A stretch of DNA of 64,000 nt, taken from positions 62,001-126,000 of the forward strand of contig JACRMN010000017.1 in the NCBI GenBank assembly GCA_016214955.1. Reading direction: 5' to 3'. The notes under the pieces were generated by a model. The model was not told the origin of the DNA and did not search any database. It worked only from the letters and a program-made list of their open reading frames with translations. A program made the position numbers and the translations under genes. Source of the stretch: Deltaproteobacteria bacterium (GTDB lineage Bacteria > Myxococcota > Myxococcia > Myxococcales > Anaeromyxobacteraceae). Below are positions 1 to 64,000 of the stretch, piece after piece (the stretch's first letter is position 1; each line of letters opens with the position of its first letter).

Positions 1-1227
<1,227 letters not shown>

Positions 1228-1341
1228 AGGGAGGTGGAAACGTCTACCCTCTCGTGACGAATCAGGCAACTGCCTTCCTCGCCCTGGCCCACCCCCGCCC
1301 GGAAACGGGAAAGCGCCGGAAAGCCGTGCTATCTCCAGATC

Positions 1342-2847
1342 ATGCCCCACGGCCCCTCCGAAGACCTGGCCGCCGAGGCCCGGAAGCTCCCCCGGGCCGA
1401 CAGGCTCCTCCAGACGGCCGAGGCGGCGGGGCTCGTCGCCCGCCTGGGGCACGGCCCGGTCATGGATCGGGTGAGGGCGCTCCTCGAGGCGGAGCGGGAG
1501 CGGATCCTGGGCGGCGGTGCCTGCCCGCCGCCGGCTGAGATCGAGGCCAAGCTGCTGGAAATCCTCGCGGAAGATTCCCGGGGCGGGCTGCGGAGGGTCA
1601 TCAACGCCACCGGCGTCGTCATCCACACGAATCTCGGGCGGGCACCCCTCTCCGAGGCGGCGGTGGAGGCGATGCGGGCCGCCGCCGGCTACGTGAACCT
1701 GGAGTACGACCTCCGGGCCGGCGAGCGGGGCGACAGGTACGATCACGCCGCCGCCGCCCTGTGCCGCCTGACGGGTGCGGAAGCGGCACTGGTGGTGAAC
1801 AACAACGCCGCGGCCGTCATGCTGGCCCTGGCCAGCCTCTCGGGCGGCCGTCCGGGGGCCGCCGGGGCCACCCCGGTGGCGGGAGGGGCGCCGGACGCCG
1901 GCACGCACGCGCCCGAGGTCCCAGGCACGGGCCCCCGGCCCGAGGTCCCAGGTACGGGCTCCCGGCCCGAGGTGATCGTCTCGCGGGGGCAGCTCGTCGA
2001 GATCGGCGGCGGCTTCCGGGTGCCCGACGTGCTGCGCCGCTCCGGCTGTGCCCTCACCGAGGTGGGCACCACCAACCGAACCTACGCCCGCGACTACGAG
2101 GCGGCGGTGAACGAGCGGACCCGGATCCTGCTCTCGGTGCACCGCTCCAACTTCAAGCTCTCCGGCTTCGTCGCCGACCCCACGCTGGCCGAGCTGGTCG
2201 AGCTGGGCAGGCGCCACGCGCTCTGGACCGTGGACGACCTCGGCTCGGGCACGCTGCTCGAGACCCAGCCCTTCGGCCTCGGCGTCGAGCCCACGGTGCA
2301 GGAGCGGGTCGAGGCCGGGGCGGATCTGGTCTGCTTCTCGGGCGACAAGCTGCTGGGCGGGCCGCAGGCCGGCATCCTGGTGGGCCGGCGCGAGGCGGTC
2401 GATCGCGCCCGGCGCCATCCGCTGCTGCGGGCGCTGCGGGTGGACAAGATCGCGCTCGCCGGCCTCTCGGCCACGCTGGCCCACTACGAGCGCGGCGAGG
2501 CGCTCGGCCGGATCCCGGTGTGGCGCGCCATCTCCGTGGGCCAGGAGGCGCTCCAGGCCCGAGCCGAGCGCTGGCGCGCGGCGCTCATCGACGTGGCGCC
2601 CGGCGCCTCGGTGCGCGAGGGGCGCTCGGCGGTGGGCGGGGGCTCGCTCCCCGAGGTGACGCTGCCCACGCGGCTCCTGGCGCTGCCGGGGCCGGAGCGC
2701 GAGAAGCTCGCCGAGCGCCTGCGCCGGGGCGACCCGGCGGTGGTGGCCCGCATCGAGGAGGGGCTGCTGGTGCTGGACCCGCGCACCGTGCTGCCGGGCG
2801 AGGACGAGCCGCTCCTGGGCGCGCTGCGGAAGGCGCTGACGGGGTAG
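1342..2847 (+). CDS. selA: L-seryl-tRNA(Sec) selenium transferase
   Basis: SelA is a PLP enzyme that converts seryl-tRNA(Sec) to selenocysteinyl-tRNA(Sec) using selenophosphate. The 501-residue product has the typical N-terminal INATGVVIHTNLGRAPL segment. The cofactor-binding core is also there, with VDDLGSG and the Schiff-base lysine K336 in FSGDKLLGGPQAG. It is about 35-40 residues longer than usual because of a Gly/Pro/Ala-rich insert at about residues 170-209, which contains a tandem repeat. It is alone here: neither selB nor a tRNA-Sec gene is visible beside it. A TATCT -10-like motif lies 11 bases before the ATG, so the transcript may be nearly leaderless. That last point is inference. 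Confidence 0.95.
   Translation: MPHGPSEDLAAEARKLPRADRLLQTAEAAGLVARLGHGPVMDRVRALLEAERERILGGGACPPPAEIEAKLLEILAEDSRGGLRRVINATGVVIHTNLGRAPLSEAAVEAMRAAAGYVNLEYDLRAGERGDRYDHAAAALCRLTGAEAALVVNNNAAAVMLALASLSGGRPGAAGATPVAGGAPDAGTHAPEVPGTGPRPEVPGTGSRPEVIVSRGQLVEIGGGFRVPDVLRRSGCALTEVGTTNRTYARDYEAAVNERTRILLSVHRSNFKLSGFVADPTLAELVELGRRHALWTVDDLGSGTLLETQPFGLGVEPTVQERVEAGADLVCFSGDKLLGGPQAGILVGRREAVDRARRHPLLRALRVDKIALAGLSATLAHYERGEALGRIPVWRAISVGQEALQARAERWRAALIDVAPGASVREGRSAVGGGSLPEVTLPTRLLALPGPEREKLAERLRRGDPAVVARIEEGLLVLDPRTVLPGEDEPLLGALRKALTG
1912..1973 (+). repeat. 27-bp in-frame tandem repeat inside selA
   Basis: Two 27-bp units differing at two positions, plus the first 8 bases of a third, encode the nonapeptide PEVPGTGxR twice. 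They sit in the SelA insert and keep the reading frame. Copy number could vary between strains without breaking the gene. Confidence 0.85.
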
Positions 2848-2914
2848 AGGCGGGCGCGGCCACCCGCCCGGTGCGGGGATGCGGCGAGCGCGCCGGGGCG
2901 TGTACGATTCGCCC

Positions 2915-3478
2915 ATGGTGGAGGAGCGAGTCACCCGCGCGCTGCGGCGCGGCGACAGCGCGACAGCGGCGACCGAGGTCATCCGCGGGTACGGGCCGCA
3001 GGTGCTCGCCTATCTCGCCCGCGTCCTGCGCTCCGCGGAGGACGCGCACGACGCCTTCTCCTTCTTCGCCGAGTGGGTCTGGAAGGGGCTCGCGAGGTTC
3101 GAGGGCCGGAGCTCGGTGCGCGTGTGGGCCTACCGCGTCGCCTGGACCGCGGCGCTGCGCGTCCAGGAGGACGGCTGGCGCCGGCGGCGCGAAAGGTTCC
3201 CCAGCTCGATGGCCTCGCGCGTCGCCGCCGAGGTGCTCTCCCACGGTGCGCAGGCCGCGGAGCGGGAGGCGGAGGCGCTGGAGCGGCTCCGCTCCGCGCT
3301 CGAACCGGAGGAGCGCAGCCTGCTGGTCCTTCGGCTCGACCGCCGCCTCTCCTGGAAGGAGATTGCCCAGGTGATGGAGGCCGAGGGCCGAGCGCTCGAC
3401 GAGGCGGCCCTGCGCAAGCGGTTCGAGCGGCTGAAGGAGAAGCTCACCCGCCTGGCGCGGGGGGCGCGGACCGGCTAG
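2915..3478 (+). CDS. Small RNA polymerase sigma-70-like (ECF-type) factor
   Basis: This looks like an extracytoplasmic-function sigma factor. Region 2 covers about residues 20-75 (VLAYLARVLRSAEDAHDAF, then the aromatic helix FFAEWVWKGL). Region 4 covers about residues 125-180, with LEPEERSLLVLRLDRRLSW followed by a helix-turn-helix (KEIAQVMEAEG and LRKRFERLKEKL). Region 3 is absent, as expected for ECF factors. I chose the ATG that gives MVEERV because it lies just after a TACGAT -10-like hexamer. An in-frame ATG 36 bases upstream would add 12 residues that look unconserved. No anti-sigma gene is next to it, so its regulator and target genes cannot be read from this window. Confidence 0.8.
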   Translation: MVEERVTRALRRGDSATAATEVIRGYGPQVLAYLARVLRSAEDAHDAFSFFAEWVWKGLARFEGRSSVRVWAYRVAWTAALRVQEDGWRRRRERFPSSMASRVAAEVLSHGAQAAEREAEALERLRSALEPEERSLLVLRLDRRLSWKEIAQVMEAEGRALDEAALRKRFERLKEKLTRLARGARTG

Positions 3479-3629
3479 CCCGGCGCGCCGGGGCCGCGGG
3501 CCCGGGGAGCGCTCCGTCCGCCGTCGCGGTCTCGAGCCCGCGCGCCGAGCCCGGTCGCGCGTCACGTATTCCGGCCGCTGCGATCTCCAACTCGTTCGCG
3601 CCGCCCACTCGACTTCCCGGAGGTCCGCC

Positions 3630-5198
3630 ATGGCCGATCTGCGTTTTTCGCACCGAGCCGCCGCGCTGGTCCTGGTCCTCGGCGCCGCCTGCGGCGGAGG
3701 AGGGAAGGGAGACACGGTGGGAACCGCGAGTTGCACCATGATCGAAGGACAGCCGCCGGAGACGAGCTGCACCGAGATCGTCGATGCCGGTGCGGACCTG
3801 CGGAGCCAGTTCACCGCGCTGTGCACGCCGGCGGGTACCGGGGCAGCGACCGCCACGCCCGGTTCCGGCTGTCCGGCCGGCTCCGTGGCGCGCTGCACCT
3901 ACCGGGGTCCGCGGGTCATGACCGGGCTCTTCGCGCTTCCGGCCGGCGTCTCCATGCACATCCGCGTCTACACTCCCGCGTCGATCCCGGGCTACCAGGA
4001 CGCCTGCGCCATCGATGGCGGAACCTGGGTGGGCCCGGGCGCCACGGTATCCGGGAGCGTCGCCGGTGCCACCGCCCCAGGTGCGCAGCTCGACCTCGCG
4101 GGCCCCATTCACCTCACGGTCACCGCGGCCGCGAACGGAAGCTACTCCTTCGCAAACGTGCCCTACGGGACCTACACCCTCACGCCGTCGCTCGCCGGGT
4201 ACAACTTCCAGCCGGCCAGCCGGAGCGTGACGGTCGCCGGGGCCTCGAGCGCGGGGAACGACTTCGTGTGGGGAAGGGCCTGGTCGGGGAGCGGAGGTGG
4301 GGTCTGGCGGTACCACCGCGTGATCCCCGTCGCCGGTTCGTCGGCCGCCGCCGTGAGCGACTACCCCGTGGCCGTCGACCTCGACTCGGCGTCCCTCGTG
4401 GCGGCCGGCAAGCTCCAGGCCGGAGGCGGGGACCTCCGCTTCTCCGGGTCCGACGGGCAGGAGCTCGCCTGGTGGATCGAGTCGGGTCTGGGGACCGCGG
4501 CGACCCGCATCTGGGTGCGCCTCGGCGCCATTCCCACGAGCGGCTCCTCCGTCCTGGTCCACTACGGCAACCCGAGCGCCACCTTGGTCGGTCCGCTGGC
4601 GCACTCGGCGACGGCCACGTTCGCCTTCTTCGACGGCTTCGACGCGGCGCTCGCCTCTTCCTCCTGGTCCGGCAACCAGCGGTGGACGCAGCCGTCCGTC
4701 CAGGGCGGCGTGGCCCGCTTCTCGGCCACGGCCCCGGCCGGCTCGGCGAGCGGCCGGGAGCTGCAGACCAGCCCGTCCTTCACCGGCGGTGTCGCGGCCG
4801 AGTTCGGTATGACGATGGACGCCGCCCCGACCCCCTCCTGGAAATCGGCGGCGTTCATCGCCCGGATCGGGGCCCCGTCGACCGCGTACGGGACGCCGCT
4901 CGCGAAGGTCGCCACGGGCTGGTGGTCGAACGGCGTCCAGGAGTGCGCCGCGGTCAATGCGTCCTACCTTGGCCGGATGATCGTCGACGCCTCCGCCAGG
5001 ACGCTGCAGCTCTACCTGGGCCAAACCCTTTGCGGTACGGCCTCGTTCCCGGCCCTCACCGCGCCCTTCGTCTTCAACCTCACGGCCGAGGTCGGCGGAG
5101 GATCGATCACCGTCGACCTCGCGGACTTCCGGGTGCGGCCGTACGTCAACCCCGAGCCCGCCGCCGGCGCGGCCGGCGTCGAGCAGGCGGTGTACTGA
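3630..5198 (+). CDS. Secreted lipoprotein with CarboxypepD_reg-like and DUF2341-like domains
   Basis: The 522-residue protein begins with a signal peptide ending in a lipobox (VLGAAC), so it should be lipid-anchored. Residues about 30-130 are Cys-containing and unrecognised. A beta-sandwich of the carboxypeptidase-regulatory/SpaA type follows (GSVAGAT, then YTLTPSLAGYNFQPASRSV). A DUF2341-type module comes next (DYPVAVDLDSASL, then VLVHYGNPSA), and the C-terminal part resembles a lectin-like jelly roll. A good ribosome site (GGAGG) lies 7 bases before the ATG. The small beta-sandwich is shared with the propeller lipoprotein at 8.3 kb. Its role is unknown, but surface binding of glycans or peptides is plausible. 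Confidence 0.75.
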   Translation: MADLRFSHRAAALVLVLGAACGGGGKGDTVGTASCTMIEGQPPETSCTEIVDAGADLRSQFTALCTPAGTGAATATPGSGCPAGSVARCTYRGPRVMTGLFALPAGVSMHIRVYTPASIPGYQDACAIDGGTWVGPGATVSGSVAGATAPGAQLDLAGPIHLTVTAAANGSYSFANVPYGTYTLTPSLAGYNFQPASRSVTVAGASSAGNDFVWGRAWSGSGGGVWRYHRVIPVAGSSAAAVSDYPVAVDLDSASLVAAGKLQAGGGDLRFSGSDGQELAWWIESGLGTAATRIWVRLGAIPTSGSSVLVHYGNPSATLVGPLAHSATATFAFFDGFDAALASSSWSGNQRWTQPSVQGGVARFSATAPAGSASGRELQTSPSFTGGVAAEFGMTMDAAPTPSWKSAAFIARIGAPSTAYGTPLAKVATGWWSNGVQECAAVNASYLGRMIVDASARTLQLYLGQTLCGTASFPALTAPFVFNLTAEVGGGSITVDLADFRVRPYVNPEPAAGAAGVEQAVY

Positions 5199-5225
5199 CG
5201 GTGATGCGATGCCGCGTGCGCGCGG

Positions 5226-6887
5226 CTACGGCCCGAAAGCTGCCGTCCAGACGCGCCGCTCTCCGGCCTCCACCTGGATCCAGACCTCGCGCGCACCATA
5301 CTCCGGGTGTATGGCGCGGACGGCGTGGCGGCCCGCCGCCAGGCGCACCTCGCGGGGCGTCTCGCCGAGGGGCTCGCCGTCGACGCTCACCTCGGCCCAG
5401 GGCAAGGCGTCGAGCACCAGCAGGGCCTCGCCGGAGGTCGGCGGGGGCGTCGGCAGGAGCCCGCGCTGCCCGGCGACGGTGCGGATGGCAGTGGGCGCCT
5501 TCGGCGGAGGGTCGGTCCGGCGCGCGACGCGGGCCGTCCGCGCCTGACCCGGAAGCTCTCGCGCCCTGTCTCCGCCGGGAGGCGACGTCTGCATGGCCGG
5601 CGGCGCCCCCGAGGTCGATGGCTGCGGAAGGGCCACCGGCGGGAGTGCGGCCTCCGCCGCGCGCTCCGGGGCCGGCGCCGCGCCGGGTGGCACGGCGGCT
5701 GCGCCCGCCCGCGACCCCTGCCAGCCGAGGATCGCCGTACCCAGGGCAAGCAGCATCGCGAGCGCGACGCCCGCGCCTGCGGCCCGGCCCGATACCCGCC
5801 GCATCCTGCCGCTGCCAGGCCCAGGGCCGGGCCCTGCAAGGCGGTACTGCGCGGGAAGCGCCAGGGTGTCGGCCTCCGGAACGCGGGGCAAGGGGCGGCG
5901 GCCTCCCGGTGCCCCCGCCCCGCACGCCAGCAGCGCGTTCCGCATCTCCTCGGCCGATGCCGGCCGGTCCTCGCGCTGCTTGCGGAGCGCCCAGGCGACC
6001 ACCGCCTCCAGCGCCGGAGCGACGATCGCCGCCGGCCTCCTGGTGCGAATCGGTGGCAGCTCGTCCTCGGCGTGCCGGGCCAGCACCCCCAGGACGGTGG
6101 GCGCCTCGAAGGGGAGCACGCCCGCGAGCGCCTCGTACAGGAGCACGCCCACGGAGTAGAGATCGCTCCGGGGGTCGAGCGCCTCGCCGCGAGCCTGCTC
6201 CGGGCTCATGTAGGCCGGCGTGCCGTAGATGGTCCCGTGGTGCGTGATGCGGGCCTCGGGCTCCCCACCGCCGACCAGCTGGGCGATCCCGAAGTCGAGC
6301 ACCGTCACCAGCTCGCGGCCCTCCTGCATGCGCAGCATGACGTTGGCCGGCTTCAGGTCGCGGTGGACGACGCCGCAGGCGTGGGCCGCGGCGAGCGCCG
6401 CCAGCACCTGGGCGCCGAGTTCCACCACCCGGGCGTCGCCGAGCGGCCACTCCTCCGCGATCGCGCGGGCGAGCGTCCGGCCGGGGACGTACTCCATCGC
6501 CAGGTAGGGGGTGCCGTCGTCGGTGGAGCCCGAGCCGAGCAGGCGGATGGAGCTGGGGTGCACCACCCGCGCCGCAGCCTGAGCCTCCTGGTGGAAGCGC
6601 CGGGCGACCGAGGGGTCGGAGGCCAGGTCGCTGCGAAGCAGCTTCACCACCGCCTGCCGATCGCTCCCCACGATCTGAGCCCTGTAGACGCTGCCCATCC
6701 CGCCGCGGCCCAGCAGGTGTTCCAGGAAGTACTGGCCGCCGATGGTCTCGCCGATGCGGGGGTCGGGGGTACCGCCCCAGCCCTCGCCCGAGGCCAGCGG
6801 GCCGGATTGCTCCACCCTGGCGCCGCAGGACGCACAGTGAAGCGCGCCGGCAGGCGCGCTCCGGTGGCACTCCCCACACCGAGTCAT
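5226..6887 (-). CDS. Transmembrane Ser/Thr protein kinase with zinc ribbon and PEGA domain
   Basis: This is a eukaryotic-type (Hanks) kinase of 553 residues. An N-terminal zinc ribbon (CGECH and CASCG) precedes the kinase domain at about residues 50-310. That domain has the glycine loop GRGGMGSVY, an ATP-anchoring lysine in VVKLL, the catalytic loop HRDLKPANV, DFG and the SPEQ segment, so it should be active. A transmembrane helix at about 365-385 follows, then an Ala/Pro-rich linker and a PEGA-like domain at about 490-550 (EVSVDGEPLGETPREVRL). The kinase domain is cytoplasmic and the PEGA part outside. It is divergent from the FHA-kinase at 7.0 kb and may share its control region. Confidence 0.9.
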   Translation of the reverse strand: MTRCGECHRSAPAGALHCASCGARVEQSGPLASGEGWGGTPDPRIGETIGGQYFLEHLLGRGGMGSVYRAQIVGSDRQAVVKLLRSDLASDPSVARRFHQEAQAAARVVHPSSIRLLGSGSTDDGTPYLAMEYVPGRTLARAIAEEWPLGDARVVELGAQVLAALAAAHACGVVHRDLKPANVMLRMQEGRELVTVLDFGIAQLVGGGEPEARITHHGTIYGTPAYMSPEQARGEALDPRSDLYSVGVLLYEALAGVLPFEAPTVLGVLARHAEDELPPIRTRRPAAIVAPALEAVVAWALRKQREDRPASAEEMRNALLACGAGAPGGRRPLPRVPEADTLALPAQYRLAGPGPGPGSGRMRRVSGRAAGAGVALAMLLALGTAILGWQGSRAGAAAVPPGAAPAPERAAEAALPPVALPQPSTSGAPPAMQTSPPGGDRARELPGQARTARVARRTDPPPKAPTAIRTVAGQRGLLPTPPPTSGEALLVLDALPWAEVSVDGEPLGETPREVRLAAGRHAVRAIHPEYGAREVWIQVEAGERRVWTAAFGP

Positions 6888-6976
6888 GACCTGGGAAGGG
6901 TAGCACAGGGGGTGGCGCGGAGAGTCCGTCCCCAGACTCAGGGTCTACCGCGGGGTGGGGCGCTTCGCTAGAGTGG

Positions 6977-7001
6977 CGGCTCGGCTCGGCTCGGCTCGGC
7001 G
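6977..7001. repeat. Pentanucleotide CGGCT tandem repeat between divergent kinase genes
   Basis: Four perfect CGGCT units and one variant (CGGCG) lie between a TAGAGT -10-like motif and the ribosome site of the FHA-kinase gene. The repeat is therefore in that gene's likely 5' untranslated or promoter region. A change in copy number would alter spacing in 5-bp steps. Confidence 0.8.
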
Positions 7002-7016
7002 GTGAGGGGGAAGCGC

Positions 7017-8330
7017 GTGGAGCCGCTCGTCATCCAGATCGAGGACGCGGAGACGCACACACGGGCCCGCTACGCCTTCATGCGCTCGCCGGTGCGCATC
7101 GGGCGGAGGGTCGAGAGCGACGTGGCGCTCCCCAGCCCCTTCGTGTCGGCCTGCCACGGCATGGTGCAGTTCGACGATCGCGCCGCCTGGTACACCGACC
7201 TCGGATCGCGAAACGGATCGCTGGTGGACGGCATGGCGGTGGCGTCCGCGCCTGTGCAGCTGCGGCCGGGAGCCGAGCTGCGGATCGGCCCCGTGCGCCT
7301 GCGCTTCGATCGGCGCAGCCCCGGCTTGCGCGCGGCCGGGGACTCGACCTCGGGCGCCTCCGCATCCTGCCCCTCCTCGGAGGCGATCGGCGAGGTTCTC
7401 GAGCGGCTCGCCCGCGCGCCGGAGCCGGACCTCGGCACCGTATGGGCGGCCAGCCTCCATTCCGGGATGGTCGTGGGGCGGTTCGAGATCCTGCGGGAGA
7501 TCGGCCGCGGTGGGTTCGGGGTGGTGTACGAGGCGCGCGACGGGCAGCTGGGACGGCGGGTCGCCCTGAAGGTCGTGAAGCCCGGCGGTGGGGAGCGCGC
7601 CCGGGACGGGTGGCTTCGGCGCGAGGCCGAGGCCGCGGCCCGGCTCAGCCACCCCAACATCGTGACCCTCTTCGACATGTGCTCCTGGGAGGGAGGCCCC
7701 TACCTGGTCCTCGAGCTCCTGCGGGGCGAGACGCTGGCCGAGCGGCTACGGCGAGGTCCCCTGCCGCTCGGCCAGGCGCTCCCGGTGGCCGTCGACGTGG
7801 CCAGGGCGCTCGCCCACGCCCACGCGGTCGGGGTCCTGCACCGCGACCTCAAGCCAGGCAACGTCTTCCTCACGGCCGAAGGCTTCGCGAAGGTTCTCGA
7901 TTTCGGGCTGGCCCAGGTCCTGGGGCCCGGCGCCCGGTACGACGGGGGAACGCCGCGCTACATGGCGCCCGAGCAGCGGACGCGAGGGTCCGAGGACGCC
8001 CGCACCGACGTCTGGTCGGCGGGGCTGCTCCTCCACGAGACCTTGACCTGCCGCGTCCCCGGCCCGGGGGCGGCGCTCGACCTCCCGGGCGCGCCCGAGC
8101 CGCTGCTGGGGCTGCTCGGGTCGGCCCTCGCCGAGCGCCCGGAGGAGCGCCCGGCGGACGGCAGGGCCTGGCTGGAGGCCCTCCTCCGCCTCGAGCGGGC
8201 GGTGGCCCCGGAGCTCTGGGGAGCGCACCCCGCGACCGAGTCCTCTCCGGCCGTCACATCGGGGCGGGTCACCGATCTTCATGACGGGCGGGTCCACCCG
8301 GGCCCCAGCACCGAAGTGGAGCGCGCATGA
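7017..8330 (+). CDS. FHA domain-Ser/Thr protein kinase
   Basis: An N-terminal FHA domain (about residues 1-100; IGRR, then DLGSRNGSLVDG), which binds phosphothreonine, is followed by a Hanks-type kinase from about residue 155. The kinase has GRGGFGVVYEARDG, VALKVV, HRDLKPGNV, DFG and MAPEQ. No transmembrane helix is seen, so it should be cytosolic. FHA before the kinase suggests that it docks on phosphorylated partners or on itself. I chose the GTG at 7017 because GAGGGGG lies about 6 bases upstream; an earlier GTG at 7002 has no such site. Its stop overlaps the start of the next gene (ATGA), so the two are probably translated together. Confidence 0.9.
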   Translation: MEPLVIQIEDAETHTRARYAFMRSPVRIGRRVESDVALPSPFVSACHGMVQFDDRAAWYTDLGSRNGSLVDGMAVASAPVQLRPGAELRIGPVRLRFDRRSPGLRAAGDSTSGASASCPSSEAIGEVLERLARAPEPDLGTVWAASLHSGMVVGRFEILREIGRGGFGVVYEARDGQLGRRVALKVVKPGGGERARDGWLRREAEAAARLSHPNIVTLFDMCSWEGGPYLVLELLRGETLAERLRRGPLPLGQALPVAVDVARALAHAHAVGVLHRDLKPGNVFLTAEGFAKVLDFGLAQVLGPGARYDGGTPRYMAPEQRTRGSEDARTDVWSAGLLLHETLTCRVPGPGAALDLPGAPEPLLGLLGSALAERPEERPADGRAWLEALLRLERAVAPELWGAHPATESSPAVTSGRVTDLHDGRVHPGPSTEVERA

Positions 8331-10408
8331 CGTCGAGGCCCGGCAGGGGCGGGATGGCCGCGCTGGGGCTCCTCTTCCTCGGAGCATGCGGGCGCACGGC
8401 GCCCCTCCCGCAGGTGTCCCAGCTCTCCGGCCGCGTGGAAGGGGAGGTGGTCGAGGGGGTGACAGTGGCGCTGTCGGGCCCTGTCGAGTCCACGGTCCGA
8501 ACCGACGCCGCCGGGGCGTTCAGGTTCAGCCGGGTGGTCAACGGGGACTACACGCTCACACCCTCCAGCGCCGCGGGCCATGCCTTCACGCCGGCGCGGC
8601 GGACCGTGCGCCTCGCGGACCAGGATGCCGCTGGCCTCGACTTCTCCTCCTGGGTCCCGTGCACCGCCGCCGGCGCATGGGACCAGCAGATCTGGGGGCC
8701 CGCCGTGGAGCTGAGCGGCGTGGCCTACTCCGACTCGCTGGCCGTCGTCGTGGGGGCGGAAGGCACCGTGCTGACCTCCACCGGCGGTGCGGCCTGGACC
8801 GCCCTGGCCACGCCCCTGCCGCAGGCGAACGCCTACCGGGACGTGGCCCGCGGCGGCGGGCTCTTCGTCGCGGTGGGCGCGAGCGGCGCCGCGCCCTCGA
8901 CCAGTGCGGTCATCGCCACCTCCGGCGACGGCCTCGCCTGGACGGAGCGCGCGCCGGCGATCGCGCCCGGCCTCAACGGAGTGGCCTTCGGCAACGGCGT
9001 CTTCGTGGCCGCTGGCGACCTGGGGTCGCTGCAGCGCTCGACCGACGGGATCTCCTGGAGCGCCGTTCCCTCCGGGACCGCCGAGCACCTGCAGGGCGTG
9101 CGTTTCGCGAACGGGCTCTTCCTGGCAACCGGCCATGCCGGCACGGTCCTCTCGTCGGCCGACGGTCTCTCCTGGGTGGAGGCGCGCATCGACCCCGACC
9201 TGATCCTCTCGGACATCTCGCACGGAGCCGGGCTCTACGTCGCCGTGGGCGTGAGCGCGGCAGGCGCAGGAGGCAGGATCCTCACCTCGCCCGACCTGGT
9301 CACCTGGGCGGACGTGGCGCCATCGGGCCTCCCGGTTCCGCTGCGGCGCGTCGCATGGGGAGGCGGGCTCTTCGTGGCGGTGGGCGACGGCCTGCTCACC
9401 TCGCGGGACGGGACCGCGTGGAAACGGGATCTGAACTGGCCCGCCGCCGCGTTCGCGGGCCGGGCGGTCGCCTGGGCGGGCGACCGGCTCGTGGCTGCGG
9501 GCCTCGGCGTCATCCTCAGTGCGGTGCCCGCTGTCGAGCCCTGCACCATGACCCGCTGGACCACGCGCTCCTCGGGAAGCACGAGCGACCTCTATGGTCT
9601 GGCATGGTCGGGGACGCGGGCCGTCGCGGTGGGCCACGGCGGCACCATCCTCACCTCGCCGGACGCCGAGAGCTGGCTACCGATCGAGCCGCCCAAGCCC
9701 GCCACCCACTTCTTCACCCACCTGGCGCACGGCGGCGGCCTGTTCGTCGCCGTCGGGACCCGGGGCGAGGGCACGCACTTCGGAGCCCTCATCTCCACGT
9801 CGCCCGACGGGCTCGTCTGGACCGACCGCACGCCCGGCGCGTCGCCCGGCCTGAACGGCGTGGCGTACGGAAACGGGGCCTGGGTTGCGGCGGGTAACCT
9901 GGGATCGCTGCAGCGCTCCACGGACGGCGTGGGCTGGTCCGCGGTGGACTCGACGACCAGCAACCACCTGAACGGCGTCAGCTTCGCCAATGGTCGCTTC
10001 CTGGTGTCCGGGCACTCGGGCGTGCTGCTCACCTCCGTCGACGGCCTCGCCTGGACCCCTTACAACGCCGGTGTCACCGTCCAGGTCACCGACGCGACCT
10101 GGGTGGACGGTCGCTACGTCGTGGTCGGCAACCCGATGATCGGGGGCGGCGCCGCCAAGATCCTCACCTCGCCCGACCTGGTGGCCTGGACCGATCACTC
10201 TCCGGTCTCGACTCCCACGTATCTGCGCCGCGTGCTCTACGGCCGCGGGGCCTTCCTGGCGATGGGAAACGCGCTCGCCACCTCGCCCGACGCCGTCGCC
10301 TGGGCCGCGCCGGACCTCGCCTCCGGCGCCAGCGGCAGCGCAGCCGCATGGGTGGGGGACCGGCTGGTCGTCGTCGGCGACGGGGGCCGCATCCACACCT
10401 CTCCCTAG
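8327..10408 (+). CDS. Lipoprotein with two tandem seven-bladed beta-propellers
   Basis: After a signal peptide and lipobox (LGAC), residues about 35-110 form a small beta-sandwich like the one in the DUF2341 lipoprotein (YTLTPSSAAGHAFTPARRTV). The rest is two homologous halves of about 290 residues, each opening with CT and a Trp-containing strand. Each half has seven repeats of the pattern L-x-x-V-x-x-x-x-G-x-F-V-A-V-G followed by S-x-D-G-x-x-W. The third repeat in both halves contains GSLQRSTDG. Such repeats occur in BNR/sialidase-like and YCF48-like propellers. No catalytic signature is visible. Its ATGA overlap with the FHA-kinase gene ties it to that signalling pair. Function unknown. 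Confidence 0.85.
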   Translation: MTSRPGRGGMAALGLLFLGACGRTAPLPQVSQLSGRVEGEVVEGVTVALSGPVESTVRTDAAGAFRFSRVVNGDYTLTPSSAAGHAFTPARRTVRLADQDAAGLDFSSWVPCTAAGAWDQQIWGPAVELSGVAYSDSLAVVVGAEGTVLTSTGGAAWTALATPLPQANAYRDVARGGGLFVAVGASGAAPSTSAVIATSGDGLAWTERAPAIAPGLNGVAFGNGVFVAAGDLGSLQRSTDGISWSAVPSGTAEHLQGVRFANGLFLATGHAGTVLSSADGLSWVEARIDPDLILSDISHGAGLYVAVGVSAAGAGGRILTSPDLVTWADVAPSGLPVPLRRVAWGGGLFVAVGDGLLTSRDGTAWKRDLNWPAAAFAGRAVAWAGDRLVAAGLGVILSAVPAVEPCTMTRWTTRSSGSTSDLYGLAWSGTRAVAVGHGGTILTSPDAESWLPIEPPKPATHFFTHLAHGGGLFVAVGTRGEGTHFGALISTSPDGLVWTDRTPGASPGLNGVAYGNGAWVAAGNLGSLQRSTDGVGWSAVDSTTSNHLNGVSFANGRFLVSGHSGVLLTSVDGLAWTPYNAGVTVQVTDATWVDGRYVVVGNPMIGGGAAKILTSPDLVAWTDHSPVSTPTYLRRVLYGRGAFLAMGNALATSPDAVAWAAPDLASGASGSAAAWVGDRLVVVGDGGRIHTSP

Positions 10409-10470
10409 CCCGGGCCGGAAGGGGAGGCACGGCCCGCAAGCGGCCGGTGTGAGGCCGCCGGAGGATCGCG

Positions 10471-11901
10471 GTGACTGCTAGGAGGCGCTGGATCGGAGCC
10501 CTGCTCGTCTGCCTGACCCGGGCGCCAGCCGCGTTCGCCGGAGAGCTGGGGGTCGTGGCCACCGCCGAGCCGCCGGGTCCGGTGGCTCCGCTCCCTGCGC
10601 TCGCCGCCGAGCTCCGAGATGCGCTGCGCCGCCGCTCCGGGGACGTGGTCCCGGGCGAGATCCTGCGGGAGCGCATGGGAGGCGGGCCCAGCCCGGCCGT
10701 GCTCGCCGCGGCAGAGCAGGCCCACGCCGGCGCCCTGGCGGCGCATGCAGCCGGAGACTTCGAGGGAGCGCTCGGCGCCCTGCGCGCCCTCGTGGCAGAT
10801 CTGGAGCGCCTCCCGCCCTCCCCGGAAATCCACCGACAGTGGATCCGCACCATGCTCCGCCTCGCACGGGCCGAGCAGTCGGCCGGCAGGCAGGCCGAGG
10901 CGCAGGACCTGCTCGAGCGGCTCCACCGCGTGGTCCCGGACCTCGAAGCGGACGCTCGCCAGTACCCGCCCAGCTTCCTCCGGCTCCTGACCGAGGCCGC
11001 GAGCCGCGTCCGCGCCCAGCCCCGCCGGCGGCTCGCGGTCGTGACCTCCCCGGGCGTGTCCGTCCTTGTGGAGGGGCGCGAGGTGGGGGAGGGGTCCCTC
11101 ACCGTGCCGCTCGCTCCGGGGCGCTACCGGATCTCAGGCCGGCGCGGTGGGCGGCACGTCCCTGGACCCACCGTGGATCTGGGAGCAGGCGACGGCAGCG
11201 CCTCGCTGGACGCGGAGCGTGCCGCCGTCTACCTGCCGGAGGCCGGTCCGGGCCTCGCGCTCTCCGCAGCGGACCGAGCGGAGCGGTTGCCTGCCGTCGC
11301 GGCCGGCCTGGGCATGGACCGCCTCGTGGCGGTCTGGCTCCGGGACGGCGAGGCAGGCTCGGAGCTCGTCGCCGTGCACGTCGAGGCCCGCCGCGGCACC
11401 GTGGAGCGCGAGGGCACGCTGCGCCTGCCGGGCGGCCTGCCGCCCCCCGGCGGTCTCGACGCGCTGGCCGAGTACCTCCTCTCGGGCCGGCCCTCACCCC
11501 TGCTGGAGGGACCGGCCGGTGCCGCGGAGGCCGGCCCGCCGCGCGCCGTTCCCGCGCCCACTACCGCCGTGGCGCCGGAGCCGGCACCCCCTGGTCGGGC
11601 GCTGGGATGGACGGCCCTCGGCGCGGGTGGGGCCTCCCTCCTGCTTGGCGTCTACTCCGCCTCCGAGGGCATCCGGGCCACCGCGAGGTACGCCGACGCC
11701 CGGGCCATGCAGTCCCCCGACGGTGGCGTCCGCCCGCCCTACACCGTGGCCCAGCACAACGCGCTGGTGCGGGCCGGAGACCGCTCCCGGAACGCGGCGA
11801 TCGCCGCCGGCGCGGGGGCCGGGGTCACGCTCGCCGCCGCGGCGCTGCTCGGCTACCTGAGCTGGCGCCAGAGCGGCGAGGTGGGTCCCCTGCGGTTCTG
11901 A
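10471..11901 (+). CDS. Periplasmic PEGA-like protein with C-terminal membrane helices
   Basis: The 476-residue product starts with a signal peptide (cleavage near AAFAGE). A helical, TPR-like region spans about 80-180 (HAAGDFEGALGALRALVADL). A PEGA-like beta domain spans about 190-235 (VSVLVEGREVGEGSLTVPL). Two hydrophobic segments lie near the C-terminus (about 370-390 and 440-460), separated by a loop. The GTG start is supported by GGAGG 6 bases upstream. PEGA proteins of this layout are common in Myxococcota near kinases and are usually of unknown function. It follows the propeller lipoprotein by about 60 bases and may belong to the same transcription unit. Confidence 0.75.
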   Translation: MTARRRWIGALLVCLTRAPAAFAGELGVVATAEPPGPVAPLPALAAELRDALRRRSGDVVPGEILRERMGGGPSPAVLAAAEQAHAGALAAHAAGDFEGALGALRALVADLERLPPSPEIHRQWIRTMLRLARAEQSAGRQAEAQDLLERLHRVVPDLEADARQYPPSFLRLLTEAASRVRAQPRRRLAVVTSPGVSVLVEGREVGEGSLTVPLAPGRYRISGRRGGRHVPGPTVDLGAGDGSASLDAERAAVYLPEAGPGLALSAADRAERLPAVAAGLGMDRLVAVWLRDGEAGSELVAVHVEARRGTVEREGTLRLPGGLPPPGGLDALAEYLLSGRPSPLLEGPAGAAEAGPPRAVPAPTTAVAPEPAPPGRALGWTALGAGGASLLLGVYSASEGIRATARYADARAMQSPDGGVRPPYTVAQHNALVRAGDRSRNAAIAAGAGAGVTLAAAALLGYLSWRQSGEVGPLRF

Positions 11902-11904
11902 GGC

Positions 11905-12531
11905 TCAGCGCGCCGCGCGGGCGGCCTCTCCGGCGGCCTTCTCGGCGCGCGCCGCAGCCGCCGCCGCGTCGGCCTCGGTAGCGGCCTGGTCGATCCGCTG
12001 CCGGGTGTCGGCCGAGAGCGCCGCCATCTCCCGCATCCCCGTCACCCACTTCTTGAAGGCGGCATCGTCGATGACCGCGAGGACGTAGGTCGTGCGCGAG
12101 GCGGCATCGTAGTGGCGGCGCGGCGTCATCACGCCGACCAGGGTCTGCTCGGAGAACTGCTCGACCTTGTCCATCACCTTCTGGACCTCCTCCACGGTGT
12201 CGCCGGCGCCGCGCGCCGCCATGACCCGCTTGTTGAAGGCCTGGACCCGGGCCTCGAAGAACCGAGCCAGGCTGGCCTTGGCGGCGGTGGATGCGGTGGG
12301 GATGCCGAGGGACTCCGAGAGGCCGCTCGCCATGCCGAGGGCGCAGATCTTCCCCGCGAGCTCGGGCTGCGGGCAGGGCGCTGTCTCTGCGAGGCAGGTC
12401 CAGGCGGGGCGGCCCCCGCAGTCCGCGGCAGCCGGGCCGGGGTCCGGCCGTTCCCGGGCCGTCGAGCAGGCGGAGCCGAGCAGCAGGGCCGCGGCGAGTC
12501 CCGCAGCGCGCGTCGTTGTCTGGCGGATCAT
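11905..12531 (-). CDS. LPP20-like lipoprotein
   Basis: This 208-residue lipoprotein has a signal peptide and lipobox (LLGSAC). Its middle resembles the LPP20 fold: an alanine-rich helix (TASTAAKASLARFFEARVQ) followed by beta strands (RTTYVLAVIDDAAFKKWV). The C-terminus is a charged Ala-rich helix. It is the last gene of a three-gene minus-strand set with a second LPP20-like protein and a CsgG-like protein. LPP20 relatives (for example FlgP) are outer-membrane lipoproteins linked to flagella or curli-like export. No flagellar gene is near, so the role here is open. Confidence 0.65.
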   Translation of the reverse strand: MIRQTTTRAAGLAAALLLGSACSTARERPDPGPAAADCGGRPAWTCLAETAPCPQPELAGKICALGMASGLSESLGIPTASTAAKASLARFFEARVQAFNKRVMAARGAGDTVEEVQKVMDKVEQFSEQTLVGVMTPRRHYDAASRTTYVLAVIDDAAFKKWVTGMREMAALSADTRQRIDQAATEADAAAAAARAEKAAGEAARAAR

Positions 12532-12590
12532 GGTGCGTTCTCTCCTTGGTTCGGTGGTTCTTCCCTTCGCGGGTTCTCGTGGTTCCGGCC

Positions 12591-13649
12591 TCAAGGTAGG
12601 GCCTCCTCGGCATCGGTCCGGCGCAGCGCCTCCTCGACCCGTGGCGCGAACCACCGGGCCAGGGCGACCGCGGCGAGCGCCTCGGCCCGCCCCGGCGTGC
12701 TGGCCGAGCCGGTTTCCTGGTGGGTCAGGCTCGAGAGCACGACCCCGGTGTCGAGCCGCACCAGGTCCACGGTCGCGCGGGCGCGAACCACCGTGACCCC
12801 GGCCATCTGGGCCACGGCCTCGCTGCGGCGATCGAGGGACAGGCGCAGGGCGACGAGCGCCGCCTCGGTGCTGCCGGGCTCGCACAGCGGCAGGCCGGAG
12901 CGGCTGACGGCGGCCCTGAGCTCGCTGCGGAGCGGCTCGCTCGCCGATGCCTCCACGGCCACGCCGATCCGGAGCGCCATCGCGTTCAGGGCGCGCCGGA
13001 GCTCGACCAGCGTGGGGTCGGTTGCGGGCGGCTCCCCGCCGAGCGCGCGCGCCACCCGGGACCGCCGCTCTGCCCGCTCCAGGAGCCGGACGGCGCGTCG
13101 GGCCCGCCGGACGCCCTCGAGGCTCTGGGCCCCACCGGCGATCGAGGCCTGCAGCCGCGCCGCCTCGGCGCGGACCCCATCCCGCTCCGCCAGGAGAGCC
13201 CGCCGCAGGCCGGCGCGCTCGACCGCCACCAGCGCGTGCAGCGTGGCCGCGTCCGGGTCGTAACAGGTGGCCACGACCTCCGCGCCCGGCACCTCGAGCG
13301 AGTCGCTCCGCACCGACGCCAGGTCGTCGACGCGCTGCCGCTCGCTGGCGCCGTCGGCCGTGCGCGCCACCGTGGTCTCGGCGCGCACCTCGGACAGAAG
13401 CTGGCGCGAGAGGTCGGCCAGAGCGGCCGCCACGGCGGGTTCTCGGCCACGCGCCGCGTCCCACACGCGCGATGCGCTGCCGACCCCGACGACGAACGCC
13501 GAGGCCGGGTAGCGCTCCCGGGGCGAGTCGTCCGGAAGGCGCCACCCGGAGCAGGCGGAGCGCGTGGCGGGCAGCGATCGGCTGGCCGTCGCGGGCGCGC
13601 AGGCCCAGGACAGCAGGAGGAGACCCAGCGGAGGAGCCCAGCGGCGCAT
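12591..13649 (-). CDS. LPP20-like envelope protein, larger paralogue
   Basis: The 352-residue product has a signal peptide with a possible lipobox (LLSWAC). A region at about 48-150 is LPP20-like: FVVGVGSASRVWD, an Ala-rich helix, then strands ending LHALVAVERAGL. A helical part follows, then a C-terminal beta-rich domain (VVRARATVDLVRLDTGVVL). That pattern resembles the TolB-N/CsgG-like domains that hold envelope lipoproteins together. It lies between the other two members of the set. Assignment rests on residue pattern only, with moderate certainty. Confidence 0.6.
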   Translation of the reverse strand: MRRWAPPLGLLLLSWACAPATASRSLPATRSACSGWRLPDDSPRERYPASAFVVGVGSASRVWDAARGREPAVAAALADLSRQLLSEVRAETTVARTADGASERQRVDDLASVRSDSLEVPGAEVVATCYDPDAATLHALVAVERAGLRRALLAERDGVRAEAARLQASIAGGAQSLEGVRRARRAVRLLERAERRSRVARALGGEPPATDPTLVELRRALNAMALRIGVAVEASASEPLRSELRAAVSRSGLPLCEPGSTEAALVALRLSLDRRSEAVAQMAGVTVVRARATVDLVRLDTGVVLSSLTHQETGSASTPGRAEALAAVALARWFAPRVEEALRRTDAEEALP

Positions 13650-13667
13650 GGGGCCGGCGCGTGGTGC

Positions 13668-14666
13668 CTAGAGCCCTGCCGTCTGCTTCTGCAGCTTCTC
13701 GGCGTCGGCCTTCCACGCCTTGGCCCGCTGCATGAACGCGGCCCAATCGTCGTCGCCGTGCAGCGTGACGGCCTTGCGCAGCTCGGCGAGCCCGTCGTCG
13801 TATCGGCCCATCATCACCAGGCCCAGTCCCAGCGAGTAGTGGGCCTTGCCCCGGGACTTGGGCTCCAGGCCCGGGGTCGCGCCGGCCTTGGCCACCGCCA
13901 TCCCGTACTGCTCGACGGCAGCCTCCCACTCGCCGTGCTTGGCGAGCCCGTTGCCGGCGGCCAGCGTGGGGAGCGCGTCGTCCACCGCCAGCACCACCTC
14001 CTCCTGCACCTGGAACGGCGCGATCATCCGTACGAACTCGCCGACGACCTCCTGACGGCACCCGATCAGCAGCGCCCCGGTGTCGATGGCCGCCGGCTCC
14101 TCGTCGGTGGCCCACGACTTGTCCTTGCCGATCTTGTGGAAGGCCCGGGTGGCGAGGAGGCGGCCGGTGCGGGTGTCCAGGAGCTTCAGGCTGGCGTCGT
14201 AGGTCACCGAGGCGTCGCGCGTGTACTCGACGCAGGGGACCTGCACCTTCTTCTTGTTCACCTCGGTCGTGCAGGTGGTGTTCTTCCGGCTCACCTCGTC
14301 CCGCACCCGGTGGCTGGCCTGCCCGGCGACGAGCCCGGAGGCGGGCAGCAGCTCGCCCACCTTGGCCCCCTCCGCGAAGAGGCCGCTGGCGTTGCTCATC
14401 CGCTGCTCGCGGACGATCTTGTCCAGGGCGGAGCGCTCCACCAGCTTGAACCTGTTGGTCTTGAAGATGGCCTCCGTGAGGTCGTTTCCGAGCTGGTGGC
14501 CGTCGGAGCCGGTGACCTCCACGATGGCCAGCTGGTTCAGCCCCGCGAGGTTGATCTCGGCCGGCTTGGTGCGCAGCACCTTCACCGAGGGCGCGCAGGC
14601 TCCGGCGCCGGCCAGCAGCATGGGGACGAGGAGCTTCGCGAGGCGCGTCATCGGCACGGATGGCAT
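13668..14666 (-). CDS. CsgG/FlgO-like lipoprotein with C-terminal TPR-like region
   Basis: First gene of the three-gene envelope set (332 residues). The signal peptide ends in a lipobox-like GAGAC. Residues about 35-200 follow the CsgG pattern: LAIVEVTG, GNDLTEAIFKTNRFKLVERS (a strand and helix typical of CsgG/FlgO), then LDTRTGRLLATRAF. After about residue 235 two TPR-like helix pairs follow (WEAAVEQYGMAVAKA and YDDGLAELRKAVTLHG). CsgG proteins form outer-membrane export channels, but many relatives are non-channel lipoproteins. No curli subunit gene is nearby. It is 18 bases from the next gene, consistent with one operon. Confidence 0.7.
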   Translation of the reverse strand: MPSVPMTRLAKLLVPMLLAGAGACAPSVKVLRTKPAEINLAGLNQLAIVEVTGSDGHQLGNDLTEAIFKTNRFKLVERSALDKIVREQRMSNASGLFAEGAKVGELLPASGLVAGQASHRVRDEVSRKNTTCTTEVNKKKVQVPCVEYTRDASVTYDASLKLLDTRTGRLLATRAFHKIGKDKSWATDEEPAAIDTGALLIGCRQEVVGEFVRMIAPFQVQEEVVLAVDDALPTLAAGNGLAKHGEWEAAVEQYGMAVAKAGATPGLEPKSRGKAHYSLGLGLVMMGRYDDGLAELRKAVTLHGDDDWAAFMQRAKAWKADAEKLQKQTAGL

Positions 14667-14753
14667 GGGATTCCCCCCTTAGAGGACACGGTGAAGATCG
14701 GGGGTGCGCCCTGGATGTGACCGGCGCCGGGGACCGCCGGGAGGAGCGAGGCG

Positions 14754-15224
14754 CTACTGCTCCCCCACCTGCGCCTCGCAAAGCGCCGCCAGCCGGCCCA
14801 GCGTCTGCCGTGCGCCCTCGTCGGCGTGGAAGCGCTCGACGACGGCGTCGCGCTGCGCCTTCGAGGGGAAGAGGGCCCGCATGGTCACCAGCGTGGCCTC
14901 GCCCTTCTCCTCCAGCGTCACCGTGCTCTCGAAGTCCGGCCCGTGGTGCAGGTAGACGATCCGCTCCGGGGGGGCGATCTCCCGCCAGGTGATGTGGTTG
15001 GGGTAGTCGGTGCCGTCGGGCCCGTGCATCACGAAGATCCAGGGCCCGCCGATCCGGAACTCGAACTGGCTGGTGGTGCAGCGGAAGCCGTCGGGCCCCC
15101 ACCACTGGCCCAGGTGCTCGGCGCTCTGGAAGGCCTGCCACACCAGCCGCCGCGGCGCCTTCACAAGGCGTGAGGTGACAAGCTCCCGCTCCGACTCGCT
15201 CTCCACCGCGCGCTTCTCCTTCAT
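14754..15224 (-). CDS. SRPBCC/AHSA1-family protein
   Basis: A 156-residue helix-grip (START/AHSA1) protein. Recognisable family marks are [23 protein letters not shown] near the N-terminus, then [14 protein letters not shown] and ERIVYLHH. Such proteins bind hydrophobic ligands in a central cavity. Its ATG overlaps the stop of the ArsR-type regulator (ATGA), a very common pairing in which the two are co-expressed. The ligand cannot be told from the sequence. Confidence 0.9.
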
Positions 15225-15562
15225 CGCCGCTTCTCCTTCTCCGCGAGCCCCCTCACGTACACGTCGAGCCGCGCCAGGCTCTCGCTCCAGAACCGCTCGA
15301 AGCCGCCCACCCACTCGTGGATGGGCCGCAGGCCGCGGGCGTCGAGGGCGTAGAGCCGCTGCTTCCCCTCCTCGCGCACCCGCACCAGCCCCACCTCGCG
15401 CAGCACCCGCAGGTGCTTGGAGGCCCGGGGCTGGTCGATGGAGAGCGCCCGGGCCACCTCGTTCACCGGCCGCTCGCCGCCGCGGAGCAGCGTGAGGATG
15501 CGGCGGCGCTGCGGCTCGGCGACGGCGTTCCAGGCGTCGGAGGTGGTGGCGGCGCGGGCCAT
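15221..15562 (-). CDS. ArsR-family helix-turn-helix regulator
   Basis: A 113-residue winged-helix repressor. The start [20 protein letters not shown], the recognition helix in [17 protein letters not shown] and the wing [11 protein letters not shown] are typical of the ArsR subfamily that accompanies AHSA1 proteins. No cysteine pair for metal binding is present, so it probably does not sense metal. It likely represses itself and the downstream AHSA1 gene. The ATG chosen begins MARAAT; upstream in-frame codons look non-coding. Confidence 0.9.
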
Positions 15563-15764
15563 GGCCGAAACATATTCCCATATCGGCATGATGCAACCGG
15601 CCGGCCCAACAGGGCCGCGCGGCCGCCGCCCGGAGCCCTGCCCCACCTCGGGCCGTGCGCCCCTTTCGCGCCCCCCGGCCCGGCCGCCGCGTGGCAGGAT
15701 GAGCCGGCAGCCGCAGCAGGCGCTATCGCCTCCCTCGCGCCCGCGCTGCCCCCCGGAGGCCCCC

Positions 15765-16955
15765 GTGGACGCGACCTACCTCGAGCACCTCGACCGCGAG
15801 CTCGCCGCCGTCCGCCAGGCCGGCCTCTGGAAGAAGGAGCGGGTCATCGCCTCGCCCCAGTCGGCGGTGATCCGGCTGGCCGACGGCAGGGAGGTCGTCA
15901 ACCTCTGCGCCAACAACTACCTGGGGCTGGCCGACCACCCGGCCGTCGTCGAGGCGGCCCGGAAGGCGCTGGGCGAGCGGGGCTACGGCATGGCCTCGGT
16001 GCGCTTCATCTGCGGCACCCAGGACGTCCACCGGCGGCTCGAGGAGCGGCTGGCCGGCTTCCTCGGGATGGAGGAGGCCATCCTCTACTCCTCCTGCTTC
16101 GACGCCAACGGCGGCGTCTTCGAGGCCCTGCTCGGCGAGGAGGACGCGGTCATCTCCGACGCCCTCAACCACGCCTCCATCATCGACGGCATCCGGCTCT
16201 GCAAGGCGCAGCGGCTCCGCTACGACAACGGCGACATGGCGGGACTGGAGCGGTGCCTGGTGGAGGCGAAGGGTGCCCGCTTCCGCCTGGTGGCCACCGA
16301 CGGCGTCTTCTCCATGGACGGCTACGTGGCCAGGCTCCGGGAGATCTGCGACCTCGCCGAGAGGCACCGGGCGCTGGTGCTGGTGGACGACTCGCACGCC
16401 GTGGGCTTCGTGGGCGAGAAGGGGCGGGGCACGCCCGAGGCCTGCGGGGTGATGGGCCGGGTGGACATCCTCACCGGCACGCTGGGCAAGGCGCTGGGCG
16501 GGGCCTCGGGCGGCTACGTGGCCGGGAAGGGCCAGGTGGTGGCCTGGCTGCGGCAGCGCTCGCGGCCGTACCTCTTCTCCAACTCGCTGGCGCCGCCGAT
16601 CGCCGCCGCCTCGCTGGCGGTGCTCGATCTCCTCACCGCCAGCGACGCCCTGCGGGTGAAGCTGCGGGAGAACGGCGCCTTCTTCCGGGCCGGGATGGAG
16701 AAGCTGGGCTTCCGGCTCTCGCCGGGCAGCCACCCCATCATCCCGGTGCTGCTCGGCGACGCGAAGCTGGCCGGCGAGATGGCGGAGCGGCTGCTCGCCG
16801 AGGGCATCTACGCGGTGGGCTTCTCCTTCCCGGTGGTGCCCAAGGGGCAGGCCCGCATCCGCACCCAGATGTCGGCGGCGCACGGGAAGGAGCACCTCGA
16901 GCGCGCGCTCGGGGCCTTCGGGAAGGTGGGCAAGGAGCTGGGGGTGATCTCGTGA
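15765..16955 (+). CDS. kbl: Glycine C-acetyltransferase (2-amino-3-ketobutyrate CoA ligase)
   Basis: A PLP enzyme of the alpha-oxoamine synthase family. It splits 2-amino-3-ketobutyrate with CoA into glycine and acetyl-CoA, the second step of threonine breakdown. The 396-residue length matches the family (about 398). Seen motifs are [37 protein letters not shown] and the cofactor lysine in [16 protein letters not shown] chose the GTG because GGAGG lies 5 bases upstream and the product aligns with known Kbl starts. The stop overlaps the tdh start region, so the two are one operon. Confidence 0.95.
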
Positions 16956-16957
16956 AG

Positions 16958-17986
<1,029 letters not shown>

Positions 17987-18044
17987 CCGCACTCGCCGCG
18001 TAGCCAACCGCAAGGCGGCCCGCGGGCCGCGCTGGAGGGAACAC

Positions 18045-18854
18045 GTGAGAGCCAACTTCGCAGCGGTCGCCATGGCCGCGCTGCTGCTCGCGCCGGCGGC
18101 GCGGGCCGAGTTCGAGGGCGTGGTCGAGGGGCGGGTCACCGGCGTGATGGCCGGCACCTTCCGGGCCCAGGTGGGCAAGACCGGGATCCGCAGCGAGATG
18201 GTGATGAAGGCCGGCGAGGCGGTGAAGGCCGGGGGCGGCCAGCTCCCGCCCGGCATGCTGGGCGAGATGAGGCGGGTCTCGCTGCAGCGCCGCGCCGAGC
18301 CCGGCAAGGTCTACGTGCTCGACGAGGAGAAGAAGAGCTACACGGTCATCGACACCGCCGAGGCGGCCGAGAGCGCCAAGGACGGGCCCCAGGAGCAGTA
18401 CGCGGTGAAGAAGCTCGGCAAGGACAAGGTGGCCGGCTTCCCCTGCGAGAAGGTGACGGCCACCGGCGAGCGGAGCGGCGAGATGGAGCTCTGCGTCACC
18501 ACCGAGCTGGCGCCGGAGTGGGCCAAGAGCGCGCTCTCCCAGGGGCGCGGCTCGGGCGGCCTCATCGCCGCGCTGCGAAAGGCCGGCGTGGAGGGCTACC
18601 CGGTGCGCTGGAGCCGAAAGGACGGGCGCGGCGGCAACGTCACCATGGAGCTCACCGCGGCCAAGCGCCAGTCGGTGCCGTCGAGCGCCTTCGAGATCCC
18701 CGCCGGCTACACCGAGCAGAAGGGCCTCGGCGGGATGGGCATGGGCGGCAACCCGGCGGCCCGCAAGCAGATGGAGGAGGCCATGAAGAACATGAGCCCC
18801 GAGCAGCGCAAGCAGATGGAGCAGCTCATGAAGGGCCAGAAGGGCGGGCAGTAG
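18045..18854 (+). CDS. DUF4412-like periplasmic protein
   Basis: The product (269 residues) has a signal peptide ending APAARAEF. The region at about 25-215 resembles DUF4412: beta-rich, with VYVLDEEKKSYTVID and VAGFPCEKVTATG. The C-terminal tail is Gly/Met-rich and then strongly helical and charged (KQMEEAMKNMSPEQRKQMEQ). The GTG start has GAGGGA upstream. It ends 8 bases from the convergent response-regulator gene. Function unknown. Confidence 0.7.
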   Translation: MRANFAAVAMAALLLAPAARAEFEGVVEGRVTGVMAGTFRAQVGKTGIRSEMVMKAGEAVKAGGGQLPPGMLGEMRRVSLQRRAEPGKVYVLDEEKKSYTVIDTAEAAESAKDGPQEQYAVKKLGKDKVAGFPCEKVTATGERSGEMELCVTTELAPEWAKSALSQGRGSGGLIAALRKAGVEGYPVRWSRKDGRGGNVTMELTAAKRQSVPSSAFEIPAGYTEQKGLGGMGMGGNPAARKQMEEAMKNMSPEQRKQMEQLMKGQKGGQ

Positions 18855-18862
18855 CCCGCGGC

Positions 18863-19561
18863 TCAGCCCCCCGGCGTGAACCGGTAGCCGACGCCGCGCA
18901 CCGTCTCCAGGTGGCGCGGCTCCTCGGCGTCGTCGCCGATGTGGGCCCGCAGCCGGGCCACGAAGTTGTCCACGGTGCGGGCGGTGCCCTCGTAGGAGCT
19001 CCCCCAGACCGCCCGCACCAGCTCCTCGCGCCGGAAGGCGCGGCCAGGGTGGGTGACGAAGAAGGCCAGCAGGTCGAACTCCTTCTGCGTCAGCTCCACC
19101 GGCGCGCCGTCCACGAGCAGCCGGCGGGCCACCAGGTCCACCTCGGCGCGGCCGAAGCGGCGCACCTGTCGCCCCACGCCGGTCTCGCCGCGGGCCCGCG
19201 GGCGGCGCAGGGCGGCGCCGATGCGGGCCAGGAGCTCCGGCAGCGAGAAGGGCTTCACCACGTAGTCGTCGGCGCCGAAGGCCAGGCCGGCCACCTTGTC
19301 GGTCTCCTGCCCCTTGGCGGAGAGGATGAGGATGGGGACGTCGGGGTCGGACTTGCGCAGCTCGCGGATGAGCTCCAGCCCCCCCAGCCGCGGCAGCATC
19401 AGGTCCACCAGCAGGAGGTCGGGCCGCTCGCTGCGGGCCATCATCAGCCCGGTCTCGCCGTCCATGGCCGAGCGGACCAGGTACCCCTCCATGCCCAGGT
19501 TGAGCTGCAGCCCGCGGAGGATGGAGGGATCGTCCTCGACCACCAGGATGCGCTCGTTCAC
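18863..19561 (-). CDS. OmpR/PhoB-family response regulator
   Basis: The receiver domain (about residues 1-120) has the acidic pair VVEDD, the phosphorylatable aspartate in LLLVDLMLP and the switch lysine in DDYVVKPF. The C-terminal winged helix (about 135-230) has ELTQKEFDLLAFFVTHPG and TVDNFVARLRAHIG, ending VRGVGYRFTP. It should be a transcription regulator controlled by the histidine kinase whose stop overlaps its start. The pair may act on envelope or redox genes, but no target site can be named. Confidence 0.95.
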   Translation of the reverse strand: MNERILVVEDDPSILRGLQLNLGMEGYLVRSAMDGETGLMMARSERPDLLLVDLMLPRLGGLELIRELRKSDPDVPILILSAKGQETDKVAGLAFGADDYVVKPFSLPELLARIGAALRRPRARGETGVGRQVRRFGRAEVDLVARRLLVDGAPVELTQKEFDLLAFFVTHPGRAFRREELVRAVWGSSYEGTARTVDNFVARLRAHIGDDAEEPRHLETVRGVGYRFTPGG

Positions 19562-20457
19562 GGCGTGCTCCCGGCCACCGGCAGGTGGATGGAGAAGGTG
19601 GCCCCCTCGCCGGGCGTGGACTGCACGGTCACCCGCCCGCCGTGGGCCTCGACGATGTGCTGCACCATGGCCAGCCCCAGGCCCGAGCCCTCGATGGTGC
19701 GGTCGAGCGGGTCCTTGGCCCTGTAGAACTTGTCGAAGATGCGCTTCTGGTCCGGGAGGGCGATGCCCGGGCCGTTGTCGGCCACGGAGATGGTGACGAT
19801 GCCGCCCTGGCGCGTGGCGCTCACGGCGATGCGCTTGCGCGCCCCGGTGTACTTGTGGGCGTTGTGGAGCAGGTTGGTGAGGGCGTCGGCCAGCGCGGCG
19901 CGGTCGGCCCGCACCGGCGGCAGCCCGGGCGTCACCCGGCAGCTCACCTCGGCCGGCTCCTGCAGGAGCAGCGGCTCCAGGGCGGCCAGCGCGTCGTCGA
20001 GCACGTCCGACACCGCCACCGGCTCGAGCTGGTAGCTGCGCTTGCCCGACTCCATGCGGGCCCAGTCGAGCAGCCGGTTGATGAGGCCGGAGAGCCGGGT
20101 GGTCTCGGCGGCGATGATGGAGAGAGCCTCCGCCTGGCGCGCCGGGTCGGGGAGCCGGCCCATCTGCATGGTCTCCACGAACATGCGGATGCTGGTGAGC
20201 GGGGTGCGCAGGTCGTGGGAGACCTTGTTGACGAAGTCGGTCTGGAGCCGGGCCACCCGGGCCTCGCGCGACAGCACCACCAGCACCGCCGCGGTGCCCA
20301 GGATGGTGGTGACCACCAGCCCGAGGATGACGCCGCCGAAGACGTAGTCGCGGGCCGCCTTGCCCAGCACCAGCATGAGGATGCCCACCGTGAGGAGGAA
20401 GCCGGCGGGCACGAAGACGAAGCCGATGATCAGCGGGTAGACGGCGCGGAGCTTCAC
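19558..20457 (-). CDS. Membrane sensor histidine kinase
   Basis: This 299-residue kinase has two N-terminal transmembrane helices (about 10-30 and 40-65) with almost no periplasmic loop, so it probably senses a signal in or near the membrane. The H-box is FVNKVSHDLRTPLTSIRMF. The ATP domain has N-box ALTNLLHNAHKYTG, VADNGPGIA and GSGLGLAMV. Its end overlaps the response-regulator start by four bases (ATGA), indicating co-translation. The strong terminator just upstream separates it from the cytochrome gene, so it needs its own promoter. Confidence 0.93.
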   Translation of the reverse strand: MKLRAVYPLIIGFVFVPAGFLLTVGILMLVLGKAARDYVFGGVILGLVVTTILGTAAVLVVLSREARVARLQTDFVNKVSHDLRTPLTSIRMFVETMQMGRLPDPARQAEALSIIAAETTRLSGLINRLLDWARMESGKRSYQLEPVAVSDVLDDALAALEPLLLQEPAEVSCRVTPGLPPVRADRAALADALTNLLHNAHKYTGARKRIAVSATRQGGIVTISVADNGPGIALPDQKRIFDKFYRAKDPLDRTIEGSGLGLAMVQHIVEAHGGRVTVQSTPGEGATFSIHLPVAGSTP

Positions 20458-20481
20458 CGCCTCATCCTAGCCGCTCCGCCG

Positions 20482-20523
20482 AAAAAAACTGCGGGCCCGG
20501 CCGCTCGGAAGCGACCGGGCCCC
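20482..20523 (-). terminator. Rho-independent terminator of the decaheme cytochrome gene
   Basis: On the minus strand, 26 bases past the cytochrome stop, a hairpin forms from GGGCCCGGTCGCT and AGCGGCCGGGCCC around a TCCG loop. It has one T-G wobble. A short spacer leads into seven T residues. This is the only classic hairpin plus T-tract I could find in the window. Confidence 0.92.
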
Positions 20524-20548
20524 GTGGGACCCCTCCCCCTCTGCGAGG

Positions 20549-23350
20549 CTACGGGAGGCGGATGGCGTCGATCAGCGTCTGGCGGCCGTTGGTGAAGATG
20601 CTCGGCGTCCAGCCCTGGTCGTAGGCGTGCATGCGCAGCCCGAACTGGGTGACGAAGTCACCCGACTGGTGGCAGCTCATGCAGGAGGTGGCGTTCGGGC
20701 CCTGGAGCACGTCGTCGAGCTGGCTCGGGGACGAGGCGCCGGGGGCGACGGTGACGGCCACGGCCTTGGTGGGATCGACGGTGCTGATGACCCAGCGGGG
20801 AGGTCCGCCAGGGCCGGCGGGCGTATCATCGTGGCACGCGTAGCACTCGTTGAGGGCGCGCGGGTAGTGCACCTCGATGAAGTTGTGGTTCTTGGTCACC
20901 GCGGTGGTGTTGGTCGTGTCGCACTGCGTCCCGGTGGCGGCGCTGGGAGCGCCGGAGCCGGCGACGATCTGGCAGCCGGTGCCGGGCCAGTTGGTGACCT
21001 TGGCGAGCGCCGCCTTGGTGCCGAAGAAGTAGACGCCGTTGGTGCGGTAGTACACCAGCGGGGCACCGCTCTCACCGGCCGAGTGGATGGCGTGGACCAT
21101 GTTGCGCATGTCGTAGGTCTCGCCCACCTTGCCGTCGTAGGCCTCGGCGGCAGTGACGCCCATGTTGACGCGGTTGTTGCCCTCGTTGGCGGCCGGGTTG
21201 TGGCACATCACGCAGAGGTCGACGTTGTCCACCCGGTTGCCGCCGTGCTGGTAGAGCGTGCCCTTGTGGCAGGCGTCGCACTTGTCGGTGTTGACGATGG
21301 CGCGGCGCAGGCTGGCGGCCGCCGGCAGGGCGCCGTCGGCGACGGCGAACTCGCGGGTCGGGCTCTTGGCGCGGACCTGGATGACGTTGCCGGTGCCAGG
21401 GAAGATCATCTGCGGCTTGCCCTGGATGGCGACCACGCCCTTGGTGCCGAAGGTGGTGCCGGTGGCGATGGTGGTGGTGGCGACCGCCGGGGTGCCGGCG
21501 CAGACGGTGTTGGTGGCGGTGACGTTGACGGCGCTCGCCGGCTGGCCGGGCGAGGTGCCGACGCCGGCGTTCACCCAGTCGTTGCCCTGCGCGTAGGCGC
21601 GGAGGATCGACAGGTTGCTGGCGCAGCCGGTGGGGGTGTTGTTGCAGGTGCCGGTGACGCCGGTGTTGCCGAAGAAGACCGGGCCGCTGGCGAAGGTGGC
21701 GTTGCAGGGATCGACGGGCGCGCCGTTCACCGCCGCGGTCCAGGTGACGACCATGTTGGTGCCGGAGAACGAGACGCCGGTGATCTGCATGTCGACCGTG
21801 GCGCCCAGCGCGACCGACTGGTCGACGCCGTCCCAGAGCAGGCCGGAGCGCTCGGTCAGCAGGCCGTTGTGGAAGGAGGCCAGCGTCGCCGGAGCGATGG
21901 TGCCGTCATGGCAGGTGGCGCAGTTGGTGGCCGCCGTGAAGGGGGCGTGGTTGGTGCCGCCGAAGGAGAAGATCGGGGCAGCGGCGGTGCCGGTGTTGGC
22001 GACGCCGAAGCCGGCCCAGGTGAAGCCCGCGGCGACCTCGGCGGTGGTGCCGCCGGGGGTGACGATGGCCGGCGGACCGGCGTGGCAGGACATGCAGGCG
22101 CGCCACGAGACCGGGGTGGCCGCCAGGGTGGGCAGGGCGCTCGCCAGGTGGCAGGTGGAGCAGTTGTTCATGTAGCCCGGGAAGCCGATGGAGAAGGTGC
22201 TGGTGGGGCCGGTCGTGCCGTTGAAGTTGCGGTAGTACACGCCGCCGTCGACCGCGGTGCCGTCGAGCTTCACGGCGCCGGGCATGTTGTGGGAGTTGTG
22301 GATGCCGTGCACGTAGCCCATGAGGCGGGTGCCGGTGGCGACAAGGCGGGTCTCGGCGCTGCTGTCGCGGTCGTGGCAGACGGCGCAGGCCTCGACGCCG
22401 ACCGGGTCGGCCCCGTGGTGGCCGGCGCGGAAGACGCGCTCGCCGTGGCAGTTCTTGCAGGCCTGGTTGTTGAGCGGCACGCCGGCCATGACGTTGCCGG
22501 TGGTGTAGTGGGCCAGGATGGTGGGCACCGGCCAGGCGGTGGCGCCGTTGTCGACGCGGATGAGGAAGCTGGTGCTGTCGAAGACCGCCGGGGTGGCGCC
22601 GGCGGTGCCGTAACCCGGCATCACCAGCGTGTAGTTACCGCTGAAGTTCGGGGTAAGGGTAAAGGTGGTGGTGGTCAGCGTGGTGCGGGTGGCGGTGCCC
22701 GTGCCGGCGCTCCACACCCAGGAGTAGACGCCCACCAGGTGGGTGAAGTCGTTCCGGTTCACGCCGTCGACCTGGACGTTGAAGGTGACGGTGAGGTCGG
22801 CGTTGGCGTTCGACTCGGCGATGGCGACGTTGCTCACGACCACCTGGTCGGTGAGGGCGTGCTTGGTGGGCAGGGTGGCGTTGTGGCAGCCCGCGCAGCC
22901 CTCGACGAGGGAGCTGACGCCGTTGCAGGCGTAGCGGGTGGCGGTGATCTCGGCGACGTCCAGCGTGCCGTTGGCGTTGGCGTCGAGGCCGGAGTCGATC
23001 TTCACGCCGCCGCCGGGGCAGTTGGGGCCGGCGAGCTCGTTGGAGGTGGCCACGAGGCTGGCGGCGCCGTTGGAGCCGGCGGCGCCGTTGCACACGTAGA
23101 AGGTGGTGGAGGTCTCGCCGGTGTCGAAGGCGCCGTTGTTGTTGGCGTCGACGCCCGACTGGACGCGCCGGCCGCCCGCGGCGCAGTTGGCGCCGGGTGC
23201 CTCGTCGGCCGTCAGCACCAGGGCGTTCTGGCCGTTGTTGCCGTTGTTGCCGTTGCCGCCCGGCGCGCCGGGATCGCCCTTGTCGCCCTTGCAGCCAGAG
23301 GCCACGAGGCCGACCGTCGCCAGGATTGCCAGGATTCTCAGGTTTCGCAT
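20549..23350 (-). CDS. OmcA/MtrC-family decaheme c-type cytochrome lipoprotein
   Basis: A 933-residue outer-surface cytochrome for extracellular electron transfer or metal reduction. It has a signal peptide with lipobox (LVASGC), followed by a short collagen-like Gly-rich stretch (GDKGDPGAPGGNGNNG). Two Cys-containing repeats follow (about 45-95 and 98-145), each with a C-terminal YVCNG or YACNG. I count ten CXXCH heme sites: CAGCH, CKNCH, CAVCH, CSTCH, CMSCH, CATCH, CDACH, CVMCH, CYACH and CMSCH. The beta-domains between the heme groups are typical of OmcA/MtrC. No MtrA/MtrB-like periplasmic cytochrome or porin gene lies beside it. The ATG has GGACGGAGAG upstream. Confidence 0.92.
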   Translation of the reverse strand: MRNLRILAILATVGLVASGCKGDKGDPGAPGGNGNNGNNGQNALVLTADEAPGANCAAGGRRVQSGVDANNNGAFDTGETSTTFYVCNGAAGSNGAASLVATSNELAGPNCPGGGVKIDSGLDANANGTLDVAEITATRYACNGVSSLVEGCAGCHNATLPTKHALTDQVVVSNVAIAESNANADLTVTFNVQVDGVNRNDFTHLVGVYSWVWSAGTGTATRTTLTTTTFTLTPNFSGNYTLVMPGYGTAGATPAVFDSTSFLIRVDNGATAWPVPTILAHYTTGNVMAGVPLNNQACKNCHGERVFRAGHHGADPVGVEACAVCHDRDSSAETRLVATGTRLMGYVHGIHNSHNMPGAVKLDGTAVDGGVYYRNFNGTTGPTSTFSIGFPGYMNNCSTCHLASALPTLAATPVSWRACMSCHAGPPAIVTPGGTTAEVAAGFTWAGFGVANTGTAAAPIFSFGGTNHAPFTAATNCATCHDGTIAPATLASFHNGLLTERSGLLWDGVDQSVALGATVDMQITGVSFSGTNMVVTWTAAVNGAPVDPCNATFASGPVFFGNTGVTGTCNNTPTGCASNLSILRAYAQGNDWVNAGVGTSPGQPASAVNVTATNTVCAGTPAVATTTIATGTTFGTKGVVAIQGKPQMIFPGTGNVIQVRAKSPTREFAVADGALPAAASLRRAIVNTDKCDACHKGTLYQHGGNRVDNVDLCVMCHNPAANEGNNRVNMGVTAAEAYDGKVGETYDMRNMVHAIHSAGESGAPLVYYRTNGVYFFGTKAALAKVTNWPGTGCQIVAGSGAPSAATGTQCDTTNTTAVTKNHNFIEVHYPRALNECYACHDDTPAGPGGPPRWVISTVDPTKAVAVTVAPGASSPSQLDDVLQGPNATSCMSCHQSGDFVTQFGLRMHAYDQGWTPSIFTNGRQTLIDAIRLP

Positions 23351-23699
23351 GTGAATGACTCTCCGTCCTTCCGAGAAAGGGTCTCCCGCTCACCCACGTC
23401 AGTGGCTGGCCTCCCTATGCTTGCGGCGGGCCGAAAAGGGGCGGGTGCGCGAGCGGATTGCCGCGCGCGGTGTAGGCCCGCGACGACACCTCCCGCGTGG
23501 CGCACGCCCTGCGAGCGGGGCCGCTACGCACCGGTAGTCGCTGACGAATGCGGGTGAAGCGAGGCTGCGCAGGAGCTGCGCGCGCGGCCGATCGGCGCAG
23601 CGCACACCTCCCCAGTCCCGCACCCGCGGGACCCACCGGAAACGGGGCCCGCTGGGTGCTTGCACACCCGAGGGTCAGCGGAGCTGGGGGATATGGCCC
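23351..23699. other. 349-bp intergenic region upstream of the decaheme cytochrome
   Basis: No gene is recognised here. Both strands have open frames of 60-90 codons, but their translations are Arg/Pro/Ala-rich and look like chance frames of GC-rich DNA. The stretch nearest the cytochrome presumably holds its promoter. I see no clear sigma-70 or sigma-54 element. It is downstream of the fad genes, with no T-tract terminator visible for them. Confidence 0.5.
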
Positions 23700-25877
<2,178 letters not shown>

Positions 25878-25891
25878 GGCGTCCCTCTCTC

Positions 25892-27202
25892 TCAGCTCTC
25901 GGGTCCGTCGAGCACCACCGCGGCGCCGATGGCGCCGGCGGCGCAGATGGTGAGCAGCGCGTGGCCCGCCTTGCGGCGCACCATCTCCCGCGCGGTCTGG
26001 AGCAGCATCCGGGCGCCGGTGGCGCCGAAGGGGTGGCCGAGGGCGATGGAGCCCCCGTTGACGTTGAGGCGGGACGGGTCGATCTCGCCGATGGGAGCCT
26101 TGCGGCCGATGCGCTCGGCGAAGCTCCGGGAGGCGAACCACTGGAGGTTGGAGAGCACCTGGGCGGCGAAGGCCTCGTGCATGTCCACCAGGTCCATGTC
26201 GGCCAGCGTCAGGCCGGCGCGGTCGAGGGCGATGGGGGCGGCGAAGGCCGGGCCCTGGAGGAGCTGCTCCGAGGGATCGAGGGCCGCGTAGCCGTAGGAG
26301 CGGATGAAGGCCAGGGGCCGGAGGCCCAGCGCCCGGGCCTTCTCCTCGGCCATCAGGATCACCGCGGCGGCGCCGTCGGTGAGCGGCGAGGAGTTGCCGG
26401 CGGTGATGGTGCCGTACTTGCGGTCGAACACCGGCGGCAGCTTGGCCAGCGCCTCGGCGGTGGTGTCGTCGCGGACGATGTTGTCCCGGTTCGCCATCCG
26501 CTCGTAGCGCGGCGGCACCGGCACGCCCATCACCTCCTCGGCCAGCTTGCCCGAGGCCCAGGCGTCGGCGGCCCGGCGGTGGCTCTGGGCCGAGAGGGCG
26601 TCCTGGGCCTCGCGGCTGATGCCGTTCTGCTGGGCCATGCGCTCGGCGCTCTGGCCCATGGTGAGGCCGGTGGTGGGCTCGGTCAGCGCCGGCGGCACCG
26701 GGGTCACGTCCCCGAGCTTGAGGCTCGAGAAGGCGGAGAGCTTCTGCGCCACCCCCTTGCCCCGGGAGGCGCCCACCAGCGCCTGGGCCAGCTTGCGCGA
26801 GGCGAAGATGGGGGCGTCGGAGAGCGACTCGGCGCCCCCGGCGATGATGGTGTCGGCGTGGCCGAGCGCGATCTGGTCGGCGGCGTCGGTGGCCGCCTGC
26901 ACCGAGGTGGCGCAGGCGCGGGCCACGGTCCAGGCCTGCACCGTCTTGGGAAGCTGGCTGCGCAGTGCCACCTCGCGGGCCACCAGCGTGGCCAGTTGCG
27001 AGGGGATCACCTGGCCGAAGACGACGGCGTCGTATTCCTTCGGGTCGATGGCGGTGCGCGCCACCAGCTCGTTCACCACCGCCGCGCCCAGGTCCACCGC
27101 CGAGAGGTCCTTGAAGTCGCCTCCCGACTTGAGAAACGGGGTGCGCAGGCCGGCGATGATGGCAGTGCGGCGGCCCGGCCGCGGGGATCCGTTGGTCGCC
27201 AT
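25892..27202 (-). CDS. fadI: Acetyl-CoA C-acyltransferase (3-ketoacyl-CoA thiolase)
   Basis: Cleaves 3-ketoacyl-CoA to acetyl-CoA and a shortened acyl-CoA, partner of the downstream FadJ. Thiolase marks: nucleophilic cysteine in ARACATSVQAA, the LNVNGGSIALGHPFGATGAR histidine region and the C-terminal CAAGAIGAAVVL. The 436-residue length fits FadI. I chose the ATG starting MATNGS because AGGAG lies 10 bases upstream. A GTG nine bases earlier is almost on top of that site. It is divergent from the hemerythrin-like gene. Confidence 0.93.
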   Translation of the reverse strand: MATNGSPRPGRRTAIIAGLRTPFLKSGGDFKDLSAVDLGAAVVNELVARTAIDPKEYDAVVFGQVIPSQLATLVAREVALRSQLPKTVQAWTVARACATSVQAATDAADQIALGHADTIIAGGAESLSDAPIFASRKLAQALVGASRGKGVAQKLSAFSSLKLGDVTPVPPALTEPTTGLTMGQSAERMAQQNGISREAQDALSAQSHRRAADAWASGKLAEEVMGVPVPPRYERMANRDNIVRDDTTAEALAKLPPVFDRKYGTITAGNSSPLTDGAAAVILMAEEKARALGLRPLAFIRSYGYAALDPSEQLLQGPAFAAPIALDRAGLTLADMDLVDMHEAFAAQVLSNLQWFASRSFAERIGRKAPIGEIDPSRLNVNGGSIALGHPFGATGARMLLQTAREMVRRKAGHALLTICAAGAIGAAVVLDGPES

Positions 27203-27374
27203 GGCGCTCACGCTCCTGTTGATTCGGGAATCAGTTGCTGGGACCCCCTATCTACCGCTCGCGACGCACAGCGTCAACCGCCCGAAGGAAGGGGGACGTA
27301 ACGTCCTGGCGGGACAGGGAGAGGCCCCATTCGGCTTGCGCCCAGAAAGGGCCTGCGACACAGTAGTCGTGGCC

Positions 27375-27857
27375 ATGAAGCGCAGCCGCGAACTCCGCCC
27401 GCTCTCCAGCGAGCACCACCAGGCGCTGCTCGTCGCTTTCCAGCTCAAGAAGGGGCTGGCCGGCCACGGCGAGACCGCCGGCGCCCCTCGCGACCTGCCC
27501 GGGCTGGTCTCGCTGGCCAAGCGGTACGAGGACGCCCTGCTCCACACCCACACCTCCGCCGAGGAGGAGCTGCTCGGCCGCCACCTGACGGCGGATCAGC
27601 TGCGCCGCTTGAAGTTCGAGCACGGCGAGCTCATCCGGCTCATGGAGGTGGCCAAGGGCGGGGCCGCCGCCGAGTCCCGCGCCGCGCTCACCGCCTTCGC
27701 CGACCTGCTGGAGCGGCACGTGCGCTGGGAGGAGCAGGAGCTGTTCCCCAGCGTCGAGGACCGCGTCGCCGAGGCCGACCTGGTGCAGGTGATGAACGAG
27801 CTGGAGAAGCGGCTGGTGCTGGCCAAGATGGATCAGAAGCCCAGCCGCCGGAACTAG
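27375..27857 (+). CDS. Hemerythrin HHE cation-binding-domain protein
   Basis: A 160-residue four-helix protein with histidine and glutamate positions for a di-iron site: SSEHHQALL, HTHTSAEEELL, FEHGELIRLM and HVRWEEQELFP. Members of this family bind oxygen, nitric oxide or iron and take part in redox or stress responses. It stands alone between divergent beta-oxidation genes and the glutamate transporter. Its oxygen-binding capacity might matter to a nitrogen fixer, but that is speculation. Confidence 0.88.
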   Translation: MKRSRELRPLSSEHHQALLVAFQLKKGLAGHGETAGAPRDLPGLVSLAKRYEDALLHTHTSAEEELLGRHLTADQLRRLKFEHGELIRLMEVAKGGAAAESRAALTAFADLLERHVRWEEQELFPSVEDRVAEADLVQVMNELEKRLVLAKMDQKPSRRN

Positions 27858-27977
27858 CGCCGCGCGCCCAGGCGCCGCGCCGCGTCGGGCGGGGGCGACA
27901 TCTCCAACCTCACCAGGGACGTCGACACCCGGGCCGGGCCGTGGTTCGATTCGGGCCCCAACCGGAGGACACCCCCA

Positions 27978-28868
27978 ATGCGCACCCGTCTCCTCGCCGC
28001 CCTGCTCGCCTGCTGGGCCGCGCTCCCCGTCGCCGGCGCTGCCGAGCTCACCGGCACGCTCAAGAAGATCAAGGACAGCGGCGTCATCTCGCTGGGCCAC
28101 CGCGAGTCGTCGGTCCCCTTCTCCTACTACGACGACAAGCAGCAGGTGGTCGGCTACTCGCGCGACCTGCAGCAGAAGGTGGTCGAGGCGGTGAAGAAGG
28201 AGCTCAACCTCCCCAACCTCCAGGTCAAGTACACGCCGGTCACCTCGCAGAACCGCATCCCGCTCATCCAGAACGGCACCGTGGACCTGGAGTGCGGCTC
28301 CACCACCAACAACCTGGAGCGGCAGAAGCAGGTGGACTTCACCACCACCCTCTTCGTCGTCGGCACCCGGCTCCTCACCAAGAAGGACTCGGGCGTGAAG
28401 GACTTCGCCGACCTGAAGGGCAAGAACGTCGTCACCACCGCCGGCACCACCTCGGAGCGGCTCATCCGGGCGATGAACGACGAGAAGAAGATGGGGATGA
28501 ACATCATCTCCGCCAAGGACCACGGCGAGAGCTTCCTCACCCTGGAGAGCGGTCGCGCGGTGGCATTCATGATGGACGACGCGCTGCTGGCCGGCGAGCG
28601 GGCCAAGGCCCGCAAGCAGGACGAGTGGGTGATCCTGGGCACGGCGCAGTCGAAGGAGGCCTACGGCTGCATGCTCCCCAAGGGCGACGCCGCGTTCAAG
28701 AAGCTCGCCGACGGCGCCATCGCCGCCGCGCTCAAGACCGAGGGCGAGGCCATCTTCAAGAAGTGGTTCCAGTCGCCCATCCCGCCCAAGGGCGTGAACC
28801 TGGGCCTGCCGCTCAGCGACGACATGAAGGAGCTGTACAAGAGCCCCAACGACAAGGCCTTCCAGTAG
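27978..28868 (+). CDS. gltI: Glutamate/aspartate ABC transporter, periplasmic binding protein
   Basis: A type-2 periplasmic solute-binding protein (296 residues). The signal peptide ends PVAGAAEL. Family marks close to E. coli GltI include LGHRESSVPFSYYD, VVGYSRDL, VDLECGSTTNN and VAFMMDDALLAG. The first gene of a four-gene transport operon (gltIJKL). The ATG has GGAGG upstream. Glutamate/aspartate preference is inferred from similarity to GltI. Confidence 0.92.
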   Translation: MRTRLLAALLACWAALPVAGAAELTGTLKKIKDSGVISLGHRESSVPFSYYDDKQQVVGYSRDLQQKVVEAVKKELNLPNLQVKYTPVTSQNRIPLIQNGTVDLECGSTTNNLERQKQVDFTTTLFVVGTRLLTKKDSGVKDFADLKGKNVVTTAGTTSERLIRAMNDEKKMGMNIISAKDHGESFLTLESGRAVAFMMDDALLAGERAKARKQDEWVILGTAQSKEAYGCMLPKGDAAFKKLADGAIAAALKTEGEAIFKKWFQSPIPPKGVNLGLPLSDDMKELYKSPNDKAFQ

Positions 28869-28943
28869 GCAGGCGACGTCCCGGTTTCCAGGTCAGGCGG
28901 GGCGGGCAGGCCGCCGCCCCGCCGCGCCTGGCGAGAGGTCCGG

Positions 28944-29687
28944 ATGCACAACTGGCGCTGGGAGGTCTTCCTCGAGCCCGCACAGGGCGGCAGCGGTGCC
29001 ACCTACCTGGACTGGGTGCTCGTCGGCCTGCGGATGACCGCGGCGGTGTCCCTCTGCTCCTGGGTCATCGCGCTCCTCTGGGGCTCGCTGATGGGCATCT
29101 TCCGCACCTACCCCAGCAAGCTCCTCTACGGGCTCTCCACCGCCTACGTCGAGGTCTTCCGCAACATCCCGCTGCTGGTGCAGCTCTTCCTCTGGTACTT
29201 CGTCGCCCCCGAGGTGGCGCCGCTGGGCCTGGGCGCCTGGTTCAAGCAGCTGCACCCCAACCTCCAGCTCTTCGTGGCCTCGATGCTCTGCCTGGGCTTC
29301 TTCACCGGGGCCCGCATCACCGAGCAGGTGCGGGCCGGCATCGAGTCGCTGTCGCGAGGGCAGAAGGCCGCCGGCCTGGCCATGGGCTTCACGCTGCCGC
29401 AGACCTACCGGCACGTGCTGCTGCCCATGGCCTTCCGCATCATCATCCCCCCGCTCTCCTCGGAGTGCGTGAACCTGGTCAAGAACTCGGCGGTGGCCTC
29501 CACCATCGGGCTCATGGAGCTGGCCTACCAGGGCCGGCAGCTTGTCGACTACACCGCCCAGTCCTACGAGTCCTTCATCGCCGTGACCGCGCTCTACGTG
29601 GCCCTCAACCTCCTCATCCTGCTGTTCATGCGCTGGGTGGAGAAGAAGGCCCGCGTCCCCGGCTTCATGGGCGGGGGGGGGCGCTAG
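28944..29687 (+). CDS. gltJ: Glutamate/aspartate ABC transporter permease
   Basis: A His/Glu/Gln-type inner-membrane permease of 247 residues with five or six membrane helices. It includes YVEVFRNIPLLVQLF and the EAA-type coupling loop AAGLAMGFTLPQTYRHVLLP that contacts the ATPase. It is only 3 bases from the second permease. The two are expected to form the heterodimeric channel for GltI-bound substrate. Confidence 0.92.
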   Translation: MHNWRWEVFLEPAQGGSGATYLDWVLVGLRMTAAVSLCSWVIALLWGSLMGIFRTYPSKLLYGLSTAYVEVFRNIPLLVQLFLWYFVAPEVAPLGLGAWFKQLHPNLQLFVASMLCLGFFTGARITEQVRAGIESLSRGQKAAGLAMGFTLPQTYRHVLLPMAFRIIIPPLSSECVNLVKNSAVASTIGLMELAYQGRQLVDYTAQSYESFIAVTALYVALNLLILLFMRWVEKKARVPGFMGGGGR

Positions 29688-29690
29688 GCC

Positions 29691-30374
29691 ATGTACGAGT
29701 TCGACTGGAGCTCCATCCGGCCCGGCCTGCCCTTCCTGTGGAAGGGGATGAAGGTCACGCTGTACATCACCCTGGTCGCCATGGCGGCGGGCATCGCGCT
29801 GGGCACGGTGCTTGCCATCCTGCGCATGGCGAAGAACCGGGCGCTGGCCTGGCTCTCGGCGGCCTACGTCAACACCTTCCGCTCCATCCCGCTGGTGATG
29901 GTGATCCTCTGGTTCTTCCTGCTGCTCCCGGCGGTCATCGAGCGGATCTTCAGCATCTCCCGCCAGGAGGACACGCGCCTCACCACCGCGCTGGTGACCT
30001 TCTCCCTCTTCCAGGCCGCCTACTACGCCGAGATCATCCGCGCCGGCATCCAGTCGGTGAAGTCCGGGCAGATGGGGGCCGCGCTGGCGCTGGGCATGAC
30101 CAACGGCCAGGCCATGCGGCTGGTGGTCCTGCCGCAGGCCTTCCGCAACATGGCGCCGCTCTTGCTCACCCAGACCATCATCCTCTTCCAGGACAGCTCG
30201 CTCGTGTACGTGGCCTCGCTCGCCGACTTCTTCGGGGTGGCCGGCATCATCGGCACCCGCGACGGCCGGCAGGTGGAGCTCTACCTCTTCGCCGGCGCCG
30301 TCTACTTCGTCGCCTGCTTCATCCTCTCCTCCCTCGTGAAGCGCTGGCAGAACCGGCTCAAGGGCCACGCATGA
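29691..30374 (+). CDS. gltK: Glutamate/aspartate ABC transporter permease, second subunit
   Basis: The partner permease (227 residues). It has NTFRSIPLVMVILWFFLLLP and the coupling loop GAALALGMTNGQAMRLVVLP. Its TGA overlaps the ATG of the ATPase gene, so the transporter subunits are translationally coupled. Confidence 0.92.
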   Translation: MYEFDWSSIRPGLPFLWKGMKVTLYITLVAMAAGIALGTVLAILRMAKNRALAWLSAAYVNTFRSIPLVMVILWFFLLLPAVIERIFSISRQEDTRLTTALVTFSLFQAAYYAEIIRAGIQSVKSGQMGAALALGMTNGQAMRLVVLPQAFRNMAPLLLTQTIILFQDSSLVYVASLADFFGVAGIIGTRDGRQVELYLFAGAVYFVACFILSSLVKRWQNRLKGHA

Positions 30375-31102
30375 TCACCATCCGCAACGTCAGCAAGATC
30401 TACCCCAACGGCTTCCAGGCGCTGCGGGAGTGCTCCACCCAGGTGGAGAAGGGCGAGGTGATCGTGGTCTGCGGCCCCTCGGGCTCGGGCAAGTCCACGC
30501 TCATCAAGTGCGTCAACGGCCTGGAGGACTTCCAGCAGGGCGAGATCCTCGTGGACGGCACCTCGGTGGGCGACCCGAAGACCAACCTGCCCAGGCTGCG
30601 CTCGCGGGTGGGGATGGTGTTCCAGCACTTCGAGCTCTTCCCCCACATGAGCATCCTCGAGAACCTGACGGTGGCCCAGGTGAAGGTGCTGGGCCGCAGC
30701 CAGGACGAGGCCACCGAGCGGGGCCACAAGCTGCTGGAGCGCGTCGGCCTCAAGGCCCAGGCGCCGAAGCACCCCGGCCAGCTCTCCGGCGGCCAGCAGC
30801 AGCGGGTGGCCATCGCCCGGGCCCTGTGCATGGACCCCATCTGCATGCTCTTCGACGAGCCCACCTCGGCGCTCGACCCGGAGATGATCAACGAGGTGCT
30901 CGACGTCATGGTGGAGCTGGCGCAGGAGGGCATGACCATGATGTGCGTGACCCACGAGATGGGCTTCGCGCGCAAGGTGGCGCACCGCGTCGTCTTCATG
31001 GACGAGGGGCGCATCCTCGAGGACGCCAAGAAGGACGAGTTCTTCGGTGGCGCCCGGACCGACAGGGCCAAGCTCTTCCTGTCGAAGATCCTCTCGCACT
31101 GA
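30371..31102 (+). CDS. gltL: Glutamate/aspartate ABC transporter ATP-binding protein
   Basis: The 243-residue ATPase that powers uptake. Walker A is GPSGSGKST, the signature LSGGQQQR, Walker B ICMLFDEPTSALDPE and the switch histidine TMMCVTHEMGFA. Close similarity to E. coli GltL. Two GC-rich hairpins follow the gene. Confidence 0.94.
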   Translation: MITIRNVSKIYPNGFQALRECSTQVEKGEVIVVCGPSGSGKSTLIKCVNGLEDFQQGEILVDGTSVGDPKTNLPRLRSRVGMVFQHFELFPHMSILENLTVAQVKVLGRSQDEATERGHKLLERVGLKAQAPKHPGQLSGGQQQRVAIARALCMDPICMLFDEPTSALDPEMINEVLDVMVELAQEGMTMMCVTHEMGFARKVAHRVVFMDEGRILEDAKKDEFFGGARTDRAKLFLSKILSH

Positions 31103-31108
31103 GTTCCC

Positions 31109-31151
31109 GGGGGCGCCTCGCCCCCGCCCCGCCGAGCGAGGCTCGTCGGGG
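31109..31151 (+). terminator. Paired GC-rich hairpins after gltL, possible transcript end
   Basis: Hairpin 1 is GGGGGCG-CCT-CGCCCCC. Hairpin 2 pairs CCCCG and GAGC with GCTC and CGGGG around a GAG loop. There is no T-tract, so this is not a classic terminator. It may stop RNA degradation or aid factor-dependent termination at the end of gltIJKL. Confidence 0.35.
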
Positions 31152-31260
31152 CCCCACCCCCCGAGAAGCAGCCAAGCGATCGGACCTCCCCCCGGGGCGA
31201 GGCGCCCGGCGCGCCCCGTGCCTATGGGTGTCGCTCCACCAGCGGGAAGGGAGCGACGCC

Positions 31261-31944
31261 ATGGGCGCATCCATCGAGTTCGCGAAGACGAGCGGCGGCA
31301 AGGCCCGCGGCTGGCTGGCGGAGGCCGGGGACCCGAAGGCCCCGGGCGTGGTGGTGATCCAGGAGTGGTGGGGGCTGCAGGGGCAGATCAAGGCGGTCTG
31401 CGACCGGCTGGCGGCCGCCGGGTTCCACGCGCTGGCGCCGGATCTCTTCGACGGCAAGGTCATCCCCTACCACGACAGCGCCGCCGCCAACGCCACCATG
31501 GCCTCGCTCGACTTCCGGCGCAGCACCGCCGAGGAGGTGCGCGGAGCGGTGCGCCACCTGGCGGCCCGCGGCGCCAAGGTGGGCATCACCGGCTTCTGCA
31601 TGGGCGGGGCGGTGACCGTCATCGCCGCCGCCCACGTCCCCGAGGTGTCGGCGGCGGTCTGCTTCTACGGCATCCCGCCCGAGGGCGTGGCCGCGCCCCG
31701 GGACATCCGCGTGCCCTTCCAGGGCCACTTCGCCAGCCTGGATGACTGGTGCACGCCGGCGGTGGTGGACGTCTTCGAGAAGCGGCTCCAGGCCGCCGGC
31801 AAGACGACCTTCGAGATCCACCGCTACCCGGGCCACCACGCCTTCATGAACTCGGAGCGCAAGGAGGTCTACGGCGCCGAGCAGGCCCAGCTGGCCTGGG
31901 ACCGGATGCTGGCCTTCTTCGGGAAGCACCTGCGGCAGGGCTAG
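31261..31944 (+). CDS. Dienelactone hydrolase family protein
   Basis: A 227-residue alpha/beta hydrolase. The nucleophile is cysteine in GITGFCMGGAV, the typical dienelactone-hydrolase variant, and the catalytic histidine is in YPGHHAFMN. WWGLQGQIKAVCDRLAAAGF is also characteristic. True substrates of these proteins are often unknown outside chlorocatechol operons, and no such operon is here. AGGGAG upstream supports the ATG. Confidence 0.9.
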   Translation: MGASIEFAKTSGGKARGWLAEAGDPKAPGVVVIQEWWGLQGQIKAVCDRLAAAGFHALAPDLFDGKVIPYHDSAAANATMASLDFRRSTAEEVRGAVRHLAARGAKVGITGFCMGGAVTVIAAAHVPEVSAAVCFYGIPPEGVAAPRDIRVPFQGHFASLDDWCTPAVVDVFEKRLQAAGKTTFEIHRYPGHHAFMNSERKEVYGAEQAQLAWDRMLAFFGKHLRQG

Positions 31945-32066
31945 CTCGCGATCGCCACCTGCGGAACAAAGCCGCCAGCGCCTCGCGCACGGTGGGCACC
32001 GGGCACCACCGCCTCGGGGGTGCGCAGGTGGCGCCGCAGGTTGGGCGTGATGGTGACCCGGGCCAC
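31941..32066 (-). pseudogene. Frameshifted, truncated MoaD/ThiS-like gene remnant
   Basis: On the minus strand, one frame reads VARVTITPNLRRHLRTPEAV and VPGA, like the start of stand-alone MoaD/ThiS-family ubiquitin-like proteins. The expected continuation (TVREALAALF) is in the neighbouring frame. Dropping one C from the CCC run in GGTGCCCACC joins the two frames. The rest of the protein, including any C-terminal GG, is missing because the fragment runs into the dienelactone hydrolase end. It is a recognisable decayed piece, not an active gene. Confidence 0.5.
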
Positions 32067-32144
32067 GCCTGCGATCCAGCCACCTGCCCGGAGATCGGGC
32101 GGCCGCGGATCGGGTGCGCTGCCGGAAGCGGTCGCATCTCCCCC

Positions 32145-32160
32145 TGGCGTGTTCCTCGCA
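32145..32160 (+). promoter_or_regulatory. Possible sigma-54 promoter of draG
   Basis: TGGCGTGTTCCTCGCA keeps the essential GG-N10-GC of sigma-54 promoters and matches most of TGGCACG-N4-TTGCW. The transcription start would fall near 32171, 14 bases before the draG ATG. No TGT-N10-ACA activator site is visible upstream, so this is tentative. Confidence 0.35.
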
Positions 32161-32184
32161 TGCGCACCGGCGGGGGGCGAGGCG

Positions 32185-33153
32185 ATGAAGGCGTCGTTCG
32201 ACGCGGGGGCGGCAAGCGCCCGGACCGGGCAGGGGACCGCGAGGATCCCCGTGGACCTCGGCGACGTGCGCCGGCGGGCCCGGTCGGCCTTCCTGGGGCT
32301 GGCGCTGGGCGACGCGCTGGGCGCCCCGGTCGAGTTCATGACCGCCGACGAGATCCGGGCCCAGCACGGGCTGCTCCGCGAGATGGTGGGCGGCGGCTGG
32401 CTGCGGCTCAGGCCGGGGCAGGTGACCGACGACACCGAGATGTCGCTCTGCCTGGCGAGGGCCATCGACGCCGCCTCGGGCTTCGACCTGCGCACGGTGG
32501 CCGATCGCTTCGCCGAGTGGCTGCGGGGCGGGCCGGTGGACGTGGGCAACACGGTGCGCCGCGGCATCCGGCGCTACCTGCACGAGGGCACGCTCGCCGG
32601 CCCGCCGGCCGACGGCGACGCCGGCAACGGCGCCGCCATGCGCATGGTGCCGGTGGCGCTGGCCACGCTGGGCAACGGGCCGCTCCTGGCGCAGCTCGCC
32701 GTGCAGCAGGCGCGAGTCACGCACCACCACCTGCTCTCCGACACCGCCTCGGTGCACGTGGGGCTGCTCCTCCACCTGGCCGTCACCGGCCACTCCCTCT
32801 CCCGGCTCCGCGCCGCCAGCGACGCCCTGGCGGCGGTGCACCCCGGCTTCCGCATCGAGGGGTACCGGGGGCTGGCCACGGGCTACGTGGTGGACACGCT
32901 CCGCACGGTGCTGCACCACTTCCACCGGACGCGCGGCTTCGAGGAGTGCCTGGTGGCGGTGGTGAACCAGGGCGGAGACGCCGACACCACCGGGGCCATC
33001 GCCGGTGCCCTGGCCGGCGCCTACTACGGCCCGGAGGAGCTGCCGGCCCGCTGGCTCCGGAAGCTGGCCCCGGCGCTGCGCGCCGAGATCGAGCGGCTCG
33101 CCGACCGGATGGTGGACCTGTCGCCGCTGGCGCGGGGGGAGGGGGTGCTGTAG
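32185..33153 (+). CDS. draG: ADP-ribosyl-[dinitrogen reductase] hydrolase
   Basis: DraG removes ADP-ribose from nitrogenase reductase (NifH), restoring activity once light or energy and low ammonium return. The 322-residue ADP-ribosylglycohydrolase has GLALGDALGAPVEF, the metal-binding QVTDDTEMSL (D82, D83, T84), DAGNGAAMRMVP and the second metal site NQGGDADTTGAIAGALAG. The ATG (MKASF) follows a purine-rich GGGGGGCGAGG. Generic ADP-ribosylhydrolases look similar, but placement beside draT, nifA and nifH makes DraG the best call. It is convergent with draT rather than co-directional. Confidence 0.9.
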   Translation: MKASFDAGAASARTGQGTARIPVDLGDVRRRARSAFLGLALGDALGAPVEFMTADEIRAQHGLLREMVGGGWLRLRPGQVTDDTEMSLCLARAIDAASGFDLRTVADRFAEWLRGGPVDVGNTVRRGIRRYLHEGTLAGPPADGDAGNGAAMRMVPVALATLGNGPLLAQLAVQQARVTHHHLLSDTASVHVGLLLHLAVTGHSLSRLRAASDALAAVHPGFRIEGYRGLATGYVVDTLRTVLHHFHRTRGFEECLVAVVNQGGDADTTGAIAGALAGAYYGPEELPARWLRKLAPALRAEIERLADRMVDLSPLARGEGVL

Positions 33154-33306
33154 GCGCGGTCGAAGCGGATCCCGACCCCGACCCTGCACGTCGATCCGCC
33201 TGGCCGCCGAACGGGGGGCTCCGGTCCTCCGGGCCCTGGGATCGCAGGAGGCCGCTGTGCCCGGCCGAGCGGCGTGCGGGGACCGGTGGTGGAGGCCCGG
33301 GCCCCT

Positions 33307-34113
33307 TCACGCCAGGATGCGCTTCACCCGGGTCTCCCCGCCCAGCACCAGCCACTCCCGCTCGCCGCGCAGGATGGCGCGCGGCAGGAGGTGGCCGGCG
33401 AAGAAGACCCGCGGCAGCCCGACCCGCGCCTCCAGCACCGCGTCGCCGTGCTCCCAGGCCCGCTCCCGGTCGTCGGTGAAGGAGCAGAGGTTGTTCATCC
33501 GCAGGATCCACTCCCGCGGCCCGAGCCGCTCCACCACCTCGTGATCCTCGAGCCGGTTCTGCCCGCGCCACAGGGTCACCCAGCGCTGGCCGGGGAGGCG
33601 GCGCGCCAGCTCGTACTGACCGTACGTGTAAAGCAGGTCGAGCTGGGCGTCGATGGCGCTGGTGAAGGCGTGGCCGCGGGTGCGATCGGAGACGTAGGCC
33701 TCCCAGGCCGCTCCGCCCTGGCCGGCACGGTCGGTCGAGGGGAGCCGCTCCCTGTGGAAGGTGGGCGGGATGCCGATCCGGCTCTCGACCCAGCCCTTCA
33801 GCACCGCCCCCTCCACCGAGGAGGAGTCCACGCCCCAGCCGCGGAGGAACCGCAGGTAGCCGTTCCTGAGGCTGCGGCGGGCGCCGGGGGTGGCCTGGGC
33901 CTGCCACTGGTGGAGCTGGAACCGGACGCTCATCCAGCCGTCGAAGCGCCGGGCCCGCTCGCCGGGATCGTCGATGCCGTCGAGGAGGTCGAAGAGGAAG
34001 CGGTTCTCCTCGCGCACTCCCTGGATGGCGAGCGGCTGCGGCTCCTCGTCGAAGTGGCGCGAGGCCACCACCCAAGGCGGCAGGTTGCAGCGGTTGAACG
34101 AGGTCCGGTCCAC
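33307..34113 (-). CDS. draT: NAD+--dinitrogen-reductase ADP-D-ribosyltransferase
   Basis: DraT inactivates NifH by transferring ADP-ribose from NAD to one arginine (Arg99 of the NifH here) when ammonium appears or energy falls. Visible family pattern: FNRCNLPPWVVASRHFDEEP near the N-terminus, FLFDLLDGIDD, RNGYLRFLRGWG and ERLGPREWILRMNNLCSF. The 268-residue length matches the family. The GTG start (VDRTSF) has GGCGGAG just upstream; the frame continues farther but those residues are not family-like. Its 5' end faces nifA, leaving a 157-bp shared control region. Confidence 0.9.
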   Translation of the reverse strand: MDRTSFNRCNLPPWVVASRHFDEEPQPLAIQGVREENRFLFDLLDGIDDPGERARRFDGWMSVRFQLHQWQAQATPGARRSLRNGYLRFLRGWGVDSSSVEGAVLKGWVESRIGIPPTFHRERLPSTDRAGQGGAAWEAYVSDRTRGHAFTSAIDAQLDLLYTYGQYELARRLPGQRWVTLWRGQNRLEDHEVVERLGPREWILRMNNLCSFTDDRERAWEHGDAVLEARVGLPRVFFAGHLLPRAILRGEREWLVLGGETRVKRILA

Positions 34114-34242
34114 GGGCTCCGCCTGCCCACGAAGCGGGCAATCGGCGCCGGGGTGCCAGGCAGGAGGCGGGCGATTGCACGCTCTTCGTGCGGGCTCCCG
34201 AAGGCGCACACCGCAACCCTGCAAGGGCGGTGCGCGCGGCGC

Positions 34243-34258
34243 TGGCGCCGGGGTTGCA
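34243..34258 (+). promoter_or_regulatory. Sigma-54-like motif at the nifA start
   Basis: TGGCGCCGGGGTTGCA matches TGGCACG-N4-TTGCW at all but two positions, including GG-N10-GC and TTGC. The predicted transcription start (about 34269) would fall between the two possible nifA ATG codons. The nifA message would then be leaderless, unless the motif is a chance match. Confidence 0.3.
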
Positions 34259-34270
34259 ACGGGGATGCAC

Positions 34271-36932
<2,662 letters not shown>

Positions 36933-36963
36933 CGAGCGCACGGAACCAGGGGAGCCAAGCACC

Positions 36964-38409
36964 ATGTCGAGCACCGTCAAGAAGGTCGAGGGCATCACCC
37001 GGGAGTCGACGCAGGAGATGATCGACCGGGCCCTCGAGGCCTACCCGGAGAAGGGCAAGAAGAAGCGGGCGCCCCACCTGGCGCCCAACGATCCCAGCGC
37101 CTGCAGCTCGTGCGTCAAGTCGAACCGGAAGACGGTGCCGGGCGTGATGAGCGCCCGCGGCTGTGCCTATGCCGGCGCCAAGGGCGTGGTCTGGGGGCCC
37201 ATCCGCGACATGGTGCACGTCTCCCACGGCCCGGTGGGCTGCGGCTGGTACTCGTGGGGCACCCGCCGCAACCTGATGTCCGGCAAGAACGGCGTGTCGA
37301 GCTTCGGCATGCAGTTCACCTCCGACTTCCAGGAGAAGGACATCGTCTACGGCGGCGACAAGAAGCTGGCGGTCCTGCTGCGGGAGGCCAAGGAGCTCTT
37401 CCCCCTGGCCAAGGGCATCTCGGTGCTCTCCGAGTGCCCGGTGGGGCTCATCGGCGACGACATCAACGCGGTTGCCAAGAACATGTCCAGGGAGCTGGAC
37501 CTGCCGGTCATCCCCTGCAACTGCGAGGGCTTCCGGGGCGTCTCCCAGTCGCTGGGCCACCACATCTCCAACGACACCATCCGCGACTACATCATCGAGA
37601 CCCGCGAGTTCACCGAGCCGGCCACGCCCTACGACGTGGCCCTCATCGGCGACTACAACATCGGCGGCGACGTCTGGAGCGTGAAGCCGCTGCTGGAGGA
37701 GTGCGGCCTCAACGTCAAGGCCACCTGGACGGGCGACGGGGAGATGGAGCGCATCGCCGCCACCCACCAGGTGAAGCTCAACATCATCCACTGCTACCGG
37801 TCGATGAACTACATGTGCAAGGTGATGGAGGAGAAGTACGGGATCCCCTGGATCGAGCTGAACTTCTTCGGCCCCACCAAGATCAAGCAGAGCCTGCGCA
37901 AGCTGGCCGAGCGCTTCGACGACACCATCCGGGAGAAGGTGGAGGCGGTCATCGCCAGGTACGACCCCGTGTGCCAGGCGGTCGTCGACGAGTACCGCCC
38001 GCGGCTGGAGGGCAAGAAGGTGATGCTCTACGTGGGCGGCCTGCGCCCCCGGCACACCGTCGGCGCCTACGAGGACCTGGGGATGGTGGTGGTGGGCTCG
38101 GGCTACGAGTTCGCCCACGGCGACGACTACGAGCGCACCAGCCCGGAGATGCCAGACGCCACCGTCATCTACGACGACGCCTCCGAGCACGAGCTGGAGA
38201 AGTTCGTGGAGGAGCTGAAGCCCGACCTGGTGGGCAGCGGCATCAAGGAGAAGTACGTCTTCCAGAAGATGGGGCTGCCCTTCCGGCAGATGCACAGCTG
38301 GGACTACTCGGGCCCGTACCACGCTTACGACGGCTTCCCGGTCTTCGCCCGGGACATCGACATGGCGGTGAACAGCCCCACCTGGAAGCTGGTGAAGTCG
38401 CCCTTCTAG
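36964..38409 (+). CDS. nifD: Nitrogenase molybdenum-iron protein alpha chain
   Basis: The catalytic alpha subunit, 481 residues. P-cluster cysteines C67, C93 and C158 ([27 protein letters not shown]) and both FeMo-cofactor ligands are present: C277 in [11 protein letters not shown] and H444 in [16 protein letters not shown]. The offset of two residues from the Azotobacter numbering is constant, so the active site looks intact. This is the Mo enzyme, not the V or Fe-only type: no VnfG/AnfG delta gene follows. It lies 31 bases after nifH. Confidence 0.98.
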
Positions 38410-38500
38410 CCGCGGACCACAGGAAACCCTCGAGACCCACAGGCCGCCGCCAGGCGGAACGGCACCCGGCTGTCCGGGACTGCCCCGGAGGAGCAGCACC

Positions 38501-39970
38501 ATGGCGAACAACCTCGGACTCACCGTCAAGCCCATCACCGGCATCTCGCCCGAGGAGGAGGCGCGGATCGCCGCCTGGATCGACTCGCCCGAGTACCGGG
38601 AGAAGAACTTCGCCCGCCAGGCGCTGGTGGTGAACCCGGTGCACGCCTGCCAGCCGCTGGGCGCGGAGCTCTGCGCCCACGGCTTCGAGGGCACGCTGCC
38701 CTTCGTCCACGGCTCGCAGGGCTGCGCCTCCTACTACCGCTCCACCCTCAACCGGCACTTCCGCGAGCCGGCGGCGGCGGTCTGCTCGGCCATGACCGAG
38801 GACGGCGCCGTCTTCGGCGGCCAGGCCAACCTGCACGAGGGGCTGGAGAACGCCTACGCCCTCTACAAGCCCAAGATGATCTCCATCTTCACCTCCTGCA
38901 TGCCGGAGATCATCGGCGACGACCTCACCGCCTTCCTCAAGAACGCGCGGGCCAAGGGGGTGATCCCCCAGGACTTCCCGCTGCCCTTCGCCAACACCCC
39001 CAGCTTCAACGGCACGCACGTCACCGGTTACGACGCCATGCTGCTGGCCATCCTCCAGACCCTGACCGCGGGGAAGCGGGTGGAGGACCGCTGCACCGGC
39101 AAGCTCAACTTCATCGCCGGCTTCGACACCAACACCGGCAACTACCGCGAGTACAAGCGCATCTTCGAGGCCTTCCGCATCCCCTACACCTTCCTGGCCG
39201 ACATCTCCGAGTCCTTCGACTCCCCGCTCGACGGCACCTACCGGCCCTACCCCGGGGGCACGCCGCTCGACGAGGCCGCCGACGCCGTCAACGGCAAGGC
39301 CACCCTCACCGTCGGGCCCCACGCCACCCAGAAGACCTTCGCCTGGGTGAAGGACTCCTTCGCCGGGAAGCACGCCAGCCTGCCCATGCCCATGGGCGTC
39401 GCCCGGACCGACGCCTTCATGCTGAAGCTCGCCGAGCTCTCCGGCCACCCCGTGCCCGAGAGCATCAAGGCCGAGCGCGGCCGCGCCGTCGACGCCATGA
39501 CCGACGCCCACCAGTACATGCACGGCAAGAAGTTCGCGGTCTACGGCGACCCCGACCTCCTGCTCGGCTACGTCTCGCTGCTCCTGGAGATGGGCGCCAC
39601 CCCGCACCACATCCTGGTGAGCAAGGGCTCGAAGAAGCTGGAGAAGGAGCTCCAGGCGCTGCTCGACGCCTCGCCCTACGGGAAGGGGGCGAAGATCTAC
39701 CTCAACAAGGACCTCTGGCACCTGCGGAGCCTCTTGGTCACCGACCGGGTCGACGGCGTGCTGGGTGACACCCACGGCAAGTTCGCCGCCCGCGACGCCA
39801 GGGTGCCGCTCTTCCGCTTCGGCTTCCCCATCTTCGACCGCGTCAACCGGCACCGTTTCCCCATCGTCGGCTACGCCGGCGTCGTCCACATGGTCACGGA
39901 GATCTGCAACAAGCTCATCGAGCTCCGCGACGACACCGACGACGACCGCCACTTCGAGATGATGCGGTAG
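38501..39970 (+). CDS. nifK: Nitrogenase molybdenum-iron protein beta chain
   Basis: The beta subunit, 489 residues. P-cluster ligands are C50, C75 and C133 (NPVHACQPLGAELCAHG, HGSQGCASYYRS, FTSCMPEIIGDD), at the spacing of the Azotobacter protein (C70, C95, C153). The N-terminus is shorter than in Azotobacter by about 20 residues. GGAG upstream of the ATG. The 91-base gap from nifD is the longest in the operon. Confidence 0.97.
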   Translation: MANNLGLTVKPITGISPEEEARIAAWIDSPEYREKNFARQALVVNPVHACQPLGAELCAHGFEGTLPFVHGSQGCASYYRSTLNRHFREPAAAVCSAMTEDGAVFGGQANLHEGLENAYALYKPKMISIFTSCMPEIIGDDLTAFLKNARAKGVIPQDFPLPFANTPSFNGTHVTGYDAMLLAILQTLTAGKRVEDRCTGKLNFIAGFDTNTGNYREYKRIFEAFRIPYTFLADISESFDSPLDGTYRPYPGGTPLDEAADAVNGKATLTVGPHATQKTFAWVKDSFAGKHASLPMPMGVARTDAFMLKLAELSGHPVPESIKAERGRAVDAMTDAHQYMHGKKFAVYGDPDLLLGYVSLLLEMGATPHHILVSKGSKKLEKELQALLDASPYGKGAKIYLNKDLWHLRSLLVTDRVDGVLGDTHGKFAARDARVPLFRFGFPIFDRVNRHRFPIVGYAGVVHMVTEICNKLIELRDDTDDDRHFEMMR

Positions 39971-39976
39971 GCCGCC

Positions 39977-42733
39977 GTGGCGCGCCCGGACTACTACGAT
40001 CCCGGGGAGTGCCAGACCCACGAGGCGGGGGCGCCCAAGTTCTGCAAGAAGTCGGAGCCGGGCGAGGGCGCGGAGCGCAGCTGCGCCTTCGACGGCGCCC
40101 GGGTGGTGCTGATGCCGGTGACCGACGCCATCCACCTGGTGCACGGGCCCATCGCCTGCGCGGGCAACAGCTGGGACAACCGCGGGGCCCGCTCCTCCGG
40201 CTCCCAGCTCTACCGGCGCGGCTTCACCACCGAGCTGCTGCACAACGACGTGGTCTTCGGCGGCGAGGAGAAGCTGCACCGGGCCATCGTGGACCTGGCC
40301 GGCCGCTACGCCGGCGAGGCCCGGGCGGTGTTCGTCTACGCCACCTGCGTCTCGGCCATGACCGGCGACGACGTGGCAGCGGTCTGCCGGCGGGCCGGGG
40401 CCGAGGTGGCCATCCCCGTCATCCCGGTAAACACCCCGGGCTTCATCGGCGACAAGAACATCGGCAACCGGCTGGCGGGCGAGGTGCTGCTGGACCACGT
40501 CATCGGCACCGCCGAGCCGGAGCGCACCACCCCCTACGACGTCAACCTCATCGGCGAGTACAACATCGCCGGCGACCTCTGGGGCATGCAGCCGCTCTTC
40601 GAGCGGCTCGGCATCCGCATCCTCTCCTGCATCAGCGGCGACGCGCGCTTCGAGGAGCTGCGCCAGGCCCACCGCGCCCGGCTCAACGTCATCATCTGCT
40701 CCAAGAGCCTCACCAACCTGGCGCGCAAGATGAAGAAGCGCTTCGGGATCCCGTACCTGGAGGAGTCGTTCTACGGGATGACCGACACCGCCCGGGCCCT
40801 GCGCGACATGGCCCGCGAGCTGGACCTGGCGAACGGCGGCCCCACCGACACCACCATGCGCGACAGGGTGGAGGCGCTGGTGGCCGAGGAGGAGGCGCGC
40901 TGCCGGGCGGCCATCGCCCCGCACCGGGCCCGGCTCGAGGGCAAGCGGGCGGTGCTCTTCACCGGCGGGGTGAAGACCTGGTCGATGGTCCACGCCCTGC
41001 GGGAGCTGGGGGTGGAGGTGTTGGCGGCCGGCACCCAGAACTCCACCCTCGAGGACTTCCACCGGATGAAGGCGCTCCTCCACAGGGACGCGCGCATCAT
41101 CGACGACACCTCCACCGCCGGCCTGCTCCGGGTGATGAAGGACAAGCTGCCCGACCTCATCGTCGCCGGCGGCAAGACCAAGTTCCTGGCGCTCAAGACC
41201 CGCACCCCGTTCCTCGACATCAACCACGGCCGCAGCCACCCCTACGCCGGCTACGCGGGCATGGTCACCTTCGCCCGGCAGCTCGACCTCACCGTCAACA
41301 GCCCCATCTGGCCGGCGCTGCACCGCCCCGCGCCCTGGGACCTCGACGAGGCCGGGCGGGAGGAGGCGCGGGCCGCCGCCGCCGGCCACGGCGCCCGGGT
41401 GCAGGAGGAGGACCTGACCGCCTCGCGGGTCAGGCCGCCGGCCAAGGCGGCCACCGTCAACCCGCAGAAGAACTCGCCGGCGCTCGGCGCCACCCTCGCC
41501 TACCTGGGCGTGGACCGGATGCTGGGGCTGCTGCACGGCTCGCAGGGCTGCTCGACCTTCATCCGGCTGCAGCTCTCCCGCCACTTCAAGGAGTCCATCG
41601 CCCTCAACTCCACCGCCATGAGCGAGGACGCCGCCATCTTCGGCGGCTGGGACAACCTGGTGGCCGGCCTCCACAGGGTGGCGGAGAAGTTCCGGCCCGG
41701 CGTCATCGGCGTCATGACCTCGGGCCTCACCGAGACCATGGGCGACGACGTCCGCAGCGCCATCGTCCGGTTCCGGGAGAGGCACCCCGAGCACGCCGGC
41801 ACCGCGGTGGCCTGGGCCTCGACACCCGACTACTGCGGCTCGCTGGAGGAGGGGTACGCGGCGGCGGTGGACGGCCTGCTGGCGCTGGCCGAGCCCGGGG
41901 AGCGCATCCCCGGCCAGGTGAACCTGCTCCCGGGCGCCCACCTCACCCCCGCCGACGTGGAGGAGCTGAAGCTGCTGGTCGAGTCCTTCGGCCTCTCCTG
42001 CATCGCCGTCCCCGACGTCTCCTGCGCCCTCGACGGCCACATCGACGGCGAGGTCTCGCCGCTCTCCACCGGCGGCGTCGACCTCGAGGCCCTCCGGCGC
42101 GCCGGCCGCAGCGTCGCCACCCTCTACGTGGGCGACTCGCTGGCGCGGGCCGCCGGCCGGCTGGCCGAGCGCTGCGGGGTGCCGGCCCTGGGGTTCACCT
42201 CGGCCACCGGCCTCGGCGAGGTGGACGCGCTGGTGGCGGCGCTCTCGGCCCTCTCCGGCCGCCCCGTGCCCGAGGCCCAGCGCCGCTGGCGCAGCCGGCT
42301 CACCGACGCCATGGTCGACAGCCACTACCAGTTCAGCGGCAAGAAGGTGGCGGTGGCGCTCGAGGCCGACGGCCTGAAGGGCATGACCCGGTTCCTGGCC
42401 GGCATGGGCTGCGAGATCCCGCTGGCCCTCTCGGCCACGCGCACCCGCGGGCTCGACGGCCTGCCGGCCGCGCGGGTGGCGGTCGGCGACCTCGAGGACC
42501 TGGAGCGCGAGGCCCGGGGCGTGGACCTGCTGGTGGCCAGCTCCAACGGGCGCCAGGCCGCGGCCCGGCTGGGCGTGAAGGCCCACCTGCGCGCCGGGCT
42601 GCCGGTGTTCGACAGGCTCGGCGCCCACCAGGTCCTGCGGGTCGGCTACCGCGGGACCATGAACCTGGTCTTCGAGGCCGCCAACCTGTTCCAGGCCCAC
42701 GCCGGCGAGGCCCAGAAGCTGGCGCACAACTAG
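39977..42733 (+). CDS. nifEN: Fused NifE-NifN FeMo-cofactor scaffold
   Basis: A single 918-residue chain holding both halves of the scaffold on which NifB-co matures to FeMo-co before transfer to NifDK. The NifE part (about 1-460) has LVHGPIACAGNSWDNRG and ATCVSAMTGDDVAAVC. A charged, Ala-rich linker (about 450-490) is followed by the NifN part, with TVNPQKNSPALGATLAYLGV, LLHGSQGCSTFIR and TSGLTETMGDDV. Elsewhere these are usually two genes; fused forms are known in some other diazotrophs, for example Geobacter. GTG start 6 bases after nifK; no strong ribosome site, so coupling to nifK is likely. Confidence 0.95.
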   Translation: MARPDYYDPGECQTHEAGAPKFCKKSEPGEGAERSCAFDGARVVLMPVTDAIHLVHGPIACAGNSWDNRGARSSGSQLYRRGFTTELLHNDVVFGGEEKLHRAIVDLAGRYAGEARAVFVYATCVSAMTGDDVAAVCRRAGAEVAIPVIPVNTPGFIGDKNIGNRLAGEVLLDHVIGTAEPERTTPYDVNLIGEYNIAGDLWGMQPLFERLGIRILSCISGDARFEELRQAHRARLNVIICSKSLTNLARKMKKRFGIPYLEESFYGMTDTARALRDMARELDLANGGPTDTTMRDRVEALVAEEEARCRAAIAPHRARLEGKRAVLFTGGVKTWSMVHALRELGVEVLAAGTQNSTLEDFHRMKALLHRDARIIDDTSTAGLLRVMKDKLPDLIVAGGKTKFLALKTRTPFLDINHGRSHPYAGYAGMVTFARQLDLTVNSPIWPALHRPAPWDLDEAGREEARAAAAGHGARVQEEDLTASRVRPPAKAATVNPQKNSPALGATLAYLGVDRMLGLLHGSQGCSTFIRLQLSRHFKESIALNSTAMSEDAAIFGGWDNLVAGLHRVAEKFRPGVIGVMTSGLTETMGDDVRSAIVRFRERHPEHAGTAVAWASTPDYCGSLEEGYAAAVDGLLALAEPGERIPGQVNLLPGAHLTPADVEELKLLVESFGLSCIAVPDVSCALDGHIDGEVSPLSTGGVDLEALRRAGRSVATLYVGDSLARAAGRLAERCGVPALGFTSATGLGEVDALVAALSALSGRPVPEAQRRWRSRLTDAMVDSHYQFSGKKVAVALEADGLKGMTRFLAGMGCEIPLALSATRTRGLDGLPAARVAVGDLEDLEREARGVDLLVASSNGRQAAARLGVKAHLRAGLPVFDRLGAHQVLRVGYRGTMNLVFEAANLFQAHAGEAQKLAHN

Positions 42734-42744
42734 AGGAGCGGACC

Positions 42745-43122
42745 ATGCGCATCGCCTTCACCAGCAGCGACGGCAAGAACGTGGACGAGCACTTCGGCCG
42801 CTGCGCCTGCTTCTTCGTCTGGGAGGTGGACGGGGAGCGGGCGGCCTTCGAGAAGGTGGTGAGCGCCGTCACCACCGCCAGGGACGAGGAGGACCGCACC
42901 AGCGCCCGCGTCGGGGCGGTGGCCGACTGCGCCATCGTCTACACCGTCGCGGTGGGCGGCCCGGCGGCGGCCAAGCTGGTCTCGCACCGCATCCACCCCA
43001 TGAAGACCGGCGCGCCCATCGCCATCTCGGCCGTGGTGCAGCGGCTGCAAGAGGTGCTGCGGGGCACGCCGCCGCCGTGGCTGCGGAAGGCGATGGCCGA
43101 GTCGGTGGGCAGGGAAGCGTAG
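42745..43122 (+). CDS. nifX: NifX-family cofactor carrier
   Basis: A 125-residue NifX/NafY-type protein that binds NifB-co or the VK-cluster during FeMo-co assembly. Family marks: MRIAFTSSDGKNVDEHFGRC (with the DEHFG histidine) at the start and VGAVADCAIVYTVAVGGPAA in the middle. It starts 11 bases after nifEN, with GAGGAG as ribosome site. The NifB C-terminus below carries a second copy of this domain. Confidence 0.92.
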   Translation: MRIAFTSSDGKNVDEHFGRCACFFVWEVDGERAAFEKVVSAVTTARDEEDRTSARVGAVADCAIVYTVAVGGPAAAKLVSHRIHPMKTGAPIAISAVVQRLQEVLRGTPPPWLRKAMAESVGREA

Positions 43123-43161
43123 GCAACCGGGCCGCGAGGGCCCAGGGAGAGGAGAGCGACG

Positions 43162-43425
43162 ATGAGCTACGTGACCGGGCTGACGCGGGGCAAGAAGGAG
43201 TGGACCCCGAAGTTCGTGAGGGCCATCGACAGGGAGCTGTGCATCGGCTGCGGCCGGTGCATCAAGATCTGCGCGCACGACGTGCTGGCGCCGGCCGAGG
43301 TGGACGAGGAGGAGTCGGCCAAGATGTTCGCCCAGGTGGCGCGCCCCGACGACTGCATCGGGTGCCAGGCCTGCGGCCGGACCTGCAAGAAGGAGGCGTT
43401 CGCCTTCGAGCCGCTGGTGGCCTGA
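43162..43425 (+). CDS. Nif-associated 2[4Fe-4S] ferredoxin (ferredoxin III type)
   Basis: An 87-residue ferredoxin with two cluster motifs. The first is C27, C30, C33 and C37 (CIGCGRCIKIC). The second is C65, C68, C71 and C75 (CIGCQACGRTC). The spacing between motifs is longer than in clostridial ferredoxins, as in the nif-specific ferredoxin III family. It may supply electrons to nitrogenase or to NifB, which follows 9 bases later. Confidence 0.9.
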   Translation: MSYVTGLTRGKKEWTPKFVRAIDRELCIGCGRCIKICAHDVLAPAEVDEEESAKMFAQVARPDDCIGCQACGRTCKKEAFAFEPLVA

Positions 43426-43434
43426 GGAGCCACC

Positions 43435-44955
43435 ATGGGCTCCCTTCCGGTCATCGGTTCCGAAGCGGCCCCTCCGGCCGCCAACTGCGGCTTCGGGCGG
43501 GGCTGCGGCGACGCGTCGGCGCCGGCCCCGCCCGAGGGCCTGGAGGCGCTCGTCCGGAACCACCCCTGCTACAGCGAGGAGGCGCATCACCACTTCGCCC
43601 GCCTCCACGTGGCGGTGGCCCCGGCCTGCAACATCCAGTGCAACTACTGCAACCGGAAGTACGACTGCCAGAACGAGAGCCGGCCGGGAGTGGTCTCGGA
43701 GCGGCTCACGCCCCAGCAGGCGGTGCAGAAGGTGCTGGCGGTGGCGGCCCAGGTGCCGGAGCTCTCGGTGGTGGGCATCGCCGGGCCGGGCGACGCGCTC
43801 GCCAACCCGGCGGCCACCTTCGCCACGCTGGAGGGCATCCGCCGGGCGGCGCCCGACCTGACGCTCTGCCTCTCCACCAACGGCCTGGCGCTGCCGGCCC
43901 ACGCCGACAGGCTGGCCGACCTGGGCGTGCGCCACGTCACCGTCACCGTCAACATGATCGACCCGGAGGTGGGGGAGCGCATCTACCCCTGGATCGTCAT
44001 GGGCGGGAGGAAGATCCGCGGGCAGGCGGCCTCGCGCATCCTCTCCGAGCGGCAGCTCACCGGCATCGCCCGGCTGCGGGAGCGGGGCGTGCTGGTCAAG
44101 GTGAACGCGGTGGTGATCCCCGGCGTCAACGACAGGCACCTGCCGGCGGTGACCCGGGCGGTGCGGCAAGCCGGCGCCTTCCTGGTCAACCTGGTGCCCA
44201 TGATCTCGGCCGCCGAGCACGGGACCCACTTCGGCCTCACCGGTCGGCGCGGCCCCAGCGACGCCGAGCTGGAGGCGGTGCAGCGGGCCTGCCAGCTCGA
44301 CGCCAGGCTGATGCGCCACTGCCGCCAGTGCCGGGCCGACGCCGTGGGCCGGCTGGGCGAGGACCGCTTCGCCGAGTTCACGCTGGCGAGGCTGCCGCCG
44401 GGGCCGGCGCGCGACGCCGCCGACCTGCGGGCCGAGCGGCGCCGCGCCGTCGAGAGGGCCCGCGCCATCGCGGTGCGGGAGAGGACGGAGGCGTTGCGCG
44501 ACGCCGCGGCGCTCCCCGCGGCCACCACCGGGCGCGCCGCCGTGGCCACGAAGAGCGGCGGCCTGGTGGACCAGCACTTCGGCCACGCCCGCGAGTTCCT
44601 GGTCTACGACGTCACGCCGGCCGGCGCCCGGCTGGTGGGCAGGCGGGTGGTGGAGCTGTACTGCGCCGGCGGGGAGGGGGAGGAGGACGCGCTCGACGCC
44701 TCCCTGCGGACCCTTGCCGACTGCCACGCGGTGCTCAGCGCCAGGGTGGGCCACTGCCCGCGCGGCCAGCTCGCCGCCGCCGGCATCGAGCCGGTGGTGG
44801 ACCAGGCCTTCCGGCCCATCGAGGCGGCGCTGCTCGCCTGGCTGGCCGACCGCTCGGCCCGCGCGGCGCGGGGCGAGGCGGCGCCGCTCCTGCCGCGGCC
44901 GGCGGCACCGGCGCGCGCGGATCCAGCGGCGGTGGCCGGGCGCGTCGTGGCGTAG
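43435..44955 (+). CDS. nifB: NifB, radical SAM FeMo-cofactor biosynthesis enzyme
   Basis: Builds NifB-co, the carbide-centred 8Fe core of the nitrogenase cofactor. The 506-residue protein has the radical SAM cysteines C65, C69 and C72 (ACNIQCNYCNRKYDC), plus further conserved cysteines in HPCYSEEAHHHFARLH and RHCRQCRADAVG. The C-terminal third (about 365-480) is a NifX-like domain (VDQHFGHAREFLVYDV). So both known NifB modules are present. It is probably the last nif gene of the operon; a rhodanese gene follows after 40 bases. Confidence 0.96.
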   Translation: MGSLPVIGSEAAPPAANCGFGRGCGDASAPAPPEGLEALVRNHPCYSEEAHHHFARLHVAVAPACNIQCNYCNRKYDCQNESRPGVVSERLTPQQAVQKVLAVAAQVPELSVVGIAGPGDALANPAATFATLEGIRRAAPDLTLCLSTNGLALPAHADRLADLGVRHVTVTVNMIDPEVGERIYPWIVMGGRKIRGQAASRILSERQLTGIARLRERGVLVKVNAVVIPGVNDRHLPAVTRAVRQAGAFLVNLVPMISAAEHGTHFGLTGRRGPSDAELEAVQRACQLDARLMRHCRQCRADAVGRLGEDRFAEFTLARLPPGPARDAADLRAERRRAVERARAIAVRERTEALRDAAALPAATTGRAAVATKSGGLVDQHFGHAREFLVYDVTPAGARLVGRRVVELYCAGGEGEEDALDASLRTLADCHAVLSARVGHCPRGQLAAAGIEPVVDQAFRPIEAALLAWLADRSARAARGEAAPLLPRPAAPARADPAAVAGRVVA

Positions 44956-44995
44956 GCCTGCGGCCGGTCGCCGTCCGTGCTAGGTGAGGGGGACC

Positions 44996-45832
44996 ATGTC
45001 CTTCGGCCCCATCCTCTCGCCCGAGGCGCTCCGCCAGAGCGCCCTGCCCATCCGCCTCCTCGACGCCCGCGCCGCCGAGGCCTACGCCGCCGGCCACCTC
45101 CCCGGCGCCCTCCACGCCGACCCGGAGCGGGCGCTGAGCGCGGCCGGCGACCCGGGCTTCGACCCGCGCCAGGGCGGGCGCCACCCGCTCCCGCCGCTGC
45201 CGCGCTTCGCGGCCCAGCTCGGGGCCTGGGGCGTGGGGCCCGATACCTGGGTGGTGGCCTACGACGCCGCCTCGGGGGGCAACGCCGCCGCCCGGCTCTG
45301 GTGGATGCTCCGGGCCGTGGGCCACGAGCGGGTCGCCGTGCTCGACGGCGGGCTGGCGGCTGCCGCGGCGGCCGGCCTGGCCGCCACCGCCGAGCCCGCG
45401 AAGCCCCCGCCGGCGCGTCCCCCTTACCCGGCCACCGCCTGGCGGCGGCCGCTGGCTGCCCTGGGCGAGGTGGAGAGGCGGATCGCCGACCCGGCCTGGA
45501 AGGTGCTCGACGTCCGCAGCCGCGAGCGGTGGCGGGGCGAGACCGAGCCCTACGACCCGCCCGCCGGCCGCATCCCCGGCACCGTCAACCTGCCCTACAC
45601 CGACGCCCTCGGGCCCGACGGCCGCTTCTTACCCGCCGACCGGCTGAAGGCGCTGTACCTGGGCCTGCTCGGCGGGACGCCGCCGGAGCGGCTGGTGGTC
45701 CACTGCGGCTCCGGCATCACCGCCTGCCACACGCTGCTGGCCCTGGAGCTCGCCGGCCTGTCCGGTTCCTCGCTCTACGTCGGCTCCTACAGCGAGTGGT
45801 GCCGCAGCGGGAAGCCGCTGGGGCGGGGGTAG
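44996..45832 (+). CDS. Rhodanese-type sulfurtransferase (two-domain)
   Basis: A 278-residue tandem rhodanese of the thiosulfate/3-mercaptopyruvate type. The inactive N-terminal domain has LLDARAAEAYAAGHLPGALH. The C-terminal domain has VLDVRSRERWRGE and the active-site cysteine in VVHCGSGITACHTLLAL. The CGSGIT loop is typical. I chose the ATG because GAGGGGG lies just upstream; a GTG at 44984 lacks a site. Right after nifB it may be read through from the nif promoter and could supply sulfur for clusters, but that link is inference. Confidence 0.9.
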   Translation: MSFGPILSPEALRQSALPIRLLDARAAEAYAAGHLPGALHADPERALSAAGDPGFDPRQGGRHPLPPLPRFAAQLGAWGVGPDTWVVAYDAASGGNAAARLWWMLRAVGHERVAVLDGGLAAAAAAGLAATAEPAKPPPARPPYPATAWRRPLAALGEVERRIADPAWKVLDVRSRERWRGETEPYDPPAGRIPGTVNLPYTDALGPDGRFLPADRLKALYLGLLGGTPPERLVVHCGSGITACHTLLALELAGLSGSSLYVGSYSEWCRSGKPLGRG

Positions 45833-45925
45833 GGCTCCCCGGCGGGCAGGCTGGCCAACTCCGATCCCACCGCCTACGATTGCCTGGGCCGCAACTTCTA
45901 CCTGCGGGCCTCGCAGGCCTTCTGA
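45833..45925 (+). pseudogene. Possible C-terminal remnant of a TonB-dependent outer-membrane receptor
   Basis: In frame after the rhodanese stop, the DNA reads 30 codons ending LANSDPTAYDCLGRNFYLRA-SQAF and stop. The pattern Y-D-x-x-G-R-x-F-Y-x-x-x-x-x-F at the very end is the hallmark of the last beta strand of TonB-dependent receptors. Nothing upstream matches a receptor. The reading is by pattern only. Confidence 0.4.
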
Positions 45926-45946
45926 CGGAGCCGGGGAGGGGGGCGC

Positions 45947-47029
45947 GTGAAGCGACGAGGGGTGTGGGTCGCCGGCGGCGCGCTGGCGGCGCTGCTCGGC
46001 TACCTGCTTGCCTGGCCGGTGCCCATCGAGCCGGTGGCCTGGCAGGCGCCGCGGGCGCCGGCGCGCGAGGGGGCCTGGGCCCCCAACGACCGGCTCCGGG
46101 CGGTGGAGCGCATCGGCGCAGGCCAGGTGGACGGCCCCGAGGCCACCGCCATCGACGGCGCCGGGCGGGTCTTCACCGGCACCCGCGACGGGCGCATCCT
46201 GCGGCTCGAGCCCGGGGCCCGCTCCTTCGCGCTGCACGCCCGCACCGGCGGGCGGCCGCTGGGGATGGCCGCGGCACCGGGAGGCGGCCTGGTGGTGGCC
46301 GACGCCGAGAAGGGGCTGCTCTCGGTCTCGCCGGCCGGCGAGGTGAAGGTGCTGGCCACCGGCCACGGCGGGCTGCCCTTCCGGCTCACCGACGACGTGG
46401 TGCTGGGCAGCGACGGCACCGCCTACTTCACCGACGCCAGCAGCCGCTTCGGGCTGGGCGGCGAGCGGGAGGACGTGCTCGAGCACGCCGGCCGCGGGCG
46501 GCTCCTGGCCTGGCGGCCGCAGACCGGCGCCACGGAGCTGCTGCTCTCCGGCCTCCAGTTCGCGAACGGGGTGGCCCTCTCCGGCGACGAGTCCTTCCTG
46601 CTGGTGAACGAGACCGGCGCCTACCGCATCGTGCGCTACTGGCTGGCCGGGCCGCGCCGGGGCACCTCCGAACCCTTCCTCGAGAACCTGCCCGGCCTCC
46701 CCGACAACCTCACCTGGTCGGCGGAGCGGCGCGCCTTCTGGGTGGCCCTCTTCTCGCCGCGGGTGGCGGCGCTCGACCTGCTGGCGCCGCACCCCTGGCT
46801 GCGGAAGCTGGTCCTGCGGCTGCCGCTGTGGATCCAGCCTCAGCCCAGGCTCCAGGCGATGGCGCTGGCGGTGGACGAGCAAGGGCGGGTGGTGGAGTGG
46901 ATGGAGGATGCCTCGGCCCACCCCTACGCGCCGGTGACGAGCGTGCGCGAGCACGCCGGCTTCCTCTGGCTGGGCAGCCTCCGCGAGGACGCGCTGGGTC
47001 GGGTCGGGGCGCCGCCCATCCCGCGGTGA
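45947..47029 (+). CDS. SMP-30/strictosidine-synthase-like six-bladed propeller protein
   Basis: The product (360 residues) has an N-terminal membrane anchor or uncleaved signal (about 5-22), then an SMP-30/gluconolactonase/strictosidine-synthase-like propeller: VDGPEATAIDGAGRVFTG, LVVADAEKGLLSV, LTDDVVLGSDGTAYFTDASS and LQFANGVALSGDESFLLVNE. FANGVALS and TDASS are typical of the strictosidine-synthase branch, which includes many hydrolases of unknown substrate. It is likely periplasmic. GTG start preceded by GGGGAGGGGGG. Confidence 0.85.
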   Translation: MKRRGVWVAGGALAALLGYLLAWPVPIEPVAWQAPRAPAREGAWAPNDRLRAVERIGAGQVDGPEATAIDGAGRVFTGTRDGRILRLEPGARSFALHARTGGRPLGMAAAPGGGLVVADAEKGLLSVSPAGEVKVLATGHGGLPFRLTDDVVLGSDGTAYFTDASSRFGLGGEREDVLEHAGRGRLLAWRPQTGATELLLSGLQFANGVALSGDESFLLVNETGAYRIVRYWLAGPRRGTSEPFLENLPGLPDNLTWSAERRAFWVALFSPRVAALDLLAPHPWLRKLVLRLPLWIQPQPRLQAMALAVDEQGRVVEWMEDASAHPYAPVTSVREHAGFLWLGSLREDALGRVGAPPIPR

Positions 47030-47039
47030 GGCCCGCGGC

Positions 47040-47068
47040 TTGCGCGCCGTGGCCGCGGCCGCTACATT
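47040..47068 (+). promoter_or_regulatory. Sigma-70-type promoter of the PheRS-like gene
   Basis: TTGCGC and TACATT are separated by exactly 17 bases, the ideal spacing. Predicted start is near 47075. This leaves about 195 bases of leader before the GTG. Confidence 0.6.
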
Positions 47069-47074
47069 GTCCTC

Positions 47075-47269
47075 GTGAGCTACGGCTGCGCCGCGCGTCG
47101 ATTTACGAGCCCCCGGGCCCTGCATGGGTGCCGGGAGGCCGCGCGCAGCTAGCTCGCGATTCCTCTCGAGGCTGCCGGTCGGCGGCGCACCCAGCGGGCA
47201 CCGGGGGTCGCGCGTTCCCTGCTGCGCCCTCCGCGCGGGGCGCACCCACCCGCAGCCTCCGAGGTTCCC
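47075..47269 (+). promoter_or_regulatory. Long structured 5' leader, candidate cis-regulatory RNA
   Basis: Two domains can be folded by eye. Domain 1 pairs GAGCT and GCTGCGC (47077-47091) with GCGCAGC and AGCTC (47143-47155), 12 pairs in two helices. Inside it, CCCGGGCCC-TGCAT-GGGTGCCGGG forms a second hairpin. Domain 2 is closed by GAGGCTGC with GCAGCCTC just before the ribosome site. GGCGCACCC occurs twice within domain 2. Near its middle, GGGCACCGGGGGTCGCGCG resembles a T-box core but lacks the TGG that pairs with tRNA ends. A regulatory role is inference. Confidence 0.4.
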
Positions 47270-48430
47270 GTGTCCCGCTCTCCCGACTCGCAGAAGACCG
47301 CCCCCCGTACCCTCTCGGCCGAGGAGCTGCGCCGCGCCCGCGCCCTCCGCGACCTCACCGACCCGGCGCAGGGCCCGCATGCCATGCAGCAGCTCCTCGC
47401 CGACGCCCTGGCCGCGCTCCAGGGCGCCTGGGCCTGCGAGGTCATCCTGCGCCGCGCCGACCCGGTGGTGCCGGTAGCCGACAACTACGACAGGCTCGGC
47501 TACCCGGCCGACGGCGCCGCCCGCGCCGCCCGCTACACCCGCTACGTCTCGCCGACCACGCTGCTCCGCACCCAGACCTCGGCCATGATCCCGCCGCTCC
47601 TCCACGAGCTGGCCGAGGACCCGCCGGCCGACGCCGTGCTCGCCTGCCCGGGCCTGGTGTGGCGGCGCGACCGCATCGACAGGCTCCACACCGGCGAGCC
47701 GCACCAGGTGGACCTGTGGCGCATCCGCCGCGGTCCGCCGCTCGGCGACGCCGACCTGCGGGAGATGATCGGGCTGGTGGTGGAGGCCCTGCTGCCGGGC
47801 CGCACCTGGCGCGCCACGCCGGCGGTCCACCCGTACACCCGCCGCGGCCTGCAGATCGACGTGCGCGACGGAGGCGCCTGGGTGGAGATCGGCGAGTGCG
47901 GCATGGCGAGCGAGGCCCTGCTCGCCGCCGAGGGCATGCCCTGGGAGGTCACGGGCCTGGCCCTGGGGCTGGGGCTCGACCGGGTCCTCATGCTCCGCAA
48001 GGAGATCCCCGACATCCGGCTGCTGCGCTCGGCCGACCCGCGCGCCGCCGGACAGCTCCTCGACCTCGGCCCCTGGCGGCCGCTCAGCGACCAGCCGGAG
48101 ATCCGGCGGGATCTCTCGGTGGCGGTGGAGGCCGATGCCTCGCTGGAGGAGCTGGGCGACCGGGTGCGGCAGGTGCTGGGGTCGCGGGCCGACGCGGTGG
48201 AGTGCGTCGAGGTGCTCTCGGTCGCCTACCCGGCGGAGCTGCCGGAGGTGGCGCGGAAGCGGCTCGGCATGACGGCGGGCCAGAAGAACGTGCTCCTCCG
48301 CGTGGTGCTGCGCGACCTGCACCGCACCCTGACCGCCGACGAGGCCAATGAGCTGCGCGACGAGGTGTACGCCGCGCTCCACCGCGGCGCGCGCCACCAG
48401 TGGGCGGGCCAGCGCGGGCGGGCGGCGTAG
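47270..48430 (+). CDS. Single-chain PheRS-like protein with FDX-ACB domain, function unknown
   Basis: A 386-residue class II synthetase-like core related to PheS, fused to the ferredoxin-fold anticodon-binding (FDX-ACB) domain normally found at the end of PheT. This is the layout of mitochondrial, monomeric PheRS. Core motifs: VSPTTLLRTQTSAMIPPLL (about residue 98), DRIDRLHTGEPHQVDLWRI (about 135), WVEIGECGMASEALL and motif 3 LALGLGLDRVLML (about 230). FDX-ACB: RRDLSVAVEADASLEELGDRV (about 283 on). Unusual: HQVD replaces the HQLE of motif 2. Cells normally also have PheS/PheT, so this may charge or modify another substrate. GAGG precedes the GTG. Confidence 0.75.
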   Translation: MSRSPDSQKTAPRTLSAEELRRARALRDLTDPAQGPHAMQQLLADALAALQGAWACEVILRRADPVVPVADNYDRLGYPADGAARAARYTRYVSPTTLLRTQTSAMIPPLLHELAEDPPADAVLACPGLVWRRDRIDRLHTGEPHQVDLWRIRRGPPLGDADLREMIGLVVEALLPGRTWRATPAVHPYTRRGLQIDVRDGGAWVEIGECGMASEALLAAEGMPWEVTGLALGLGLDRVLMLRKEIPDIRLLRSADPRAAGQLLDLGPWRPLSDQPEIRRDLSVAVEADASLEELGDRVRQVLGSRADAVECVEVLSVAYPAELPEVARKRLGMTAGQKNVLLRVVLRDLHRTLTADEANELRDEVYAALHRGARHQWAGQRGRAA

Positions 48431-48708
48431 GGCCCTCGGCGGGCCGGAGCGGCGCGAGACTGCCGGCGCTGCGACCTACAGTGAACACAGGGCCCGGTCC
48501 TCCGCGCCCCGAGGCGGGGTAAGGGCGTTCGGGCGATGCCCGCTGCTCCCACGGACCGAAGCAATGCCGGCGCCGCGCGACGAAGCCTCCTGGGCCGAGA
48601 GGCGCGCGGCGCGTTGCATTGCTCGGGGTCTGCGCACGGAACCGGCCGCAGGTCGTTGCCGTGAAGACCCGGCCCGCCGAGGGGCGCGGAGGACCGGGCC
48701 CGGGCGCT

Positions 48709-49938
48709 CTACACGCCCACCAGCATCCGCTCCGGGTCCTCGATGCACTCCTTCACGCGCACCAGGAAGCCCACCGCCTCGCGGCCGTCCACCAGGCGGT
48801 GGTCGTAGGAGAGGGCCACGTACATCATGGGGCGGACCACCACCTGGTCGCCCTCGCCCACCACCGGCCGCTTCTCGATCTTGTGCAGCCCCAGGATGCC
48901 CGACTGCGGCGGGTTGAGGATGGGCGTGGAGAGCAGCGAGCCGTAGATGCCGCCGTTGGTGATGGTGAAGGTGCCGCCGGCCAGCTCGTCCATGGTGATG
49001 CGGCTCTCCCGCGCCTTCTTCGCCAGCTCGAAGAGCGCCTTCTCCACCTCGGCGAAGGAGAGGTGTCCGGCGTCGCGGATGACCGGGACCACCAGCCCCT
49101 TGCCGCCGCCCACCGCCACGCCCAGGTCGTGCCGCTCCTTGTAGACGATGTCGTTGCCGCGGATCTCGGCGTTGAGGGTCGGGAAGGCCTGGAGCGCCTC
49201 CACCGCGGCGCGGACGAAGAAGCCCATGAAGCCGAGCTTCACCCCGTGCTTCTCCAGGAAGGCGGGGCCGTGCCGCTCGCGCAGCGCCAGCACCCGCGTC
49301 ATGTCCACCTCGTTGAAGGTGGTGAGGATGGCGGCGGTGGACTGGGCCTCGAGGAGCCGGCGGGCCACGGTGCGCCGCAGCGGCGACATGGGCACGGAGC
49401 GCTCGCCGGGGCCGAGCGGCGCGGGTGCAGGCGTGGGCGCCGGCGCGGGTGCGAGGGCCAGCGCCGGTGCGGTGCCGCTCCCGCCGGCCTGGCGGCGGCG
49501 CGCCGAGGGAGGGAGCCGCAGGGCGCGGACCGCCGTGGGTGCGGGAGCGGGGCCGAGGGCCAGGGGCGCGGTCGGCCCTTCGACTCGTGCCCGCTGGGGC
49601 GGGCCCTCGCTCAGGGCAGGGGTCGCGGTCGAGGTCGAGGTCGCGGTCGGGGCCGCGATCGGGGTCGCGATCCGGGTCGCGGACGGCACCGCGCTCACCG
49701 CCGCGCTCTCGATGATCCCGATGGTCTCGCCCACCGCCACCTCGGTGCCCTGCGCCCGCAGGATGCGGGCCAGGACGCCGGCCGACGGCGCCGGCAGCGC
49801 CACCGTGGCCTTCTCGCTCTCCACCTCCACCACCGGCTCGTCGGCGGCGACGGCGTCGCCCTCCTTCTTGAGCCACACACCCACCACCGCCCTCGTCAGC
49901 GACTCCCCGAGCGCGGGCACCTTCAGCTCCACCGGCAT
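48709..49938 (-). CDS. sucB: Dihydrolipoyl succinyltransferase (E2) of 2-oxoglutarate dehydrogenase
   Basis: The E2 core of the 2-oxoglutarate dehydrogenase complex, 409 residues. The N-terminal lipoyl domain (about 1-77) has the lipoylated lysine in [10 protein letters not shown]. The C-terminal catalytic domain (about 180-409) has [26 protein letters not shown] and the catalytic [12 protein letters not shown]. The E3-binding domain usually found between them is reduced to [14 protein letters not shown], followed by Pro/Ala repeats. The linker is encoded by hexamer repeats. Starts 22 bases after sucA; the E3 gene is not adjacent. Confidence 0.93.
49621..49680. repeat. Hexanucleotide GGTCGN tandem repeat in the sucB linker
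   Basis: About ten degenerate 6-bp units (GGTCGC, GGTCGA, GGTCGG, GATCGG and so on) encode the Thr/Ala/Ser/Pro-rich interdomain linker of SucB. Because units are multiples of three, copy number can change without frameshift. A related hexamer recurs in the trp operon. Confidence 0.8.
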
Positions 49939-49960
49939 GGCATCCCTCCTCCCGGCCCGG

Positions 49961-52723
49961 CTAGCCCGCCCGGGCCACCGCCGGCGCCGGGCCCAGGGCC
50001 TCGGCGACCAGCGACTCCTGCTCCAGCTTGTGGCGGGTGGCCGAGCCCGAGGCCGGGCTGGCCGACGCCGGGCGCGAGACGAACGAGGCGGCGCGGCTGC
50101 CGAGGAGCGGCGGCAGGTGCAGCTCCAGGTGGCGCCGGGCGCCCATGTTGGCCGGCTCCTCCTGCGCCCAGCAGAGCTCGGTCGCCGCCGGGTAGCGGGC
50201 AAGCTCCGCCGAGAGCTCCGCCGCCGGGAACGGGTAGAGCTGCTCCAGCCGCAGGAGCGCCGCGTGGCGCACCTGGCGCGCGGCGCGGGCCGCGGAGAGC
50301 TCGTAGAAGAGCTTCCCCGACGAGAGCACCACGCGGCGGACCGCGGCCGGTTCGGCGGCGGGGTCGGGCAGCACCTTCTGGAACCGGCCGGTGGCCAGCG
50401 CCGAGAGGGGCGAGACCGCCTCCGGGTGGCGCAGCAGGCTCTTCGGAGACATCACCACCAGCGGCTTCCGCCAGGGCGCCAGCACCTGGCGTCGCAGGGC
50501 GTGGAAGATCTGCGCCGGGGTGGTGAGGTTGGCGACGAACCAGTTGTCGTCCACCGCCAGGTCGAGGAAGCGCTCCAGCCGGGCGCTGGAGTGCTCGGGC
50601 CCCTGACCCTCCATGCCGTGGGGCAGGAGCAGCACCAGGCCCGAGAGCCGGCCCCACTTGGCCTCGGAGGAGGCCAGGAACTGGTCGAGCACCACCTGGG
50701 CGGCGTTGACGAAGTCGCCGAACTGGGCCTCCCAGATGGTGAGGCCGTCGGGCGCCTCCAGGCTGTAGCCGTACTCGAAGCCCAGCACGCCGGCCTCGGA
50801 GAGCGGGCTGTCGCGCACCTCCACCGGCGCCTGCCCCTCGGCCAGGTGATGGAGCGGCGCGTAGGGGGCGCCGGTCTCCTGGTCGAAGAGCACCGCGTGG
50901 CGGTGGCTGAAGGTTCCGCGCCGGCTGTCCTGGCCCGAGAGCCGGACTCGCCGTCCCTCCAGCGCCAGGGTGGCGAGCGCCAGCGCCTCGGCCATGCCCC
51001 AGTCGAGCGGCCGGTTGCCGGCGGCCATCTCGGCGCGCAGGTCGAGGATGCGGCGCGCCTTGGGGTGGAGGTGGAAGGCGGGCGGGACCTGGGAGAGCGA
51101 GCGGCCCACCTCGGCGAGCCGCGCCAGGGCCACCCCGGTCTCGGGCTCGGGGAGGCGCGACACCGCGCCGCCGCGGTAGCGGACCTTTTCCCCCTCCAGC
51201 ACCGGCGGCTCGGGCGTGGCCGCCAGCGCCGCCGATTCGGCGTAGGCCCGCTCCAGGTCGCGGCGGGCCGCGGCCACCATCTCCTCGGCCTCGGCGGGGG
51301 CCACCACCCCCAGGGCCGCCAGCCGCTCCGCCTCCAGCCGGCGCAGGGTGCGCCGGCCGGCGATGGCCTTCACCATCAGCGGCTGGGTGAAGCCGGGCTC
51401 GTCCCCCTCGTTGTGGCCGTGGCGGCGGTAGCACCAGAGGTCGATGACCGCGTCGGTGCGGAAGCGCTGGCGGAAGTCGAGGGACAGCAGCACCGCCTGG
51501 GCGATGGCCTCCACGTCCTCCCCGTTCACGTGGAAGACCGGGATCTGGAGCATGCGGGCCACGTCGGTGGCGTAGAGGGTGGAGCGGGCCTCGTGGGGCG
51601 AGGTGGTGAAGCCCACCTGGTTGTTCACCACCACGTGGAGCGTGCCGCCCACCTGGTAGCCGTCGAGCTGGGAGAGGTTGAGCTGCTCGGCGACGATGCC
51701 CTGGCCGGCGAAGGCGGCGTCGCCGTGGATGACGATGGGCAGGCCGCTCCCGCGATCGCGGTCGCCGCGCCGGTCCTGGCGGGCGCGCGCCTTGCCCTGC
51801 ACCACGGTGTTGACCCACTCCAGGTGGCTGGGGTTGAAGGCCAGCAGCAGCCGCAGCCCCGCGCCGTCGGCCGTGGGGCGCAGGGTCTCGTGGCCCAGGT
51901 GGTACTTCACGTCGCCGGCGGGGCCGGCGATGATCGCCTGATCGCGGAACTCGGCGAAGATGCGGGCGAGCGGCTTGGCGAGCACCTGGGCCAGCACGTT
52001 GAGCCGTCCCCGGTGGGCCATGCCGATGGTGACGTCGCGCACCCCGTGGCCGGCGGCCCGGTCCAGCACCAGCTCCAGCAGCGCCACCAGCCCCTCGGCC
52101 CCCTCCAGCGAGAAGCGCTTGGCGCCCAGGAAGCGGGTGCCCAGGAACTGCTCGAAGGTCTCGGCGCGGGTGATGCGGTCGAGCAAGAAGCGCTGCACCT
52201 CGGGCAGGAGCCCGATGCGGTTGCGGGTGCGCTCCATCCGCGCCTCCAGCCAGCGGCGCAGCTCGCCGTCGTGGAGGTGGGCGAGCTCGACGCCCAGCTT
52301 GCGGCAGTAGGTCTCGCGGAGGCGGCCCTGGAGGTCGCGCAGGGTGGTGACGCCGTCGGCGGTGGCCACCGGGCGGTCGAGGTCGGACTCGGAGAGGCCG
52401 GCGCCTGCCAGGCCGATGTGCTCGTGGGTGGCGCGCCCCGGATCGAGCGGATCGAGGTCGGCCTGGAGGTGGCCCCGCTCCCGGTAGGCCTGGACCAGCA
52501 GGTCCACCCGCTGCTGGAAGGCCGGATCGCCCCCCGCGGCCGGCACCGCGGCCCGGGCCGCGGAGTGGCCGTTGGCCGGGGTCCCGGCAGGGGCGGGTTC
52601 CGGCCAGCTGGAAAAATAGCTCCGCCAGCCAGGCTCCACCGAGGCCGGATCGGCCCGGTAGCGCTGGTACAGCTCCTCCACGTAGTCCAGGTTCGGTGGG
52701 CTGGGCGCCTGCTCCCGCTCCAT
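49961..52723 (-). CDS. sucA: 2-oxoglutarate dehydrogenase E1 component
   Basis: The thiamine-diphosphate decarboxylase of the TCA cycle, 920 residues, close to the usual 930. The N-terminal E1 segment ([15 protein letters not shown]) is followed by the ThDP domain with [18 protein letters not shown] and [12 protein letters not shown], then [16 protein letters not shown]. The C-terminal transketolase-like part has [18 protein letters not shown] and [20 protein letters not shown]. Co-transcribed with sucB. A full-length E1 suggests a working oxidative TCA cycle. Confidence 0.96.
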
Positions 52724-52810
52724 GGCCCCTGTCTTAACGGGGGAAGCGCCCGTGCACAGCGGCAGCGCGCCGCCTCGACGGGTGCGGCGGGGATCGGCGC
52801 GGGCGCCCGG

Positions 52811-53581
52811 CTACCGCATGGCGGAGTCCACCTCGGAGAGGAACGCCCCCAGGGCCGAGGCCACCGCCCCGGGCGCCTCGAGCTGGACCATGTGGCCGGC
52901 GCCGGCCACCTTCTCGAGGCGCGCGCCCGGGATGCGGTCTCGCAGCGCCTCGGAGTACTTGAGCGGCGTGAGGCGGTCGGCGGCGCCGCAGATCACCAGC
53001 ACCGGGCAGCGGATCTCGGCGAGGCGGGCCAGCACGTCGAACTCGTTGCAGGCGGCGAAGTCGCCGTGGGTCACCGCCGGCTGGCCGGCGCGCCAGCCCT
53101 CGACGAACTCGCGGCGCAGCTCCGGAGGCGCCCCCTCGGCCAGCGCGAAGTCGGCGCTGACGTCGGCGAAGGCCAGGTAGCGCTCGGGGTCGCCTGTGGC
53201 CTCCAGGATGGCCTGGGCCACGCGCAGCCGCGCGCCGGTGCCCACCAGCGCCAGCGCCGCCACCCGGGCCGGCGCCTCGAGCGCCAGGGTCAGGGCGATG
53301 GCGCCGCCCATGGAGTGCCCGGCGAAGGCGGCGGCGCCGACGCCGAGGGCGTCGCAGAGGCCGAGGACGCTGCGGGCGTAGGCTCCGATGGAGCGCTGGC
53401 CGGGCGGGGGCGAGCCGCCGTGGCCGCCCAGGTCCACGGCGATGACCCGGCGGCCGGGGAGGGCGCGCAGCTCCGCGGGCCAGTGCCGCAGCGTGCCGCC
53501 GGCGCCGTGGAGCAACACCAGCGGCAGGCCGGGGCCGCCCGAGTCGGTGTGGTGCAGCCCGGCGGCGACGTGACCCGCCAT
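52811..53581 (-). CDS. Alpha/beta-fold hydrolase
   Basis: A 256-residue hydrolase with oxyanion segment LVLLHGAGGTLRHW, nucleophile serine in FAGHSMGGAIAL, acid in VICGAADRLTPLKY and catalytic histidine in VAGAGHMVQLEAP. The triad is complete; the substrate is not evident. Its ATG shares one base with the stop of the DUF169 gene (TGATG), so the two are translated together. Confidence 0.9.
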   Translation of the reverse strand: MAGHVAAGLHHTDSGGPGLPLVLLHGAGGTLRHWPAELRALPGRRVIAVDLGGHGGSPPPGQRSIGAYARSVLGLCDALGVGAAAFAGHSMGGAIALTLALEAPARVAALALVGTGARLRVAQAILEATGDPERYLAFADVSADFALAEGAPPELRREFVEGWRAGQPAVTHGDFAACNEFDVLARLAEIRCPVLVICGAADRLTPLKYSEALRDRIPGARLEKVAGAGHMVQLEAPGAVASALGAFLSEVDSAMR

Positions 53582-54360
53582 CACGTACCCTCGCGCCAGC
53601 GCTTCTCCAGCTCCACGTAGGTGGCCGGCATCTCGGCGCGGGCCCGCAGGGCGAAGGTGGGGATGGGGTAGCGGATGCCGCCCCGGGCCGTGCCTTCCAG
53701 GCCGGCCACGATCCGGTCGGCGTGGGACCAGGGGAAGGTGAAGGCCATCTCGTCGTCGGCGGCCAGGCCGAAGATGCGGTCGCCGTAGCAGGGGAGGATG
53801 AGCTGCGGCTCCTGCGACTGGCGGGTGCGGATGACGATGTCGGCGCAGTCGCCGCGGCCGGTGAACTCGGTCTTGAAGGCCCCGCCCTTCTCCCACAGCG
53901 CCGCGTTGACGAGCCGCAGCACCTGGGCCGAGTTGCCGTACACCACCACCGTCTCGGGCTCGAAGCCGATGCGGGCCAGCGGCCCCACCGCGACGCCGCC
54001 GACCTCGCTGCGCGCGAAGCGGGGCAGCGCCGCCTCGAAGGCGGCGCCGGCCGGCTTGCAGGAGGCGTACATGCCGTCGGCCAGCGAGCCCTCGGCGTAG
54101 TACGGGATGCGCTCCTCGAAGCCGAAGGCGGCCTTGGCGATGGGGCAGGAGAGGTCGCTGCCGTCGAAGGCGGTGGTCCAGCCGTAGCGCCGCGCCAGGC
54201 CGATGGACTGGCAGACGGTGAGCTCGGCGTGGAGGTCCTTCTTCGGGCGGCGGGCCTTGGCCGGCATGGGCTCGCCGGGGGCGAGGGAGCGGATGCCCAC
54301 CGGGAAGGTGGCGACGCGCAGGTGGGTCTCGAGGTGCTTGGCGAGCGTGGCGGCGTCCAT
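53581..54360 (-). CDS. DUF169-family protein
   Basis: A 259-residue protein of the DUF169 group. Recognisable features are the N-terminal VATFPVGIRSL and the region with conserved cysteines LTVCQSIGLARRYGW, LSCPIAKAAFGF and YASCKPAG. GRGDCADIVIRTRQSQEPQL and LPCYGDRIFGLAADDE follow. Several cysteines could bind metal or a cofactor, but the family has no established function that I can state. Co-translated with the alpha/beta hydrolase. Confidence 0.82.
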   Translation of the reverse strand: MDAATLAKHLETHLRVATFPVGIRSLAPGEPMPAKARRPKKDLHAELTVCQSIGLARRYGWTTAFDGSDLSCPIAKAAFGFEERIPYYAEGSLADGMYASCKPAGAAFEAALPRFARSEVGGVAVGPLARIGFEPETVVVYGNSAQVLRLVNAALWEKGGAFKTEFTGRGDCADIVIRTRQSQEPQLILPCYGDRIFGLAADDEMAFTFPWSHADRIVAGLEGTARGGIRYPIPTFALRARAEMPATYVELEKRWREGT

Positions 54361-54534
54361 GGTGGCCTCCGGAGCGGGGAAGGACGGGGATCATCGCGGA
54401 ACCATGCTGCAAGCGCAACGCGCCGGGAGGAAGGATGCTGCATGCGGGCCGGGCGCGGCGGACGCCGAGGCCCGGGCCGGGGTGGCGAATCGAGCAGGGC
54501 CGCCCGGCGACGGCGCGCCGGGCGGCAGTACCGC

Positions 54535-55017
54535 TCAGCCCTCGAAAGGACTGGGCTGCACCTCGCCGGTGGCGATCCAGCTCCGCAGGTTGCCGTTGAC
54601 GAAGGCGTCCCAGCCGCTGGAGCAGGCGCCGTAGCACTCGCAGGCCCGGGTCAGGCCCAGGTGCCGGAAGCGGACCTCGGTCTTCCCGCCCTTGCGCGCG
54701 ATGTCGAAGACCACCTCGGTGCCCTTCCACTCCTCCTTGCGCTCGACGAAAGTCAGCAGGGCGTCCACCACGCGCCAGACGATGCGCTTGCCGGGCACGA
54801 GTTCGGTGACCCGCTGCCGGGTGTCGTGCAGGTCCCGGTAGCGGTAGCGGAACTCGCCGCCGAGCCTGTCGGTGTCGCCGTCGATCCGGCCGGACCACCA
54901 GCTCCGGACGTCGTTGATGGCGCGGTAGACCTCCTCGGGGCTCCGGTCCACCAGGAAGGCGGTGGTGTAGCTCTGCTCCTCCGCGGCGTCGCTGCCTCCG
55001 TGCCGTGCGGTCTCCAT
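54535..55017 (-). CDS. SRPBCC/AHSA1-family protein
   Basis: A 160-residue helix-grip protein: FLVDRSPEEVYRAINDVRSW, then RYRYRDLHDTRQRVTELVPG and FDIARKGGKTEVRFRHLGL. Conserved features match AHSA1 proteins. The ligand is unknown. The ATG starting METARH follows GAGGAG; farther upstream codons look non-coding. It stands alone. Confidence 0.87.
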   Translation of the reverse strand: METARHGGSDAAEEQSYTTAFLVDRSPEEVYRAINDVRSWWSGRIDGDTDRLGGEFRYRYRDLHDTRQRVTELVPGKRIVWRVVDALLTFVERKEEWKGTEVVFDIARKGGKTEVRFRHLGLTRACECYGACSSGWDAFVNGNLRSWIATGEVQPSPFEG

Positions 55018-55137
55018 GGCTCTCTCCTCGCTCTGATTGGTGTGCCCCTCCGGACGCACCTCTCCTAGCGCCCGCCGCGGAGGGCAGGGAGTGACAACGG
55101 TGGCGGGGTTGCGGCGGTGCTGCCGGAGGATGGAGCG

Positions 55138-56124
55138 CTACCGCTTCCCCCGCCTCAGCTCGTCCCGCGCCTTCACCACCTCGTCGAAGAAGGGGGCGGG
55201 GATGGCCTCGCCCCGGACCGCGGTCCAGGTGCGCGCCGCGGCGGCGCGCCAGGCGGCGCGATCGACCGGCTCCACCCGGAGCCCCTGCTTCCTCATGGCG
55301 GCGATGGCGTCGTCGTGGAGCCGGCGCGACTCGGCATCGAGCCGCGCCCCGATCTCCCGCGCCGCCTCCAGGAGCCGCGGCCGCACCTCGGCCGGGATCC
55401 GCTCCCAGGCGTCGCGCCGCACCACCGTCACCCCCATCATCCAGGCCCAGGGGTAGTCCATCAGGTGGCGCGCCTTGTCGAAGGTGCGGGCGGTGAGCGC
55501 GTAGGCCGGCGGCTGGATCACGCAGCTCACCATGCCGGTCTGGAGCGAGGCCACGAGGTCGGTGGAGGAGAGCACCACCGGGCGGAAGCCGGCGGCGCGG
55601 AACGCCTCCACCGCCGCCGGGTCGCCCTCCCAGGCGAAGACGCGGGCCCCGCCCATGCCGGCCGGCGAGGCGTGGGCCCGGTCGCAGAACACGTAGGCGG
55701 TGCCGATCCCCACCCAGTGGATGGCCACGCAACCGCGCGCCAGCAGCAGCTCCTCCAGCTTGCCCCGGAGCCGCGGGAAGAGGGCCCGGTACTCGGTCTC
55801 CCCCTCCACCATGCCCGGCACCGTGAAGATGCCCGGCTCGGCCACCACGCCCCGCAGCCCCACGCTGGTGAGCGCCGCCGCCTGGAGCTGGCCCACGCCC
55901 ATCTTGCGGACCATGTCCACCTCGCTGCCCTGGGTGCCGCCCGCGTAGATGCGCAGCTTCACCGCGCCGCCCGAGGCGGCCGACCAGCGCTCGGAGAGCT
56001 CGCGCAGCAGGCGGTGCCAGGAGGAGCCCTGGGGCGCGAGCGTCGCCAGCTTCACCACCTGCTCGCCCGCCGCGGCCGGGAAGGCCAGGACGCAGAGCAG
56101 CGCCGCCGCGATCGTCCTCGCCAT
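55138..56124 (-). CDS. TRAP transporter solute-binding protein (DctP type)
   Basis: The periplasmic binding protein of a TRAP carboxylate transporter, 328 residues. The signal peptide ends FPAAAGEQ. DctP-family marks are VKLATLAPQGSSWHRLLREL, VKLRIYAGGTQGSEVDMVRK and TDLVASLQTGMVSCVIQPP. The membrane subunits (DctQ, DctM) are not beside it, so it either works with distant partners or is an orphan binding protein. GGGGGAG upstream of the ATG. Confidence 0.9.
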   Translation of the reverse strand: MARTIAAALLCVLAFPAAAGEQVVKLATLAPQGSSWHRLLRELSERWSAASGGAVKLRIYAGGTQGSEVDMVRKMGVGQLQAAALTSVGLRGVVAEPGIFTVPGMVEGETEYRALFPRLRGKLEELLLARGCVAIHWVGIGTAYVFCDRAHASPAGMGGARVFAWEGDPAAVEAFRAAGFRPVVLSSTDLVASLQTGMVSCVIQPPAYALTARTFDKARHLMDYPWAWMMGVTVVRRDAWERIPAEVRPRLLEAAREIGARLDAESRRLHDDAIAAMRKQGLRVEPVDRAAWRAAAARTWTAVRGEAIPAPFFDEVVKARDELRRGKR

Positions 56125-56323
56125 CCACTCCCCCTGCCCGGGCGCGCCGGCGCCCCGGATCAGTCTCCCAGGCCACCCGGGGGGCGCACCAGCCGCGCCC
56201 GGTGGAGGCCGGCCGCCCTCGCGCTCCCGGCCACCCGGAAGGAGGCTTTCGCGCCGCCGCCCTCCGCACCAGAATCCCGGCCTGGCGCGCCGCCGCCGCG
56301 GCCGCTGCCGGAGGGCCTCCCCG

Positions 56324-58153
56324 ATGCTCCGCACCGCCACCTGTCTCGCGCTCCTCCTCGCCGCCTCCGCGCCGGCCGCCGCCGAGAAGCGGCGGGTCGA
56401 GCGCGCCGCCGACCTGCCGCGCTTCACCTACCGGGTGGAGGGCAAGCTGGAGCAGCTGGTCCGCGACCCGGCCGCCTTCGGCAAGCTCGCGGCCGCGGTG
56501 CGGCGCGACCTGCAGTCGGTGGTGGACGGCTACGACATCGCCGACAAGTCGGCGCGGCGCCGGCTGCTGGGCACGCTGGCCCAGCTCGACTTCCTGGAGG
56601 GCCGGTACGCCGACGCCGCCCGCCGCGCCGGCGAGATCCGGGCCCTGGAGGAGAAGCCGGCCGACAAGCTGATCTCCGGCATGCTGCTCCGCGCCATGGT
56701 GGCCGCCCAGGCCGCCACCGGCAGCACCAGCTCCGAGGCCTACCGGAAGGAGGTGGGCCGGCTGCTGGCGGCGGAGCTGCAGCCCCTGCCCTTCGCGGTG
56801 GTGGAGAACGACATCAAGGGGGCCAAGTCGGGCGCGGAGATCATCGGCGAGGCGCTGGTGCTGGGCGGCGTGCGCGACCGGCTGCAGCCGGTGGTGGAGA
56901 AGGCCGGCGGCCTCCTCAGCTCCGAGTTCGCCCCCGACCTGGTGGCCTCCCGCTACGCGCTGGTGACCCGGCTCCCGCTGAAGCAGACGCTGGTGCAGGT
57001 GTACGGCGACTACCTCGCCGCCCACAGGGTGGAGAAGCCCGACATCTGGGCGGCCCGCGACGTGGTGCTCCCGCCGGGGAAGGACCTCACCCCGGTGCCC
57101 ATCGCCATCTGGGACAGCGGCGTGGACGCGGCGCTCTTCCCCGGCCGGCTGAGGCTCGACGCCGCCGGCAGGGCGGCCTTCATCGCCTTCGACCGCTGGG
57201 AGAACCCCTCCGAGAGCGAGCTCATGCCCATCCCCGCCGAGCTGCGGAGCAGGCTCCCGGCGATGAAGTCGCGCACCAAGGGGCTCTCCGACCTGCGCTC
57301 CAACATCGACAGCAAGGAGGCCAGCGAGGTGAAGCTCCTGCTCTCCCAGCTCAAGCGCGAGGAGTACCGGGGCGTGGTGGAGGAGCTGGGGCTGGCGGGC
57401 AACTACGTCCACGGCAGCCACGTGGCCGGCATCGCCATGGCGGGCAACCCCTACGCCCGGCTGGCCAGCGCCCGCATCGAGTTCGGCTACGCGCTCCTGC
57501 CCGACCCCTGCCCGAGCCGCGAGCTGGCCGAGAAGAACGCCGCCAACGTGAAGCGGTACATCGCCTTCTTCCAGCAGCAGGGGGTCCGGGTGGTGAACAT
57601 GAGCTGGGGCGGCACGGTGAAGGACGTGGAGCGGGAGCTGGAGCTCTGCGGCACGGGCAAGACGCCCGAGGAGCGCCAGGCCCTGGCCCGCGAGATCTTC
57701 GACACCGGCAAGAAGGCGCTGGTGGCCGGATTCACCTCGGCCCCCGGCATCCTCTTCGTGGCCTCGGCCGGCAACGCCAACCAGGACTCCACCTTCGCCG
57801 AGGCCATCCCCGCCGACGTGGACCTGCCCAACGTGGTGACGGTGGGCGCGGTGGACAAGGCGGGCGACGAGGCCCCCTTCACCAGCTACGGACGCACCGT
57901 GAAGCTCCACGCCAACGGCTACCAGGTGGAGAGCTTCCTGCCCGGCGGCGACCGGGTGGCCCTCTCCGGCACCTCGATGTCGGCGCCGCAGGTGACCGGC
58001 CTGGCCGCCAAGCTCCTGGCGGTGCGGCCCAAGCTGACGCCGCCGGAGCTGGTGGCCCTGATGCAGGAGACGGCCGAGCGGAGCCCCGACGGCCGGCGCA
58101 TCCTCCTCCACCCGGCGCGGGCCCTGGCGGCCGCGCAGGCGCGCCAGCCGTAG
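56324..58153 (+). CDS. Secreted S8 (subtilisin-like) serine protease
   Basis: The 609-residue product has a signal peptide (ending APAAAEK), a long N-terminal helical region (about 25-255) and an S8 domain. Triad: D264 in PIAIWDSGVDAAL, H366 in HGSHVAGIAMAG, S551 in SGTSMSAPQVTG. The oxyanion asparagine lies in LFVASAGNANQDS. The N-terminal region is unlike usual subtilisin propeptides and is longer. Insertion between D and H is large (about 100 residues). It is divergent from the TRAP binding-protein gene. Confidence 0.9.
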   Translation: MLRTATCLALLLAASAPAAAEKRRVERAADLPRFTYRVEGKLEQLVRDPAAFGKLAAAVRRDLQSVVDGYDIADKSARRRLLGTLAQLDFLEGRYADAARRAGEIRALEEKPADKLISGMLLRAMVAAQAATGSTSSEAYRKEVGRLLAAELQPLPFAVVENDIKGAKSGAEIIGEALVLGGVRDRLQPVVEKAGGLLSSEFAPDLVASRYALVTRLPLKQTLVQVYGDYLAAHRVEKPDIWAARDVVLPPGKDLTPVPIAIWDSGVDAALFPGRLRLDAAGRAAFIAFDRWENPSESELMPIPAELRSRLPAMKSRTKGLSDLRSNIDSKEASEVKLLLSQLKREEYRGVVEELGLAGNYVHGSHVAGIAMAGNPYARLASARIEFGYALLPDPCPSRELAEKNAANVKRYIAFFQQQGVRVVNMSWGGTVKDVERELELCGTGKTPEERQALAREIFDTGKKALVAGFTSAPGILFVASAGNANQDSTFAEAIPADVDLPNVVTVGAVDKAGDEAPFTSYGRTVKLHANGYQVESFLPGGDRVALSGTSMSAPQVTGLAAKLLAVRPKLTPPELVALMQETAERSPDGRRILLHPARALAAAQARQP

Positions 58154-58156
58154 CGG

Positions 58157-59089
58157 CTACCGCGCCGCGGCCAGCAGCTTCTCGATCTCCGGGAGCCGCT
58201 CCCGCGCCGCGGCGCGCCCGGCCTCGACCGCCTCCTCGGCCCGGTAGAACTCGAGGATGCCGATGTCGTGGACGTCGGGCACCAGGAGGAGGTCCGGGGG
58301 CGAGGCGGCGAGCCGCAGCTTCACCAGCTCGGCCTGGGAGATGAGCGAGGCGCGCTGCAGCACCAGCCTCGCGCTCCAGGCCGCCAGGTCGTCGCCGGGC
58401 GCCTCGCTCTCCGCCTCCAGCCCCTCGCGCAGGTGGCGGGCCTTGCCCATCCAGGCCTCGTCGAGGAGCTGGTGCGCCCTCTCCAGCCAGGGGTTCGCCT
58501 TGCGCCTCGGGCGGCTCCAGCTCTGCGAGGCGGCGTGGACCGCCACCGCCAGCACCGGCCCACCGAAGAGCCGCCGGGCCACGTCGGCCGGCACCTGGTT
58601 GACGACGCCGCCGTCCACGAGCACCCGGCCATCGGTCCGCAGCGGTGCCAGCGTGCCGGGCAGGGAGACGCTGGCCCGCACCGCCTGGGTGAGCGAGCCG
58701 CGGTCCAGCACCACCTGCTCGCCGCTCTCCAGGTCGGCGGCGATGGCGGCGAAGGGGATGGGGAGCTGCTCGATGGCCACCGGGCCGAGCTGCTCCTCCA
58801 GCCAGGCCAGGATGCGCTTGCCCGAGACCAGGCCGCCGTCGGAGAGGTCGGGGAAGAAGAGCTGCAGGGTGAGCCGCCAGTCGAAGCCGGTGGCCACCTC
58901 CTTCATCCGCTCCACCGGCATGCCCGCGGCCAGGAAGGCGCCGATCTCGGCGCCGATGCTGGTGCCCACCACCGCCTTCACCGGGATGCGGTGCTCCGCC
59001 AGCACCTCGAGGATGCCGATGTGCGCCAGGCCGCGGGCGCCCCCGCCGCCCAGCGCCAGCACCAGCCCCTCGCGCACCCGGACGGTCAC
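58157..59089 (-). CDS. Patatin-like phospholipase (RssA type)
   Basis: A 310-residue patatin-family serine lipase. Oxyanion loop LALGGGGARGLAHIG, nucleophile in VVGTSIGAEIGAF and catalytic aspartate in VLVDGGVVNQVP. RssA/YchK-like proteins are cytosolic. Its GTG start overlaps the trpA stop (GTGA), so it is the last gene of the trp operon, an odd location for a lipase. Confidence 0.9.
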   Translation of the reverse strand: MTVRVREGLVLALGGGGARGLAHIGILEVLAEHRIPVKAVVGTSIGAEIGAFLAAGMPVERMKEVATGFDWRLTLQLFFPDLSDGGLVSGKRILAWLEEQLGPVAIEQLPIPFAAIAADLESGEQVVLDRGSLTQAVRASVSLPGTLAPLRTDGRVLVDGGVVNQVPADVARRLFGGPVLAVAVHAASQSWSRPRRKANPWLERAHQLLDEAWMGKARHLREGLEAESEAPGDDLAAWSARLVLQRASLISQAELVKLRLAASPPDLLLVPDVHDIGILEFYRAEEAVEAGRAAARERLPEIEKLLAAAR

Positions 59090-59891
59090 GGCCGCGCCAC
59101 CGCCCGGCGCAGCGAGGCCACGAAGCGGCGCACCCGCGCGGCGCGGGCGGTGCGGCTTCCGCCCTCGGCGATGCGGCGCACGATGGCGCTGCCCACCACC
59201 ACGCCGTCGGCGAGCGGGGCCAGCGTGCGGGCCTGCGCCGGCGCCGAGACGCCGAAGCCCACCACCACCGGCACCGGGCTCTCGGCCCGCACCGCGGAGA
59301 CCAGCGCCGGCAGCCCCTCGGCCAGCTCGCTGCGGGCGCCGGTGACGCCGGTCACCGAGACCAGGTAGACGAAGCCGCCGGCGGTGGCGCAGGCCTGGCG
59401 CCGCCGCTCCGGCGTGGAGGTGGGGGCCAGCAGGTTGACGAGGGCGATGCCGCGGGCGCGGGCCTTCTCCCGCAGCCCCTCGGCCTCCTCGGGCGGCAGG
59501 TCGGGGAGGATGAGCGCGTCCACGCCGGCCGCCTCGGCGTCGGCCAGGAAGCGCTCCTCGCCGTAGGAGAGCAGCGGGTTCACGTAGCCCATGAGCGCGA
59601 TGGGCACCGGCGTGGCCCTCCGTACCTCGGCGGCGAGCCGGAGCACGTCGGCGGCGCGGGTGCCGGCGGCCAGCGAGCGCTCGGCGGCGAGCTGGATCAC
59701 CGGGCCGTCGGCGATGGGGTCGGAGAAGGGCATGCCGATCTCCAGGAGGTCGGCGCCTCCCTCGGCGCAGGCGAGCGCCATGGCCCGCGAGGTGGCGTGG
59801 TCGGGGTCGCCGCCCATCACGTAGGTGACCAGGGCGGCGCGCCCCTCCGCCCTGCAGGCGGCGAAGGCCGCGGCGATGCGCTCGAAGCCGG

Positions 59892-59895
<4 letters not shown>
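59086..59895 (-). CDS. trpA: Tryptophan synthase alpha chain
   Basis: Cleaves indole-3-glycerol phosphate to indole, which passes through a tunnel to TrpB. The 269-residue barrel has the catalytic glutamate in [17 protein letters not shown] and catalytic aspartate in [23 protein letters not shown], a phosphate-binding loop, and [13 protein letters not shown] are also seen. Overlaps trpB by four bases (ATGA). Confidence 0.96.
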
Positions 59896-61175
<1,280 letters not shown>

Positions 61176-61793
61176 TCAGCTCTCCTTTGCGGCGCGGATG
61201 AACCGGGCCAGCTTGTCGTGGTCCTTGATGCCGGGCGCCGACTCGACGCCGCTGGCGACGTCGACGGCCCAGGGGCGCACCGCCCGGACCGCCGCCGCCA
61301 CGTTGTCGGGGGTGAGGCCGCCGGCCAGCAGGATGGGCTTGCCGCCGGTGGCCTGCCGGGCGAGCGCCCAGTCGAAGGTCTGGCCGCTGCCGCCGTACCC
61401 GTCGCCGGGCGCGTCGAGCAGGATCGCGGCGGCGCGGTGGTAGCGGGGGATGGGCGCCAGGTCGGCGGGGCCGGAGACGCGGAAGGCCTTGATGACCGGC
61501 ATGACGTGGCCGGCGCAGTCGCGCGGCTCCTCGTCGCCGTGGAGCTGCACCACGGTGACGCGGGAGAGGGCGCAGAGGTGCAGCACCTCGGTGGGCTCCT
61601 GGTTCACGAAGACGCCCACCGGGGTCACGAAGGGGGGCAGGCGGCCGACGATGGCCTGGGCCGTCTCGGGGTCCACGTGGCGCTTCGAGCCGGGCCAGAA
61701 GTTGAAGCCGAGCGCGTCGGCGCCCAGCTCGGCGGCGGCGAGGGCGTCCTCGAGGCGGGTGATGCCGCAGATCTTGACGCGCACGCTGCTCAA
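61176..61793 (-). CDS. trpF: Phosphoribosylanthranilate isomerase
   Basis: A 205-residue barrel: VKICGITRLEDALAAAELGA with the catalytic cysteine, VVQLHGDE and LAGGLTPDNVAAAVRA. TTG is the best start: AAGAGG lies 5 bases before it. A GTG three codons later is possible but further from the site. The gene directly abuts trpB. Confidence 0.94.
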   Translation of the reverse strand: MSSVRVKICGITRLEDALAAAELGADALGFNFWPGSKRHVDPETAQAIVGRLPPFVTPVGVFVNQEPTEVLHLCALSRVTVVQLHGDEEPRDCAGHVMPVIKAFRVSGPADLAPIPRYHRAAAILLDAPGDGYGGSGQTFDWALARQATGGKPILLAGGLTPDNVAAAVRAVRPWAVDVASGVESAPGIKDHDKLARFIRAAKES

Positions 61794-61806
61794 GCCGACC
61801 TCTTTC

Positions 61807-61836
61807 TCGACCTCGACCTCGACCTCGACCTCGACC
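61807..61836. repeat. Five perfect TCGACC hexamers between trpC and trpF
   Basis: Five identical 6-bp units occupy most of the 46-base trpC-trpF gap and sit just upstream of the trpF ribosome site (as GGTCGA on the coding strand). Copy number would alter trpF spacing, not its coding frame. Confidence 0.9.
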
Positions 61837-61839
61837 AGG

Positions 61840-62619
61840 CTACGCAGTCATCTCCCGCAAGAGCGCCCCGGGATCCGCGGCGCGCACCAGCGCCTCGCCC
61901 ACCAGCAGGTTGGCCGCCCCGGCGGCGCGCAGTCGCCGCGCGTCGAGCGCGGTGCGGACGCCGCTCTCGGCCACGCCCTTCACCTCGGCGGGCAGGAGGG
62001 GGAGGAGCGCCTCGCTGGCCGCCAGGTCGACCTGGAAGGTGTGGAGGTTGCGGTTGTTCACGCCCACGAGCCGCGCCCCGCAGGCGAGCGCGGTCTCGGT
62101 CTCGGGCCGGTCGTGCACCTCCACCAGCGCCGCCAGCCCCAGCGCCCGGCAGTCGCCGAGCAGACGGGTGAGGGCCTCGGGCGAGAGCGCGGCCACGATG
62201 AGCAGCGCCGCGTCGGCCCCGGCCTCGCGCGCCTCGAGGAGCTGGTAGCGATCGATCACGAAGTCCTTGCGGAGCAGCGGCAGCGCCACCCGCGCCCGCA
62301 CCGCCCGGAGGTCGTCGAGGGAGCCGCCGAAGCCGGGCCCGTCGGTGAGCACCGAGACGCAGGCGGCGCCGGCTTCCTGGTAGCGGGCCGCCTGGGCCGG
62401 GGCGTCGAGGCCCGCCTGGATGGCGCCGGCCGAGGGGCTGGCCCGCTTCACCTCGGCGATGACCCGCACCGGGCCGCCGCGGGCCGAGAGGGCGGCGGCG
62501 AAGTCGCGGGCCGCCGGCAGCCGGGCGATGCGGGCCTCCAGCGCGGCGTCGGGCTGGGCCCGGCGGCGCTCCGCCACCTCCGCCGCCTTGCGGGTCAGGA
62601 TGTCGGCGAGGAAGGTCAT
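61840..62619 (-). CDS. trpC: Indole-3-glycerol phosphate synthase
   Basis: A 259-residue barrel enzyme: VIAEVKRASPSAGAI with the catalytic lysine, PLLRKDFVIDRYQL, LVEVHDRPETE and LVGVNNRNLHTF. Separate from trpF, as in most non-enteric bacteria. The start overlaps the trpD stop (ATGA). Confidence 0.96.
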   Translation of the reverse strand: MTFLADILTRKAAEVAERRRAQPDAALEARIARLPAARDFAAALSARGGPVRVIAEVKRASPSAGAIQAGLDAPAQAARYQEAGAACVSVLTDGPGFGGSLDDLRAVRARVALPLLRKDFVIDRYQLLEAREAGADAALLIVAALSPEALTRLLGDCRALGLAALVEVHDRPETETALACGARLVGVNNRNLHTFQVDLAASEALLPLLPAEVKGVAESGVRTALDARRLRAAGAANLLVGEALVRAADPGALLREMTA

Positions 62620-63629
62620 GCGCCGCCGCGGGAGAGGGAGACCAGCCGGGCCAGCTTCTCGCGGGCGGCGCCGGAGTCGATGGCCCCGGCGGCCAGCCTC
62701 ACGCCGCCCTTGAGGTCGGGCGCGGCCCCGCCGGCCACCAGCGCGGCGGCGGCGTTGGCCAGCACCGCGTCGCGGGGCCCGCCCTTCTGCCCGTCGAGGA
62801 TGTCGCGCAGCATGCGGGCGTTCCACTCGGCGTCGCCGCCGGCGATGGCCGACCGATCCCAGCGGCCCAGGCCCAGGTCCTCGGGCAGGATGGCGTAGCG
62901 CTCGAGGGAGCCGGCCTTCACCTCGCAGACGTGGGTCATGCCGGTGACCGCGATCTCGTCGAGCCCCTCGCCGTGGACGACGAAGGCATGGGCCGCCCCC
63001 AGCGCCCGGAGCACGCCGCCGATGATGGGCACCCAGCGCGGCTCGTAGACCCCCATCACCTGGTGGCGGGCGCCGGCCGGGTTGGCGAGCGGCCCCAGCA
63101 GGTTGAAGACCGAGCGCACCCCCAGCTCGCGGCGGATGCCGGCCACCGCCTTGAACGCGGGGTGGAGCCGCGGGGCGAAGAGGAAGCCGATGCCCACCTC
63201 GGCGATGCAGCGCTCCACCACCTCCCGGGGCGCGTCCACGTCGACGCCCAGCGCCGCCAGCACGTCGGCCGAGCCGCTCTTCGACGAGACCGCCCGGTTG
63301 CCGTGCTTGGCCACGCAGACGCCGGCCCCGGCCACGGCGAAGGCCGCGGTGGTGGAGATGTTGAAGGTGTGCTGCCCGTCGCCGCCGGTGCCGCAGGTGT
63401 CCACGAACACCTCCCGGTCCACCCGCACCCGCTCCACCCGCGCCCGCATCACCTCTGCGGCGCCGGCGATCTCGTCCACCGTCTCGCCCTTGAGCCGCAG
63501 CGCCACCAGGAAGGCGCCCACCTGTGCCGGCGAGGCGCCGCCGTCGGCGATCTCGTTCATGGCCTCGGCCACCTCGGCCCGGGAGAGGTCCTGCCGCTCC
63601 ACCAGCCTGGCCAGCGCTTCCTTGATCAT
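62616..63629 (-). CDS. trpD: Anthranilate phosphoribosyltransferase
   Basis: A 337-residue enzyme transferring phosphoribose to anthranilate. The PRPP-binding loop is [37 protein letters not shown] and [18 protein letters not shown] are also conserved. Its ATG overlaps the trpG stop (ATGA). Confidence 0.97.
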
Positions 63630-64000
63630 CGCCTCGCCCCCCCGGGACGCGCCCTGCGTCGTCCCACCTGCGCCAGCCAGTTGCCGAGCAGCCGCTTCCC
63701 CTCGGCGGTCAACACCGACTCCGGGTGAAACTGCACGCCCTCCACCGCCAGCCGCCGGTGGCGCAGGCCCATGATCTCCCCCTCGGCGGTCCAGGCGGTC
63801 ACCTGCAGCGCCGCGGGCAGCGTGGCCCGCTCCACCACCAGCGAGTGGTAGCGGCCGGCCTGGAACGGGGAGGGGAGGCCGCGGAAGACCCCCTGGCCGC
63901 GGTGGCGCACCGGGGAGGCCTTGCCGTGGACGATGCGCGCGTTGCGGATCACCCGGCCCCCGAAGGCCTGGCCGATGGCCTGGTGGCCGAGGCAGACGCC
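63626..64000 (-). CDS. trpG: Anthranilate synthase glutamine amidotransferase, N-terminus cut by window edge
   Basis: The C-terminal two thirds of TrpG. The frame is open at the right edge, beginning [15 protein letters not shown] with the nucleophilic cysteine of the amidotransferase triad. [12 protein letters not shown] and [13 protein letters not shown] hold the triad histidine and glutamate. It supplies ammonia to TrpE, whose gene presumably lies beyond the edge. Visible part 124 residues. Confidence 0.94.

Follow-up and report, generated by a model that had tools for sequence, protein, structure and literature searches.

A phenylalanine-free PheS-related ligase, SrmL, encoded behind a Phe-codon leader, is probably an auxiliary phenylalanyl-tRNA synthetase

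Introduction

Why does a myxobacterial genome that already encodes canonical PheS and PheT carry a further, separate PheRS-like chain, and what does this chain do? We addressed this question for srmL, a gene in a stretch of 64,000 nucleotides from an Anaeromyxobacteraceae contig (JACRMN010000017.1, positions 62,001 to 126,000), referred to here as the window. The family record to which its product belongs, NCBIfam NF051887, assigns no function. A literature search found no paper on SrmL, nor an account of the Phe-codon leader, Phe avoidance or tRNA-Phe context described below.

SrmL is a stand-alone PheS-related ligase additional to pheST

The srmL ORF has coding-type GC periodicity and is preceded by a Shine-Dalgarno sequence, GAGG, at 47261-47264 (Table 1). 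A preliminary description of the window had read the product as a PheS-like core joined to an FDX-ACB domain in a single 386-residue chain of mitochondrial layout. The ORF is present as described, both Pfam domains were matched, and the AlphaFold model (pLDDT 93.7) fits human mitochondrial PheRS along its whole length, the best full-length matches among solved structures being those of this enzyme (TM 0.70-0.74). The unusual motif 2, HQVD, that it had pointed out lies at H145-D148, with D148 found in 104 of 105 relatives. A named family of PheS-related ligases, which it had suggested, does exist: the NF051887 model, 'PheS-related mystery ligase SrmL', scores 512.3 bits with the window protein against a cut-off of 300, over model positions 1-349 of 349. 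Scores with the PheRS equivalog models fall below their cut-offs (TIGR00468, 95.9 versus 237.45; TIGR00469, 113.4 versus 258.35), and the window protein is, by sequence, not filed as a standard PheRS. Its placement relative to FARS2 and PheS is based here on these profile scores and on the fold. SrmL relatives are approximately 50-65% identical to the window copy, and nearly all members retain the FDX-ACB domain.

The suspicion that this is an extra copy was confirmed by the same genome, which carries canonical pheS-pheT in an infC-rplT-pheS-pheT context. Canonical PheS was also found in ten further SrmL-bearing genomes, that is, in all SrmL-bearing genomes tested.

Table 1. Positions of the features discussed; window coordinates unless a record is named
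Feature	Position	Strand	Remark
Promoter-like hexamers TTGCGC (47040-47045) and TACATT (47063-47068), 17-nt spacer	47040..47068	+	-10 hexamer 6 nt before leader start
Leader ORF, GTG to TAG (47150-47152), VSYGCAARRFTSPRALHGCREAARS	47075..47152	+	R-F-x-x-P motif conserved among relatives
Invariant Arg-Phe codon pair CGA-TTT, presumed stall site	47099..47104	+	Leader conservation
RNA strand 1 (CCCCCGGGCCC), C-rich, begins 5 nt past Phe codon	47110..47120	+	Pairs with strand 2 or D
RNA strand 2 (GGGTGCCGGGAGG), partner of strand 1	47126..47138	+	Cognate pairing, p = 5e-5
RNA strand 3, anti-Shine-Dalgarno (CCTCTCGAGGCTGC)	47162..47175	+	Pairs with strand 4, p = 2e-7
RNA strand D (GGGCACCGGGGG), G-rich, alternative partner of strand 1	47196..47207	+	p = 3e-6
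RNA strand 4 (GCAGCCTCCGAGG), contains srmL Shine-Dalgarno	47252..47264	+	Pairs with strand 3
srmL, PheS-related ligase, 386 aa, zero Phe	47270..48430	+	GTG start
Class II core (tRNA-synt_2d), residues 70-261	47477..48052	+	Pfam, 105.7 bits
FDX-ACB anticodon-binding domain, residues 273-372	48086..48385	+	Pfam, 33.7 bits
Fusion genes with srmL-type leader	L123:1667-3043; L120:1680-3041; G039 copy (L164)
Jumbo-phage srmL	L192:3866-4945; L193:2459-3589; L194:2495-3649; L195: core 2501-3595		Four records, 415-635 kb

srmL is patchily distributed and has no constant gene neighbour

The gene was present in 43 of 195 Myxococcota genomes. Even samples of approximately 300 actinobacterial and approximately 200 cyanobacterial genomes contained it once each, in both cases in the centre genome itself. 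A collection scan yielded approximately 80 srmL loci, mostly from Actinobacteria and Myxococcota, together with a cyanobacterium and a Melainabacterium. Clustering of the genes around 107 srmL loci revealed no neighbour or operon partner that recurs across taxa, no recurrent tRNA near bacterial srmL, and no selenium gene that recurs near the loci. The last result bears on a link with selA, cited at 1.3 kb, that had been considered possible. In the window, selA lies at approximately 1381-2829 (G000:C12:63381-64829; 513.7 bits over two pieces), some 44 kb from srmL; it is not a neighbour, and the selenium link was dropped.

SrmL proteins avoid phenylalanine

SrmL proteins are set apart by composition: they avoid PHENYLALANINE (Phe). 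Among 105 aligned SrmL cores, Phe accounts for 14 of 36,574 residues (0.04%), versus 2.98% of 303,849 residues in neighbouring genes, a depletion of approximately 75-fold; the runner-up, Lys, is depleted 2.6-fold. The full proteins, counted from start codon to stop, contain 15 Phe in 38,628 residues, and 93 of the 105 cores contain none. No protein in a comparison set of 221 others of 300-450 aa had fewer than two. The window protein has zero where approximately 11.5 would be expected, and PheS of the same genome has 17 in 359 residues. The avoidance extends to a homologue in a jumbo phage of 30% GC, which has zero Phe, its neighbours having 4.3%. Wherever host PheS has Phe at a well-conserved SrmL position, SrmL carries another residue. 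We claim no formal p-value for this depletion because the SrmL sequences are related and not independent.

Avoidance of this kind has a precedent in cognate bias, whereby enzymes needed in starvation, those of amino acid biosynthesis, avoid the missing amino acid (PMC4209129). SrmL resembles them in avoiding an amino acid presumed to be scarce; it differs in being tRNA synthetase-like and in the extent of the depletion, sustained over some 350 residues.

A short leader ORF with an Arg-Phe codon pair precedes srmL

When the region upstream of srmL was scanned for Arg-Phe codons of any kind, 90 of 95 matches were CGATTT. In a second pass the motif was located at 104 of 105 srmL loci; at the remaining one, the contig does not reach far enough upstream. 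This pass required the motif before the C-run, and its counts are therefore partly conditioned on the pattern. The 104 leaders have CGATTT (97), CGCTTT (3), CTGTTT (2) or CGATTC (2), and in 101 of them exactly 5 nt separate the Phe codon from the C-run of strand 1. The Phe codon is TTT in 102 leaders, a codon that nearby genes use for 8.6% of their Phe codons; CGA likewise makes up 9.1% of its codon set in genes near srmL. An in-frame start and stop are present in 103 leaders, all of which encode the Phe and 101 the preceding Arg. Leaders from Anaeromyxobacter show a duplication within the ORF and a deletion of 3 nt, neither of which shifts the frame. This conservation of start, stop and frame suggests that the leader ORF is translated. 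Since each leader has one Phe codon and the CGA before it is conserved to almost the same degree, stalling may instead depend on an Arg-Phe peptide or on the codon pair.

At 70 of 103 leaders, a TANNNT hexamer lies 3-10 nt before the in-frame start (background approximately 1%), and in 62 of these 70 the distance is 6-7 nt, which points to a probably leaderless mRNA as the template for translation of the leader ORF. A generic sigma-70 scan gave no match at the leader, and searches of Rfam, NCBIfam and Pfam with the leader RNA or peptide gave none either.

The leader RNA may bury the srmL Shine-Dalgarno sequence

Helices in the leader were assessed by comparing the pairing of a strand with its own partner and its pairing with partners from other species. 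Own-partner pairing exceeded non-cognate pairing for helices 3:4, 1:2 and 1:D (p-values in Table 1). In 34 actinobacterial leaders, helix 3:4 has compensatory changes at 7 of 8 pairs, and 94% of the cells of helix 1:D are paired; for the whole structure in the actinobacterial alignment, none of 500 shuffles reached the observed number of compensatory changes. Helices 1:D and 3:4 cross each other, and probably only one of them forms at a time. RNAalifold, applied to the 53-nt core across phyla, returned zero pairs because the alignment is gappy. The cyanobacterial leader has a T-run after strand D, so transcription termination may matter there.

Two candidates for the switch itself gave less clear results. 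Helix 2:3, considered as the ON structure, gave weak cognate pairing (p = 0.06). A clear release of the Shine-Dalgarno sequence at equilibrium upon stalling at the Phe codon was not convincing either: the mean release was +0.02 (p = 0.056), with the window itself going from 0.11 to 0.49.

The same leader precedes an aromatic-biosynthesis gene

A model of the leader had the srmL leader as its strongest match in most SrmL-bearing genomes tested, and was also run over 189 Myxococcota genomes. In three SrmL-less relatives, belonging to a genus of the same family, an srmL-type leader with CGA-TTT was found upstream of a chorismate mutase-DAHP synthase fusion (Table 1), which encodes the enzyme at the entry to aromatic amino acid synthesis. 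Related fusions in two further genomes (G040 and G042) are without such a leader. The fusion was absent from 6 of 6 SrmL-positive relatives and present in 5 of 6 SrmL-negative ones (Fisher p = 0.015). Replacement of srmL by the fusion at the same locus was ruled out, there being no synteny between the sites; the leader thus moved to another gene, having been recruited twice by Phe-related genes. These observations suggest that the leader is a mark of PHENYLALANINE supply.

Among 250 genomes from one actinobacterial family, a search that started from the leader gave four new matches, namely three srmL genes with leader and one noise match. Leader matches inside a coding sequence (L187) and out of pattern (G103) were discarded. 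In a myxobacterial genome, an orphan leader of the srmL type is not followed by srmL (L160; G124:C200:28560-28606) and is probably a relic of gene loss.

Plasmids and jumbo phages carry srmL

Three plasmid copies were recovered. An Azotobacter plasmid has srmL with its leader. On a Glutamicibacter plasmid, srmL (L190:5842-6960) has a leader and zero Phe and adjoins the chloramphenicol exporter gene cmx. On a Corynebacterium diphtheriae plasmid, a shortened piece of srmL (L191:4746-5651) lies by a transposase, with erm(X) on one side and tet(65) on the other; intact copies exist outside this fragment. The Glutamicibacter leader peptide is identical to that of Brevibacterium mcbrellneri (L077). 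On both the Glutamicibacter and C. diphtheriae plasmids, DUF1772 and NmrA-family genes then follow srmL, a segment that is a recent mobile block.

These neighbours bring up the reading that ribosomes stall in the leader, on an arrest peptide or at a rare codon, in response to a general translation inhibitor and not to a lack of Phe-tRNA, with SrmL acting in an antibiotic response. The nearby cmx, erm(X) and tet(65) genes would fit it, as would the nearly invariant Arg codon CGA and the failure of equilibrium folding to single out the Phe stall; it leaves unexplained, however, both the absence of Phe from SrmL and the leader at the aromatic-biosynthesis gene, and we regard it as quite improbable. 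Resistance to a PheRS inhibitor, which plasmid copies beside resistance genes fit loosely, would be the most economical reason for srmL and its plausible trigger. Such an inhibitor fits best because additional PheRS would gain the cell little once Phe itself has run out.

Among the four jumbo-phage records, two have srmL in a large tRNA array. In one of these phages the tRNA genes that flank srmL on both sides are the sole two tRNA-Phe genes among 25; in the other array, the second tRNA gene upstream of srmL encodes tRNA-Phe. Phe is absent from three of the four phage cores, and the L194 copy contains six. Phage srmL is possibly an answer to the loss of charged tRNA-Phe in infected cells.

A ligase with a non-tRNA acceptor, comparable to EpmA or the amino acid:carrier-protein ligases and controlled by Phe supply incidentally, receives very little credence from us. 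Class II synthetase paralogues of this kind exist and the amino acid pocket of SrmL is altered, as described below, but FDX-ACB is kept in nearly all members, phage srmL adjoins tRNA-Phe, and no partner or acceptor gene recurs around srmL.

The catalytic residues are kept and the amino acid pocket is altered

Among the 105 SrmL sequences, R238 of motif 3 is invariant, Q146 is found in 104, and R132 and H145 of motif 2 are kept except in one shortened row of the alignment. Phe positions of PheS are replaced at H187, Y189, L230 and L232: the FPF of the Phe pocket has become HPYT, and GFAFG has become GLALG. Nearly all 105 sequences have HPYT and HQxD, so that FPF and the E of HQxE of PheRS are not retained. 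H187, Y189 and T190 are invariant, an acidic E209 takes the place of a Gly of PheS, and residue 148 is D instead of E. Because this pocket, with H187, Y189 and E209 invariant, is unlike that of PheRS, the amino acid used by SrmL could differ from Phe.

SrmL might then charge tRNA-Phe with Tyr, His, Leu or a non-protein amino acid and keep ribosomes moving in Phe starvation. The invariant H187, Y189 and T190 in place of pocket Phe residues, E209 in place of Gly and the E-to-D change at 148 would agree with this, and SrmL is without an editing domain; more PheRS would also help little without Phe. Nevertheless, the pocket changes need not imply another substrate because the whole protein avoids Phe, and this avoidance suffices to explain the lost pocket Phe. 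PheT edits mischarged Tyr-tRNA-Phe, and the host enzyme would be expected to do so here. On balance, we consider charging with a non-Phe amino acid rather unlikely. An emergency recoding, in which SrmL would place another amino acid on tRNA-Phe when Phe is missing and Phe codons would be temporarily reread, is in our judgement unlikely; jumbo phages carry SrmL together with their own tRNA-Phe.

The amino acid charged by SrmL is most likely Phe. The preliminary description had held that SrmL probably has another substrate; protein-wide Phe avoidance explains the altered pocket, and the leader and phage neighbours indicate tRNA-Phe. What endures of that account is a stand-alone, extra PheRS-like chain from a named family of unknown role, and what finds no support is the probable other substrate and the selA link.

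Proposed function of SrmL

The Phe codon of the leader, the avoidance of Phe, the leader at an aromatic-biosynthesis gene and the tRNA-Phe neighbours in phages together lead us to propose, with a probability of about 0.8, that SrmL is an auxiliary phenylalanyl-tRNA synthetase that is switched on when Phe-tRNA is short and can be made without Phe. The srmL mRNA would open with the short leader ORF. If Phe-tRNA runs low, or if PheRS is inhibited, a ribosome would stall at the lone Phe codon of CGA-TTT and, as known ribosome footprints suggest, cover about the five C of strand 1. Covering strand 1 would disturb the 1:2 and 1:D hairpins, which would accompany burial of the Shine-Dalgarno sequence in 3:4, and this disturbance would allow srmL to be expressed. 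Being nearly free of Phe, SrmL could be produced during the shortage and would then charge tRNA-Phe.

Comparison with known systems

The arrangement resembles several known ones in part. Mitochondrial PheRS (FARS2, TIGR00469) likewise has a class II core and FDX-ACB in one chain; SrmL, in contrast, has, in the window, no Phe residues, is additional to pheST and has an inducible-looking leader. The enterobacterial pheST and pheA attenuators also combine a leader peptide containing Phe codons with alternative RNA helices. They have several Phe codons, whereas the srmL leader has one, would bury the Shine-Dalgarno sequence and has no obvious terminator. Leaderless single-codon attenuators have been described upstream of tRNA synthetase genes in Streptomyces (PMC8079986). 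Streptomyces has an auxiliary TrpRS1 that resists indolmycin and is controlled by ribosome-mediated attenuation (Vecchione and Sello 2010, as cited in PMC4787780). Like SrmL as proposed here, TrpRS1 is an extra synthetase behind an attenuator leader with the cognate codon; it concerns Trp and a class I enzyme, whereas SrmL would concern Phe, is of class II, is purged of its own residue and is shared among several phyla as well as plasmids and phages.

In a published survey of Actinobacteria, Phe genes were reported to have no RNA element (PMC1262725); a candidate Phe-responsive attenuator is now available in groups that include this one. The proposal offers a concrete job for a family that its curators named a 'mystery', and SrmL would be an extreme example of an enzyme from which the cognate residue has been purged. 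Copies on plasmids with resistance genes and in jumbo phages with tRNA-Phe suggest that cells and phages repeatedly face loss of charged tRNA-Phe, for which PheRS inhibitors, starvation and tRNA-targeting defences may be suggested as causes. Avoidance of the own residue combined with a cognate-codon leader could serve as a usable signature for other emergency synthetases.

Elsewhere in the window, positions 39977-42733 encode a fusion of NifE and NifN (NifEN, 918 aa), which lies inside a nif cluster that also contains nifX and nifB.
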